A stretch of 64,000 nt of DNA from Tubulanus polymorphus (lineage: Eukaryota > Nemertea > Palaeonemertea > Tubulaniformes > Tubulanidae): contig NC_134027.1 of NCBI RefSeq assembly GCF_964204645.1, forward strand, positions 16,172,485-16,236,484, in the 5' to 3' direction. The translations under genes and the position numbers were made by a program. Within the stretch, counting starts at the first letter, position 1; every line of letters begins with the position of its first letter. The notes under the pieces were generated by a model. That model was given only the letters and a program-made list of their open reading frames with translations. It made no database searches and was not told where the DNA came from. Positions 1-64,000 of this stretch are shown here, piece by piece.

Positions 1-1105
1 ACCCGCTAAAATCTAACTCTCTAATCCCTGAACACTAAACCCTAGCCCCCTAAGCCCTAGCCCCCAAAACCCTAACCCTCTAATCACTAAACCCTAACCC
101 CGTAAACCCTAACCCTCTAAAACCTAACCCCGTAAACCCTAACCCTCTAAACCCTATAAACACTAAACCTCTAAACACTAAACCCTAACCCTCTAATCAC
201 TAAAACCTAACCCTCTAAACACTAAACCCTAGCCCCCTAAAACCAAACCCTCTAAAACCTAAACCTCTAAACACTAAACCCTAACCTCTAATCATTCAAC
301 CCTAACCCTCTAAACACTAAATCCTAGCCCCCAAAACCCTAACCCTCTTAAACCTAAACCTCTAAACACTAAACCCTAACTCTCTAAACACTTACCCTCT
401 GAACACTAAACCCTAACCCTCTTAACACTAAACCCTAGCCCCCTAAACCCTAACCCCTCTAAAACCTAACCCCGTAAACCCTAAACCCAAACCCTCTAAA
501 ACCTAACCCTATAAACACTAAACCCTAACCCTCTAAACACTAAACCCTAACCCTCTAAACACTAAACCCTAGCCCCCTAAACCCTACCCCTCTAAAACCT
601 AAACCTCTAAACACTAAACCCTAGCCCCCTAAACCCTAACCCTCTAAAACCTAAACCTCTAAACACTAAACCCTAACCCTCTAAACACTAACCCTCTGAA
701 CACTAACCCTCTTAACACTAAACCCTAACCCCCTAAACCCTAGCCCCCTAAACCCTAACCCCCTAACCCCGTAAACCCTAAACCCTAAAAACCACTAAAC
801 CCTAACCCTCTAACTCTCTAAACCCTGAACCCTCTAATTGCTCTCTAACCCTTTGAACACTAAACCCCCTAAACCCTAACCCTCTTAACCCTAACCCTCT
901 AAACACTAAACCCTAACCCCCTAAACCCTAACCCCTAAACCCTAACCCTCTAAAACCTAAACACTAAACCCCTGAACACTCTAAACCCAAACCCTTTAAA
1001 ACCTAAATCTATAAAATTTAACCCTTTAAAAACTAAACCCTAACCCCGTAAACCCTAACCATATGAAACCTAACGCTCTAAACCCCCAAACACCACTCCT
1101 CTAAT
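1..1105. repeat. Degenerate telomere-like satellite (CCCTAA variants)
   Basis: The first 1.1 kb is built from CCCTAA blocks interleaved with CCCTCTAA, ACACTAAA, CCCCCTAA and CCCCGTAA variants. The commonest composite is about 22 bp (CCCTAA + CCCTCTAA + ACACTAAA). The C-rich strand reads 5' to 3' from the left edge, which is the orientation expected at the left end of a chromosome with TTAGGG telomeres. No long run of perfect CCCTAA is present, so this is telomere-associated or degenerate telomeric DNA, not a pristine telomere. It stops abruptly near 1105. Confidence 0.85.
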
Positions 1106-1221
1106 ATAATGGGAAATAAATAGTTCGTTGCTTTGTTTATATAGAATCGCAGACAATAACGCGATTCTTTGCGATCTAATTTTAAAATAAGCTTAGCAGT
1201 CCGGTACTCGTTATATTAAAG

Positions 1222-2823
1222 GTATTTGAAGAAAAAGAACGAAAGTGGATTAAACATGTGTGCGAAACGAAGGGGTGTAGGGAGGGGTACGTCACTATCG
1301 ATGGCAATGAAAAGCTTCATCGGGCAATGTGTGCAGCGGATAGCCAAGTACATTTTGACGATACAAACTCAATCAGAACAATCATAACATGTCAGAATGA
1401 CCCTTCATATGGCGGGAAACACAAACCCTCGTCAAGGTAGGTGTCAGCTCTGATCACTTCAACTCTTACGATGAATTCTCGATGATAGTTTATTTACGGG
1501 CGTAGGCTATAACATGCTCGTACATTTAGGTTGCCCTATCATTGAAAACATCAGCAAAACGTATACCTGTTAATTTAAAGTTACTTAATATCAATAGGTT
1601 CTGTAACGAACATAGACCAATGGAAGAGAAAAAGCTGACAGACAAACCCAATAAAGACGACCATACAAAACGACCTGAAAGACAGACGCGGATTCCATTA
1701 TATCTCAAAGGTACATGAAAATTAACGCTAGGTTTATACTCATAGGGTCAGCGACAATTCAAGATGTTTTTGATTTATATTTTTAATTACAATCTGTTAC
1801 TATTAAAGAATATATTTAAATGTTTGCATGTATATAAATATAAATTCAAGGTTAATTCAATACAACCTAAGAACATATTTAATATTTCAACCCTCTAGTA
1901 ACCCTCTAATGACAATACTAATCCTATGACTTCACTGACCATGTAATGATACTGAACATGTGACACTCTCGAACACAAGAACCCTCTCTTATGCTCCAAC
2001 GCTATTGACAATATAACCCTATTACCTTCCCTGACACAACAACCCTATGATCCTATGACCCTCTCTGACCCTACGTTTAACTATACCCCCAGTATGGTTA
2101 TGGTCAATGTCAGGGATTTACTTTAAACAATGATTCTGACCCTGTAAACAGGGTTTTATTTCTTTCGTTGCGATTCATATAGTAACGAAATCGATATTGT
2201 TTACAGATTATGTACACGATGTTAAACGTGCGCGAAATATGTTACTTGTGGATGAATCCGTCGCTGAATTAGGATGCAAAGATAGAGTACAGAAATTGAA
2301 TAAGTTTTACTCTACTACTGCCGGTATGTTTGCTGCGATAAAACCTTGTGGAATCGTCGTCAGAATGGTTGAGATGTTTTCGCATGAAAGTATAACACAG
2401 GCTTTCCTTTTCTTACATGAAACATATGTGAGAAATGGATATAAAGATTACTTGAGATACGTCGGTTATGATCGTTGCTGTGAGTTGCATCCATTTTTGT
2501 GCCGACTAGCCAAAGACGGTGTTGTTGAAGCATCCGAATTGTTGGAGAACACCAAGTTTTTGGTGGATATTTTCCATGTTGTGAAACACACGAAGCCTAC
2601 ATGCATGCCTCTCGATGGGCCTCAATGTAAATACCATCCTAATTTAGATGCATTTCAAGATATCGCCGGCACGAATACAGAAAGTTGCGAACAGGGTTTC
2701 GTTCGATTGAATCGATACAAAGCGGCAACTAGATACATGACCAGGAATAAAAGGAAATTATTTTTCAACTTGATTAATAATGACTTTACCGAGAGACTTG
2801 AAAAAAGATTAAAACTTGTATAA
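1222..2823 (+). CDS. KDZ-type transposase, 3' part, three exons, 5' truncated
   Basis: Three exons splice in phase: 1222-1436, 1598-1710 and 2207-2823 (stop TAA 2821-2823). The first carries a 'DGNEKLHR' segment and a Cys-rich stretch. The second supplies 'RFCNEH', completing a Cys/His cluster like those that precede KDZ (Kyakuja-Dileera-Zisupton) transposase domains. The third has 'YSTTAG', 'VGYDRCCEL', 'VDIFHVVKHT', 'CKYHP' and 'CEQGF', which I take as the D, D/H and E catalytic blocks. No stop interrupts the three exons. The first visible exon has no convincing start codon, and only about 115 bp separates it from the telomere-like satellite, so the 5' end is missing or lies elsewhere. It is a mobile-element gene or a domesticated descendant. 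The family call rests on remembered motif spacing. Confidence 0.7.
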
Positions 2824-3448
2824 AACATGTGTAAAACGCGTTTCACACCGTATGTTTATTACTTTTCTAAACTGATAAAGATATTAGTATAAACGAGGAG
2901 ATTTTTCTAAGCTTTTGGCTACATATTCCAATGGTCGTTTTATTGAAGCTTGAGACCTGAAATTTGATAGAAAAATGTTGTATTATACAGAACTAGTAAC
3001 ATGTTATGTTATGTTGTAATCACAGCAATGAGATTTGCTCATTATAGGTTATTTTAGCTGATGTTTGTCTCATTTCAGCCCAACATTAATGAAGGAGTTG
3101 ATACCCGGCATTACTTTTTCCGAATCCTTATAGTTTCTGAAATATTGAACTGTAAACTGTCTAATAGGGGGGGGGGGGGGGGGGGTTACAAAGCTAATCC
3201 CGCTAAAACCAATTTCAAACGTCTTCTCTGGGATTAAAGATGTAGTTGACACGAAAATAGATGTGAATATAAACTTAAATCATAGCTCCAATGAAAATAT
3301 ATATATTCCCATTGTAATGTTACGATGTAAATAAGGATATACTTTTGAGATATTTTCAAGAAATGGTAAGTGGATAAGTAACTTCAGTTTAAATTCTAAT
3401 GTGTACCGGTAATTATATTCGGATGGGCAAATATATAAACAGATACAC
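2824..3448. other. Spacer with a 19-bp poly-G tract
   Basis: No gene is seen between the convergent KDZ and DUF3987-like genes. The only notable sequence is a run of 19 G at 3167-3185. Open frames that cross it, such as a proline run on the minus strand, are products of the homopolymer. Confidence 0.6.
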
Positions 3449-6400
3449 TTACTGTTGTTCCAAAGGCACTTTTGATGCTGACAAGCTGTTAACATACTCT
3501 GATCTTGTCACTTTCAACGAAGTTAACATCTCATCTTCTATGTTTTCCGTTTTGAGAAAACTTATCTGAAAAGAGATCAATCATAATTGTATATCAATAT
3601 ATATGTACAGAGAGGAATGAAAGGGTCATAAATATTTTAATGGACCCATGTATACAAATATATTGTGTTTGTATATCACGCGACAAACTGAAAGAATATT
3701 TTTTGCCTAGAACTAAGAATTGTTTAAAATGCCTACCTTATCAGTAGCAATGTTTATGGTGCCGGCATTTCGGTTCTCAAGCATTTGGAATATTTCTTTA
3801 ATCTTATTCTTCCCCCCATTTACTTTGAATGCCGACTTCTTTTGCATCGCACTCATGATTACCTCTCTCCCTTGATTTAATATGACAATTTTCATGAGTC
3901 GTTGGTTCGTTTCGGTGATACCTTTAGTAAAACAATATTTAGATAATTGTTTGACGTATACGAAATAGTCGATGCGTGTACAAATGAAAAGCAAAAAAAC
4001 AAAATCTGGATTTTCCCGGAAAACTCAATCTAAAAATCTTATAATCTTTCTATTATGAGACCAAAAATGAAAAATAGTGGTTTTTCTCGGGAAATGCACA
4101 TCTTTATATCCCTCTAGTTATCATATAGGCCTATAGCTCCCATTTTATGTTGCGGTACCGTGGAATTCCGCGTAAACATAATTATTCTAACATAATTATT
4201 TTTATCAAGACATTATATTAGGACGACTGTCGAAATTAATTTTTGCTTTTATTCAAAAGCCGATAAGGCTAGCCTGTATACCTATATACCTGTACAAATA
4301 TAACATATTTTACATTATTCTACCGATTGATAATCTATTAGTGAAAGTTACACTTTTACCATTAATCTAGTAGTTTAAAAAAACAACAAATACGTGCGTT
4401 TTCATAATTGATAATCATTTACCATCGTATGTTTTACAGTCATTTTTAATAATGAAGCTTCAATTTGTACAACCTACTACGCTTCTTCAATTACACAAAA
4501 TCTACTCCGGAATGAAGGCCAGTATACGCCAAACGTGATTTAAGTTCAGGACACTGTTACAGGATCCGATTGACCGATTGCCCGGGATAAGCATATTCTC
4601 AATAAGGCAAGTTAGTGTCAATAGTTCTATCGATTAGGACGAGGTACCTTTTCTACAGCCAGGGTTTGATGTAGCCTACGTCTTAAATTTTTTGACCGTC
4701 CATGTGGAGTAGTCCCGAGTGCATCGTCGACATAATGTTACATCACTCAGAAAAGTCCAAGGTGACTTGTGAGGAACTGTTATTGCGTTTATCTAAGTAA
4801 CGTATCTTACCATCCGGGATTAAGACTGGCGGCGAATCATTTTCCATTCCCACCACAGTCGCGACATGGTCAATGCATAGCGAAACAATTTCTACCGAAG
4901 CCCTGATCACTTCCGATCTGATTGTGTTCCTCTCGTGATCAAGCTGTTCATCATCACCGTCATAGAAGATGTTGAATAGTAGTTGTATCGCTGGGCAAAG
5001 ACGAAGTACCTGTCCCTTGCCTTTTGAGTAAAGCGCTGTTAATATGAAAGCAATATCAAATTAATTTTTCTTTAATGATTTTGTGGTAATATGTTAAACC
5101 GTAAAGTATGATCAATATTCAAATCGTATAGAACACTTGCTGATTAATTTGCTATGACATTATCATTTGCAAGTAGGTGAATTTGTTATTTTCTTTGTTT
5201 TCAACAGCTGGAAATACCTGAAGACTTGAAAGTACTCCTCGCTACTAAAATATAACTATAATATAATTTATTAGATTTAAACTCACCACTTAGCAGGTTG
5301 TTGGCCAAACAATTCGATTTCAATTTTTGTTGAAATTTATCATAAATGTCCGAAACTTCGTTATCTGTATCTGTGTCTATTCTGTACAAGGTCACATCAT
5401 TGTCACCGTTGTGCAGTACTTGTTTACTGAATGCCTCGCCTACATTTAGTGAAACATTTATAAATCAAAAATTTGAAAAATATAGGAGGTACTTTTTAGG
5501 ACTAGAATAAAAACATATAATGATCTTAATAAAAAACAAATTTTTTATTTTCAATACGTAAAAATACACTTCCAAGTAAAGAGTTAATTTAGAATTTTCA
5601 AAAAATATAATGAAAACTAATTGAACTATTACAACGATTTAGCAATTCACGATATTCCGCTCCAAAACACGTTTTGTGCGATGAGGAACAAGTGACCAAC
5701 ATCAGTCACGAATCAGAACATTAAACTGACCCGTTTCCCGTCTACATAGCAACATTTCATAAAACCGGCAACTATCTATTTACTTACATAAACGCTCAAT
5801 GAAGACATCTCCGGTATCATCGTCCGTACACTTTAAATCTTCGAATGTGTTGAATTTCGGCTTAGGAAATAACCAAAGAAATCTTGATGTGAGACCTTTG
5901 TCAATATTTTGCTTCTCCGTTATTAATGAATATGCCGTACTTGGCTGTGTCATCCCAAATATCGATAGGCCGGTGGTTTCCATTGTAAAATTAGCTTTTT
6001 CACCAACTGTAAAATAGATACCGGCATTATTATCTTTTATGTTGAGCATGTTTATGTTAAAAATGAGAATTTCTAACAATACAACCGGTGGGTGTCTACA
6101 AAATTGGCGTAGCCAATGTTCTTGTTGTTAGTAAATTTTGTGTATCAATAGACAAATGGTTACTAGTGGGCTCATGTGTTTTGATTATGTTCAATGACTT
6201 TAATAGGTGGCAGCTTCCCTGGCCTGGACACTGAGAGGTGACGACTATTGACTTGTTGCCGCGATCTGGACTGGTCCGGACACAAGTATGATTTAACTTT
6301 TATATGGTTTATCTTATTTATTGAATTGAACCTGCAGTGAATAGGCTTAAATTATTTGGATGAATCCAGAAATGACCTTACCCGTTTTCCTTGTCCAGGA

Positions 6401-7776
6401 ATTACCGTTATACATTTGTAATATTCTTGAAAATTCGTTTGTTTCTAACAATCCCTTGCTTCCGCTGTATATATTTATTTGCGTTAAGAAATTTGTTAAT
6501 TCATCTTGTAGGGCAAATGCTTTTCCGTTGTTTTCGGCCATCAAGGCGCCCATTTTTTCAAAACTTTGATCGTCTAATGTCCAGATAACAGATTTAACGT
6601 CTGGTCTTGACTCTTCCACCTTGTTTTTGATCATTTTTAGTACTTTACTCATCAGCCTATACACTGTTGACTTCCCTGACCCAGTCGGGGTGCAAACGGC
6701 AAGCCAGTTGATAGCCGGTTCTTCCCACATGGTGTTTGAAACTTTGACGATCGCGTTACTACATATATATGATGATATGCCTAATAACCCAAAAAGTACT
6801 GACGAATCGGGTACGTTCATCTTATCTGCAAGAAATTTACAACCCTGCAACAAAATAAAATAGAATCATTTTTTTAGAATTACTTTTTGTTATAGGCCTA
6901 GGCCTATAATGAAATGAACTTCATAAAATATTATTCTAATACTGTTATACTTTGTTCAGAGGTTAGGGCTCAACCGCATTCCTAAATTCACGAGAAAAAG
7001 GTTAAATATTCATTGACTTGAATATGGAAGAAATGTATCTTTTTATGATTTATACCCTAGAAATTTATTGCTCAATTTCTTGTAAATTATATCCTAGCTA
7101 TTCAATGACAAGGGTTAAATTTTCAAATTCCTGGAGCGGGGTGTTTTTGAGTCATGCAGGGCATGTTTTTGAGAAAAATTATAGGTTACCAGGGCTGTTA
7201 GGAAGTCTACTGACTAAAAAATCTAATCAATAATTAGGCCTAGACCTAGCCTTAGATCTATAGGCCAACCATGTTGACGATATTAATGATGACTATTTCC
7301 GCGATTTAAATTATTGTTGTTATGAAATAGGCTTAGCCTAACTAGAAAACCGAAGAATAATTTTGTATGAAATAATGGTAATCTCTTTGACGCGACGGGT
7401 AATACAGGCGGACTCTGTGTTGGTATAAACAGACAAATAAGAGGCCTCTACAGGGACACATTTACGTCATTTCAAACGGTGAAATGGTTAACGACTTCCA
7501 CTACATATTTATTAAATAGACCTATTCCAACTGCATAATGTAGACAATAGTGCGGCATACATAGCCATTGAGCTATATATCCATACGATGCAAGGAAATA
7601 GCATATGTTATGGAAAAGGTGCATGAATTACGAATTAATTCTGTTGCTAAATGCAGGCCTTAAGTATTTGATATGGTTGGCTAAAGTTTACTTACCTCTT
7701 CCAGCTTCGTTGGGAAAACATTCCAGCGTATTTCTTTCTCCCAACATTTATTTAAATAAGCTAATCTAGATTCCAT
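3449..7776 (-). CDS. DUF3987-like P-loop ATPase (primase/helicase-like), 7 exons, intact
   Basis: Minus-strand exons at 7696-7776, 6382-6844, 5788-6006, 5287-5439, 4811-5035, 3737-3921 and 3449-3565 join with GT-AG borders and consistent phases into 1443 nt (480 residues plus stop). Residues about 80-87 are a Walker A loop (PTGSGKST). About 138-143 is a Walker B-like 'ALQDEL'. 'GLTSRFLWLFPKP' near residue 220 may hold an arginine finger. These blocks, plus 'FEKMG.LM.EN' and 'QVLRLCPAIQ', match animal proteins carrying DUF3987, a domain related to plasmid and phage primase-helicases. No break is visible. The start ATG at 7774-7776 is the first in its exon, but an extra acidic 5' exon near 8.5 kb cannot be excluded. 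The cellular role is unknown; it may be domesticated from, or still part of, a mobile element. Confidence 0.75.
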
Positions 7777-7920
7777 GTTGAAATGATTGAATGGGATCAG
7801 CTTTTTATGTTTTGATGATAAAAGTCGTTGTGTTACTACGCAACAAATGACTGTTCCCTAAATAAATTAGTTAATTTCCGTGGTAACGGATCAAAATCCT
7901 TATAACATTATTCACTGTAC

Positions 7921-8355
7921 ACGATTTTTGGAATGAGATTTCCAGAAATTTCCAGAAAAATCCGGAATTTATTTTCCGGAATTCCATTTGACCCCCCCCC
8001 TGCGATAATGAGATTTCTAGAATTTTCCGGAAATTTCTGGAATTATTTGTTTAAATTGTAACACCACGATTTTTGGAATGAGATTTCCGGAAATTTCCAG
8101 AAAAATCTGGAATTTATTTTCCGGAATTCCATTTGACCCCCCCTCCCTGCGATAATGAGATTTCTAGAATTTTCCGGAAATTTCTGGAATTATTTGTTTA
8201 AATTGTAACACCACGATTTTTGGAATGAGATTTCCGGAAATTTCCAGAAAAATCCGGAATTTATTTTCCGGAATTCCAAGTGACCCCCCCCCTGCGATAA
8301 TGAGATTTCTAGAATTTTCCGGAAAATTCTGGAATTATTTGTTTAAATTGTAAGA
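7921..8355. repeat. Tandem repeat, three units of about 146 bp
   Basis: Units begin at 7921, 8066 and 8213 with 'ACGATTTTTGGAATGAGATT'. Each contains several TTCCGGAA palindromes and a C-run of 7-9 bases followed by 'TGCGATAATGAG'. A partial TTCCGGAAAT-rich tail continues to about 8400. It sits just 5' of the DUF3987-like gene. Confidence 0.85.
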
Positions 8356-8425
8356 CCCCTCCTTAGATTTTTCCGGAAATTTCTAAATGATTCCGGAAAT
8401 TGAGAGAATGTCAGAAACCGCACCA

Positions 8426-8524
8426 TTATGCACGATCGTCATCGGTGTCATCACCAACATCGGAGGGAAAGGGTTCTTCGTCTTCAACTTCAGATCCTGT
8501 TTCAGTGACAGTAAATAAATCCAT
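8426..8524 (-). CDS. Short acidic reading frame, possible 5' exon
   Basis: A 32-residue minus-strand frame starts at ATG 8522-8524, just after an AG acceptor-like site, and is very acidic (…EVEDEEPFPSDVGDDTDDD…). A GT follows the acidic run, so it could be an upstream exon of the DUF3987-like gene. No homolog is recognised and chance is possible. Confidence 0.2.
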   Translation of the reverse strand: MDLFTVTETGSEVEDEEPFPSDVGDDTDDDRA

Positions 8525-11400
8525 TTCTGTTTCACGAAGAAACGACATGAAAATGGCAATAAGCGAATACATCAATTTCCAGCATTAATTCCACGATACT
8601 GTCCCAGAGAGACTCTACGTACAGAACTGAAAGATACAAACAGTAAAAAGTCTCTAAATCTACATGCAACTCGATGGTGCTGCCATCTGCAAAATATGCG
8701 AACTAAAAGTTTACTTTGAGATGCACTGCTCAAAAGCATCTTAAATTATCTTTTTAAATCAAACTAATACAAGAGTGACAACATTAAGGTTCAAACTAAC
8801 AAAGCAATTGCTTACCGAAACATTTCAACCACAAATAACGAGTCCACACGTTGAAATCTAACCCGGATCTTCGAATGCTCATCGCGTTGCGAAAACGAGC
8901 TAATTACCGCAGTAAACCGATTCTTCTCCGAAACGATGCGGAGCAATTTGACAATAACAATCACATTTTGCCACATGTCATAATATTTTCACAAGAATGA
9001 TTTAAAACAACGTATTTTAAAACGAATGAACTTTATTTTGATTCTTGTAACAAATTAAGAAGCTGCTCTCCTACTACGAAATAATCGTGCGCCATGCGTA
9101 GATAAAATCAATAACACAGCTCCTACTACGAAATATGCGTGCGCCATGCGTAGATAAAATCAATAACACAGCTACTCTCATACACACACACACATACACA
9201 GCGCTGTTTATCGCCTGACCCACGTACACAGTATATATAGCGACGCACTCATCCACCGCGCGCGTGCATATAAATTCTCCACCTATTCAATTCTGTTCTA
9301 CCAAGTCATCATATTGTGTTACAACGCGCTGGCGGGTGGAAAATCGGACATCGCCGAAAAAGGAAAAAAAATCGGAATTTTGTATACCCGATCGTATCGT
9401 CGGAATTTCTTCACGCAAATCGGGAGGATTCCGAATAATTCGGGAGGGTTGGCAGCCCTAAATCTATGAAAAAGTAGGAAATTATTTTGCCCTAGTAATA
9501 AAGTGGGCTAATTTAAGCAATTAAACATCGACTTTATCCTAAAGATTTTACAACGATTCCAAAAATGTACTTGGTGAGGTTGAATGGTAAATCCGTTACA
9601 GGATCTCAAACAATGGAACGATGAACTATTTTTCAAATTGTACATTTTGTCTTTAATAGTTATCTTTGATACTTGATTTCAAATGTTTGTAGTAACCCAA
9701 AGAATTCCATTGCAATATTCTTTGAGCAATAAACAAGAGACAAACAACTATCTACCTTAATTTCTGAACCTTATTACCCATAGTGGTATCCTACCACATT
9801 TCAGAAGGTGAATTCTTCATTTCTATAAAAATGTAATTTAAACAATTTAAACCTGAGAGCTGGACTATTTAATGGCTCAAGACATGCCTAAGGGTTTGTG
9901 GAATATACAGACACACACTCAATGAGATAGTGAACTGATGTCAGGTACCTTCGCTGGCACAACAATTATTATACTTAAAATCAAGCGAGCTCCGTTGCAC
10001 TATTTAAAATTCAAAGAACCCAGGAAGAAAGACACTAAATATTTGGATGGATATATGAAAGCTGTGGGTACTGGTGTGTAATGGGTAGTGTAGTGTGATC
10101 TGTGTGCATTTGTGGCCAGCACATAGATCACATTGTTAACTGGGGTTTGGTCCAGGGCTCGCGAGATTTTCAACAACACGGAAGTAACGTGTAATAAATG
10201 ATGACTTGAATTGCATGACTACCTACCACCCCTCATTATTGTTGGAAAACTAAACGTTCCGCACTGACTACAAATTAGTAATAACATTTTAGAAATGGCC
10301 AGAATTTTAACTTAGGTTCTATCTCATTTTTATTTTACGATTGGGATTGGTATAATTTTTTTCAACGGCCGTTAAGGCTTCATGTTTCGTCTGCAATTCA
10401 CTGCAAATAGTTACGCAACTACGCACATTTCAGTGTTTTTGGCAGCTGTACACTCAATCGGCACCGTTCGTGACTAGCTTCACTGCGGAATTATCATTAA
10501 TTTACATCGCCATTTCACATCATCAACTTATATTGTGCCTTAGAACCCTAACAGCCGAAATAATTGAAATGCACACACGATTTCTATCAGTGAAAATTGA
10601 GAGAGTGGCCAATCCCGGGCGGAGTGGGGCCGATACGTCCAGTACCCGTATGATTAGCTTATTGCATTGCGACAAACGAATCAATGGGCCATATAAGGCC
10701 ACATTTTTGGCAAAATAATGTATGCATAACTTTGTTTACAGCGAGGTTCTGAATGAATATTTTATATACCCATTAATAATAGTCATAGATCATTATTGAT
10801 GTTTCATTTATATTTTTATCTCCTGCAGTTTACACAGTTCAGACTTCATATGCAAGTAATAGATATAAACGATCTAACTTGCAGAAATGCTTAGCTCCAA
10901 AATGCTGATTTGTCAAATATTAGACGACGTAAATAATCCATAATCGAACTCATTCGAGATATTATATTTAAGTACTTAACTAATTAAAAACTCCTTTCAA
11001 TGTGGACTGTAGAATGTATTGGGATCCAGACATGAAGATAGCGAGGACCAAGTTAGGTACAAAATGTACCATAACTGCATCTTTAGGTCCTGACATGACA
11101 GTGGTCTAAATCGTGTATTTACTCAGTCATTTACTCATTATTTAACGCATACTACATCATTTATTTCAACTATTACAAATTCATCAATGAGGTTTCAAGA
11201 TATATGCATGGATAATAATATCTTCCTAAATGTAAAAGGTAAAAGTGACCTGTGCGTTGGTAAGCTCACAGGAACATCGCATTTTCTTTGTTCGAAATGA
11301 ATTCAAATGAATTTCTCCCCAAGGTAGGAAACACACCACAAGTGGTAAGAACAATATTTTCCTCAACCAATAGCAAGAAATATTTTAATACAATTGCGTA
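8525..11400. other. Non-coding region with small repeats
   Basis: No gene is supported here. A 55-bp unit containing 'CGTGCGCCATGCGTAGATAA' occurs twice in tandem at about 9064-9120 and 9121-9175. A CA-rich stretch follows at 9182-9200, and a GC-richer segment with TATATATA and CGCGCGC at about 9225-9275. The rest is unique-looking AT-rich sequence. Confidence 0.5.
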
Positions 11401-11469
11401 CGTAGATACTATTTTTCAGCTTTATTGAACCAGCCAAAATCCCGCGAAAATGTGGCCCAGGTCCACCCT

Positions 11470-11570
11470 CCCCTGGTGGGGATACGAACCTGATGGAACC
11501 GAGACTGCCACTGCGCCGAATACTGTCTAATTAGAACTTTACTGGCCAATAAGAAATCTGGTTTCACTTT
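11470..11570 (-). repeat. tRNA-like SINE head or tRNA relic
   Basis: On the minus strand a B-box-like GGTTCGTATCC (complement of about 11480-11491) follows an A-box-like CGGCGCAGTGG (complement of about 11509-11519) at about the spacing of a pol III internal promoter. No full cloverleaf is apparent. Most likely it is the head of a tRNA-derived SINE. Confidence 0.4.
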
Positions 11571-11603
11571 TTCCAGGTATTTTCGTATATCCATGTATTT
11601 TTC

Positions 11604-11921
11604 CTAAGCGACCATATAAACCTGTCCATGTACCTGTGCATTCGGGCTTATGTCGCAGGGTTTAATGATGGGGCTGAGTCTAGCGATGCTATCAGGTCCG
11701 CACCCCTGCCAAGGGAGAATAGCCAGACACAGGGCGGAGTCAAATTTTGGCCCCACATAATTGAGAGTACATTCACATCTAAATCCCTCATTCGTCGAAA
11801 ACGATGCCGTTGCAAGCAATGTGAGTCCATTCCAGCTTGTTTCATTTTGGTATGTCTCAATACGTTGCCTAATCAGTTGCCCTAGATCATCATATAGAAT
11901 TGAAGACGAACAACATCCCAT
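11604..11921 (-). CDS. Unrecognised 105-residue reading frame
   Basis: This ATG-started minus-strand frame begins MGCCSS (a possible N-myristoylation/palmitoylation start) and ends at TAG 11604-11606. It is richer in GC than its surroundings. No domain is recognised. A GT inside the 3' end could be a splice donor. It could be a small gene, an exon of a retrogene or chance; overlapping open frames on the plus strand weaken the case. Confidence 0.25.
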   Translation of the reverse strand: MGCCSSSILYDDLGQLIRQRIETYQNETSWNGLTLLATASFSTNEGFRCECTLNYVGPKFDSALCLAILPWQGCGPDSIARLSPIIKPCDISPNAQVHGQVYMVA

Positions 11922-11924
11922 TCT

Positions 11925-12560
11925 TTACAAATTAGTTCCATCACTCGCTGTAATAAGACAATTAAAAATCGGTTGATATACATATATTTCCAAGGGATAC
12001 TATCTTTTTTCCAACATCTCATTATTTCCACATCCCAATGAACAGCTCATTAGTCACATTTCTCAGTGTCACATTTCTCAGTATCCCATGTCTCATTCGC
12101 CCAACAATGTATCCATCAATTACAGTGTCATTGAGTATATCAACAAATATGAATGCTCTCATTAAAGCTTATGTGGTTTGTGTGATGTGAAAGCTCCAAG
12201 TTCCTAGTGCTCAATCCAGAGAAAAATAATACCACATCTGATTTCAGCTTTTGAAATTACTCAAATCTTTTTTCGAGCTTACACAGAGTATATGCCATCA
12301 AAACTCAACCTATTGAGAAACAGTATTGAAAGCTAAAATAGTTAATAAGATTGTTCACATCCATATACAAATCACCCACTTTAAGTGTCGATAAAGGACT
12401 TTGGATATTGGTACCATGTTGTGGAATCAAAAATTTGGTCATAACTTGACCACCACGCCGCTTGCGTTGTTCTCACAATAACATATCATATGGTCCTTTT
12501 TATTTCCCTGCACCCCACAAAAATCCTAGATCTGCCCCTGGATAAATCTATTCTACTTAT
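11925..12560. other. No gene seen
   Basis: AT-rich sequence. 'CACATTTCTCAGT' is duplicated at about 12055 and 12068. Nothing else is supported. Confidence 0.5.
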
Positions 12561-12569
12561 TTCTAACAA

Positions 12570-13140
12570 TTACTAGGGTTGCATAGCAACTACTGTGAAT
12601 CTACTGACATCGGCGCAGACATGGTGGACGTCTTGGACATTTTAGACGTCTCGATTAGCCTGGTGGACCAGGTCATCAGCAGACATGGCTACATAATAAA
12701 GTCGAATAAGTTGCTGAATAAGTAGCCGGCTTCACATTCTGAATAAGTAGCTGAACCAGGAACAAGTGTCTGGTTCCTGGTTCGAAACTAATATTCTGAT
12801 TAAGTAGCTGAATACAGATCAAGTGTTCTGTAGCAACGCTGAAACTACTGAAATTGGCACAGACATGGTGGTAATTAAGACATCTCGATTAGCCAGGTGG
12901 CCGAGGTCAGGTTAGCTAGCTCTTATTACCAAACATGGTGGTTGTTTAGACGTCTCGATCGGACACGTCTCGGATGGTGGTCGAGGTTAGCTCTTATCAG
13001 TAGACATGGTTACGCAATCGTGTCTACCTGTCTGGAATATAGTCGAATAAGTCGCTGAATGAGTAGCCAGCTTGATATTCTGAATAAATTGCAGAAACGG
13101 AAACCAGTTCCAGGTTCTTGGTTCGAAATTAAAAACCGCA
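12570..13140. repeat. Relics of the long-TIR element family
   Basis: Phrases such as 'TTAGACGTCTCGATT', 'GACATGGTTACG', 'CTGAATAAGTAGC' and 'CCAGGTTCTTGGTTCG' recur here. They are also found in the arms of the 20.8-27.1 kb element, for example near 21.6-22.1 and 26.9-27.0 kb. At least three diverged partial units are present. No coding potential is visible. Confidence 0.6.
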
Positions 13141-13611
13141 CATAACTGTGTGGAACCAATTAACTCTCATTTCAACAAAAACGATGCCAAACTTTGTCGA
13201 CTGCCTCTCTAAAAACTGGCGCCATCGTCTATTACTTTCTTCAAAGAATGAATATATTTTGTAGTCAAAATAAAACAATGACAAGACAAAGCCAAGCTAG
13301 GACTATAGAAATTGCCAATATACTATGTTCGAGATACCAAATTAGATAGCCGACTCCATAATAGTCCTCACAAACGAACACACTATAAGCGAACTAAGGA
13401 CGGCACGGATTTCAAATGCATTGCTCGCCATTTTGCGACTATCCATAATAACGTCAGAGGTGCCGAAATTCCCGGAAATTCCGAGAATTTCCCGTATTCA
13501 CATCGGGAACACAAATATAGGTCCCAACACAAGTAACTGAAAGAAAGCGAAAAATTTTCGATGTTTTTCGCATTTTCTTGAAAAATATTGAATCATTCGT
13601 TCGAAGCTTAC

Positions 13612-13732
13612 CGGCCTGACCTCCGCGCATCAATTGTACTTGCTTCACAATAAAAGACGACCCGTAAGCATAACCCCTAAATTTTGTGCCGCGATTTAAC
13701 ATACTCTCGGCGGACTGCCAACCAACCGCCAT
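13612..13732 (-). CDS. Possible first coding exon of an unrecognised gene
   Basis: A minus-strand frame starts at ATG 13730-13732 with MAVGWQSAESMLNRGTK and stays open for 40 codons to a GTAAGC donor-like site near 13611. It is basic and slightly hydrophobic, possibly a mitochondrial targeting sequence. No following exon was found at lower coordinates and no homolog is recognised. Confidence 0.3.
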
Positions 13733-13740
13733 AACATAGG

Positions 13741-15240
13741 TAAACCAAAATAATTTTGTCTTTTATCGAATCAACAGTGATATATTCTTCTCTGCTTTTT
13801 TGTTCAGCACGTCAACTCATCAGACAGGGTTCATAGCCTCAAGACCTACCAAAATTCAAGGCCATTTGAGATGCACATTCAAGGCTGTCTCCCCCATGAA
13901 AAACATTTTAACGGCAATATATCCAAACTTCGTCCATTCAAAAAAAAATCCAAACAGGGTTCATAGTGCCACTGCTGACCTGAATTCACTGATATTTACC
14001 GACACAGCAAACAACAGCAACTTTAAGAAATTTGATAATTTTGAGCCAGTGACCAAATGCCAACACTAATGACTTTTTAATAAGTTGAAGTACAGATTTT
14101 CTTGGAAATATAACGGAAAAAATAAGTGTGAAAGCTGTATTGGGTTGAATTGAAATGATGGGAGAGAACTTACTTTTTGCAAATAATTATGATGGAAATA
14201 TCAAGTAAAAAAATTGTTTAAAAAAATCAAATCTGATGAAATCACCAACCAGATGTTTTGGCGGAATTTCGGAGAGATTCATCTCCGTAAAAAGCGCCTA
14301 TACATGCAGTAATAAAACAAAACTGAATTATGATTCATCATGAACATACATAGTACTGGGTTTTCCCCAATGACTCAAACAGACACCTACTGTACAACAT
14401 AGGTCTCCAAGGATAAAAATGAAATCAATACTATTTATATACCATGCAGTAGACATCGTCACGCTGTATTCAAAATTTCCAACGTTACAATAACAATCAT
14501 AAATCTACGATTTGCGACATTTTCGAAATTCAAGGCCCTAAAATCAATTTTCAAGACCAAAGTGCAGAATTCAAGGCCTCTCAGTGAGGCGTAGGAATAC
14601 GATGTTTAGGAGGGTTGAAATTCAATAGGCCCAAGCCCACTCTGTGTGGATGCTAGGCCGACGCATAGACATACATAGGCTTACTAGGACAGGAGGAAGC
14701 AGATTTAGTAGAATACATGTATTAGTGATTAACTGGTTCTTTCTTGCAATGATCGATCACAATTATCAATGATATTTTATTGGCAAAAATAAAGATTTTT
14801 TTTGGAAATTTTGTCTGAGCGGACGACTTTTTAAACCAGACTTTTCATTTGAGTTTTTCATCATTAATGAAACTGGTATTATATCGATTCCTGATGACTA
14901 AAATTCAACTCGGCATAAGTCGTAGTCCTCGGGATTGACGATTTTACTACAACCTACATGCCGTACGAGTAACGTGTAAGTCGTATTTATACAAGTTATC
15001 TGTAAGTCTTGGTTTTATACGAATTCCGCGAATAACCCGTGAAAATAAGATATACACGACGGCCAATTAAGGGATTTCTATGACAATTGATGCACATGTA
15101 CGTGGATATGAATACAACAAACCCATCACATAATTAGTTCCTGATCTGACCACTAGGGGGCATAAATTTCGGAAACCAATTTAAGCATCCCTTTTTCGGG
15201 TGTAATTCAGTAGTACCGGCAAAATTAGTTTATACAACTG
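13741..15240. other. No gene seen
   Basis: AT-rich sequence without a supported gene. The words 'TTCAAGGC' and 'CAGGGTTCATAG' recur several times between 13.8 and 14.6 kb, suggesting an old diverged repeat. Confidence 0.4.
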
Positions 15241-15244
15241 CCAC

Positions 15245-15945
15245 TTGGGAATGGTAAAAATACCACATCTTCAATATTCTCAATGTCATTTCCCCCAAAT
15301 TTGGTACATTAGTACTTTGCGCGTAGTAGCCCTTGTGGGTGAACATATCTGTCACCAGCTGACGCCTAGGTGGCGCTCCTTCAGAATTGCAGATAATGAC
15401 ATATGCGTAAATTATAGAATCTTTAAACTTAAATATGATTATGAAAACTATTTATCCGTTGTACCGAACCACCTCATGTATAGTCTCGCTGAATTTCGGA
15501 TCGGTAGCCGTAAATTAGATGCCAACAAACTTAGCAATGTAAGTATTGATAGAAACGAACGTATTTGTACATATTGTAGTCTTAACAAAATCGGTGATGA
15601 ATTCCATTTTCTTTTTGAATGTTCCAAACTAAACAATATACGAAGAGTTTTCTTAACACCTTTTTATGTAATTAGACCCAACACTTTTAAAATGTCACAA
15701 TTACTTAATGCTGTAAATAACAATATATTAATTAAACTCGCTAGATTTGTAAATGCTGGTCTCAAGCTACTTAAGTCAAGTTCATGTATACATATCTGTT
15801 ATCTCTATTATTATTCTATTCTATGTGTATCTCTGTTTTCTTGTTTTTAAGTTTTGTAAATTATAAATTTTATTGTACAAATTCTTGTAACCTCTATGTA
15901 CCAATGTTTGGTTAGTGCAAATAAATAAACCTAAAAAAAAGAACG
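15245..15945 (+). pseudogene. Non-LTR retrotransposon (LINE) 3' end, truncated
   Basis: The frame to 15850 resembles the C-terminal end of a LINE ORF2. From about 15400 it reads through a 'FKLKYDYENYL' segment, then 'LAEFRIGSRKL'. A zinc-knuckle-like block follows: 'ERICTYC…GDEFHFLFEC' (C-x2-C-x9-H-x4-C). Reverse-transcriptase and endonuclease domains are absent, so this is a 5'-truncated copy. The 3' end is an A-rich AATAAATAAACC tail followed by eight A at about 15921-15940, typical of target-primed insertion. The clade is not determined. Confidence 0.7.
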
Positions 15946-18042
15946 TTATGCACGGATTTCGGTGACATTTTTGCACGCATCCTTGTACATCTTTTCCAGC
16001 AAGGCATAAACCTGTCATCGCTGCTTTGCAGCTATATTTATTATTTCATTTCCACTCTCCAGCCAAATCTCTTTCATAAAATGTAACTCCTCTCAGATTC
16101 GACTACTAACAGCTTATAAACATTATTTTCAATTCCGGTAAATTTGTCCGTCTGGCCATTTCGAATTTGCATATAGCAATTCATCATGAATTAATCCTGC
16201 GTATTTACCGGGTCTAAACAGCGAACAAGAATGTCACAAGGATTTGTCATCCATTGATAAAAGTGCATCCCGAAATGCCCACAAATTACCTGACGATGTT
16301 GAGCGTCAATTCATTCGTAAATCACGGTTTCAGACAAACATCAGTCCGGATCCGTCATTTCCCATAAACTGTTTCATCTATCCGTGATTCAAAAATGTGC
16401 TCGTTCGCAAAAAGCCGATTGTTTGACAATGAAGGTCGTACAACTCGGGAATTCGTTATGTTTATGAGCTCCATTATTTTAATGCTCTTTAGCAACTATG
16501 AACATGAACTGGAATAACTAAATCCGGTGCGCAACAAGTCTCGTATTAATGAAACGACATGGCAGATGGTTGAAATCATTTTCGGCTTGAAAAACAATTT
16601 TTTCTAACAACCAGAGCTGCCAACCTAGATTTTATCTTTTGCTGAACACATGTCCAAGTTTATCAGTATTTTCAAAAAATGTCCTGTAATGCCCTATTTT
16701 CAAATCAGAGGATGTTTTATAAAGGATTTATATGTTTTATGTTAATAAAGGACCATGGGTCCAGTAGGATCAACTGAGTAGGTTTTAGTTTTGAGCACAA
16801 AAATCGATTTGTTCTTGGATTGGCAATTACGTATAAACAGCTGATAAAGATGGAATCATCATGGTGCACTGTGTAGTAAGCATGTTCAACTTTGATATAT
16901 ATGGTAATGGGTTTTCCCTATGAGTCACAAGTACGTGGTAGAACAGTTCTCTATAATGATGTCACTGGGAAAGCCTTTCTACAGAGATTTGATCGATATC
17001 AATTGGGATTGTTATTTATTGTTAAAAGTCAATAATTGTGTACACAAATTGACGGTGCTATTGGCATTGATGCCAATGTTGGCGATGATGACATTGTTGA
17101 CAGTATTAACAATGTTGACAAATTGTCTTTTCAGTGACGCATATTAATCGCAAAGATACAATGCATCCCCTGCACTACTTAATCAGAAACGAGATGAGCT
17201 AATAAGTCTACAAACAGATAAGCATTAGTAAAACCAGGGACAGCTAAAGATTGGCATACTTTATTGTTGAACTGGGTGAACACAGTTAGATCACCCTTAA
17301 GCACACCTTACCTTACAAGATTTTTGAATAGACTTCCACAATCTTAGATGATCACATGGAGGATTGGGGCAGGAATCAAGTCAGAACTAAGAGCAACAAG
17401 GGTGGCACAAATGGTGTCATAATGCATGCCATGTTGTCCAGGCTGGATACAAGGTCACTATGATCTTTGCTTAAAACAGAGTTATACTGATCCTGGCACT
17501 TGGATTTAGTTGCCCATTTCCCTGTTAGATCTATCAGGAATGCAAATCCCAGACAGGGGCATAATGCACTGATCAGAAAGTAGTATGGGAAGGATCAAAG
17601 TTCCTGATAGGCTGAGCTAGAAAATGGTTGCATCTCTTAGAAACTCCAGAAATTTGTGTGTATGGAAACGTGGGGATTACGATGAAACATGAGATACATT
17701 TTAAGAGTTAGTGACAAGGATAACATGGATGAAAGTGACTTTGAGAGAGAGAGACGGAGACATTATTCGAAATGTTCCATGAAAAGATTAACTCCTGACA
17801 AGAACATGTAATGCGCAAGCTAATCTATAGAATGTATTATATGTCATTATACTTAGCATATCAGTATCTGATTCAGATCAGTAGCAGTTTCATTTTAAAT
17901 AAGGGCTTGCCTGCACTAAAGCTTTTACTCTGGTATAATCAATCTTTTAATTTTCTAAGATATGTATCTTTCTAAAAGAGAAAACCAGAATTAACCACTT
18001 AGTGTCATACATTACCTGTAATTAGAACAATGGCAGACTCAA
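15946..18042. other. Downstream flank / 3' UTR side of the ERC gene
   Basis: No protein-coding exon is supported. Near 16015-16035 lies the hairpin GCTGCTTTGCAGC, the reverse complement of the hairpin that opens the composite units at 27.36 and 30.57 kb. An inverted word pair (TTGGCATTGATGCCAA) is at about 17056. The part nearest 18042 is presumably the ERC 3' UTR. Confidence 0.45.
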
Positions 18043-21000
18043 CTAGGCCCAAATGCCAACATCATCCTATCAGTAAATTAAAAACAATATCATATTCTTT
18101 TAATTCTTTTAATCTGTAGATATTGGGTTTTAATCTTAATATCATAGTAGATTAGAAACAGCTCCACAGTGAGCAAACTACATCGATGAGCAAGGAAAAA
18201 TACTTTTCTTCAATTCAAATACCTGCTGAGAAGAGGATTTCTTTAATTCATCAAGTTTCGATTCATTACTTGTTCGTATATCATCAACATTCTTCTCATT
18301 ATGTAGAAGTTTAACTCGATTTTGTGTCTTGGAATAAAATATAATAACATAACATTAAAAAAAAGAATAACAAAAGAACATGAAAGATACAAAACATTTC
18401 AATGTCATGATTATACAGATAATTACAAGTTCTTTTAGTTGTTTTTGAAGTCGCTCCTTATCAACTTTGAGTTGTCCAGCTTCTGACGCGGATTTGGGTT
18501 CTATGGTAGACATTTCTAATAAAGCCAATGTAGCATCCTTTTCACTGATTGCTGCAAGTATTGCTTCTTGTCTATAAAAAATATCGATATTGATCAGGTA
18601 TTATCATCTGATATCACGGAATTGCAGAATGTTTTGGAAATCCCCAGAATTTATCAGTTTTATATTCACACGATATATCAACCGTGAAATTTCTTTTGAT
18701 TGAATTCAAAATGTTTCCATTTAACCAAAATATTCAAAAAATGTAAATCACATAATCATCAAAAGATCTACTAATACATCAATACGTTTTTCTGCTATTC
18801 TTTTCGGCCATCTTCCCCATCTTTTCTGATACCGATCCCAGCTAGTAGCATACATACTTCATTTCATAAACTTCCTCTAACTGCTTACGGCGTTCAGCTT
18901 TAAATTGACTTAGTGTATTCTCCTTTTCTTTCAGATATTCAGTTAATGAATGCAGTTTATTTTGTTGCTCTGAGTTCATTCTTTCCAAAGTGTCTATTTC
19001 AGATTGCTGAGCATTTATCTAAAAATATATCAAAATCACTAGTGGGACCTGCATTAATTTGAAGTTCATGGTGGTAAAAAGTATGCATAGAATACAATAT
19101 GAAAAAAATTTTATATACATCAAGATCTACCTCCAACCTAGCGCTGAAAAAAATCGGTAACCCTAATCTTATGCAAAGAGATGTGTTCTATGATCAAGGT
19201 CAAGGTAAATTAAAATCCATTGATATTTTTCTAAAAAGAAAACATATTACATATCTATGCACCAGCACAACGAGGAAACTAAGTTGGCTGCAAATTGTTT
19301 TTAAAATTGACTGATCTAAAAACCTGTCCGGCATGTGAGAGATCTTGCCCAAAGTATACCCATCAATGGAAAATGGTAAACCATTAGTAACCTACAGGTG
19401 TTGCAAGAACATAAGGCCAAAAATAAAAAAAGCTTCCTACGCCAATATGTCCTCGCTTTACCCATTCAAAAACAATCTAAATAACTTTAACAGATTTTTG
19501 TGCCACTGCCAATCCAATCTCACTGACAATCACATACCATGTTAGTAACTATAAAACATTGTCTTCGTCATCAATATTTTTTTGCAACTTGTGAGAGATC
19601 AATATAATTAATAGTATATGATCGGGGTTGAAATCTCAGCTTGCCTAAAGCCTAGCCTACATTGACACTGCGATTGGAGACAACTAGTGGCCGGGAAGTT
19701 TTCAACACATGAGAGCAACTGGCTGGATTCAATCAGTTGCTTGAACGTGTTGCTGTGAACTAGCTTATGACTGGTTAGCGTCTATCAATCCCCAGTTCCA
19801 GCCAGTTGCTCATGTTCTACTTTTGAACAATTAGTTGTACTAAGTTTCTGTCATATCCGTTGATGGGAGCGCTCCATAATCAACAACGCATGGTTGCAAC
19901 TGACTAAAACAAAACAATCTTGTCATGTGACTTGAGATCCCCTAGTGAATATTTGCTAGATAACACATCTCAGTTGCGCGCTATGGACCCAGCGACCGGC
20001 ATGAGCCACGCAGTTGCCGGTTATTACTAGATTTTCGATGCGAGCGAGATACTCGCTCACTTGCAACTAGTTTGCTCCAGTCACTTTTTCGATGTATGCT
20101 AAGCCTAATAATTCACCCCAGTTTTTAGGGTGAAGAGTAATGCCCGTCCAAAACTGCAAGCGATGATTGCACATTGATTTGGCCTTATTCAAATTCAACA
20201 AGTTCTACAAACTAGGTCAAGTACTTGTGTTCATAGCTCCCGAGTCTCTAAGCATTATTGCAAGGCGTTAGATTTGATCAGCGCATGCTAGTACGATCAA
20301 TATCTGTATGTATGTATTCTGTGATACACAGCAAGTATATTGAGTGTCGGAGTATATAACCAAGATTTTGAGGGTTTCGTCTTTGAACGCCCATAACTAC
20401 TGAACAAAGCGTCGGATTTTAATGAGATAAAGTCCTTCTGAGGCAAATAGCATTGAATTTTCACACGTGTACTTTTGGACAGTTAAAGATCTCAATGATC
20501 CAAACTACCTTTCCGCTATGTCAGAACATCAACAAGGTAAATTTCTAAAAGAGATATCCTGAGACACATTGACCTGCTTTCAGAGTTCTACATGCACGAT
20601 ATTATATGAGACAATGCTTTGAATGGAAATTAAAACGATCCACAACCAATAATTGTCCTTTTTTGGAGCTTTACACAAAGAAATTTTGAAAATGAAATAG
20701 TTACTAATTTCTAACATCAGGTGGCAGTTTTGGAAGGACATAGGAGTAATAGGGTATATGTCTTAACATACCAGAGGTCGAAACGTCACCCCTGCGAAGC
20801 TGGCTCCCGGTTCCCGGTTCCTTATTGGTTCAGCTCCCGATTCAAAATGCTTTTGAACCGGGAGCCGAATCGGGAACCGGGAACCGGGAGCCGGCTACTG
20901 GTTCAGCTCCCGATTCAAAATGTGAAGATGGCTACTTATTCGCCAGGTGGCGCTGGTATACACTATGCCGTAGTCCAGACATTTTACGTAACTATGTCTA

Positions 21001-24000
21001 CTCTGCTGATAAACAAACTCGACCTCGACCTTGACAACAAATCGCCAGGTGATGGCGCGAGCCAATCCAGACGTCTAAACACGATTGCGTATGCGACCGC
21101 GAGAGCGGTCAGCTGTATGTAGCTATACGTCAGTAAGCTGCGTCTATTAATAACATAACTTTGTGTATTGCTCGGTCGTTTTTCTCGTCACCGAATCGAC
21201 TTCTTCATATGTTATTCGCCTCTTTAATCATTTAATCAATAAACCATCGATTGTTCCCGAGCTATAGGGTATTGATTAGTCAGCACTGAAAGGGTTAACA
21301 AGAGAGAAAGTTTCTAACGAAAGTTATCGAATCCCCAAGAAAACAATATCTGCAAGCCCATGAAATTGTAAGATATAAAATAAACAGACGCTTTCTGCCT
21401 TCCGTATAAATCACCCTTCATGCAGGGTAAATCCATTGTCAAAGATGAAAAAACATTCTATTTTCCTATCTATCAAATTCCATAGAAAACATAAAAGAAC
21501 ATTTTTCTCATCCCTAAACCGAAAATAGCTGGAAATGAGAGCGCACACAAAATTCTAATCCAATAGTTACCACGGTTGCATGGTAAAACAGTGAGACCAC
21601 TAACATTGGCGCAGAGATAAGATGGTTGTTTAGACGTCTCAATTGCAAAATGTGAAGCTGGCTACTTATTCGATTCGACTCAATTGCGGACAGCAGGTAA
21701 ACATAATTACGTAACTATGTCTGCTGAAATGAGTGCAACCTTGACCTCGGCCACCAGGCTAATCGAGACGTCTGAATTAACACCACGCGTGTGACGATTT
21801 CTTCCCGATTCAAAATCATTTCGAATCCGGAGCCGAATCGGGAACCGGGAACCGGCTACTGGTTCCCGGTTCCCGGTTCAAAACCATTTTGAATCGGGAG
21901 CCGAACCGGGAACCGGGAACCGGCTACTGGTTCGGCTCCCGATTCAAAATGTGAAGCTGGCTACTTATTCGATTCGACTCTATTGCGGCAGCAGGTAAAC
22001 ATAATTACGTAACTATGTCTGCTGAAATGAGTGCAACCTGACCTCGGCCACCAGGCTAATCGAGACGTCTGAATTTAACAACACGCGTGTGACTTCAATA
22101 TACACAGTTACTATGCAACTATATTCTATACTATAAGCGGCTAAGCCATAGCGTATTAACTTTGTAGCGCGTAATCTCCGTTCGTGTGGCTTCGATTACG
22201 CGTTGAGTGGTATGGATTGAAAGAGGATGGTCTGATCTGTGTTTACGAATAGATTTCGTGCCGATACGATAAAGTTTAGGTAGACTTTTCTACCATTAAG
22301 TTTGGACTTTCCGCGTGACGTCACTGCGCGCGATGATGAAAACAAACATTTGCGCGATGTGAGCCTCAGCTGTTGCTCGTTGACTACAGAGACGCCGGTG
22401 ACCTAATTTCATTTTGTCTGCCTACAGAGACGCAGATGACGTCAATTCTGGGGAATGTAATAGTGGAGAATACTGCGATGTGAGCATCATCGTTCTGATA
22501 CGAGAAAGATGTACTGCATAATTTGTTATATGTTGCTAGTTCTTCTGCCCTGGGCCCGGTTTAGGTGATAATTCTAATGGAAAATTCTTAATTCGGGTTA
22601 GTTAATTGGTTTACCTTTGTCAGCGATATGAAGTTGGCTATTGAAATGTGTATTGAAATATTGTCAACATATTTGAAAATCATTTTCAATCGGGAGCCGA
22701 ATCGGGAACCGGGAACCGGTAGCCGGTTCCCGGCTCCCAATTCAAAATGTGAAGCTGGCTACTTATTCGATTCGACTCTATTGCGGACAGGTAAATGTTA
22801 TGATTGCGTAACTATGGTGTCTGCTCTCAAGTGCTAGCCGCAACCTTGACCACCAGTCGAGACGAGGCCAATCGAGACGTCTAAACACATCGCGCAACCA
22901 GATGTGCTGACCGCGAGCGTTGCCCGGAGCGTTGACATGCACTTTGACTCAGCAACTCATAATATCTTCTTTTATTCATTGAAGGTTTTGTGAAATAAGC
23001 GAAATCCTCGGAAATTTCTTTCCTTTTCAAAACTGCCAGCTGCTGCTACTACGTCATCATTCCGATATGAGTGTATGAAGCTACGAGATAGATTGTACGC
23101 GTGACTTGTGATATGTAGTTTTTCCCACAGCCAAATGGGTTAATGCCCTGGGCCCGGTTTAGGTGATAATTCGAATTGAAAGTGCTTTATTCTAGTTAGT
23201 GAATTCGATGATTAAATCTCTTTCACAAACGCTAATTAGGGAAAAGTGAATTAATTGTAATTATCTCCGAAGTTAATTCCAAATTAATTATTGCATTATT
23301 CCTATACGATGAAAAAACTATCATTAATGAAATGACCAGCCCCGTCGCTAATCATGCACACCGGAATTAGGGGGAGCTTAAATTCCCGTTCGTGAAACCC
23401 GACCCTGGTGAAAATGCGATCAATAAGATCAAAATTGTGACATCGTCAAATAAACAGGCGTTCGAACGAGACGTCCGCCCACCGTCTGAATCACCTACAT
23501 ATACATACCTATAGTCGCCTTTTTTGTTGAGTATTATATTTTCCGTAAATATTATAACACACTAGGAAACGAAAACATGTGGATAATTTGGAAGAAAGGG
23601 TTGTATTGTAGGTAAATATATTCATATGTATTCTAATCCAATGGTTACTGTGGTTGCATAGCAACTGTGAAACTACTGAAATCTGCACACGCAGACGTCT
23701 CGATTAGCCTAGTGACCGAGGTCAGGTTAGCTATCGCTTATCTCAGGCGAGACATGGTTACGTAAATACGTCCGGACTGAGGAATATCGTATACTCGCGC
23801 CATGTGAGAATAGAAAACCTGGAAAGAATGAAATGTCCGGCTGTCAAAAGGTAATAGCAGAGCCGTCGGAAGGAATTTTTAAGTGGCGAGGCTTATTTCT
23901 GAAGGGGGTTTAGGGGCCCTCCCCTAGAAAAATTTTGAAAATTCAATCGCCGGAGATGCGTTTTGGGGCCATTTCTCGGTCTCATTCACAGAAGCATGAG

Positions 24001-27000
24001 AAGCCGTGAGCCAACCACCTAGTACAGAGAACGACGAGCTGCTACGCGGTACAGCGTGCTTTAGAAAAATATTTTGTTAAGCAAAAAAGTGGGGCGGCTT
24101 TGGCCGCCCCTGTTCCGACGGCCATGAATAGAGATGTTATACGAGAGGTCATCGGTTGGTTTTTCGATGTATTTGATGATGCGCTGTAACTTAAACCATA
24201 GCGCCGAATCGATTTAGGGTGTTTTAGTAAAAAAAGTCGAATCGGAACAGTTTTCCAACCTATTACTATCAACGGAATTCCTTTGTAAAAGTACATAATT
24301 TCAAAATTTTTGATATATCTCGAATATCGTTGATGAGTCATATATAATGAAGGTCGAAGGTTTAGAGGGTCGATCTATTGGAATTTTAAAGGCATAGTTA
24401 TATAATTTCTGGAATGAAAAAAAATCAAAGTTTGGAACTTAATGATAGTGAAGTTTCAGCATGTCTCCTTTACAATGAAGGATTCAATCCGCGATGTTGA
24501 TTCTACTTGCTTAAAGGGCACATGTACAATTAATAGAATATCATGTCATACTTTTTCTATGAAGTAATATGTTCACAAGTTATAATATACTACTGATTAT
24601 CATTTCAGTCATTTCCTGAAATACTATCTACACTGTATCTAGATGTGTGCAGGTACGTGTTCCTGACGTCATCTCTGTTGAAAGCTTACTGTTTACTCAG
24701 TTTCTACTCATTTAAAAGGGGTATTTAAGATTTTTTTAATTAATGATTTCTAAAGAATTGTTGGTGCCATCGTATATGATATGATAAACATATATGTTAG
24801 TGGGTGCATCATATAGCCGTGATATATAAGAGGGAACAAATTATGACTATCAATTGTATACGTATTGGGCTAGAGAGCGCATACGTGCTTAGGTTTATCA
24901 CCGACATACCGTGAAAAAATCAACAGTGAGTTTGGTGAACTGTGTAAACAAAGTGAAGAATAAATGAACGACGCATTTATAAGTAATCAATCCTTTGCGA
25001 AATAAGCATTGCGTTTATCAATCACGAAAAGTACAATTCATTGGCCATGTGGCCAAAAGAAAAAACGTTTGAGACGCTGAAGCAAGAGTTTCGGTGGGCT
25101 GCAATCAAACCCAGGCAAGTATGGCGCCAGAGAGGCGATCCGATGTTTATTGGACAGTGTCTGTCATCGAGAGGATTTCCGAGGTTGCGCCAGACGTGAT
25201 GACACAATCAACTGGGACTATCGTAGCTACGTCACCAAGCAATGATGCTGACCTACTATTTAGTCGGAAAAGCTGACCGTGTGAAGAAATTGATATCTGT
25301 TATCACTCATCACCGCTCAATGAGATACACGTGAGAATCCCATCTGTTGCTGACGCACTGTTGCCGGGGCACCGCTCCAGGGGAAATTAGTACGTATGAT
25401 CACAAATGTGAAAATGCAGTGTTAAGTATTATAGCAATACAACACGACAAGTTGAGTCGCTGTATCGCTTTTCTAGCAATCAATAAATGCTCCCTATTGT
25501 GCGTACTGATCACGCCGCTTAAAGCGTATGTATGTTTCAATGCGCGAAATTAAATAGTTCCATTGTCACCTAATTTTACTTTGCTTTCCGGAAGAAATTC
25601 AGATGTGTCGTTACTTTTACGCAAAGAGTGTAAACATGTAACAATTAATTATTGGAAACAATACGATAGTTTTGTGCTTGAAGATAAGATACTGCCCGAG
25701 CGCATCAATCGACTGCGCTTTACTACAAGTATTCAAATAGGCCTGCAACTGCTGTATCGAATCGATGATGAGTGTTGCATTGCATTTATCTCTCTCTAAA
25801 TCGCAAATTTTTCTCTGGCTTTGCGCATAGTTTATTTCAAGTAGTGAGAAAAAATGGTACGGTCAGCTTCGGTGCTACTGATGTCGATTTCTATTCTTTT
25901 ATCTCATCATTCCAGAGAGCAGTGGAAATATGTAGAGATTTAGGGGGATGAGGGTTATTGAGGCTTGGGTCACATAATTTTTCTGAGATCGGTAGATCAC
26001 ATTTTGCGGCCGTAAAAGCGCTGCGAACCGTAAAAGCGTTCATTGTTTGTGTTTTCCCGATCTCCGTTTACCTTCGGTGTACATGTTTTATATATAAGTG
26101 AAACACGGTAAATCGCAATGCCGGGTATTGATGTGCAGTCGCGGCCATGGCCATGTTTCAGAAGGTACCGGTATTATACCACGGAATATAAATGTTCTAA
26201 ACTCGAAAGGGGGGACACCTTTAGATGTATATGAATCCATCGGGTAATATGTAAATAGTATGTTCCGTAAATAATGTTTGTTATGTTTTAAGATACGTTT
26301 TCATTTACCTCCTAAATGAATGCTGTTTTTCCTCCTCCATATACCATAGAAGTGATTGGAGTGTAATGAATATTCGTATTCGTATTAAAAGTATTGAGAG
26401 CAATCTGTTCGAATAGTATTAAAACATGTGTGTAACTGAAGCTTTTATATATATATATATATATATACGTTTTTATGTGCGCTCTCATTTCCAGCCATTT
26501 TCGGTTTAGGGATGAAAAAATGTTCTTTTCTATGGAATTTGATAGATAGGCGGGCAGAAAGCATCTGTTTATTTTATATCTTTCAATTTCATGGGCTTGC
26601 AGATATTTACTTCTTGATGAGGGGATTCGATAACTTTCGTTAGAAACTTTCTCTGTTATTAAGGGCTCGAGAACAATCGATGGTTAATTGATTAAATGGT
26701 TAAAGAGGCGAATAACATATAAAGGTCGATTCGGTGACGAGAAAAACGACCGAGCAATACGCACGTTCTTAAACCAAGATATTAATAGACGCAACTTAAT
26801 AAACTCCTGATGTAAAGCTACAGCTGACCGCTCTCGCGGTCGCATACGCAATCGTGTTTAGACGTCTGGATTGGCTCGCGCCATCACCTGGCGATTTGTT
26901 GTCAAGGTCGAGGTCGACTTTATCAGCAGAGTAGACATAGTTACGTAAAATGTCTGGACTACGGCATAGTGTATGCCAGCGCCACCTGGCGAATAAGTAG

Positions 27001-30000
27001 CCAGCTTCACATTTTGAATCGGGAGCTGAACCAGTAGCCGGCTCCCGGTTCCCGATTCGGCTCCCGGTTGAAAAGCATTTTGAATCGGGAGCCGAATAAG
27101 GAACCGGGAACCGGGAGCCAGCCTCACAGGGGTCGAAAGGTCAAGCTCGCAAAAAATTTACTTTTAAAAATTTACTTAAAATGTATTTTTTACTCACTCA
27201 ACTTTTCAACCTCTGATATGAAAAGACATATACTCTATTACTCTAATAATTTCATATATATGAATATCATTTGTATGAATATCATATATATATATGAAAA
27301 TCAATTATATATGTTAATTTAAAAAGTGTGAGCAAAGTGTGAGAAAAAGTAACGAGTAAATATAGCTGCAAAGCAGCGATAACGGGTTTTCTGCTGTCTT
27401 AGAATCCTGTTCATCGGTGGATTTCGACAAAGCATTTGATAAGGCACAACATCAGCCATTACTAACTGAACAGGCTATTAGGAAACAGTATCAATGATAG
27501 GTCGCCCAAATAGCTCAGCAGTTATCTCTGAACGAAAACTTATAGCCAAAATCAACGGAACGCCTCATCTTGGAATAAGTCGGTCTAACTAGTGGAGTCA
27601 TGCTAGGTAGTATCCTAAGTCGTCTACTGTTTAATGTCCTGACAAATGACATACACAGTAATCAAAAATATACCGCAAATCAATTGTGACAAAGTATTGA
27701 TGCGAATGACCTATTTAGTTCATCGACCATGTACCGAACACTATTATTGTGCCCCAGCATTTGGGGTCATTCTACTTGAACCCCAACATTCAATATGTCC
27801 ACCAGATTCTGGTGATGATAAAGTCATTTTAATTTTTCTGCCAACTTCATTTCTTCTTTCATATTCATCTAACATTAAACATCATTAAGTATGCGTCCCC
27901 TTATTGAAATTAGGTTAACTATCTCAATATATCGATGTAACTAGGAAGACCTTATTAAAAATGTCGTGATTTTTATGTCGACTTTTTGCGACATTGTCTC
28001 AATAAATTGCCATACGTATCACGACATTTTAGCTAAAGGAGTGATAATTATGTCGACGGTACGCGGTTATGTTGAGATACAGACGTCGACATTGTTGAAA
28101 GGCGTGATCCGTATAACGATTTATCGTGATACTAACACGATATATCGACTTAATTATGTCGATAAATCGCGATATATCACGTTTGTTCGACATAATTTCG
28201 TCGTGATAAAAGGTCGCGACGGTTTTGTACGGGTCCTATATATACGGAAGTAAGGAAGCGATAAAGGGCCTCGAGTTGTCGCGTTCCAACTCGACAAAGT
28301 CGCCATATTTATGTCGACATATCGCGATATATCGCTTCAAGTCGACATGAATATGTCGACATATTGTGACGTTTTGACGACATATTTCGTTTTCTCAACC
28401 ATTTTCATCGCAACAATTTGACATATTCATGACGACTTAAAACTCAGTCGCCATATCACTGGCGACCTCATCTTACATTTCGACGTGTCTTCAAATGACG
28501 GCTTATCCCGTGGAAAATGGGCGAAAAAGCGAAATTTGTCGTGAAAACGTCACGATATGTCGACATATTCATGTCGACTTGACGCGATATGTCGACATAA
28601 ATAACGCGACAACTCGAGGCCCTTTATCGCTTTTGACATATAAGCTTCCGTACATCTTTAGAAAAAGAAATAATATGTGATCTTTCATTAAGTAGGATCA
28701 CTTGAATGATCGCTTTAATATCACTTTAAGAAAAAAAGAATCTGCCAAAATGACCTTAATATTCGACACTATCAGATTAATCGACTTCAAAATAGGAGAA
28801 AGCATAAGTCTTTATTACGTTATTAATTGGCCTAATTATTCAAAAGCTAATAAAGTGGGCGACAAAACCAAAAAAATTAATTGTCGCGGGCGATAAAACT
28901 AAAATAATCAATTGTTGCGGGCGATAAAACCAAAATAATCGATTGTCGCTGGCGATAAAACCAAAATATTGAATTGTCACGGGCGACAAAACCAAAAAAA
29001 TTAATTGTCGCGGGCGATAAAACCAAAATAATGAATTGTCGCGGGCGATAAAACCAAAATAATGAATTGTCGCGGGCGATAAAACCAAAATAATGAATTG
29101 TCGCAGGCGATAAAACCGCGACAAAAAAAAATTGTCGCGGGCGATAAAACCAAAATAATGAATTGTCACGGGCGATAAAACCAAAATAATGAATTGTCGC
29201 GGGCGATAAAACCAAAATAATGAATTGTCGCGGGCGACAAAACCAAAATTATTGTTTTGTCGTTTGGTCATAATGTCGCCCTCATTTGCATATACGTGTT
29301 TTTTTTACGCATGGCCCTTATCAGCCACCATACTAAAGCCTTAAGGTCGCGTAAAACTCGATAAACACTTCAAGCGACACAGCGAATGATCTCCTTTCCC
29401 CCACAGCGAACGCTTAACCTAGTAGAGGCTACTAGCCTATGCAGGCCTATGTATATGCGTAGGCCTAACATCCGGACAGATTGGTCGTAGGCCTATTGAA
29501 TAACAACCCACCTAAATATCGTAAATTTTGTTTTGAAGTTCAATCCAATGAGTCCGTTAATAAACACAACAATTATACTGTGTTTGTTTGGGACAGTAAA
29601 GCTGAGTACCGGTAGGCCTAAAGCCGCATCAAACTCGATAAACACTTCAAGCAACACAGCGAAAGGTCCCTTTCCCCCACAGCGAAAGCTTACTTCGAAT
29701 GTCAAGTGCGAGTCCAGCATACGGAAAGGATTGTGTTATATACTTGTATTTAGTAAATACCTTGTGCATTTGACAAAGATCGGTAAGTACTGTAGGAAAT
29801 ATAGAGTACTGATGGTATTTATATAGAGGTTGAAGCCCGCGGCCGAAAAAAGTAATATATTCTTTTATTTTCATACCTCGTCGACATAACAGCTTTTCTC
29901 CGCTATATCTCTTCGGCGTGTTTCATTTAGGCCTACGACTCCCCGGTACACTTATGATTTATCTTAGTAAATACACGGTTAATTTGATAATGAAAAAAAG

Positions 30001-33000
30001 GTATTGCTAAACTAACTGCTTGACGCCCGCAGCCAAATCACTGGTAGTAACAAATTGATTTGTACTCGATTTGATTCTCATGATGAGGTGAAACTCGCAG
30101 CTGATCCCCGGAACGACGATGTAGTAACACACGTCGATTCGTCGATGTTTACGGCTCGACAGTGCTTTTAAAATCTAATGTAGTAAATTTCCTGTATATC
30201 GGTAATACGATTTGATGAGGAAAATGGGCTATTGTTAAAATTAGTTTTTAAAAACCGCAACAGAATGTGCAATCTTTGGGTAATAAATTTGTTAATTTAT
30301 GCTTGAATTGATAACTGATGTGACAAGAAACGTGCGGTAGATTTCGGAAAGAGGACTTAGAAAACATGTCGGCTCTTTGAATGGGGCTCAATTTTCGATG
30401 TTTACAGCCCGACAGTGCTTTTGTAACGATGATTCTTCAAAATACGCACGGGGTATTTGTAGATCGAAGTGAGCTGAATGATATCAGACGGATTGTATCG
30501 ACAACAGCGGCAAGGTAACAAAGCCTTTGTTCTTATAGTAAAAATAGTGTGGAAGAAAATAATAATAATAAATATAGCTGCAAAGCAGCGATAACGGGTT
30601 TTCTGCACAGTCTTAGAATCCTGTTCAACGGTGGATTTCAACAAAGCATTTGATAAGGCTCAACATCAGCCATTACTAAAGAGGCTATTAGGAAACAGTA
30701 TCAATGATAGGTCGCCCAAATGGCTCAGCAGTTATCTCTGAACGGAAACTTGTAACCGAAATCAACGGAACGCCTCATCTTGGAATGAGACGGTCTAACT
30801 AGTGGAGTAACGCAAGGTAGTATCCTAAGTCGTCTTCTGTTTAATGTCCTGACAAATGACATACACAGTAATCCAAAATATACCAGACCGAGTAAATTTC
30901 CAAAACGACCTTACCACACTGTTCGACCAAAAAACTTAATGTTCCGACAAAACCACGGGGACAAAACCAAAATTATGAATTGTCGCGGGTGACAAAACCA
31001 AAATATTGAATTGTCACGGGCGACAAAACAAAAATAATGAATTGTCGAGGGCGATAAAACCAAAATAATGAATTGTCGCGGGCGATAAAACCACAATAAT
31101 GAATTGTTGTGGGCGTTAAAACCAAAATATTGAATTGTCGCGGCAATAAAACCAAAATAATGAATTGTCGCGGACGACAAAAACAAAATATTGAATTGTT
31201 GCGTGCGACAAAACCAGAATAGTGAATTGTCGCGGGCGACAAAACCAAACTAGGGGTCCAGGGACACCATGCTCACTTGGGAAGTGGTTTCAAATGCTCA
31301 ACAAAACCCACCACAATCATAGAACATGTGAGCAGCTATGGTTTTGTAATTGATTGTGATAACAAAATATGCCTCGTTACCAATTTAATATGGAAATACT
31401 AAGTTATTCTACTATTCAACGCCCCTGGTGACCATATGCAAAACCCAATGACCTTAAAACTCACCACAATTGTAGTACATGTCATGAAATACAACTTTGC
31501 AATTGATCATAGTTACAAAATATGCCTAGGTACCAATCTAATAAGGAAATACTAAGCCATTCTACTATTCAACGCCCCCTGGTGACTATATGGAATAACT
31601 AATGTCCTTAAAAACTCACCACAATCATAGACGATGTCATGATCTACAACTTTGCAATGGATCATGGTAACAAACTATGCCTAGGTACCAATCTAATAAG
31701 GAAAAACTGAGCTTTTCTACTATTCAACGCCCCCTGGTGACTATATGGAATAACTAATGTCCTTAAAAACTCACCACAATCATAGACGATGTCATGAACT
31801 ACAACTTCGCAATTGATCATGGTAACAAAATATGCCTTGGTACAAATAAAATATAGCAATACTAAGTTATTGTATTATTCAACGCCCTCTGATGGCCACA
31901 TACTAAAACCAATGACCTTGAAACTCACCAAAATCATAGAAGTCGTTATGGGCTACAACTTTCCAATTGAATATAGTGACACAATATGCTTAGGTATCGA
32001 TTTAATGTGGAAAAACTTTTTCCCACCTACGAATGAGTACTGATGACACCAAGATGGCCGCCAATTGCGTCATAATTGGCTGATCAAAAATACCTGTCCC
32101 AGGTATAAAACATCCCTCTCTAAGGAATACCCATCAGCAATTGCAATGAGAAATGGCAAACCAGTAGGAAGCTACAGGACCTAGAATTCTGGCCAAAATT
32201 GACATTTTTGGGCACTAAAAAGGTCATAGGACGGCCATCTTGAGTCAGATCGACCCAATTTTCTTATGCTGATGGGCCTTTGGTAGATTCAAATATAAAC
32301 GAAAGATCAAGGTAATTGATCAAAGCGTCTTCAAAATTTCCCATCGAAAATACTTAAAAAGTGTTGATTTTGGCAAACAACAATGGCTGCCAGTCGGCCA
32401 TCTTGAATCTGACAGGGCCTGTTTTTGGGCTGACGATGTGTCTAGGGTAGATACATGTATGAACCAAATATCAAGACATTACCTTGAAGCGTCTTCAAAA
32501 CTTCCCAAAATAACTGGACGGACGGACGGACGAAAAGTGAACACAATAGCCCGCTGAAAAAGAATTGTCGCGGGCGACAAAACCAAACAAATGAATTGTC
32601 GCGGGTGATAAAACCAAAATAATGAATTGTCGCGGGCGACAAAACCAAACTAATGAATTGTCGCGGGCGACAAAACCAAACTAATGAATTGTCGCGGGCG
32701 ATAAAACCAAACTAATGGATTGTCGCGGGCGATAAAACAAAAATATTGAATTGTCGCGGGCGATAAAACCAAAATAATGAATTGTCTCGGGCGATAAAAA
32801 CCAAAATAATGAATTGTCGGGGCGACAAAACCAAAATAATGAATTGTCGCAGGCGATAAAACCAAAGTAATGAATTATCGCGGGCGATAAAACCAAAATA
32901 ATGAATTGTCGCGGGCAACAAAACCAAAATATTGAATTGTCGCGGGCGACAAAACCAAAAAAAATTGTATAAAAACAAAGTATAAAAAGAAAATAATGAA

Positions 33001-36000
33001 TTGTCGCGGGCGTCAAAACCAAAAACAAGAATTGTCGCGGGCGACAAAACCAAAATAATGAATTGTCGCTGGAGATAAAACCAAAGTAATGAATTGTCGT
33101 GGGCGATAAAACCAAAATATTGAATTGTCGCGGGCGACAAAACCAAAAAAAGAATTGTCGAGGCGACAAAACCAAAATAATGAATTGTCGCGGGCGATAA
33201 AACCAAAATAATGAATTGTCGCCGGCAATAAAACCAAAATAATGAATTTTCTCACGCAACAAAACCAAAATAATGAATTATCGTGGGCGATAAAACCAAA
33301 ATATTGAATTGTCGCAGGCGATAAAACCAAAATATTGAATTGTCGCGGGCGACAAAACCAAAAAAGAAAATTGTCGCGGGCGACAAAAACAAAATATAAA
33401 ACCAAAATAATGAATTGTCGAGGGCGACAAAACCAAAATAATGCATTGTCGCTGGCGATAAAACCAAAGTAATGAATTGTCGTGGGCGATAAAACCAAAA
33501 TAATGAATTGTCGCGGGCGACAAAATCAAAATCATTGTTTTCTTGCGTTATTTTAGTTTTGTCGTAATGTCGCCCTCATTTGCATATTCGTGTTTTTTTA
33601 TCTTATCAGCCACCATACTAAAGCTTTAATGTCGCGTAAAACTCGATAAACACTTCAAGCGACACAGCGAACGATCTCCTTTCCCCCACAGCGAACGCTT
33701 ACTCCGAATGTCAAGTGTGATTCCACCATACGGATAGGAGTGTGTTTTATACTTGTATTTAGTAAATACCTTGTGGATTTGACAATGATCGGTATGTACT
33801 GTAGGAAATATAGAGTATTGATGGTATTGATATAGAGGGCCGCGGCCGAATAAAGTAATATATTCTTTTATTTTGATACCTCGTCGACATAACAGCTTTT
33901 CTCCGCTATATCTCTTCGGCGTGTTTAGTTTAGGCCTACGACTCCCCGGTACACTTATGATTTATCTTAGTAAAAACACGGTAAATTTGGTAAAGAAAAA
34001 TAGGTATTGCTAAATTAACTGCTTGACGCCCGCAGCCAAATCACTGGTAGTAATAAATTAATTTGTACTCGATTTGATTCTCAGAATGAGGAGAAACTCG
34101 CAGCTGATTCCCGGAACGACGATGTAGTGACACACGTCGATTTGTCGATGTTTACGGCTCGACAGTGCTTTTAAGTAGTAAATTTCCTGTGTATCAGTAA
34201 TATAATTTGATGAGGAAAATGGGTTAGTGTTAAAATTAGTTTTTAAAAACCGCGAAAGAATGTGCAATCTTTCGGTAATAAATTTGTTAATTTATGCTTG
34301 AATTGATAATCGATGTGACAAGAAACGTGCGGTAGATTTCGGAAAGACGACTTAGAAAAACATGTCGGCTCTTTGAATGGGGCTCAATTTTCGATGTTTA
34401 CGGCCCGACAGTGCTTTTGTAACGTTGATTCTTCAAAATTCGCACGGAGTATTTGTAGATCGAACTGAGCTGAATGATATCAGACGGATTGTATCGGCAA
34501 CAGCGGTAATGTAAAAAAGCCTATGTACTTTTGACAAAAAATGTGTGGAAAAAAAAATAATAACATTAAGAAACACGCGAATCTCAATAGGGTTTTCTGT
34601 GATGTAACAGAAAACCCTAATAATCACGCGGATATCAATAGGGTTTTCTGTGTAATAACAGAAAACCATAATTAACAAGTTGCTAAAAAGGAACGTGTAA
34701 TTAACGAGTTGGGGAAACGGTCGATTTTAATGAAACTAGGGGCCCAGGGGCCCACTTGCGAAGTGGTATCAAATGCTCAACAATCTAACAATTTCAAAAC
34801 ATAACGCCCCCTAGCGACCATACACAAAAACCAACGACCTTGAAACCCACCACAATCATAGAACATGTCAGCAGCTATGATTTTGTAATTGATTGTGATA
34901 ACAAAATATGCCTCGTTACCAATTTAATATGGAAACACTAAGTTATTCTACTATTCAACGCCCCCTGGTGACCATATGCAAAACCCAATGACCTTAAAAC
35001 TCAAAACTCACCACAATCGTAGTACATGTCATGAAATACAACTTTGCAATTGATCATGGTAACAAAATATGCATAGGTACAAATATAATATAGAAATACT
35101 AAGTTATTGTATTATTCAACGCTCCATGGTGGTCACATACAAAAACCAATGTCCTTGAAACTCACCAAAATCATAGAACACGTCATGGGCTACAACTTTC
35201 CAATTGAATATAGTAACACAATATGCTTAGGTATCAATTTAGTGGGGAAAAACTTTTCCTCACCTACGAATGAGTACTGATGACACCAAGATGGCCGCCA
35301 ATTGCGTCATAATTGGCTGATCAAAAATACCTGTCTCAGGTATAAAACAGCCCTTTCCAAAGAATACCCATCACAAATTGCAATGAGAAATGGCAAACCA
35401 GTAGGAAGCTACAGGACCTAGAATTCTAGCCAAAATTGACATTTTTGGGCGCAAAAAAGGTCACAGGACAGCCATCTTAAGTCTGATCGACCCAATTTTT
35501 CTCATGCTGATGGGTCCTTGGGGGATTCAAATGAAATTGGGGGATCCAAAATGAACGATCAAGGAAATTGATCAAAGCGTCTTCAAAATTTCCCACGAAA
35601 ACTTCAAAAATGTGTAAAACGTGCTGATTTTGGCGAACAACAATGGCTTAAGTCCCAAGTGGGCTAAAAATTACTAATAAATGAATGAACAGATACTCAA
35701 TTTCAAAGATTTTGATTTACATGAATTAGAAAAATATTTTACAATTAAAAATTTTATTCCTATTAAAGATTTGATTAAAACTGCACGTTTTCGTTTACAA
35801 GTGAATAATATTACTGAATTAATGTTTAAAATTTATCATCTAATGATAGAGTTATTGAGTGAAAAAGATAAAATCTTAATCAATACAATAATTCCAAAAT
35901 TCACAATATTTAATGAAAAAGATAAACATTTAGCAATTACAGATGAAATCCCATCACTTTTAAAATAAAGAAAATTCAGTTAAATCATTATTTATACACT

Positions 36001-39000
36001 TACGTTATTGCCCTTTCAGAGAATATTATGTAATGTTTTTCAGAGTAGAAGACAAAAGGTTTATCCCAGACATTCCAAATGAAAAATCATTCAAAGATGT
36101 GGGAATTCAATGTAATTTAGACAATAAAATTGATACACCTAACTAGAAATATGAACCTAATGAAGAAGGGTTATGTAATTGTGGAAAATATTATACTCGA
36201 AGCAATAAATCGCACCATCTTAAATCAAAATATCATAACTCAAATAAAATAATTCAACTCTAAATAAATATATTTCATTTCAAAAATATCCAAAATAAGA
36301 TATTTCAAATAACTTGTTAATTTTTAAATTTTTTTCTTAAATAAATGAATGAGAATGGTTTCATTCCAACTGGAAAAAGTGATTTAAAACATTATCTTGT
36401 AGCAGGAGGGTTAATTTTAGCCGCATTATACTTTTAATATGAAAATATCAATAAAGATCTGATTAATGAAAATATGAAATTGAGTAACAAATCAAAGAAA
36501 TTAAATGGAAATAATCATGGAAATAATAACAAGAGGCCCATGGGCCTTGAAGCATTGGTAGATTATACTGTGGTATTAAGTGGTTATAATGTTTTACATC
36601 TGCAGGCAAATCTTCTATGACGATATTGATTGGGAGGACCACAGACTTAAAGGTCTATTTGTCTAGTACGATTTTATTCCTGAAAATGAATTTATTTTCT
36701 GCCGAACGATTTAGCCTAGGCTATTTGTACTGTTTAACCTCATTAATGCGATTCTCTTAAAAAGATGAAACTAGTTTATTCTGATGTTTTCCATCATGTT
36801 CCAGCCAAGATATTTATATCAATCAAGATTTGGATACAAAAACCAATTTTTACGCATGAACTGTTAGGCCCCACTGAATAATGAAAACAAAAACAGAATG
36901 ATTTTTCTGAATGCAATTGCAAGACCCTCTGATCTCAGACCTCCAAGCTCTGATGCATACGTACGCATGCAAAACGTTGCAGAGAGCGATGTCGGCGTTG
37001 GTGTCACTGAGGCCGACTGGTGATTGTTTGTTTGTCTTTTTGTTTGTTTGGCTTTACGTACGTCGTTTGGATCATGGTTTCCCAAGACTGTTCCTATTGG
37101 ATTGTTCATATAACCTCACGAGGGTACGGCCTTTGAAGTGTTGCCCGCACACTGTTCGCAGCCAGCAGGACTCGAACCCACTTGTCACTCAGCATTGATA
37201 GTGGATTCAACAGCATCACGCCTTATCTCACTGAGCTACCGAGGCCGCTCGATTCAATTCCAAAAAACTACAGCAGCGGCAAATAACCATCGCAATATTG
37301 CAATTTACGACAAACAACGCGTAAATTCAATCACTGTTGTTTAACGCATGGAAAAGATAATAAAAGGTATTTTTTCCCGGCGCGCATTACAAAGCGAATC
37401 TCTGCCGAGTGCGTTAGAGGGTGCTACCGCCTTATGAGTGCGCAGCAGGTGGGTAGGGTGTCCTAAAGTGAAAACTTATATTAGAATATAGCCGAATCGA
37501 ATTATGCAATGTCAGTCAACTGATTGATGATACAACATGGTTGTTCTCAGCGTACTTAACAATGATATTTTCCTCCAATAAACAACTCTGGTAAAATTGA
37601 ATAAAATGATCTATCTTTATTGGTGATATCGTATCATGGTGGTAGCTTATCGTTTCGTGTCATCATGAAATGGTTTTAACTTTAGTAAAGGCGTTCCCAC
37701 ACGATCGTTTCAGTCACGAGTAGGCTGCCGTTCCACTGCTCTAGAATTAATCTCAAATAATCCCATGGATACTGATAGTTGGAATAACAGTGATATCCAA
37801 ACACTGCGATATTTATAAACCGGAGGTACATAATTTATGTTTTTCTATTCAGAAGAGGCTGTTCCCCATTCTTTACTGCCAATGTCAATGCGGATATATC
37901 GCTACGCGATTGTTTAACCTGCTCTCATCTACCAGATAATGAACGAGAAAAATGCGATCGAATAACTTTTTGGACCATTAAATCAGAAATCTGGCGACGC
38001 TATGTTGTGGGGAATAATTGAAACATTTTTTTAAGTCATTTTCAGCTGTTTCTAATGTTTTACGTGAACGGAGTGACAATTTGAAGTTACTATGAAAATG
38101 AGAAGAGTCGGCGCTATTTTTTCGTACTACTATTTTCGATCCATTTTACTAGCATTGGCATGAGGTCAACCAATGCTAATAAAAACGTTATTGAATCAGA
38201 TTATTGAATTAATCTAATAAATAAATGAGTGAAAATATATTAAATTTATTACACCTTATATACAGAAATCAAAAGGATATCAAATTAATTATTATCGTAT
38301 CTGGAATGGTTTCTGTTTCAATTTACTCATTAAAACAGTTATTAGAATTCTATGATACTTGTAAAATTAAATACGATGAATTAAATGATAATATCAATTA
38401 TATTTCAGATAGAATGAATGATATTAAGTGTTGTGAAATATGTAACCAAAAAGTATGTCAAGAGCCCCAGGGGGGCACTATGGTCAGCCTGTCAGCTTTC
38501 CATAAAATGGCAAATGATGATGCATTCTGTGGGTTAAATTTGTCAAAATACACTCCCAGCTCAGAGTCAATACCTAATAATTCACACAATACAATCGTAG
38601 AATACAAATGTAGCACAGACAGCGACTGGATCTGGCAGGAACAAATACCTCAGATAAATCTTTTTCCTTGGTCTTACTGATTTTAATGCGGAATAGAATT
38701 GAATTTTCTGAAATTTTCTCAATAAAACAAAATTGAATTGGATTTGATATTTTTTCAAAGAATAAAATTTGAATGAATTTGTAGTTCGAGCACATGGCTA
38801 ATTAGCATATCAAGGTCATCTATCCGATTTTAAAAAAAGCTATTTTTCCCGGACTTTGCACATTGGTCAATGATATTTTCTGTAGTGCTGATAAAAATGT
38901 TCCTCCCAATAACCAAATCAACTAAAGCTTTCACAGAAATCGATCTTGAAACACAATTTTAGATCTGAAAATAAAACCCGGAAGTAAAACAGTAGACGAT

Positions 39001-42000
39001 ACCGCGGGTTCACATGAACACCTGCTGATTTCTGCGGCTAAGCCAATCATAGAGGAGTCTTTGCTTTCTGATTGGCTTTTCAAAACCAATATTTTTGTGA
39101 TCAGATATTCGCAAAAGCTCATATAAATTTTAACAAGGCTTTCTTTCATTTTTTCTAACTACTTATAAAATAAAGATATATTCTTTATGTACTTAAAGTA
39201 CTAAGACTACTAAAGACGATAAAGATATTGGTAACTTATTCAAAGGTAAGCTATAAACATTTGAAAATAGTTTTAATATAATTTATATTTAGAATAATTA
39301 TTAATAATCATAAAATAACTTAAAATCAAACTCATACGGTTTTTTAAATAAAAAACATATATAAATTATATATGTTACACTCGTATCATTCATCCAATTC
39401 TTCCAATTCATACACTCGTACACAATTCTAAATTCTATGAATCATAAGATAAATATCATATTCTTTATAATTTAGAAAAACAATAAAATGATACTAGAAA
39501 CTACTAGCAGTTAAAGTTATTGTTTCTATTGCTCACTGGATTACTTTTCATTTAAATAGATTCAATTAGAAAAACAATAACTTAACTTAGTTAGTATTAT
39601 ATAAAGTAACTTATTATAATTCTTATTGATTTCTATTCAATTCATGTTAACATTAAATTATTTTACATTTAACTAGAATTCAATTTGAAAACAATAAACT
39701 AACTAATATCGGTCTTGTATTATTCTAGTTAAATGTAAAGAATTACAATATCATATATGAATTAATTAAAAAACTTAATTTGAATTATATAATTCATCAT
39801 TTATTCGTGAATATATCTAAGATTTCTTAAACTCATATCATTTTTATACTTTTTATTACATATTTCTCAACACTTAATATCATTCAATCTATCTGAAATA
39901 TAATTGATATTATCTTTTAATTCAGAGTATCTAATTTTACAAGTATCATAGAATTCTAACAGCTGTTTTAATGAGTAAATTGAAACAGAAACCATTCCAG
40001 ATATCATAATAATTAATTTGATATTCTCTTGATTTCTTTAAATAAGGTGTAATAAATTTAATACATTTTCACTCATTTATTTATTGGATTAATTCACTAA
40101 TCTGATTCAATAACGTTTTTATTTATATGATTGTTTCCATTTAATTTTTTCAATTTCTTACTTAATGTCATATTTTCATTAATCAAATCCTTACTAATAT
40201 CCTCATTAGAAAATAAAGCGCAGCCAAAATTAAACCTCCTGCTACAAGATAATGTTTTAAATCACTTTTTCCACTTTTTTTTAAAAATTTAAAAGTAATT
40301 TGAAATATCTTATTTTGAATATTTTTGAAATGAAATATATTTATTAAGAGTTGAATTATTATATTTGAGTTATGATATTATGATTTAAGATGAAGTGATT
40401 TATTGTTTCGAGTATAATATTTTCCACAATTCTTTTCAGGTGTATCAATTTTATTGTCTAAATTACATTGAATTCCCACATCTTTGAATGATTTTTCATT
40501 TGGAATGTCTAGGATAAACCTTTTTTCTTCTACTCTGAAAAATAATACATAGCATTCTCTGAAAAGGGCAATAACGAAGGTGTATAAATAATGATTTATC
40601 TGAATTTTCATTATTTAAAAGTGATTGTATTTCATCTGTAATTATTAAAGGTTTATCTATTTCAATAAATGTTGTGAATTTTGGAGTTATTGTGTTGAAT
40701 AAGAATTTATCCTTTTCATACAATAACTCTATCATTAGATGATAATTTTTAAACATTAATTCAGTAATAGGAATAAAATTTTTAATTGTAAAATATTTTT
40801 CGAATTCATGTAAATCAATATCTTTGAAATTTAGTATTTGTTCATTCATTTATTAGTAATTTTTAAAATTAAAACCGACCGTTTCCCAAACTCGTTAATT
40901 ACTTGTTACTTTTTTAACAACTCGTTAGTTACTCGTTACTTCGTTAATTACTCGTAACTTTATCTCACACTTTTATAGTTAATATATATAATTGATTTTC
41001 ATATATATGTCATTCACATAAATGATATTCATACATATGAAATTATTAGAGTAATAGGGTATATGTCTTTTCAGAGGCTGAAAGGTTGAGTGAGTGAAAA
41101 ATAAAAATAAATTCGAGCGTGTGAGAATTTATTTTTATTTTTTGTGTGCTCGACCTTTCGACCTCTGGTATGAAAAGACATATACCCTATTACTAATGGG
41201 ACCAGCATAGATGAGCAGCTTAAAAGATTAAAAACGAATTTCATTATTTAAAAATCTAAAATCTAAAATAAGTTTCGATCTCTCTCTAAATTAGACTAAC
41301 AAGGTGTGAATAAATCTGACCGGGACCTGTGAATAAATTTGACCCGGGAAAATAGTGGATGTACACTACCTGGCGTGCTGATATTTTTTCGGTGTTTAAA
41401 TGATGCTTTTTTTCAAACAAAATAAACTCTGGGGGTAGCACTTATAAACTTATACAAGAGCCCCAAGGGGCACAATGGCCAGCCTGTCAGATTTGCTTTT
41501 TATAAATGATGTAATCTGTGGGTTATATTTATCAATATACACTCCCTGCTCAATATCATTTACATAGTAAAATCGTGTGTTAACACAGACAGCAGGAACG
41601 AATGTAATATAGAAATACTAAGTTATTGTATTGTTCAACGCCCCTGGTGGCCATATACAAAAACCAATGAGCTTGAAACTCACCAAGATCATAGACCATG
41701 TCATGAGCTACAACTTTCCAATCGATTGAGTTAGCAAAATATGCATAGGTACGAATGTAATATAGAAATACTAAGTTATTGTATTGTTCAACGCCCCCTG
41801 GTGGCCATAAACAAAAACCAATGAGCTTGAAACTCATCTCGATCATAGAACATGTCATGAGCTACAACTTTCCAATTGATTATAGTAGCAAAATATGCTT
41901 AAGTATCAATTATGATGTGGAAAAACTTTTTTTCCACCTACGAATGAGTACTGATGACCCCAAGATGGCAGCCAAGTGCGTCATAATTGCCTGGTCAAAA

Positions 42001-45000
42001 ATACCCTCTCGGATATAAAAGATCCCTTTCCAAAGAATACCCATTACAAATTGCAATGAAACATGGCACACCATTAGAAAGCTACAGTACTCAGAATTCA
42101 GGCCAAAATTGACATTTTTGGGAACAAAAAAGGTTACAGTACGGACATCTTGAGTCCGATCGACCCAATTTTTCTCACGCCGATGGGCCCTTGGGGATAC
42201 AAATATATACGAATGATCAAGGTTATTGATAAAAGTGTCTTCAAAATTTCCCTCGAAAACTTCAAAAATGTGTAAAAAGTGCTGATTTTGGCGAACAACA
42301 ATGGCTGCCAGCCGGCCATCTTGAATCTGACAGGGCCAGTTTTTGGCCTGAAGATGTGTCTAGGGTAGATACACGTATAAACCAAATATCAAGACATTAC
42401 CTTGAAGCGTCTTCAAAACTTTGGAACTCTCACGAACTATCTAGATGGTTATCTCTCGACCTAAATAGCTTCAAGAGCCATCTCAAAACAACTTTGTTCC
42501 ATGCACCATACCATTAACTCTCGGAAAGCGAATTGTATTTAACATTTTTTTGGCAGAATAAAATTTGATTGAATTTGCAATTCGGGCACATGGCTAATTA
42601 GCATATCAAGGTCATACACCGATTTGGTAAAACCTTTTTTGTCGCGAACCTTGCGCAATTGTCAAGGATGAATTTTCTGTAGAGCAAATAAAAATTCCTC
42701 CCAAACACCAAATCAACTAAAGATTTCATAGAAATCGATCTTGAAATACAATTTTAAATCTTAAAATAAAACCCGGAAGTAAAACAGTAGACGATACCGC
42801 GGGTTCGCGTGAACACCTGATTTCTGTAAACGAAATGTTGGTTGTGACAAAATTGTTCAGACGGTTTTAGGTGGTAATACGTAGGCTACGGAAACGTAAC
42901 GACCATGGTCGACCTTTTCGATGAAATCAGGCCTATGTGATATCCAAATTTTGACTTTTTTATTCTCCAGACCTCCCTGATATAGAAATAAAAAATTGTG
43001 GTGGTACGAAAGTGCAATCACAGCGCCGACGGGGACAGCGCCGTGTCAGAGATCGGCGGAGTGAAAATTGAGGTGGACGAACACGAAGAAGTAGGCTATT
43101 GCGCTACTTGAATCACGAAAATTCCTGGCGCGGCCCCCGACGCTTTTCGTTGATTAAGTAATAAAAATATCATGCAATGGGTTTTCACAATCTACCGCTG
43201 GTATTTACCGGATTTCAATAAGAAGCCTCATCAAGCAGTTTGTGTTACAAAACTCCTTATAGATAATCTTAAAGTTATTGAAAATAAAGAAATGTATCAG
43301 ACATTTTCGATTTTCTTCACACCTGATTATGATCTTTAGGGAGAGAGTGAAGAAGCCTACAATTATATAAAATAAGCATTTAAAAGTGAAACCATCAGAC
43401 TGTGAGTAGGTGATCATTATTTTCAGATGCAGGACCTAATAGTGTGACCTAGACTAGCATGTGAAGGTTTACCCATTTATATTTTTGGGAGAAGATATAG
43501 CAAGAACGAATAACATTCTGAAATAAAAATTCACATTTATCCCATTACCCGTTTTTGATTTAATCCATATGAGTAACTACTCCAAAATATAAAAATTTGA
43601 ATCGTTAAAAACTTAGATTAGCACAACAATAATTTGCAAAAGGCAAAGCGGTTTACCTTTGCGATATCTAGAAGAACGTACAATTACAGCTGTGGGAAGC
43701 ATGACACCAAATTTGATATTGGCCTTTTTGCATTTTTTTTGTATTCAGCAAAAACAAAACTAGGAAGAAAAATAAACAGTCCCAAAATTCATATTTAAGG
43801 ACTACCGGCTCATTTTCTTCCTGATCACCCAAAGCTAGCATTTGTGGCAATATTTTCATTTAAATCGCGTTCACACGACGACTAGTTAGACTGGTCTAAA
43901 ATGGGTCTGTACCTGTTCCCATCTGGTGAGCGTTCACACAGCGTTTTGACATGCCGTGATAAAATCACCTGTCACCGGGCCCACAAGATGTCACCATCTG
44001 CTAAATAATTAATTGAAGGCTCCTGGATGAAGTCTCGATTCCACCAGATCCACCAGAGAGAAGTAGAGCAAGACATTCTTCATTTGCCCAATTCGATCCT
44101 CTGTCAGCTTTAGACATTTTTGCGAATTAGATTTTATTCTATCACGCTGAAACTCTATGTGTCGTTTAAACACAGTTCAAAGCACGGCAGTAAAACGGAT
44201 AGGCCTAATGATCGCGATATACGAATTATAATCGCGATATACGAAACATTTCCATAGAATAGGGAGGAAAAACAGTAGTACAGTACTACAGGACAAATAA
44301 TTACATTAACGGTAATAAAAGCATTTAAAACTTAATAAACTGGACTCACACCCTACCACAGAGATTCAGAATTACAATTTAGACCGGACCTGGTACCTGT
44401 TTCTGTCCACACGCACATATATAGACCGGTCCAAATTTGGTCTGGACCTGTTTCGCTCTTTTAGACAGTGCCAAATTAGACCGGTCTAGTAGCCTGGTCT
44501 AATTTGGAACACTATTTTTGCCCGTGTGAACACTTGGTACGGTCTAAATTGGACCGCACCAAATTTAGACCGGTCTTAATTTCGTCGTGTGAACGCGCCT
44601 TTAGGTTTTAAATTATGTTTAATGCTCTATCCAATCATTACAGTTTCGAACAGCCTCTTGAAAGCAGATATATGATGAGACAGCAAATACTCATCAGAAC
44701 TTGACAAAACATAATTTTAATGTCATTTGATATGTGTAGAGCGCTAACAAGTAATTAAATATATCTGCCACCTGCAGCTATGTTGGAAGAGTGAGTAAGC
44801 AAATACTCGACAGGTTTCATCCATGGGCTGGCTTACCCCATTACACAAACCAAGTTTAGAAGAAATGGCATGTTATTTGATGTATGTAGAGAACTAACAA
44901 GCAATTCAAGTTATCAGCTGGGGCAACCATATAGAAGCGAGTTAAGCGTAAAAACAAATTTTCGGTAGGTTTCATCCAAGGGCTTAACCCATTACACATT

Positions 45001-48000
45001 CCAAGTTTAAAAGAAATCCATGTTATTTGATGTGTGTAGCGTGCTAAGGAGGCAAAAGCACATGGCTCACAATCGCACAGTGCATGCTGGGTAAAATAGA
45101 ATGTTAAAGGGTAACTGATACTTTTTTTTAAATTTCAAAATATGATGTATTCTATTGATCTATACACTCATCTTCAACCGTTCTGTTCCAAAATGTTTAG
45201 TTTATGCGCAATTTGTGATTTTGTTACAAGATTTTTGACCTCATTTGTTGTTTACATCGCTTCCTGTTCAGCGTCGGCTAAATTAGCAGGTGCGCGCTGC
45301 AACGTCATTAAAGGTAGCGCTGAGAAATATTGTCTATAGAAATGCATTGAATTTTGAGGAAACTGTGTGTATTTTCTGTTATATCTCAATGCCAGATTGT
45401 TTTACAGCTTTGAAACTGGCCTGGGAGGTAAAAGGATCTATTGTCTATTGCATAAAACTATTTCAAAGAATCAATGAGTAATTTGAATAGGCTAAATCGA
45501 TCAAATTGAAGATGCAGATTTCAATCCGATGCTATGAAGCTATTTAAGTACCCTATGCTAAGCTCTGAGCACTGTTACTGCTGCTCCATAGTTCATCTAT
45601 TAGTTCAGCACCACAAGCATACTATACAGTGTCTTATAAGCGATCACAGATTTCGATCTCGCTAAAGAATAAATAGATTCATATTCGTTTACTATTTACT
45701 ATTTTTCATAGTCATTTAAGACTAAGTAGTTTGAAAACTAACACTTCAAAACTCTACAAAAACTTTCAATAAATTTCTACAGCCTTTACAACAAATATTC
45801 AAAGGAATAATGTTTTTCAATTAAAGTTTCACGCTGCAATAGAGTTTTGATAGTTTACATCACAAATCTTTCTCGAACATTATTTCTAAGTTTTAAAATA
45901 GGATGGATGAGGAAATATTCTAATTTTGTGACCAAAGCCGCTACCAATACGAGGTACATTTCAAGAAAAGAATTGAAATTGTTCTTGCAGCTAATTCTGT
46001 CTAAGTTTCATCAGTTCTTAGATCTAACCATGATCTTACTTACTATCACTAAATGATAATACAAAACGATGATTTAAACATCCGTGTTCTTTGCTGTCTA
46101 CTAGAAAATGCCATGGATTGCTATTCAAATCCTATTTTTGCGCTTAGTTTGAACAGTTATGGTCCGCTCAACAGCTAATTATAATCATTGATATGTAGAC
46201 TTTCAAAATCATGAGGCATTTTGTCTCAATTCGAATGCCAAATAGGTATAAGTTGAATTGAATTGATAAGTTGAATAAGTTGAATTGCTCTAGCTTATTT
46301 CCTATTCATTTCTATAGATATCATTTCCGGGCCGTCACTTTAGTGACGTAGTTCTATTAATAGACACAGTACCACACGTTCAGCAGAAGCAATGTATACA
46401 CTGAACAGGTGCTCGAACATCAGTCATCAATTCTGACTAGATTGAAAAGATTTTTCCAATAATGAAATCACCTAGCCTTATTGTATACTATACTATATTG
46501 TTTAGTGTAAAAAGTTGAAAATCTTTAAAAAAGTGTCAGTTACCTTTTAACTTGCCCTACTAGGGTGACATAATTTGTGAAATTTTCAATACTGTATACA
46601 GCTATTTTATGAGTTTTATAGATATTTTCCTGTTTCAACAACACACAATGAATATGAATATGTATTTACAACTAACATATATTCAAATATTTGAACAAAA
46701 TATTTCATTTCTTTAATCGAATTATAACAGTAATACATTATTAACTCAGTCACTTTGTTCAGAAACCAGATCGAATAATTGATAGAACAGATTGAGTTCT
46801 TTAATAGCGGTGTTATAATAGCATAATGTTGGATGAATGACAATAGATCTATTGTGTGATCATGGGGAGAACAGATGGAGTGCGAGATATGGCTAATCTA
46901 ATCAAAATAGATCTTACCCCCGGTCTAGCCCTTACAAAAAATTCACATATGTTATGTGCGTGAATAACACACATTACATGTCTGAAAGGCGTGAAAGACA
47001 CCAAAAACTCATGCGATTCCAGCCATCACACGTGTGATCTGTGATGTGGTTGCCCATGACACGTGTGAATTACACATGATCACACGTGTCATTGTGAAAT
47101 ACATGTGTGATTCACACATGTGATTGGTTTAACAACACAGATCACATGTGTAACCGCTGGGATCACACATGTCATAGAATAACACATGTGATTAACATCA
47201 GTTATTCCAATCTGCAACACGTGTGATTGTACATGTGATCACTTCGGATATGAACCATTCAAATGTTGCTTCCAAATTCTGAACATCTGCATTTTTGTCA
47301 TCGATTCCATTTTGGAATAAAAATATTTCCATAACTGTACTCATTATTTCAACATTTTCAACACATACGTGGTTAGATTTTAGGCCACGCCAACAGTGCA
47401 AAAACCTAGTATGTCCATTCCTAGTTTGTATTTCCATTCGGCTAAATTAATAAAAATTAGGTCATTATATATTTTTGCATTCGCTGTTGAGTTAAAAAAA
47501 ACATAAACATTCAAAAAAGACTTCGAAAAATTATCAGGTATTTACGGGATTCGAGCCGTTCATGACAGCTAGCAAAGGAATGGGAATGAGCATGCAGGTA
47601 TGCATGGCGCCATTTGCAATTATTTCGAGGATGTTTTTAGCCCACTTGGGGCTTACGTCCCAGCTGGCTATTGCGTCGTCCGTCCGTTCGTCCGTAGACG
47701 GAATCCAGTTATTTTGTGAAGTTTTGAAGACGTTTTAAGGTAATGTCTTGATATTTGGTTTATACATGTATCTACCCTACACAGATCTTAAGCCCAAAAA
47801 CGGGCCCTGTCTGATTCAGGGTGGACTGGAAGCCATTGTTGTTTGCCAAAATCAGCACTTTTTACACATTTTCCAAGTTTTCGAGGGAAAATTTGAAGAC
47901 GCTTTGATCAATTACCTTGATCTTTCGTTTATATTTGAATCTACCAAGGGCCCATCAGCATAAGAAAAATTGGGTCGATCTGACTCAAGATGGCCGTCCT

Positions 48001-51000
48001 ATGACTTTTTTAGTGCCCTAAAATGTCAATTTTGGTCCGAATTCTAGGTCCTGTAGCTTCCTACTGGTTTGCCATTTCTCATTACAATTTGTGATGGGTA
48101 TTCTTTGGAAAGGGATGTTTTATACCTGAGACAGGTATTTTTGGTCAGCCAATTATGACGCAATTGGCGGCCATCTTGGTGTCATCAAGACTCATTCGTA
48201 GGTGGGAAAAAGTTTTTCCACGTTTAATTGATACCTAAGCATATTGTGTTACTATATTCAATTGGAAAGTTGTACCCCATAACGTGTTCTATGATTTTGG
48301 TGAGTTTCAAGGTCATTGGTTTTTGTATGTGGCCACCAGGATATTTTGTTACCACAATCAATTGCAAAGTTGAAGCTCATGACATCTTCCATGATTTTGG
48401 TGAGTTTTAAGGACATTAGTTATTGTATATGGTCACCAGGGGGCGTTGAATAGTAGAATAACTTAGTATTTCCTTATTAGATTGGTACCTAGGCATATTT
48501 TGTTACCACGATCAATAGCAAAGTTGTATTTCATGACATGTACTACGATTGTGGTGAGTTTTAAGGTCATTGGGTTTTGCATGGTCACCAGGGGGCGTTG
48601 AATAGTAGAATAACTTAGTATTTCCATATTAAATTGGTAACGAGGCATATTTTGTTATCACAATCAATTAAAAAATCATAGCTGCTGACATGTTCTATGA
48701 TTTTAGTGGGTTTCAAGGTCATTGGTTTTTGTATATGGTCACTAGGGGGTGTTATGTATTGAAATTGTTAAATTGTTGAGCATTTGAAACCACTTCCAAA
48801 GTGGGCATGGTGTCCGCCCTGGACCCCTAGTTGCTGTTTTTAGTCAATTTTCATGGTTAATTCCATAGTTCGAACAGTCTGGTGTTTGAATTCAAGCTCC
48901 AAGGCAAGTATTATTGTGTTTCATCAAATATTTATAGTCGACGATGATGATTGAATTTACTGTAATCGGTAAAATCTGTGGCGTGTGCTGAATCAATTAA
49001 ATCAAATTCATCCAAACTTTATTTGATGCATGGCAAAGTACAACATGTCCATGTCTAGCTTTTTCAAGTAGGCCTAGCTTACACCATGAACTCTTTTTAA
49101 ATCACAATCTGTCCAGTCATGAAAAGACCATTTATGAATGGAAAGGCTCAGTGAAAGTCAGATTGTGAAACTTAACCTAAACCTCAGTCAGATCCTATCT
49201 AATCTTTCCATTTATGTACAGGTGTAAACGTAAAACCAAGCACGAGGCATGTCGCCTCTCAGTTCCCCACGAAATCCAAGAGATGTGGAATAGGCTTATA
49301 TAGTTTTAATGCGGTAGCTGTCCAAAGTGATAGTGACATTGACGATGAAGACGTAGAATACGATTATGACGACCCAGATTATGTACCGGCGGAAGATGAG
49401 GATGAACAGTGTCAAGAAGATGAAAGGTATGTCGTATAGATATTAATTTGAGAAGTTCCTAGGCCTAACTTATTCATACTAAATATGAAATATTCTTATG
49501 TAGGTATACATGTACCCCTGGTGTCTAATTTCAGGGATGAATCGTAGCAACCTGGTGAGAAATTCTATATGATCTCCGAGAGTCAACTGATGTCGCTGTT
49601 CAAAATGTGCCCGCAATGTGTCACTGAAACAGAGCCCAAAATTAAAACATCAAATGGAACTGACATCTCTGTGCATCAGGAATGCCAATCTGGGTTTTTT
49701 GGTTTTAAGCGTGTCTGGCACAGCCAACCGAAAATAGCCAATGTGCCTGTGGGAAATATATCTCTCAGTGCTGCAATACTTTTTGCTGGATTGGCTCCAA
49801 TAAAGCCTTGCGTTTGTTTCAACATATGAATGTGCAGAGCATTTCATATGATACGTTGATGAAACATCAATCAAAGTACTTAATTCCAGCCGTGAATGAG
49901 GTGTTTACCAGAGAAAGTGAGGCTCTGTTGTCATCTTTGAAAGAAAAAGATTCCGATGGTATTGTTGCCCTTGGTGATGGTAGAGCTGACAGTCCTGGTA
50001 GGCCCATGCACTTTTTACGTTTGAAATTATCATAATTCAAATTAGCAATTTTCCATGCCAATTTACCTGATTTTCATCTAGGTCACACTGCCAAATATGG
50101 AACCTATACCATAATGGAAAAGAACTCGAACAAAATCATATCGGCAAAGCTTGTACAGGTGTGTAAAATATTGTAAATTAGTTCTTATAAAAATTACACA
50201 TTTCTCTTTTAATTTAACTTATAACATCGACTTCATTCTTTAGTCAAACGAAGTAACATCTAGTTCGGCCATGGAGAAGGAAGGGTTGATACGAGCTCTT
50301 GATGAACTGTCATCATTTGGTATCGTTGTCAAAGAACTGGTGACTGACAGACACGTTTCTATCCTGAAAATGATGAGAACTGATTATTCCAACATTAAAC
50401 ACAGTTTTGATGTTTGGCATCTTGAAAAAAGTAGGGTATCTGACTTTTGTTACAAATTTGTTTTCAAAATGATTGTTCAAACAATATTTCCTCACCTTTT
50501 TAGGTCTTGGAAAAAAGCTATTGGCTGTTGGTAATGAAAGAGGGTGTCAGCTCGTCTATGATTGGAAGCCTGCAATATCTAAACATCTGTATTGGTGTGC
50601 CACTAATGGTGGTGATGGAGAAAAATGAGGCTATCTGGGTGGCTCTTTCTAATCATATACAAGATATACACGTCCATGATAACCCCTATTGTCCTGCATG
50701 TCAACACGGAGAAATAGCAGAAAGAGAACATTTCACTAGCCGTAAGTTTAAGCTGTAACTGTTGTCATAACATGGCTATGTTGTTTTCTATTGTTGATCA
50801 TATTTTGACTCCTTTAACAGTTAATTGATGGACACTATATGTAATGGTAAATCTCATTGATGGACACTATGTTGTTGCTTTTGGCTTTACTTGTTACATG
50901 TATTTACACACTTCTAATCTATTTTCTCTCACTATAAGCTTATGTGTAATTCTGTGCAGGCACATTGATGCCATGAATCCTACAAAAAGCCTTTATTTAG

Positions 51001-54000
51001 GGGCTGGACTAGAGACTATATGGGTTGAAGGGGCTATATCTAAAATATCTATCACCAAAGTATCTTTTGCTCACATTCTCCTGGTTTATCCTACAGCACT
51101 TTTTTTTACATTTCGGTAAATTGCACTGTGGTTACACTGGTACATATATATACTATAATATTTATAAAAAGATATATATCATGAAGTATTAATCTTCATA
51201 TTCCATGTATAGATTCGAAGGCATATACCAGGCTGACTGATGTAGCATTCAAAACACATTTCAAGAATGATGTAAAATGTCTATCGCCGAACAGTGTAAC
51301 GTCTGGAGTTGAGTCTTTCCATTCACTCCTCAATCATCTAGCGCAAAAATGCTACCAATACATTTTAGTTATCATGGAATAACAGCTAGGTAGGAATTTG
51401 TTAGCATATCAGTTCGATTCCTAATAACAAGAATTGAGGATCTCTGCTGAAAAACAATGCGATTGTTATATTCAATTCTGTACATTTGCTTGATCTACAG
51501 GTATCTTATTGCTGTATTACATCACAATGAAAACGTCAACAGAAGACAGGCTGAGACCAAAGACGGGGAAGATAGATATAACGTTGTGTATCCCAAGTTC
51601 AAGAAAGGAAGTCATGCACTATGCAAAGTGTTTGAGCAAGCAACCTTTAGTAAGTTTCAAACATGGACTTTTAGAGTATACACGTACATGTACATGTATT
51701 TGTATCTTAAAATTGAATTTTTCTTTTTTCCAGACTACATTAAACCACTTATGGCCTGTGTCTTCGGGCGCCTTGCATCTGGGAGGAAATACTTGAGTGA
51801 TAGAACTAAACCACCACCTCTCTCAAGTTCAGCAAAAAAAAATCACAAAAGGTGAAGCTTTTAGATTGCATAAGACCAGAATGACCAGGTTCACGGAAGA
51901 CAAAGAGTAGATGACGGTTGAGTTCTCGGATGCTAGAACATAATTAATAATTTAAGAATATAACTTTCTTTCAACCGAATTGTTTTATTAGAAAATTTAA
52001 GTTACAAAATTTAATACTTGTATATACAAGTTTTAACAGTAATTAATTCAATGTTGGTAATTAAAATCCACGGTTTCATCAGGATAGGTTTCTCGAATTA
52101 TTTTGACCACACACGAAGGAAGAGGAACTCTTTTCTTTTTGCCAAGGATTCCATTAGCACTATTGTATAAAGCGACGATAACCTGTGTATCTGTACTTCC
52201 TGTAAATATTTCCAAAAATGGCGAAAATTAATTCATAGTTCCATGTTGTTTAACTAACGAAACTGAACATTTGAGCGAAAAATTGTTACAAAATATATGT
52301 GATCACATTAATTGAATAATAATATATGAAGCCTATATCTATTGAGACATAATCTATGGCTTTTTACTTACGCTATATTTGGCATGTCTGGTTCAATGTA
52401 GCCATCTGCCTTTAGGTACTGATACCCCATTTCAAGTGACCAAGGATCCAAGCATACAGAGTGGAACCCAGGATGCGCAAATATGCATCTTATATCGCTC
52501 CCACCCTCTTCTGCGACAAACTGTTCCATTTTTCCAAGCACTGGGTTTTTTTCTTGGCAGCAGTAACTCTCCTCAATCATTTCCATAGGAATGCAGTTCT
52601 GACACTGACACCTAGAGATAGAGAACTAATACATGTACAGAGCCATTAAATTTGAATTAGGCCTACTGGTAACTGAGAGCAGAAATATATCAATCTGATG
52701 TAGCCCTTACCAATCATTATTCCCTATCCTCTGAATTTCCTCCACACACTCCATAGCACCAATGTTATCTTCTCTCTGTTCTTTGCGAAGTGGTTCAAGG
52801 GCATATGGATCGAGAATTAGGCCTACTGGCCCATTATCACTTCCAAGGTCATCATCACTCCCTGAATCTGGTGATTTTTAAATAAATAAATCAGATATAG
52901 TCATATAGCTCCGTTTCGGTTTGAACTACATGATTGCTCGTATGTTTGAGTGAGTAAAGTTTGTTTACTTCAGTGGTAGCCTCAAAAGCAAGCAGTTAAA
53001 CTGTTCGCTATATCTACCGTACTGAACCCGGAAGTAAAATCAGCAAGTGAGCTTGCCGACAGAGGGAAGATAAATTAAAATCTTAGCATTAGTACAACTC
53101 AGATTGACTCTTGAGTGAGAGGGAACATGCTTCACAATAAAGGATATTAGAATACGTAAAAATACCTGCACCAGATGATGTATCGGCAGCAGAATCAGAC
53201 TCTAAATCCGAGTAGTCACTGTCGCTTAACGCATTGCTGGGTACTGCCATTTTGTTTATATAAACCTCTGACGTCATCAGGTCACGTGATACATTCGCGC
53301 ATTTTCAGTACTGTACATTGATTTTAGGCAATTTTATACGCGATAATTATTACTTTATAGATTTCTAAAAATAAAAACACGGACACATTCAACTACCAAA
53401 ATGTATTTATTTTCAATCTCCAAGACCTGTTAACTCAAATTCTAGAACTACTTTAATCACTTACAAATGAAAATGGAATTTTCCATTATTAATTTAGGGA
53501 GTAAGTACATACATTTCCTTGAGTAGTGATTTATGTATATAAAAAATGAAACGTATACTTTCAGCCGGAACAAATTACTGAAAAAGAGTCTGTTATGGTA
53601 GGTGTGACCAGATGATTGATATTAGGGATATTGATTTATTGGTTTATTGTTTGGAATTGTGTGCAATATTAAAAGGTTTTATAAATTTGTCTCATTCCAG
53701 ATCAATGTTTTGAAGTACAGATCAGGGGTTACCATGGTCGAAATTAGAAAGAAGATTGGACAAAACCTGAAACAGTATAAATCGATGAAGTAAATCTGTA
53801 AATATTTGAAAATAAAATTCCCATTAACATGTACACAAGTGAGTTATTACATTTGCTTGGTAATTTTGAAACTACATTTCGTTTTGCCATTATGTGGATC
53901 TCCTTTCAGGCAATGAGTTTTTAGGAAATTGTGAAGTTTGGATAAAACATCATGTCCAGAGAAAGAAGTGGTCAAATTTTGACCATTATGAATGTGTATT

Positions 54001-54879
54001 TATACCACTTCGTGAATAGTCGTGTGGAGCCTGAACAATGAGGATGACTGCAGATCACATGCGTTTTAAATCACACATGAATGTGTTATATGACATGTGT
54101 GATTCACATTCAGGGCTGTATCACACGTGTGATCTTTTAAATCACACGTGTGATAATGTCCCATTTTTACACATTTGAATCACACATGTTTTTTGTAAGG
54201 GAGAGCAGGGATGAGATGCTATTGCCATAAAATCTGTGGTATTCGATGACTTAAGTACCAGAATGTCAGCATTTGCGTGGCCCGAAGCATTTATAGGGGG
54301 ATTATGGGGTCTGGCCCAGAGAAAATATTAGAAATTAGAAGTGTTTTCCTTGCGTATAACGAATCCATAACAACCACCATATCTTTTCCATATTTCTAAT
54401 GTGGCACCTCCACATTCCATTGACAATCAGCATCTCAAGCAGTACATGTCAAGCCCCTGGATTGTTGTTTTTTAAATGTGCCGAAGACATGACTACTGTT
54501 GTCACATGCCTGCAATCAATTATATATATACTTGTATATTTTCGTATACAGAAATCTGCGGAATTCTCATCCCATCTACAGAGGGTGATATCACAAAATT
54601 TCTGCAGGGAATTCTCTTCCCATCTGGTGGGTGATATCAAAAGTTGATGTGTGCGATCCAACCAGTTAAGGATAATGGCTATGTTTTTCCAAGAAAATTC
54701 ATATGTAAGAAAAACGCTTATGGGTGACACAGCTGGAGAACTGTTACCTTTTCTTGCAGATCTTCTAATTGATTTTGATGTTCAGCCACTGCTAATTCAC
54801 GTTCAGCTGTTATCTGTACACTTTCTCTTAAAGCTTCTTCCAATTCTTCGATACGCTCTTCATTCTGCTTAATTATATT
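18043..54879 (-). CDS. ERC/ELKS/CAST family protein, C-terminal 188 residues, five exons
   Basis: Minus-strand exons at 54748-54879, 18858-19018, 18427-18571, 18223-18327 and 18043-18066 join in phase (567 nt including the stop). The product is a continuous coiled coil. It contains 'EALRESVQITAERE', 'KQEAILAAISEKDATLALLE' and 'TQNRVKLL', all closely matching vertebrate ERC1/2. It ends DDVGIWA; the GIWA tail is the known PDZ ligand by which ERC proteins bind RIM at presynaptic active zones. From AERE to the RRKQLEEV-type segment there are 58 residues, which I recall is also the spacing in human ERC1. So no exon appears to be missing across the 35,729-bp intron (19019-54747). The 5' exons lie beyond the right edge or were not found. 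The 24-nt terminal exon could be alternatively spliced. Confidence 0.92.
19019..19650. other. Start of the giant ERC intron; eroded repeat
   Basis: No gene is seen. About 19330-19450 ('CCCATCAATGG', 'GGTAAACCATTAGTAACCTACAGG', 'AGGCCAAAA') looks like a decayed piece of the CTAGGGG/AAGTGGGCT repeat found intact at 31.2, 34.7, 41.6 and 47.6 kb. Confidence 0.4.
19651..20105. mobile_element. Imperfect inverted-repeat element, about 455 bp (MITE-like)
   Basis: The left end 'AGCCTACATTG…GGAGACAACTAGT' is mirrored at the right by 'AACTAGTTTGCTCCAGT…GATGTATGCT'. 'CAGTTGC'-type words recur throughout. No coding capacity is visible, and target duplications are not clear. Confidence 0.5.
21640..22900. 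repeat. Internal repeat units of the long-TIR element
   Basis: A block running from 'GTGAAGCTGGCTACTTATTC' to 'CTAATCGAGACGTCTGAATT' occurs at about 21648-21775 and 21950-22075. A diverged copy is at about 22747-22885. GGGAACCGGGAACCGG tracts sit between them. They match the element's arms and the relics at 12.6-13.1 kb. Apparent reading frames across them reflect the repeats. Confidence 0.65.
23145..23408. mobile_element. MITE with GGGCCCGGTTT-type termini
   Basis: The left end CCCTGGGCCCGGTTTAGG pairs with the right end, whose complement reads CCAGGGTCGGGTTTCACG. The element is about 264 bp and non-coding. A partial copy of the left end lies at about 22548-22600. Harbinger-like MITEs have similar termini, but no target duplication was resolved. 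Confidence 0.55.
23870..24125. mobile_element. Short inverted-repeat element (GCCGTCGGAA)
   Basis: GAGCCGTCGGAAGG at about 23871 is mirrored by TTCCGACGGC ending near 24123. The interior includes a CCCTCCCCTAG block and 'GGGGCGGCTTTGGCCGCCCC', a strong hairpin. It is non-coding. Confidence 0.5.
24126..26473. other. Interior of the long-TIR element, no gene recognised
   Basis: Several short open frames exist, for example near 24.0-24.3 kb (-) and 25.1-25.8 kb (+). None has recognisable motifs or convincing splice context. A (TA)n microsatellite lies at about 26446-26466. Confidence 0.4.
27412..27680 (+). pseudogene. Reverse-transcriptase fragment, non-LTR type (unit 1)
   Basis: The plus strand encodes a 'VDFDKAFDKAQHQPLL' block, the conserved aspartate region of LINE-type reverse transcriptase. 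A small deletion, frameshifts and stops follow. The end of the block matches unit 2 up to 'ACAAATGACATACACAGTAA'. It is a dead fragment. Confidence 0.65.
27955..28660. repeat. TCGACA / TATCGCGATA-rich block with an inverted-repeat core
   Basis: The block is dense in TCGACA, ATCGCGAT and TCGTGA words. From about 28228 to 28655 it forms an inverted repeat. 'CGATAAAGGGCCTCGAG' at about 28259 is mirrored at about 28612, and 'ATGTCGACATATCGCGATAT' at about 28312 is mirrored near 28580. Outer ends read TACGGAAG and CTTCCGTA, as in a MITE about 430 bp long. Such CpG-rich sequence is unusual in this AT-rich neighbourhood. Confidence 0.6.
28858..29256. repeat. 31-bp minisatellite, array 1
   Basis: About 13 tandem units of the pattern GAATTGTCGCGGGCGA followed by TAAAACCAAAATAAT, with scattered substitutions and one disrupted unit near 29115. 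Because the unit lacks stops in several minus-strand frames, long repetitive frames appear there; they are not genes. Confidence 0.95.
29257..30565. repeat. Tail segment of composite unit 1
   Basis: This stretch is duplicated at 33540-34555 with minor differences. A sub-block of about 75 bp ('CTCGATAAACACTTCAAGC…CAGCGAACGCTTA') occurs twice in this unit, at about 29341 and 29620, and once in unit 2. No gene is recognised. Confidence 0.7.
30605..30895 (+). pseudogene. Reverse-transcriptase fragment, non-LTR type (unit 2)
   Basis: From GTG 30631 the frame encodes 'VDFNKAFDKAQHQPLL', then 'WLSSYLSERKLVTEINGTP'. After a frameshift it continues with a 'GVTQGSILS' block like the (G/S)VPQGSVLG motif and 'LFNVLTNDIHS'. 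This is the palm/fingers segment just before the catalytic YADD, which is missing. It is a dead fragment that confirms the origin of its partner at 27.4 kb. Confidence 0.75.
30955..31246. repeat. 31-bp minisatellite, array 2a
   Basis: About nine units of the same 31-bp pattern as array 1. The array is interrupted at its right end by the CTAGGGG element. Confidence 0.9.
31247..32561 (+). mobile_element. CTAGGGG…AGCCCGCTG element (family X), copy 1
   Basis: The insertion splits the minisatellite. The left end is CTAGGGGTCCAGGG; then come 3-4 tandem units containing 'TATTCAACGCCCCCTGGTGAC'. A conserved 3' half follows ('CACCTACGAATGAGTACTGATG', 'GACATTTTTGGGC', 'GACGGACGGACG'). The right end is AATAGCCCGCTGAAAAA. 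It is non-coding. Other copies are at 34.7, 41.6, 47.6 (inverted) and 55.2 kb. The 3' hairpin plus CTAA seen in some copies recalls Helitrons, but the 5' end does not fit. Confidence 0.65.
32562..33539. repeat. 31-bp minisatellite, array 2b
   Basis: About 31 units of the GAATTGTCGCGGGCGA-type repeat, including CGACAAAACC and CGATAAAACC variants. Several irregular units lie near 32960-33000 and 33360-33400. It is the right half of the array split by family X copy 1. Confidence 0.95.
34736..35668 (+). mobile_element. Family X element, copy 2
   Basis: It runs from ACTAGGGGCCCAGGGGCCC to 'CCCAAGTGGGCTAA' and is inserted in the left virus-like copy. The uninterrupted minus-strand copy near 40.87 kb passes directly from 'GGTTTTAATTTT' to 'AAAATTACTAATAAATG'. 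It is shorter than copy 1, with fewer internal units. Confidence 0.65.
35681..36262 (+). pseudogene. AT-rich virus-like element gene A, frameshifted
   Basis: A 95-residue frame from ATG 35681 to TAA 35968 begins MNEQILNFKDFDLHELEKYF. Just after the stop, homologous reading continues in another frame and includes 'RYCPF', 'FIPDIPNEKSFKDVGIQC' and, after another stop near 36144, a Cys/His stretch 'LCNCGKYYTR'. The minus-strand partner at 40.38-40.85 kb has the same parts with its own breaks, so both are decayed. The function is unknown. The low GC content matches the 60.5-64 kb polymerase gene and contrasts with the flanking repeats. Confidence 0.55.
36346..36440 (+). CDS. AT-rich virus-like element gene B, small membrane protein
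   Basis: A 30-residue frame starting MNENGFIPTGKSDLKHY is followed by a hydrophobic helix (LVAGGLILAALYF) and a stop. A matching but altered sequence is on the minus strand near 40.2-40.3 kb. Short single-helix proteins are common in virus-like elements. Further residues after the stop suggest a longer ancestral frame. The function is unknown. Confidence 0.4.
36530..38176 (-). mobile_element. 1.65-kb CAAGAGGCCC repeat with tRNA-like module, copy 1
   Basis: It starts CAAGAGGCCCATGGGCC and ends about ACCAATGC. TAATAA flanks both sides (36524-36529 and 38177-38182), a candidate 6-bp target duplication. On the minus strand 37161-37250 reads like a tRNA: A box GGTAGCTCAGTGAG and B box GGGTTCGAGTCC. 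Its first 1.08 kb recurs at 59447. It interrupts the left virus-like copy between genes B and C. Open frames here (36.9-37.3 kb) are not supported as genes. Confidence 0.65.
38225..38456 (+). pseudogene. AT-rich virus-like element gene C, 3' end replaced
   Basis: The frame starts MSENILNLLHLIYRNQKDI and has a membrane helix (KLIIIVSGMVSVSIYSL). It continues with a polar region containing 'CCEICNQKVC'. At 38457 the reading enters the CAAGAGCCCC repeat, so the following residues to 38680 are not native. The minus-strand homolog at 39.83-40.08 kb has a stop in the Cys motif. It is probably a small membrane protein of a virus-like element. The function is unknown. Confidence 0.45.
38457..39050 (+). 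repeat. CAAGAGCCCC repeat (family Y), copy 1
   Basis: It starts CAAGAGCCCCAGG and includes 'GGTCAGCCTGTCAG' and 'ACATGGCTAATTAGCATATC'. It ends near 'GATACCGCGGGTTCACATGAAC'. The same blocks occur at 41.455-41.59 and 42.43-42.83 kb, where a family X element separates them. It is non-coding. Confidence 0.65.
39160..41194 (-). mobile_element. AT-rich virus-like element, right (inverted) copy
   Basis: Read on the minus strand, it starts at the 145-bp imperfect palindrome 41050-41194 (AGTAATAGGG at both ends). An AT-rich leader of CGAGTAA-type repeats follows, then homologs of genes A (about 40850-40380), B (near 40250) and C (40080-39830), and then 0.65 kb of AT-rich DNA. Order and sequence match the scattered left copy at 20.7-38.5 kb. 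The two copies face each other, so they form a long-range inverted repeat. It is a decayed fragment, not a full element. Confidence 0.65.
40380..40849 (-). pseudogene. AT-rich virus-like element gene A, inverted copy, broken
   Basis: The frame starts MNEQILNFKDIDLHEFEKYF at 40849. It lacks a segment of about 17 residues that the plus-strand copy has, then shifts frame near 40545. The reading '…PNEKSFKDVGIQCNLDNKID' with the 'NCGKYYTR' tail follows in the other frame to about 40380. Function unknown. Confidence 0.5.
41455..42830 (+). mobile_element. Family Y repeat split by a family X element
   Basis: 41455-41590 is the start of repeat Y (CAAGAGCCCCAAGGGGCAC). About 41590-42422 is a family X body with two 'TTCAACGCCCC…TGGTGGCCAT' units. 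42530-42830 is the end of Y ('ATGGCTAATTAGCATATC', 'GATACCGCGGGTTCGCGTGAAC'). It shows that X inserts into Y. Confidence 0.55.
42831..43620. other. No gene seen
   Basis: AT-rich sequence without recognised repeats or coding evidence. Confidence 0.5.
43640..44760. repeat. Interspersed repeat shared with 56.35-56.76 kb, split by a TIR element
   Basis: 'AAGCGGTTTACCTTTGCGATA' to 'GGCAATATTTTC' at 43641-43860, then '…AATGCTCTATCC…CAAATACTCATCAGA' at 44606-44700, match the continuous copy at about 56360-56740. The 733-bp element at 43865-44597 lies in the gap. Confidence 0.6.
43865..44597. mobile_element. 733-bp DNA element with CGCGTTCACACGACGA inverted termini
   Basis: CGCGTTCACACGACGA at the left is mirrored by TCGTCGTGTGAACGCG at the right. 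Subterminal 'AGACCGGTCTA'-type words recur inside, especially 44370-44580. It is non-coding. The insertion is supported by the uninterrupted copy near 56.6 kb. The superfamily is not determined. Confidence 0.7.
44715..45060. repeat. Diverged tandem repeat, about 145-bp unit
   Basis: Three units share 'ATGTTATTTGATGTRTGTAG' and 'GGTTTCATCCA.GGGCT…CCCATTACACA', centred near 44735, 44880 and 45025. Confidence 0.5.
45108..46546. mobile_element. TTAA-flanked DNA element, 1.44 kb, non-autonomous
   Basis: AGGGTAACTGATACTTTTTTTTA at the left is mirrored by AAAAAAGTGTCAGTTACCT at the right. TTAA directly abuts both ends (45104-45107 and 46547-46550). TTAA target duplication is characteristic of piggyBac and Kolobok superfamilies. 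No transposase frame is recognisable inside. The short frames at 45.1-46.1 kb have no family motifs. Confidence 0.75.
46955..47245. repeat. Left subterminal CACACGTGTGAT palindrome cluster
   Basis: At least ten copies of CACAYGTGTGAT/ATCACACRTGTG occur in both orientations. The matching cluster is at 54055-54190. Such arrays usually bind the cognate transposase. Confidence 0.7.
47636..48831 (-). mobile_element. Family X element, copy 4 (inverted, complete)
   Basis: Read on the minus strand it begins ACTAGGGGTCCAGGGCGGAC and ends 'GTAAGCCCCAAGTGGGCTAA'. It includes tandem 'GTTGAATAGTAGAATAACTT' units and GGACGGACGA near its end. It is the fullest copy here (about 1.2 kb), non-coding, and nested in the 7.3-kb transposon. 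Confidence 0.65.
49222..51855 (+). pseudogene. DDE-type transposase of the 7.3-kb element, eight exons, lightly broken
   Basis: Exons at 49222-49426, 49535-49997, 50082-50158, 50244-50430, 50504-50741, 51213-51389, 51501-51649 and 51734-51855 have GT-AG borders and consistent phases (1618 nt). Recognisable blocks are 'DDPDYVP', 'GDGRADSP' joined by splicing to 'GHTAKYGTY', 'VTDRHVSILK', 'DVWHLEKS', 'CQHGE', 'SGVESFHSLLN' and 'VLHHNENVNR'. They match a transposase-like family widespread in molluscs and fish. I take GDGR, TDRH and VESFH as D, D and E. Breaks are a TAG at 49545-49547 and single-base shifts in or beside A-runs at about 49803, 50623 and 51345-51349. The N-terminal exon, a THAP domain in some relatives, was not found. 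An ISL3-like (IS3EU) class is possible but unproven. Confidence 0.75.
52048..53277 (-). CDS. P2X7-ballast-domain-like zinc protein, four exons, intact
   Basis: Minus-strand exons at 53166-53277, 52711-52867, 52372-52611 and 52048-52195 splice in phase to 218 residues plus stop. The N-terminus is acidic and Ser/Asp-rich. The rest carries 'WCQCQNC', 'SYCCQEKNPV', 'CIFAHPGFHSVCLDPW' and 'PLPSCVVKIIRETYP'. These match the Cys-rich cytoplasmic 'ballast' domain of P2X7 receptors, which also occurs outside P2X7 in invertebrates. There is no membrane segment, so it is not a channel. The AG acceptor after GAAG is needed to keep phase in the last exon. A second ATG at 53250 is an alternative start. Its stop codon lies 193 bp from the convergent transposase stop, inside the same inverted repeats. 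A role in transposition is inference. Confidence 0.8.
53266..53290 (-). promoter_or_regulatory. CRE and E-box at the P2X7-like gene start
   Basis: TGACGTCA (53269-53276) and CACGTG (53283-53288) lie 10 bp apart, overlapping the first ATG and about 20-40 bp upstream of the second. They fit a compact promoter and favour the ATG at 53248-53250 as the start. No TATA box is clear. Confidence 0.35.
54055..54190. repeat. Right subterminal CACACGTGTGAT palindrome cluster
   Basis: About six copies of TCACACGTGTGA-like palindromes lie next to the right inverted terminus of the 7.3-kb element, the counterpart of the left cluster. Confidence 0.7.
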
Positions 54880-55244
54880 CTATAAACCAAACAAATACAC
54901 AAAAAGCCGTAATAAACAAATGCTAAACAATTAAGGCATATAATAAACAATAATGGTGCTGTCAAAAAGAAAATTATGAATAATTATGAATAATAATTAT
55001 GAATAATCTAAAAAATTTTATTGTAAGGAAAATTCAAAGATTGTGGGCAAAATATGAAATGAATGCGAAAAAGAAAAAAGACAAAAATTATTTTCTTCTA
55101 ACCATGTTCTATAGCCTGAGGTCTCTTAACAATGCAATAATTACATGCATCTGAATATAGATCAAATAGTGCTTTCTTTCTCAGAATGCTTTGTATGGTC
55201 TCATTAAGTAGTCACCATAGTTTTTGATACCAGAAATCATATCC

Positions 55245-56360
55245 TATAAAACTAAGGGACCAGGGACAAATGCCCAATTGGGGGGTGGTTTGAAATGCAA
55301 AAGAAACCTCAAAATTTCAATATTCAATCCCCCCGGTGAACATGAAAGAGGCATAGGATAACTATTGGGCGCTTACTTCCTGATACGATACGATGAGCTA
55401 TATCAAAATCAGCTTTCTGAAGCGAGAGGAACTTTCATTTTTCTCAGTTAAAAAGATTTTTCACATCACCACTGAATCAACACAATCCTTGAATATTCAT
55501 GTAACTAGATGCTCATTTCTAACAATCCACAGCTAACATAATCAGAAATATATAGCTCTTAACTAGGAGCTAAATATTCCATGACTTGTATGATCAGAGC
55601 CCTCTGAGCGTACATGTCGCCCAACCTAGTGTTTCACAATATGCATCAGAACCAATATAATAAACACATAAATTGTACATAATTCAATATTCCACCATAC
55701 CAAGACAACAGGGGGCCTGGGGATCTCCCCAAGAAGATTTTCAAAAATGAAGCCCACTAAATGCATCTTAAAGTCATGACACAACCATCCACTTTCAGGC
55801 ATAACCAGCAGAGATCAATTAGAGAGTTGTTATACAATCAAAGTTTTTAAAACAACATATTAACTTTTTGTGTGGACACAAAATGAGACAAAATTAAACA
55901 GCTGGCCTGAATGATCTTTAATACAACGATCCACTTTCAAGCACAAACAACACCAGATTTTGAAAATTAGAAATAGTAATAAACAACCAGTTTTTTAAAC
56001 ACTATATTAATATTTAAACCCATAGAGAAAAAAGCTAGCCCAAATCACACCCACATTGATATCCATACCTCTCTCTTCAGTCAAAATAGTATTTGAGAGC
56101 GCTGAATCTTACGTGGGAAATCCTGTTTTTCGAATGAGAACAAAAAATATTTTAAGACATAACGCACTAAAAATGTCGATCCAGAATTTATCCTGACACT
56201 TTTAGGAGGAAACACATGCACCGCACTCCCCTAAATCTGTCCCTGAAAACCTGTTGATTTTTTTAGACAAAACCTTTATCCATCCACGAATGCAGACTGG
56301 TGACACTAAGATAGACAGAGATTGCATGACAATTGATTGATCAAATAATTTGCCACAGGT
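55245..56360 (+). repeat. Family X element, eroded copy 5
   Basis: It starts 'AACTAAGGGACCAGGGACAAA' and has 'TATTCAATCCCCCCGGTGA' and, near its end, 'CATCCACGAATGCAGACTGGTGACAC'. All are diverged forms of family X landmarks. The repeat shared with 43.6 kb follows at about 56360-56760. Confidence 0.5.
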
Positions 56361-56764
56361 AAAGCGGTTTACCTTTCTAGTATCTAGAAGAACGTACAAT
56401 TATACATGTATTCATTTTAAAAGTTTTCACTTGCGTGTTGTTAGTTTTGGTTTAAATATGTCCAAAAAACTATAAGGGCTCTGGAAAGCATGACACAAAA
56501 TTTGACATTGGCAATTCTTTGTATTTAGCATAAAAATCCAGGAAGCCAATTAAACAGTTCCGAAATTCTCATTTTAGGCCTACCAGCTCATTTTCTTCCT
56601 GATCAATGTGGCAATATTTTCCAATAGGTTTAGATTTTGTTCAATGCTCTATCCTCATTCCAGCAGTTTCAAACGGCATCTTGAATTGCAGACAGATGAT
56701 GAGACTGCACAAATACTCATCAGAGAGTGACAAACCATAGTTTATAGACTTTTTGAAACTGCCA

Positions 56765-57461
56765 TATAATATATTTTTAGAACAAATAAACGTTGAATAT
56801 TGTATCATACGGGGATCCCCTACAATGTTGAGGTGTCCGAACTGGATATTTTCTGAAAATTGATCAAAATGTAGGTGAAGAAAATAAAAATATCAAAACT
56901 TTATTGGCAATGAGACCTGACTTTGTAATCCAAAATCAGAATTTTTGCTAGTATGGCCATTCCTCCAGCTTTAAGGGGCAATCATTGCGATACGCCCAAG
57001 AAACAAACAGTTTCGAGGAGACGAATGTTCAAAGATTCCCGTCTCCCTGTACTCCTGTCAAGCGGGCCTCTCATTTAATGAGTACACCAATTGATTTGTA
57101 CGGAGACAAAACACAAATGTGAGTACCGCGTGTTTGGCTGCTAAGAAGCTAGTAAAAGGCTCAAAAATAGCCCATTGACGACATTGGTGAGTATCAATTT
57201 TCAAAATTTCAATGCACAAGGAATCTTAATTTCATTTCACTACTTGAAATATTTATAATTCATTATGTGGAATAATAACAAGATAACGCTCCCTTTTAGA
57301 AAAAAGTTTGTTCAACAATAAATGAAATGAACCTTACAAGAATAGGAATGAAGAAAGGCAGCACAAGTGAGAAAACGAAAGAGTTTGTGAATAGTGTATA
57401 TTGTTATATATCTGTTTATTTCTTAGAGGTTAAATTTAGGTAAAAGTCTTTGGCGTGAGGT
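56765..57461. other. No gene seen
   Basis: AT-rich DNA with GC-richer patches near 57000-57160. No supported feature. Confidence 0.45.
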
Positions 57462-57897
57462 TCAACCCAGTTTTTCTGCTATTTTTTTCAAAAAGTCAAC
57501 TTTTGCCTTATTAAGAGGTAGAGGGTATTCACTGTACAAAGGCTTTGTTTGAAGGGGTAGATCGTCCAAATCCAATCCCTCTTTATGATAATCAACCTTC
57601 ATGGGTGTATTAGTTAAATCGTATGAAGCTGACGACACGCCGTACTGCTGTGATTCACGGTCTGTAAAAGAGAAGCAACTTTGGATTAGAAGCATGTGGA
57701 ATTTTTTTTCTAGAAAAAAAAACCTCAGTTAATTAACTAATTTACCTGGATCTGACCATTCAAAGCCTCTTTCCTGGTTCCAAAATTAATCCATTTTGTG
57801 TCTGCCAATACTGTTGGTATTGCTGAATTTTCAGCTTTTCCATTGGAAAAGACTTAGCCATGAACGAAAGTCGTGAAATTCATCTTGTTGTACCCGG

Positions 57898-57928
<31 letters not shown>

Positions 57929-58560
57929 TGAATACGACCTTTTACTTTTACTTAACCATAAAATACTTTGCCCGCTGCAGTTTCAGCCCAAATGATTAGG
58001 TTGTCAGCACCTAAAGGAAAAGATATGAATGTACTTTATATCGGGTTACTATCAATTGAAACAGTACTCTATAGAGAATATGACATTTGAAAAATCAACT
58101 TACCAGTGTTCCCGTAACTAGTTTTATTCAACATAACATCAATCATGCTGATTACTTCATCATCCCCTTTACCAGCGGAATACATGAAACACTTGATGTT
58201 TTGGTGGAATCCAGAATAAATTCCAAAATAAAAAGTATATAATTGTCTCATGTAGTAGATTGATTGGGTTGGCATTTTTGGGCATGGTAAATTTTTCTGG
58301 ATATCAATTTGGAATGATGTGACTGCCTTTTTAAAAGCACGGTGCAAAATAACGTTTCACAAAGATAATCTGTCATACAAACAAATGCATACCCAAGGTC
58401 AGAGACCCAAACAATAGACACAAGTGCATTAACACCTGTGGCCATGTCTGAGGTAGTCCTGCGGTTTGACATTTCACATATTAATGGAATCATTCGAAGT
58501 TCCCCATGTGATAGAAAATTTTTAGCCGGTGTACCTATGCAATCCATAATATGATTTGAA
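57462..58560 (-). pseudogene. Transposase-like protein of the 'RQL.YNFGI' animal family, fragments
   Basis: The minus strand carries several blocks of a protein family frequent in invertebrate mobile elements. From about 58335 the reading goes through 'IDIQKNLPCPKM', 'YYMRQLYTFYFGIYSG' and 'DDEVISMIDVML'. At about 57990 it has 'NLIIWAET', where relatives have a D-x-C-x-GQN motif. At 57750-57845 it has 'TVLADTKWINFGTRKEAL', and the terminal exon 57462-57661 ends '…KAKVDFLKKIAEKLG'. The catalytic-looking GQN block is replaced and an in-frame stop follows it, so it is probably dead. Splicing between blocks is plausible but incompletely resolved. The family call is from motif memory. Confidence 0.5.
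57898..57922. repeat. (AT)n microsatellite
   Basis: About 12 AT dinucleotides in a row, within an intron or spacer of the transposase-like fragment. Confidence 0.9.
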
Positions 58561-58814
58561 GAAATACAACAAATTTAAAAGTTAAAAACTGGATTTGTTT
58601 CAGATCGGAATTTTCAAGGGGACATAACATTCGGAGATACCAACATATGAGCGAATATGAGGGAATTCTTATAACAAACACTTTGACAATGGTCATATAT
58701 GTAGAAAAGTCTGAAATGTCACATCTCTTTAGTTTTTTGAGTTGAAAATTTTTTTTTTTCAAAATAATATTTGGAGTGTTTTTTACATTTAATCTATGTG
58801 CATGTATTCTACAG

Positions 58815-59305
58815 GTTCTCGAGAGTGTAGGATTACAAAAATCAGATGGTCACATTGACACCATTATTAAAGCAGGTCAGCAGTACCTGAAACAAAAACG
58901 CTGCAAAAAAAGGTACAGGTAATTTAAAAAACAATGTATTTATTATCTCTATCGCCAATTAAATCATAAAAGAATAGATTGAAAATTTCAACACTATAAT
59001 ACAATACAATATCTATTTGTTGGCACGTACAATAATGTGTTTTACATTCAAATTATTGCAGCAGAAAGGTTGAGTCTCGATTCGTGGACCAGGCAACCCA
59101 GACTAATATCGATGGCCCCAAAAGGTATTGATTACATGCATGATTAAAAGAGCAATTATTTTCTACACATCATTTCCATGTGCGAGTTAAAATAAAATGC
59201 GATTTCATGTTCCACCATTATCTAAACATTGCAAATCTGAAAATCATGTTTGGAATTTTGCAGACAGACAATTGAGACTCAGACTGAGATGTCTGCAGAT
59301 GTAAG
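58815..59305 (+). CDS. Three small exons of an unrecognised gene
   Basis: 58815-58912, 59062-59124 and 59264-59305 each have AG before and GT after, and all keep phase 2. They read 'VLESVGLQKSDGHIDTIIKA…', then '…FVDQATQTNIDGPK', then 'RQTIETQTEMSADV'. QATQT/ETQTE repeats are seen in linker regions of many proteins. Upstream and downstream exons are not identified; downstream, the CAAGAGGCCC repeat begins at 59447. It lies back-to-back with the transposase-like fragments and may belong to the same mobile element. Confidence 0.4.
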
Positions 59306-59446
59306 GTATTTACTCTTATCATTCAAGTGATTAGTAAAAGTGATTTATGCTAATTTTCCCTGTATATAATATAATAAAGGCTTTTAAAATTTCGTTCAGA
59401 TTTTTTACTGTGTGTAACGCTGCTGTTGAGTGAAAGTGAAAATAAA

Positions 59447-60483
59447 CAAGAGGCCCATGGGCCTTGAAGCATTGGTAGATTATACTGTGGTATTAAGTGG
59501 TTATAATGTTTTACATCTGCCGGCAAATCTTCTATGACGATGTTGATTAGGAGGACCACAGACTTAAAGGTCTATTTGTCTTGTACGATTTTATTCCTGA
59601 AACGAGGCTATTTGTCAAGTTAAACCTCATTAATGCGATTCTGTTAAAAAGACGAAACTAGTTTATTCTGATGTTTTCCATCATGTCCCAGCCAAGATAT
59701 TTATATCAATCAAGATTTGGATACAAAAACCCATTTTTACGCATGAACTGTTAGGCCCCACTGAATAATGAAAACAAAAACAGAACAACTTTTCTGAATG
59801 CAATTGCAAGACCCTCTGATCTTAGCTCTGATGCATGTACGCATGCAAAACGTCGCAGAGAGCGATGCCGGCGTTGGTGTCACTGAGGCCGGCTGATGAT
59901 TGTTTGTGTTTTTGTTTGTTTTTCTTTATGTACGTTTGGATCTTGGTTTCCCAAGACTATTCCTATTGGATTGTTCATTTAACCTCACGACGGTACGGCC
60001 TTTGAAGTGTTGCCCGCACACTGTTTGCAGCCAGGAGGACTCGAACCCACTTGTCACTCAGCATTGATAGTGGATTCAACAGCATCACGCCTTATCTCAC
60101 TGAGCTACCGAGGCCGCTCGATTCAATTCCAAAAAACTAACTACAGCAGCGGCAAATAACCATCGCAATATTGCAATTTACGACAAACAATGCGTAAATT
60201 CAATTACTGTTGTTTAACGCATGGAAAAGATAATAAAAAGTATTTTTTCCCGGCGCGCATTGCAAAGCGAATCTCTGCCGAGTGCGTAAGAGGGTGCTAC
60301 CGCCTAATGAGTGCGCAGCAGGCGGGTAGGGCGTCCTTAAGTGAAAACTTATATTAGAATATAGCCGAATCGAATTTTACAATGTCAGTCAACTGATTGA
60401 TGATACAACATGGTTGTTCTCGGCGTACCTAACAATGATATTTTCCTCCAATAAACAACTCTGGTAAAATTGAATAAAATGAT
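59447..60483 (-). mobile_element. CAAGAGGCCC repeat with tRNA-like module, copy 2 (interrupted)
   Basis: It is nearly identical to 36530-37613 apart from small indels. The tRNA-like A and B boxes are on the minus strand at 60030-60120. Identity stops exactly at 'GAATAAAATGAT', where the AT-rich polymerase element begins with AGTAATAGGG. Copy 1 continues for another 560 bp. The simplest reading is that the polymerase element inserted into this repeat. Confidence 0.7.
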
Positions 60484-63400
60484 AGTAATAGGGAAAGTGG
60501 GCTTTCAGATCAGAGTACGAGAGTACCAGACACCACTCATCACCACAAGTAATTTTTTTTCCTTATAAATGGGGGAGAATGAACACCAGCCAGAAAACAA
60601 TAATGTTAATAAAAATCAATATCATTGCCCATATTGTAAAAAATACATCGATAAATCTAATAAATCTAAACATGAAAAATCTTCAAATCATATAAAAAAT
60701 GTTATAGATTTTGAAACTCCAGAAAATTCCAATGAAAGAAAAGAACGATTAGAAAATATGAATGTGGATGAAATAAAATGTGAAGTTTGTGATGAATCTA
60801 TAACAAAAAGGAATTATAATAGACATCTCGAAACAGAAAAACACCGTCAAAATTTGAGAAATAATGTTTTAGGAATAGATTATTTTGATGATAAACCTCA
60901 ACAAGTAAAAAAACCAACTTCAAAAACTAAATCCATTTCAAATAAACCTTACATGGAAAATGTTAGAAATTATATTGATTCACTAGAAATAAAAGATACA
61001 ATTGAAATATTAGAAACATTACGCAGTAAAATTGGTCCTGCAGCTATTATATTTAGATTTTTTAAAGGTACACCAATAGAAGATAATAGTAAATTTAATG
61101 AAATAATAGAAAAAATACTAGATTTGATAACAGATGTTGAATATCCAAAAATTAGTATCTCTGGGAAAGTAAGTTTTTTAAAGTCAGAAGATAAAATGGA
61201 TTATAATATTCAAACACTCTCTGAAGAAATAATTTCAAAAACACAAATAAAAGAGTTAGAAAAACAAAAGTTAGAAAAAATATTAAATGAATTTAAACGT
61301 CATATTGAAGAAAGATATTTTGAGGGTTCTGGCTTAACATTGAATGAAATTATATTTTTAGATTTAAATGTTTATAATACAAAAAGAAATAAAACATCAA
61401 AAAGTAATAAAATGTTTAAAAAATGATTCAAACTTTACAACAGAAAAGGAGGATATTAAAGCATCATCTTATACTAAATTACCATTTACAACAAAAGCAG
61501 TAATAAATATTCAAAATGAAGATAATAAATGTTTTTTATGGTCAATTATTAGTTGCTTACATCCAACACAGGAAAATGTTTGTAGAATAACAGATTACCG
61601 GAAATATGAAACATTATATAAAATTGATCAATATCCAGTAACTATAAAAATGATTCCTAAAATAGAAAAAGTTAATAATTTAAAAATAAATGTATTCGAA
61701 TTAAATCAATTACCAAAGACAAAAGGTGAAAATATTAAAGATTACACATTGGAAGCTTTATATTTAACAGAATATTATGATGATGAAAATGCTATAGATT
61801 TGTTATATCACAAAAAAGATGAAAATGAACATTATATGTGGTTAAAACAAATTGATTTATTCTTCAGAACAGAAAGTGATCATCATCATAAAATTTATCT
61901 ATGTAGAAAATGTTTATCTAAATTTATGACTGAGAATACATTATTAAAACATAAAGAATTATGTGATAATAAAGATTTTTGTGAATTAATAATGCCAACA
62001 GAAAAAGATTATAAATTGAAATTTACTAATCATAAATTTAAGAATATTGTTCCATTTGTAATTTTATGGGGATTTTGAATCGTTGAATAAAGAATTAACC
62101 GATCAAGATAGAAAAGAAATATATAAAAAAAAGCAATTATTAAAATCAATGGATAAAGGAAATGAATTAAATGAAGAAACAACACAAGACCCGCCAATTA
62201 TAAATACAATTAGAAAAGTTCATCAAAGAGCTGCTGCTTATGGAATTTACATCAAATCAAATTATCCCGAATTATATGAAAGTCAATATATTTCTTTTAG
62301 AGGTGAAGATGTAGTTAATGGTTTTTGTGACAAAATGATTGAATTAGAAAGTGATTTTGCAAAATTATTAAACAAAAATAAAAGAATAGTTATGACAAAA
62401 GAAGATGAAATTGATCTTAATTATGCAACTCATTGTTGTTATTGTGAAAAACGTTTTTATTCATTTCATAAAAAAGTTAGAGATCATAATCATTTAAATT
62501 CAAAATATCGTGGAGCTGCTCATGAAGATTGTAATTTAAGAGCTAAGAAAGTTAATTTCGTACCAATATTATTTCATAATTTATCAGGCTATGATACCCA
62601 TCAATTTATAAAACAATTATCAGGGAAATTGGGTACAATTAATCAAGAAATTGAAGAATATAATGCTATGAATGGCGTAAATGTAAGAAAATATGATTTT
62701 AAACTATTAGCTAAAACATCTGAAAATTATATTTCATTTCAATTTGGTTGCATTAGATTTTTAGATTCCTATAGATTTCTAGCAAGTTCATTAGATAATT
62801 TATCGAAAAGTTTAGTTGATAATGATTTTGTTATAACTCGATATTATTATCCAAATGAACAAGATTTTAAATTATTGAGATATAAAGGTGCAATTCCTTA
62901 TTCATTTTATAAAACACACAATGATTTTAATGTAACAGAATTATTAAAAGATCAATTTTATGATCAATTAAAAGAGGAGTATGTGAAAGACGAAGTGTTT
63001 AATAGAACATTAAATATTTGGAACCATTTTAAGATGAAAAATCATGGTGAATTAGTTGATTTATATTTAAAATCAGATGTCATGATATTGGCTGACATAT
63101 TTGAAAAATTTAGAGAAGTTAATTTGAATCATTTTAATGTTGATCCTTGTTATTGCTACTCTAGTCCTGGTTTAACCTGGCAATGTGGTTTAAAATACAC
63201 AAATGTAGAATTAGATTTATTAAAAGAACCAGACATGGTTCTATTATTTGAAAAATCAATTAGAGGTGGAATTAGTGGTGTTATGGGAGATAGATATTTT
63301 AAAGCAAATGATGAATATAAATTATTATATATTGATGCCAATAATTTATATGGTTGGGCAATGATGCAACCTCAACCATATAAAATTTTTATATTAACAG

Positions 63401-64000
63401 AAGTTGAAAATAAAACTGATTGGGAAAGCGCAATTGCGAGTTTAAAAGATGAAGCACCAATTGGTTATTTCTTTGTAGTTGATTTAGAATATCCTGAAAA
63501 TATAAAGTTTAAAACAAGAAACCTACCTTATTGCCCAGAACATTTAACCGTAGATGATAGTTATTTAAGTGAATATCAGTAGAAAATAAAACCGAAAGAT
63601 CATGTTTTTACAGAAAATTAATACTTACTCAAAATAATAAATACAATTATATTGTTCATTATAGAATGTTAAAATTTTATCTAAAACAAGGAATGAAATT
63701 AAAGAAAGTACATAGATATATTGAATTTAATCAATCGAAGTGGTTAGAAAAATATATAGATTTCAATACTCAACAGAGAACAATATCTAAAACAGATTTT
63801 GAAAAAGATATTTTTAAATTAATGAACAATAGTTTTTATGGAAAAACATGTGAAAATATTAGAAATAGAAATGATATAGAATTAGTAAATAATTCTGAAC
63901 GATTGAGGCATTTACAATCAAGCCCTAGACATTTAGGAAATAAAAGATTTGAAGATTATCTAACCGCAGTAAAATTAAAAAGAACGTCAATGAAATTTAA
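60484..64000 (+). mobile_element. AT-rich virus-like element with polymerase gene, left end
   Basis: It begins AGTAATAGGGAAAGTGGGC at 60484, sharing the terminal AGTAATAGGG with the copies at 20745 and 41194. It is much richer in A+T than the flanking repeat. A broken polymerase gene starts 85 bp in. The right end lies outside the window. AG/AGT termini plus a protein-primed type B polymerase fit the Polinton/Maverick/adintovirus group, but no capsid, integrase or ATPase gene is visible to confirm this. Confidence 0.65.
60569..64000 (+). pseudogene. Protein-primed family B DNA polymerase with zinc fingers and EndoVII-like domain, broken
   Basis: The start is ATG 60569. The first segment (to 61426) has two C2H2 fingers, near 60625-60690 and 60777-60845. 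The second (61368-62078, another frame) has a 'CFLWSIISCLHP' block and a CxxC…H…C finger near 61910-61975. The third (62083-63582) holds an endonuclease VII/HNH-like block ('HCCYC…VRDHNH…CNL') at about 62430-62545. It continues with exonuclease-like 'FHNLSGYDTH' and 'DLYLKSDVMILADIF', then polymerase motif A 'DANNLYGWAM' at about 63338-63367. After a TAG at 63580-63582, homologous reading with 'NSFYGKTCEN' continues to the edge. Two frame changes and a stop make it a decayed copy. The domain order matches polymerases found in many invertebrate genomes. Confidence 0.85.

Follow-up and report, generated by a model that had tools for sequence, protein, structure and literature searches.

Two convergent genes, one of them with a P2X7 ballast domain, sit in what is very probably a Kolobok-type transposon nested within a gene-free transposon of Tubulanus polymorphus

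The window, by which we mean the whole 64,000-nt stretch of Tubulanus polymorphus DNA that was analyzed (C3:16172485-16236484), was compared with the 267.8 Mb genome. Within it, the interval 46929-54201 contains 13-bp inverted ends, subterminal palindromes and two convergent genes, all of which are present in the sequence (Table 1). A preliminary description of this DNA had reported perfect 13-bp inverted termini, matching subterminal clusters at both ends and two spliced convergent genes inside, and in each of these respects it was accurate. The terminus CCCTTACAAAAAA lies at 46929-46941 (+) and 54189-54201 (-), its sole matches in the window at ≤1 mismatch. Sites of the TCACACGTGTGA type, at the same tolerance, number six, with four on the left (47026, 47057, 47080, and 47112) and two on the right (54121 and 54142), and none was found elsewhere in the window outside 46929-54201. 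The genes match the Pfam families PF20700 (+) and PF20478 (-).

Table 1. Features of the interval 46929-54201, in window coordinates, and the evidence for each (TIR, terminal inverted repeat; TSD, target site duplication).
Feature	Position	Strand	Evidence
Outer (host) non-autonomous transposon, left arm: 13-bp TIR CCCTTACAAAAAA and subterminal TCACACGTGTGA-type palindromes	46929..47632	+	Alignment to outer-element loci; TSD table
Separate interspersed repeat of 152-nt units, inserted in outer element	47633..48829		Outer loci without it; copies elsewhere
Outer transposon, middle part	48830..49125	+	Matches L012 (95.3%) and L021 (95.6%) as far as 49125
Left junction: inner left end and 88-94 bp of outer element missing	49126..49131		Comparison with L021 and L012
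Inner Kolobok-type element, left-truncated, with both genes aboard	49131..53452		Match to L054 at 93.9%, 4,364 bp aligned
Predicted spliced gene for a Kolobok-type DDE transposase, without its 5' end and with a broken frame near 49,829	49203..51855	+	PF20700; collinear with young family
Spliced KolX-type gene with P2X7 ballast (P2RX7_C) domain, about 211 aa, four predicted exons	52048..53250	-	PF20478, 32.5 bits
TCACGTGACCTGATGACGTC motif upstream of KolX	53270..53289	-	Similar motif near left ends of relatives, upstream of transposase
Inner element right TIR, AGTAGTTCTAGAAT in inward direction	53439..53452	-	Identical in L054 and L077; L053 differs by one mismatch
TTAA target site	53453..53456		Common to window and empty copy L012 (TTAATCACTTAC)
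Outer transposon, right arm: subterminal palindromes and 13-bp TIR	53457..54201	+	Parts of arm at at least 39 places in genome

Genome-wide, CCCTTACAAAAAA has 55 exact copies (23 forward, 32 reverse) compared with 36 for the backwards control (18 and 18), and these copies form 13 facing pairs, the window pair included. A 2-bp duplication flanks 11 of the 13 pairs, all but L014 and L015, against an expectation of 7.4% per pair; in the window the duplicated bases are AG. Taken together, the excess over the control, the facing pairs and the duplications place these ends beyond chance. The 12 other facing pairs (L009-L020) enclose 1,152-3,241 bp and were fetched along with two loci with unpaired ends (L021 and L022). 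All 14 loci align in whole or in part to 46929-47632, 48830-49116/49125, and 53453/53455-54201 of the window, with the left arm aligning at full length in 12 of them and partially in L013 and L014, and none aligns to 49126-53452 at E ≤ 1e-5. Among the 12 other copies no stop-free frame exceeds 83 aa, and in this respect, as in its 13-bp TIR and repeated subterminal palindromes, the outer element resembles non-autonomous DNA transposons with short TIRs and a 2-bp TSD. Twelve of the 14 loci also pass directly from the equivalent of 47632 to that of 48830, skipping the 152-nt-unit repeat; the exceptions are L013, which has a reverse-orientation copy of the repeat nearby, and L014, where the stretch is absent. 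Further copies of this repeat were found in L012, L013, L019, and L053.

The preliminary description had gone on to unite the termini and both genes into one two-gene transposon, proposing that the transposase and ballast genes be sought together between the same CCCTTAC termini elsewhere and that termini consistently lacking a gene would speak against it. This is what was found, with the genes in 0 of the 12 other facing pairs and with relatives of the genes elsewhere between TTAA-flanked ends. Examination of the right arm (53470-54201) gave at least 141 genome matches, which were collapsed by hand to at least 39 places; one of these, the window, has a ballast-gene match within 10 kb, as opposed to 0 of the 38 others among the matches listed. 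Likewise, only 2 of the 55 exact CCCTTACAAAAAA termini have a ballast-gene match within 10 kb, and both are those of the window. As other copies of these termini occur without the genes, there is no support for a CCCTTAC-ended two-gene transposon.

The junctions between the two elements were resolved by comparison with empty outer copies. On the right, the inner element of the window ends in ...ATTCTAGAACTACT followed by TTAA; the empty copy L012 has ...GAATTAATCACTTACAAATG where the window has ...CTACTTTAATCACTTACAAATG, and the junction falls exactly at TTAA because L012 reads through with TTAATCACTTAC at the point where the window enters the inner element. L012 is thus an empty site for the inner element, an outer copy that reads through with TTAA and without genes. 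The target position carries TTAA in one of the five empty copies compared (L012), ATAA in L021, and TGAA in L009, L017, and L018, with L012 and L021 being the copies nearest to the window in the outer middle part (95%). On the left, outer-element sequence gives way to inner sequence at about 49125 of the window, with 94 bp (relative to L012) or 88 bp (relative to L021) of outer sequence missing. A search for a TTAA-TIR on the left side of the window's inner copy found none, TTAA surviving on the right only. One deletion probably removed both the inner left end and about 90 bp of outer sequence, and we infer the left end of the window copy from its relatives.

These junctions bear on the possibility that the CCCTTACAAAAAA elements are an autonomous two-gene family of which the 2-kb copies are internal-deletion derivatives. 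Autonomous elements often give rise to non-autonomous ones, and the window shares its ends and arms with the short copies; however, the short copies retain the very base pairs that are missing at the window junction and are therefore not derived from the window form by simple deletion. In addition, the gene part occurs elsewhere without CCCTTACAAAAAA ends, between TTAA-flanked ends of its own, no second CCCTTAC-bounded two-gene copy exists among the 12 other facing pairs, and the 38 other right-arm places listed are free of ballast-gene matches, all of which makes this derivation very unlikely.

The relatives of the inner element are found in other surroundings. The locus L054 (C2:17284500-17293500) matches window 49131-53456 (Table 1), and L053 matches 52040-53456 at 93.8%; both matches stop after ...ACTACTTTAA (also given as ...CTACTTTAA). 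Neither locus has CCCTTAC ends within its 9 kb, and the flanks of L054 differ from those of the window. In an attempted empty-site reconstruction, repeated parts of the L054 flanks matched many places in the genome. Position 49131 was first suspected as the left end of the inner element because the matches of the window and L054 both begin there, but was rejected when a TTAA-TIR pattern search placed the L054 left end 7.5 kb beyond that point. The window and L054 (at L054:2694) nevertheless start matching at the same base, although in neither is it the end of the element, and this counts against the nested reading.

A genome search with the end pattern TTAAAGTAGTTCTAGAA, allowing ≤2 mismatches, returned 103 matches compared with 425 for the backwards control (the latter not split by mismatch), so that the bare count is uninformative and the case for these ends rests on facing pairs around genes. 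Ten matches were exact and six had one mismatch. Three facing pairs, C2:11413521/11434062 (right end with one mismatch), C2:17279638/17291493, and C9:7790810/7797840, bracket copies with both genes, the four other exact matches are single, and the window is represented by its right end only. All three of these other gene-bearing copies with a window-type right end have TTAA on both sides, as is typical of Kolobok. They span 20.6, 11.9, and 7.0 kb, respectively, and further insertions must therefore be assumed in the first two. The right TIR AGTAGTTCTAGAAT is identical in L054 and L077, has one mismatch in L053, and is present as facing left ends in L079, L080, and L081; these left ends are identical over their first 18 bp including TTAA, L080 and L081 are similar further in, and the flanks differ. 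The C9 copy is only 68-71% alike in the alignable gene parts, yet its 18-bp right end matches exactly. The termini read AGTAG...CTACT, in agreement with the 5'-RR...YY-3' form of Kolobok. For two diverged relatives with both genes, L055 and L078, no TTAA-TIR pairs were found.

Further inside, CACGTGA occurs about 150-170 bp from 6 of the 7 aligned ends (not L080), and it is followed by GATGACGT, exact or one base off, in 5 ends examined. A CACGTGA..GATGACGT-like motif is present inside both ends of this inner Kolobok family, upstream of both genes (53270-53289 in the window; L079, L081, L077, L054, and L053).

The + strand gene matches the Mutator-like transposase family PF20700 (E 2.3e-6; 27.2 bits against a Pfam cut-off of 26.5) and, more weakly, PF01866 (E 0.0063, far under its cut-off). 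By-eye reading of its product gives the motifs GDGR ... TDRH ... DVWH ... CPAC ... VESFHSL in this order, and the window and L054 transposases are collinear with the transposase of a young TTAA-ended family (see below) in 4 of 4 stretches. According to PMC9587614, Kolobok elements are characterized by TTAA duplications and RR/YY termini together with a C/DxxH signature, and nearly all of them have a zinc finger ahead of the last E; the predicted protein carries both a C/DxxH signature and putative zinc-finger residues ahead of its last E. TTAA targeting is also common to piggyBac, of which a few families have a KolX-like protein (PMC9587614), and the inner element might accordingly be of that or another TTAA-targeting kind. 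Its AG...CT termini, the DxxH motif followed by a cysteine pair ahead of the last E, and a Pfam result that is Mutator-like, with no piggyBac family up to E = 1, all conform to Kolobok instead, and we give next to no credence to this alternative. The frame near 49,829 is broken in the window and open in L054 and L059, and with its left end also absent the window copy is predicted to be inactive.

The - strand gene matches P2RX7_C (PF20478; E 1e-7; 32.5 bits against a cut-off of 23.5). This is the sole domain found in the 211-aa model, from which the P2X channel domain is absent, so that the gene does not qualify as a P2X7 receptor. Of 80 candidates in a protein search with the window KolX, a single one was a relative at E ≤ 1e-3, namely a 206-aa protein with PF20478 from the sea urchin Diadema antillarum. 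Seven cysteines (C82, C84, C98, C99, C123, C134, and C191 in window numbering) are invariant across seven KolX-type sequences. The window protein matches solved P2X7 chains weakly, with E 0.13, and unrelated chains rank above them (0.056 and 0.12), while the KolX of the young family matches P2X7 at E 1.2e-5 and PF20478 at 2.4e-14. The window KolX, as spliced, lacks the RHxAYR motif kept by the other six proteins compared. Residues R546 and H547 of the ballast region are among the nucleotide-binding residues of P2X7, as described in PMC7016195, and would correspond to the RH of this motif; nucleotide binding by the window protein is therefore not expected. A separate KolX gene with a P2X7 ballast domain is a mark of the Kol0 lineage, and the inner element, as far as its predicted genes indicate, possesses one.

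Both genes could also be host genes that stay at a fixed place amid transposon pieces, one a domesticated transposase and the other a P2X7-like gene. Vertebrate P2X7 and nanor are host genes of this kind (PMC7016195; PMC9587614), and the reported linkage of ballast-type genes to two markers across invertebrates (PMC7016195) speaks for some fixed host copies. For the window pair, however, such an origin is highly improbable, given that the genome has the pair at three other places, each time with other flanks and between TTAA-flanked ends, and that the transposase frame is broken here and open at the same position in L054 and L059.

The pairing of the two genes extends beyond the window type. 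The transposase exon 51185-51382 has 10 genome matches, 7 of which have a ballast match within 5 kb (two on C5 share one); an eighth belongs to the copy at C2:11413521-11434078, 13.6 kb from its ballast match, and the remaining two, C4:14280273 and C11:6716507, have no ballast match within 15 kb. A ballast search of the genome gave at least 54 matches, collapsed by hand to at least 42 places. Eleven of these places form one family, 98.7-99.8% alike over aligned stretches of 1.2-3.4 kb, with ends of the form TTAA, AGGGTAACTGACAC...GTGTCAGTTACCCT, TTAA. All 11 members end in ...GTGTCAGTTACCCT followed by TTAA, although L035 and L043 share flanks, and 10 of them are enclosed by exact ends that face each other over 4.4-8.3 kb; for C2:17154861 only the right end was found. 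The complete copy C1:14225017-14229964 (L036 and L056) contains a transposase and, in convergent orientation, a ballast frame of 201 aa. With ballast genes between TTAA ends in two families, the genome gives independent support to the published Kolobok origin of the P2X7 ballast tail (PMC9587614).

We conclude that the single-transposon reading of 46929-54201 is wrong, and that a structure which had been well seen was wrongly joined and is two nested transposons. In the reading to which we assign a probability of roughly 0.94, a Kolobok-type transposon with both genes lies inside a gene-free transposon of about 2 kb bounded by CCCTTACAAAAAA, with the inner right end at TTAA and the left end missing. 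Judged from its sequence features, the inner element agrees with the KolX-bearing type of Kolobok transposon. KolX of the Kol0 lineage was reported by Kojima and Bao (2022; PMC9587614) to resemble residues 476-595 of P2X7, the ballast fold, and these authors conclude that a P2X4-like gene and KolX fused to give rise to P2X7. The inner element is like these Kol0 systems in its TTAA target, AG/CT termini, DxxH DDE-type transposase and separate ballast-domain KolX gene, and unlike them, as described there, in that the window copy is left-truncated, lies inside another transposon, has AGTAGTTCTAGAAT ends and encodes a KolX without RHxAYR. With the Xenopus XKol/T2-MITE Kolobok elements (PMC6004289), of which ten full-length copies have AG ends and TTAA with the exception of one right side, it has TTAA duplications and AG-starting TIRs in common, the termini being otherwise different; KolX has 0 occurrences in the main text of that paper. 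The ballast domain had been described across Metazoa by Rump et al. (2020; PMC7016195), and the Cys-rich PF20478 domain is common to the P2X7 tail, the invertebrate ZCD/nanor-like proteins treated there and the present gene, which has no channel part and sits in a mobile element. According to PMC9587614 the transposon link was left unmentioned in an earlier survey, and 'transpos' has 0 occurrences in the main text of PMC7016195.

The pairing of a transposase with a P2X7-tail-like protein is therefore already published. The preliminary description further proposed that the ballast protein serves a transposon family as an accessory and that the P2X7-like genes of invertebrates are explained in this way, which stands as a broad idea: the ballast protein as a partner is right but known (PMC9587614), and the transposon in question is a Kolobok (TTAA) rather than a CCCTTAC element. 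The present analysis corrects an attractive but wrong element model and ties the window to the published idea that the P2X7 ballast tail comes from a Kolobok protein.

By analogy with its family, an intact inner copy would move by cut-and-paste at TTAA, with the transposase acting on the AGTAGTTCTAGAA ends, and KolX, transcribed inward from the opposite end, would serve as an accessory factor. At a guess, KolX would most likely be a zinc-stabilized protein that acts as this accessory by binding the ends or the transposase. A more ambitious proposal, which we regard as doubtful, is that KolX is a working part of the Kolobok machine, recruited to the CACGTGA..GATGACGT motif 150-170 bp inside both ends and co-regulating genes and ends, that the P2X7 tail is a domesticated transposon-end or transposase-control domain, and that the 98.7-99.8%-identical family is still mobile. 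As a ballast-bearing, TTAA-ended Kolobok, the young family is good material for probing the job of KolX.

Its 20-bp end with TTAA has 137 exact occurrences in the genome as opposed to 0 in the control. Many of the listed pairs of these ends are about 1.44 kb apart and resemble non-autonomous copies. Separately, positions 45104-46550 of the window, 378 bp to the left of the outer element, form a 1,447-bp segment whose TTAA-flanked ends are those of the second Kolobok family (TTAAAGGGTAACTGAT ... GTCAGTTACCTTTTAA).
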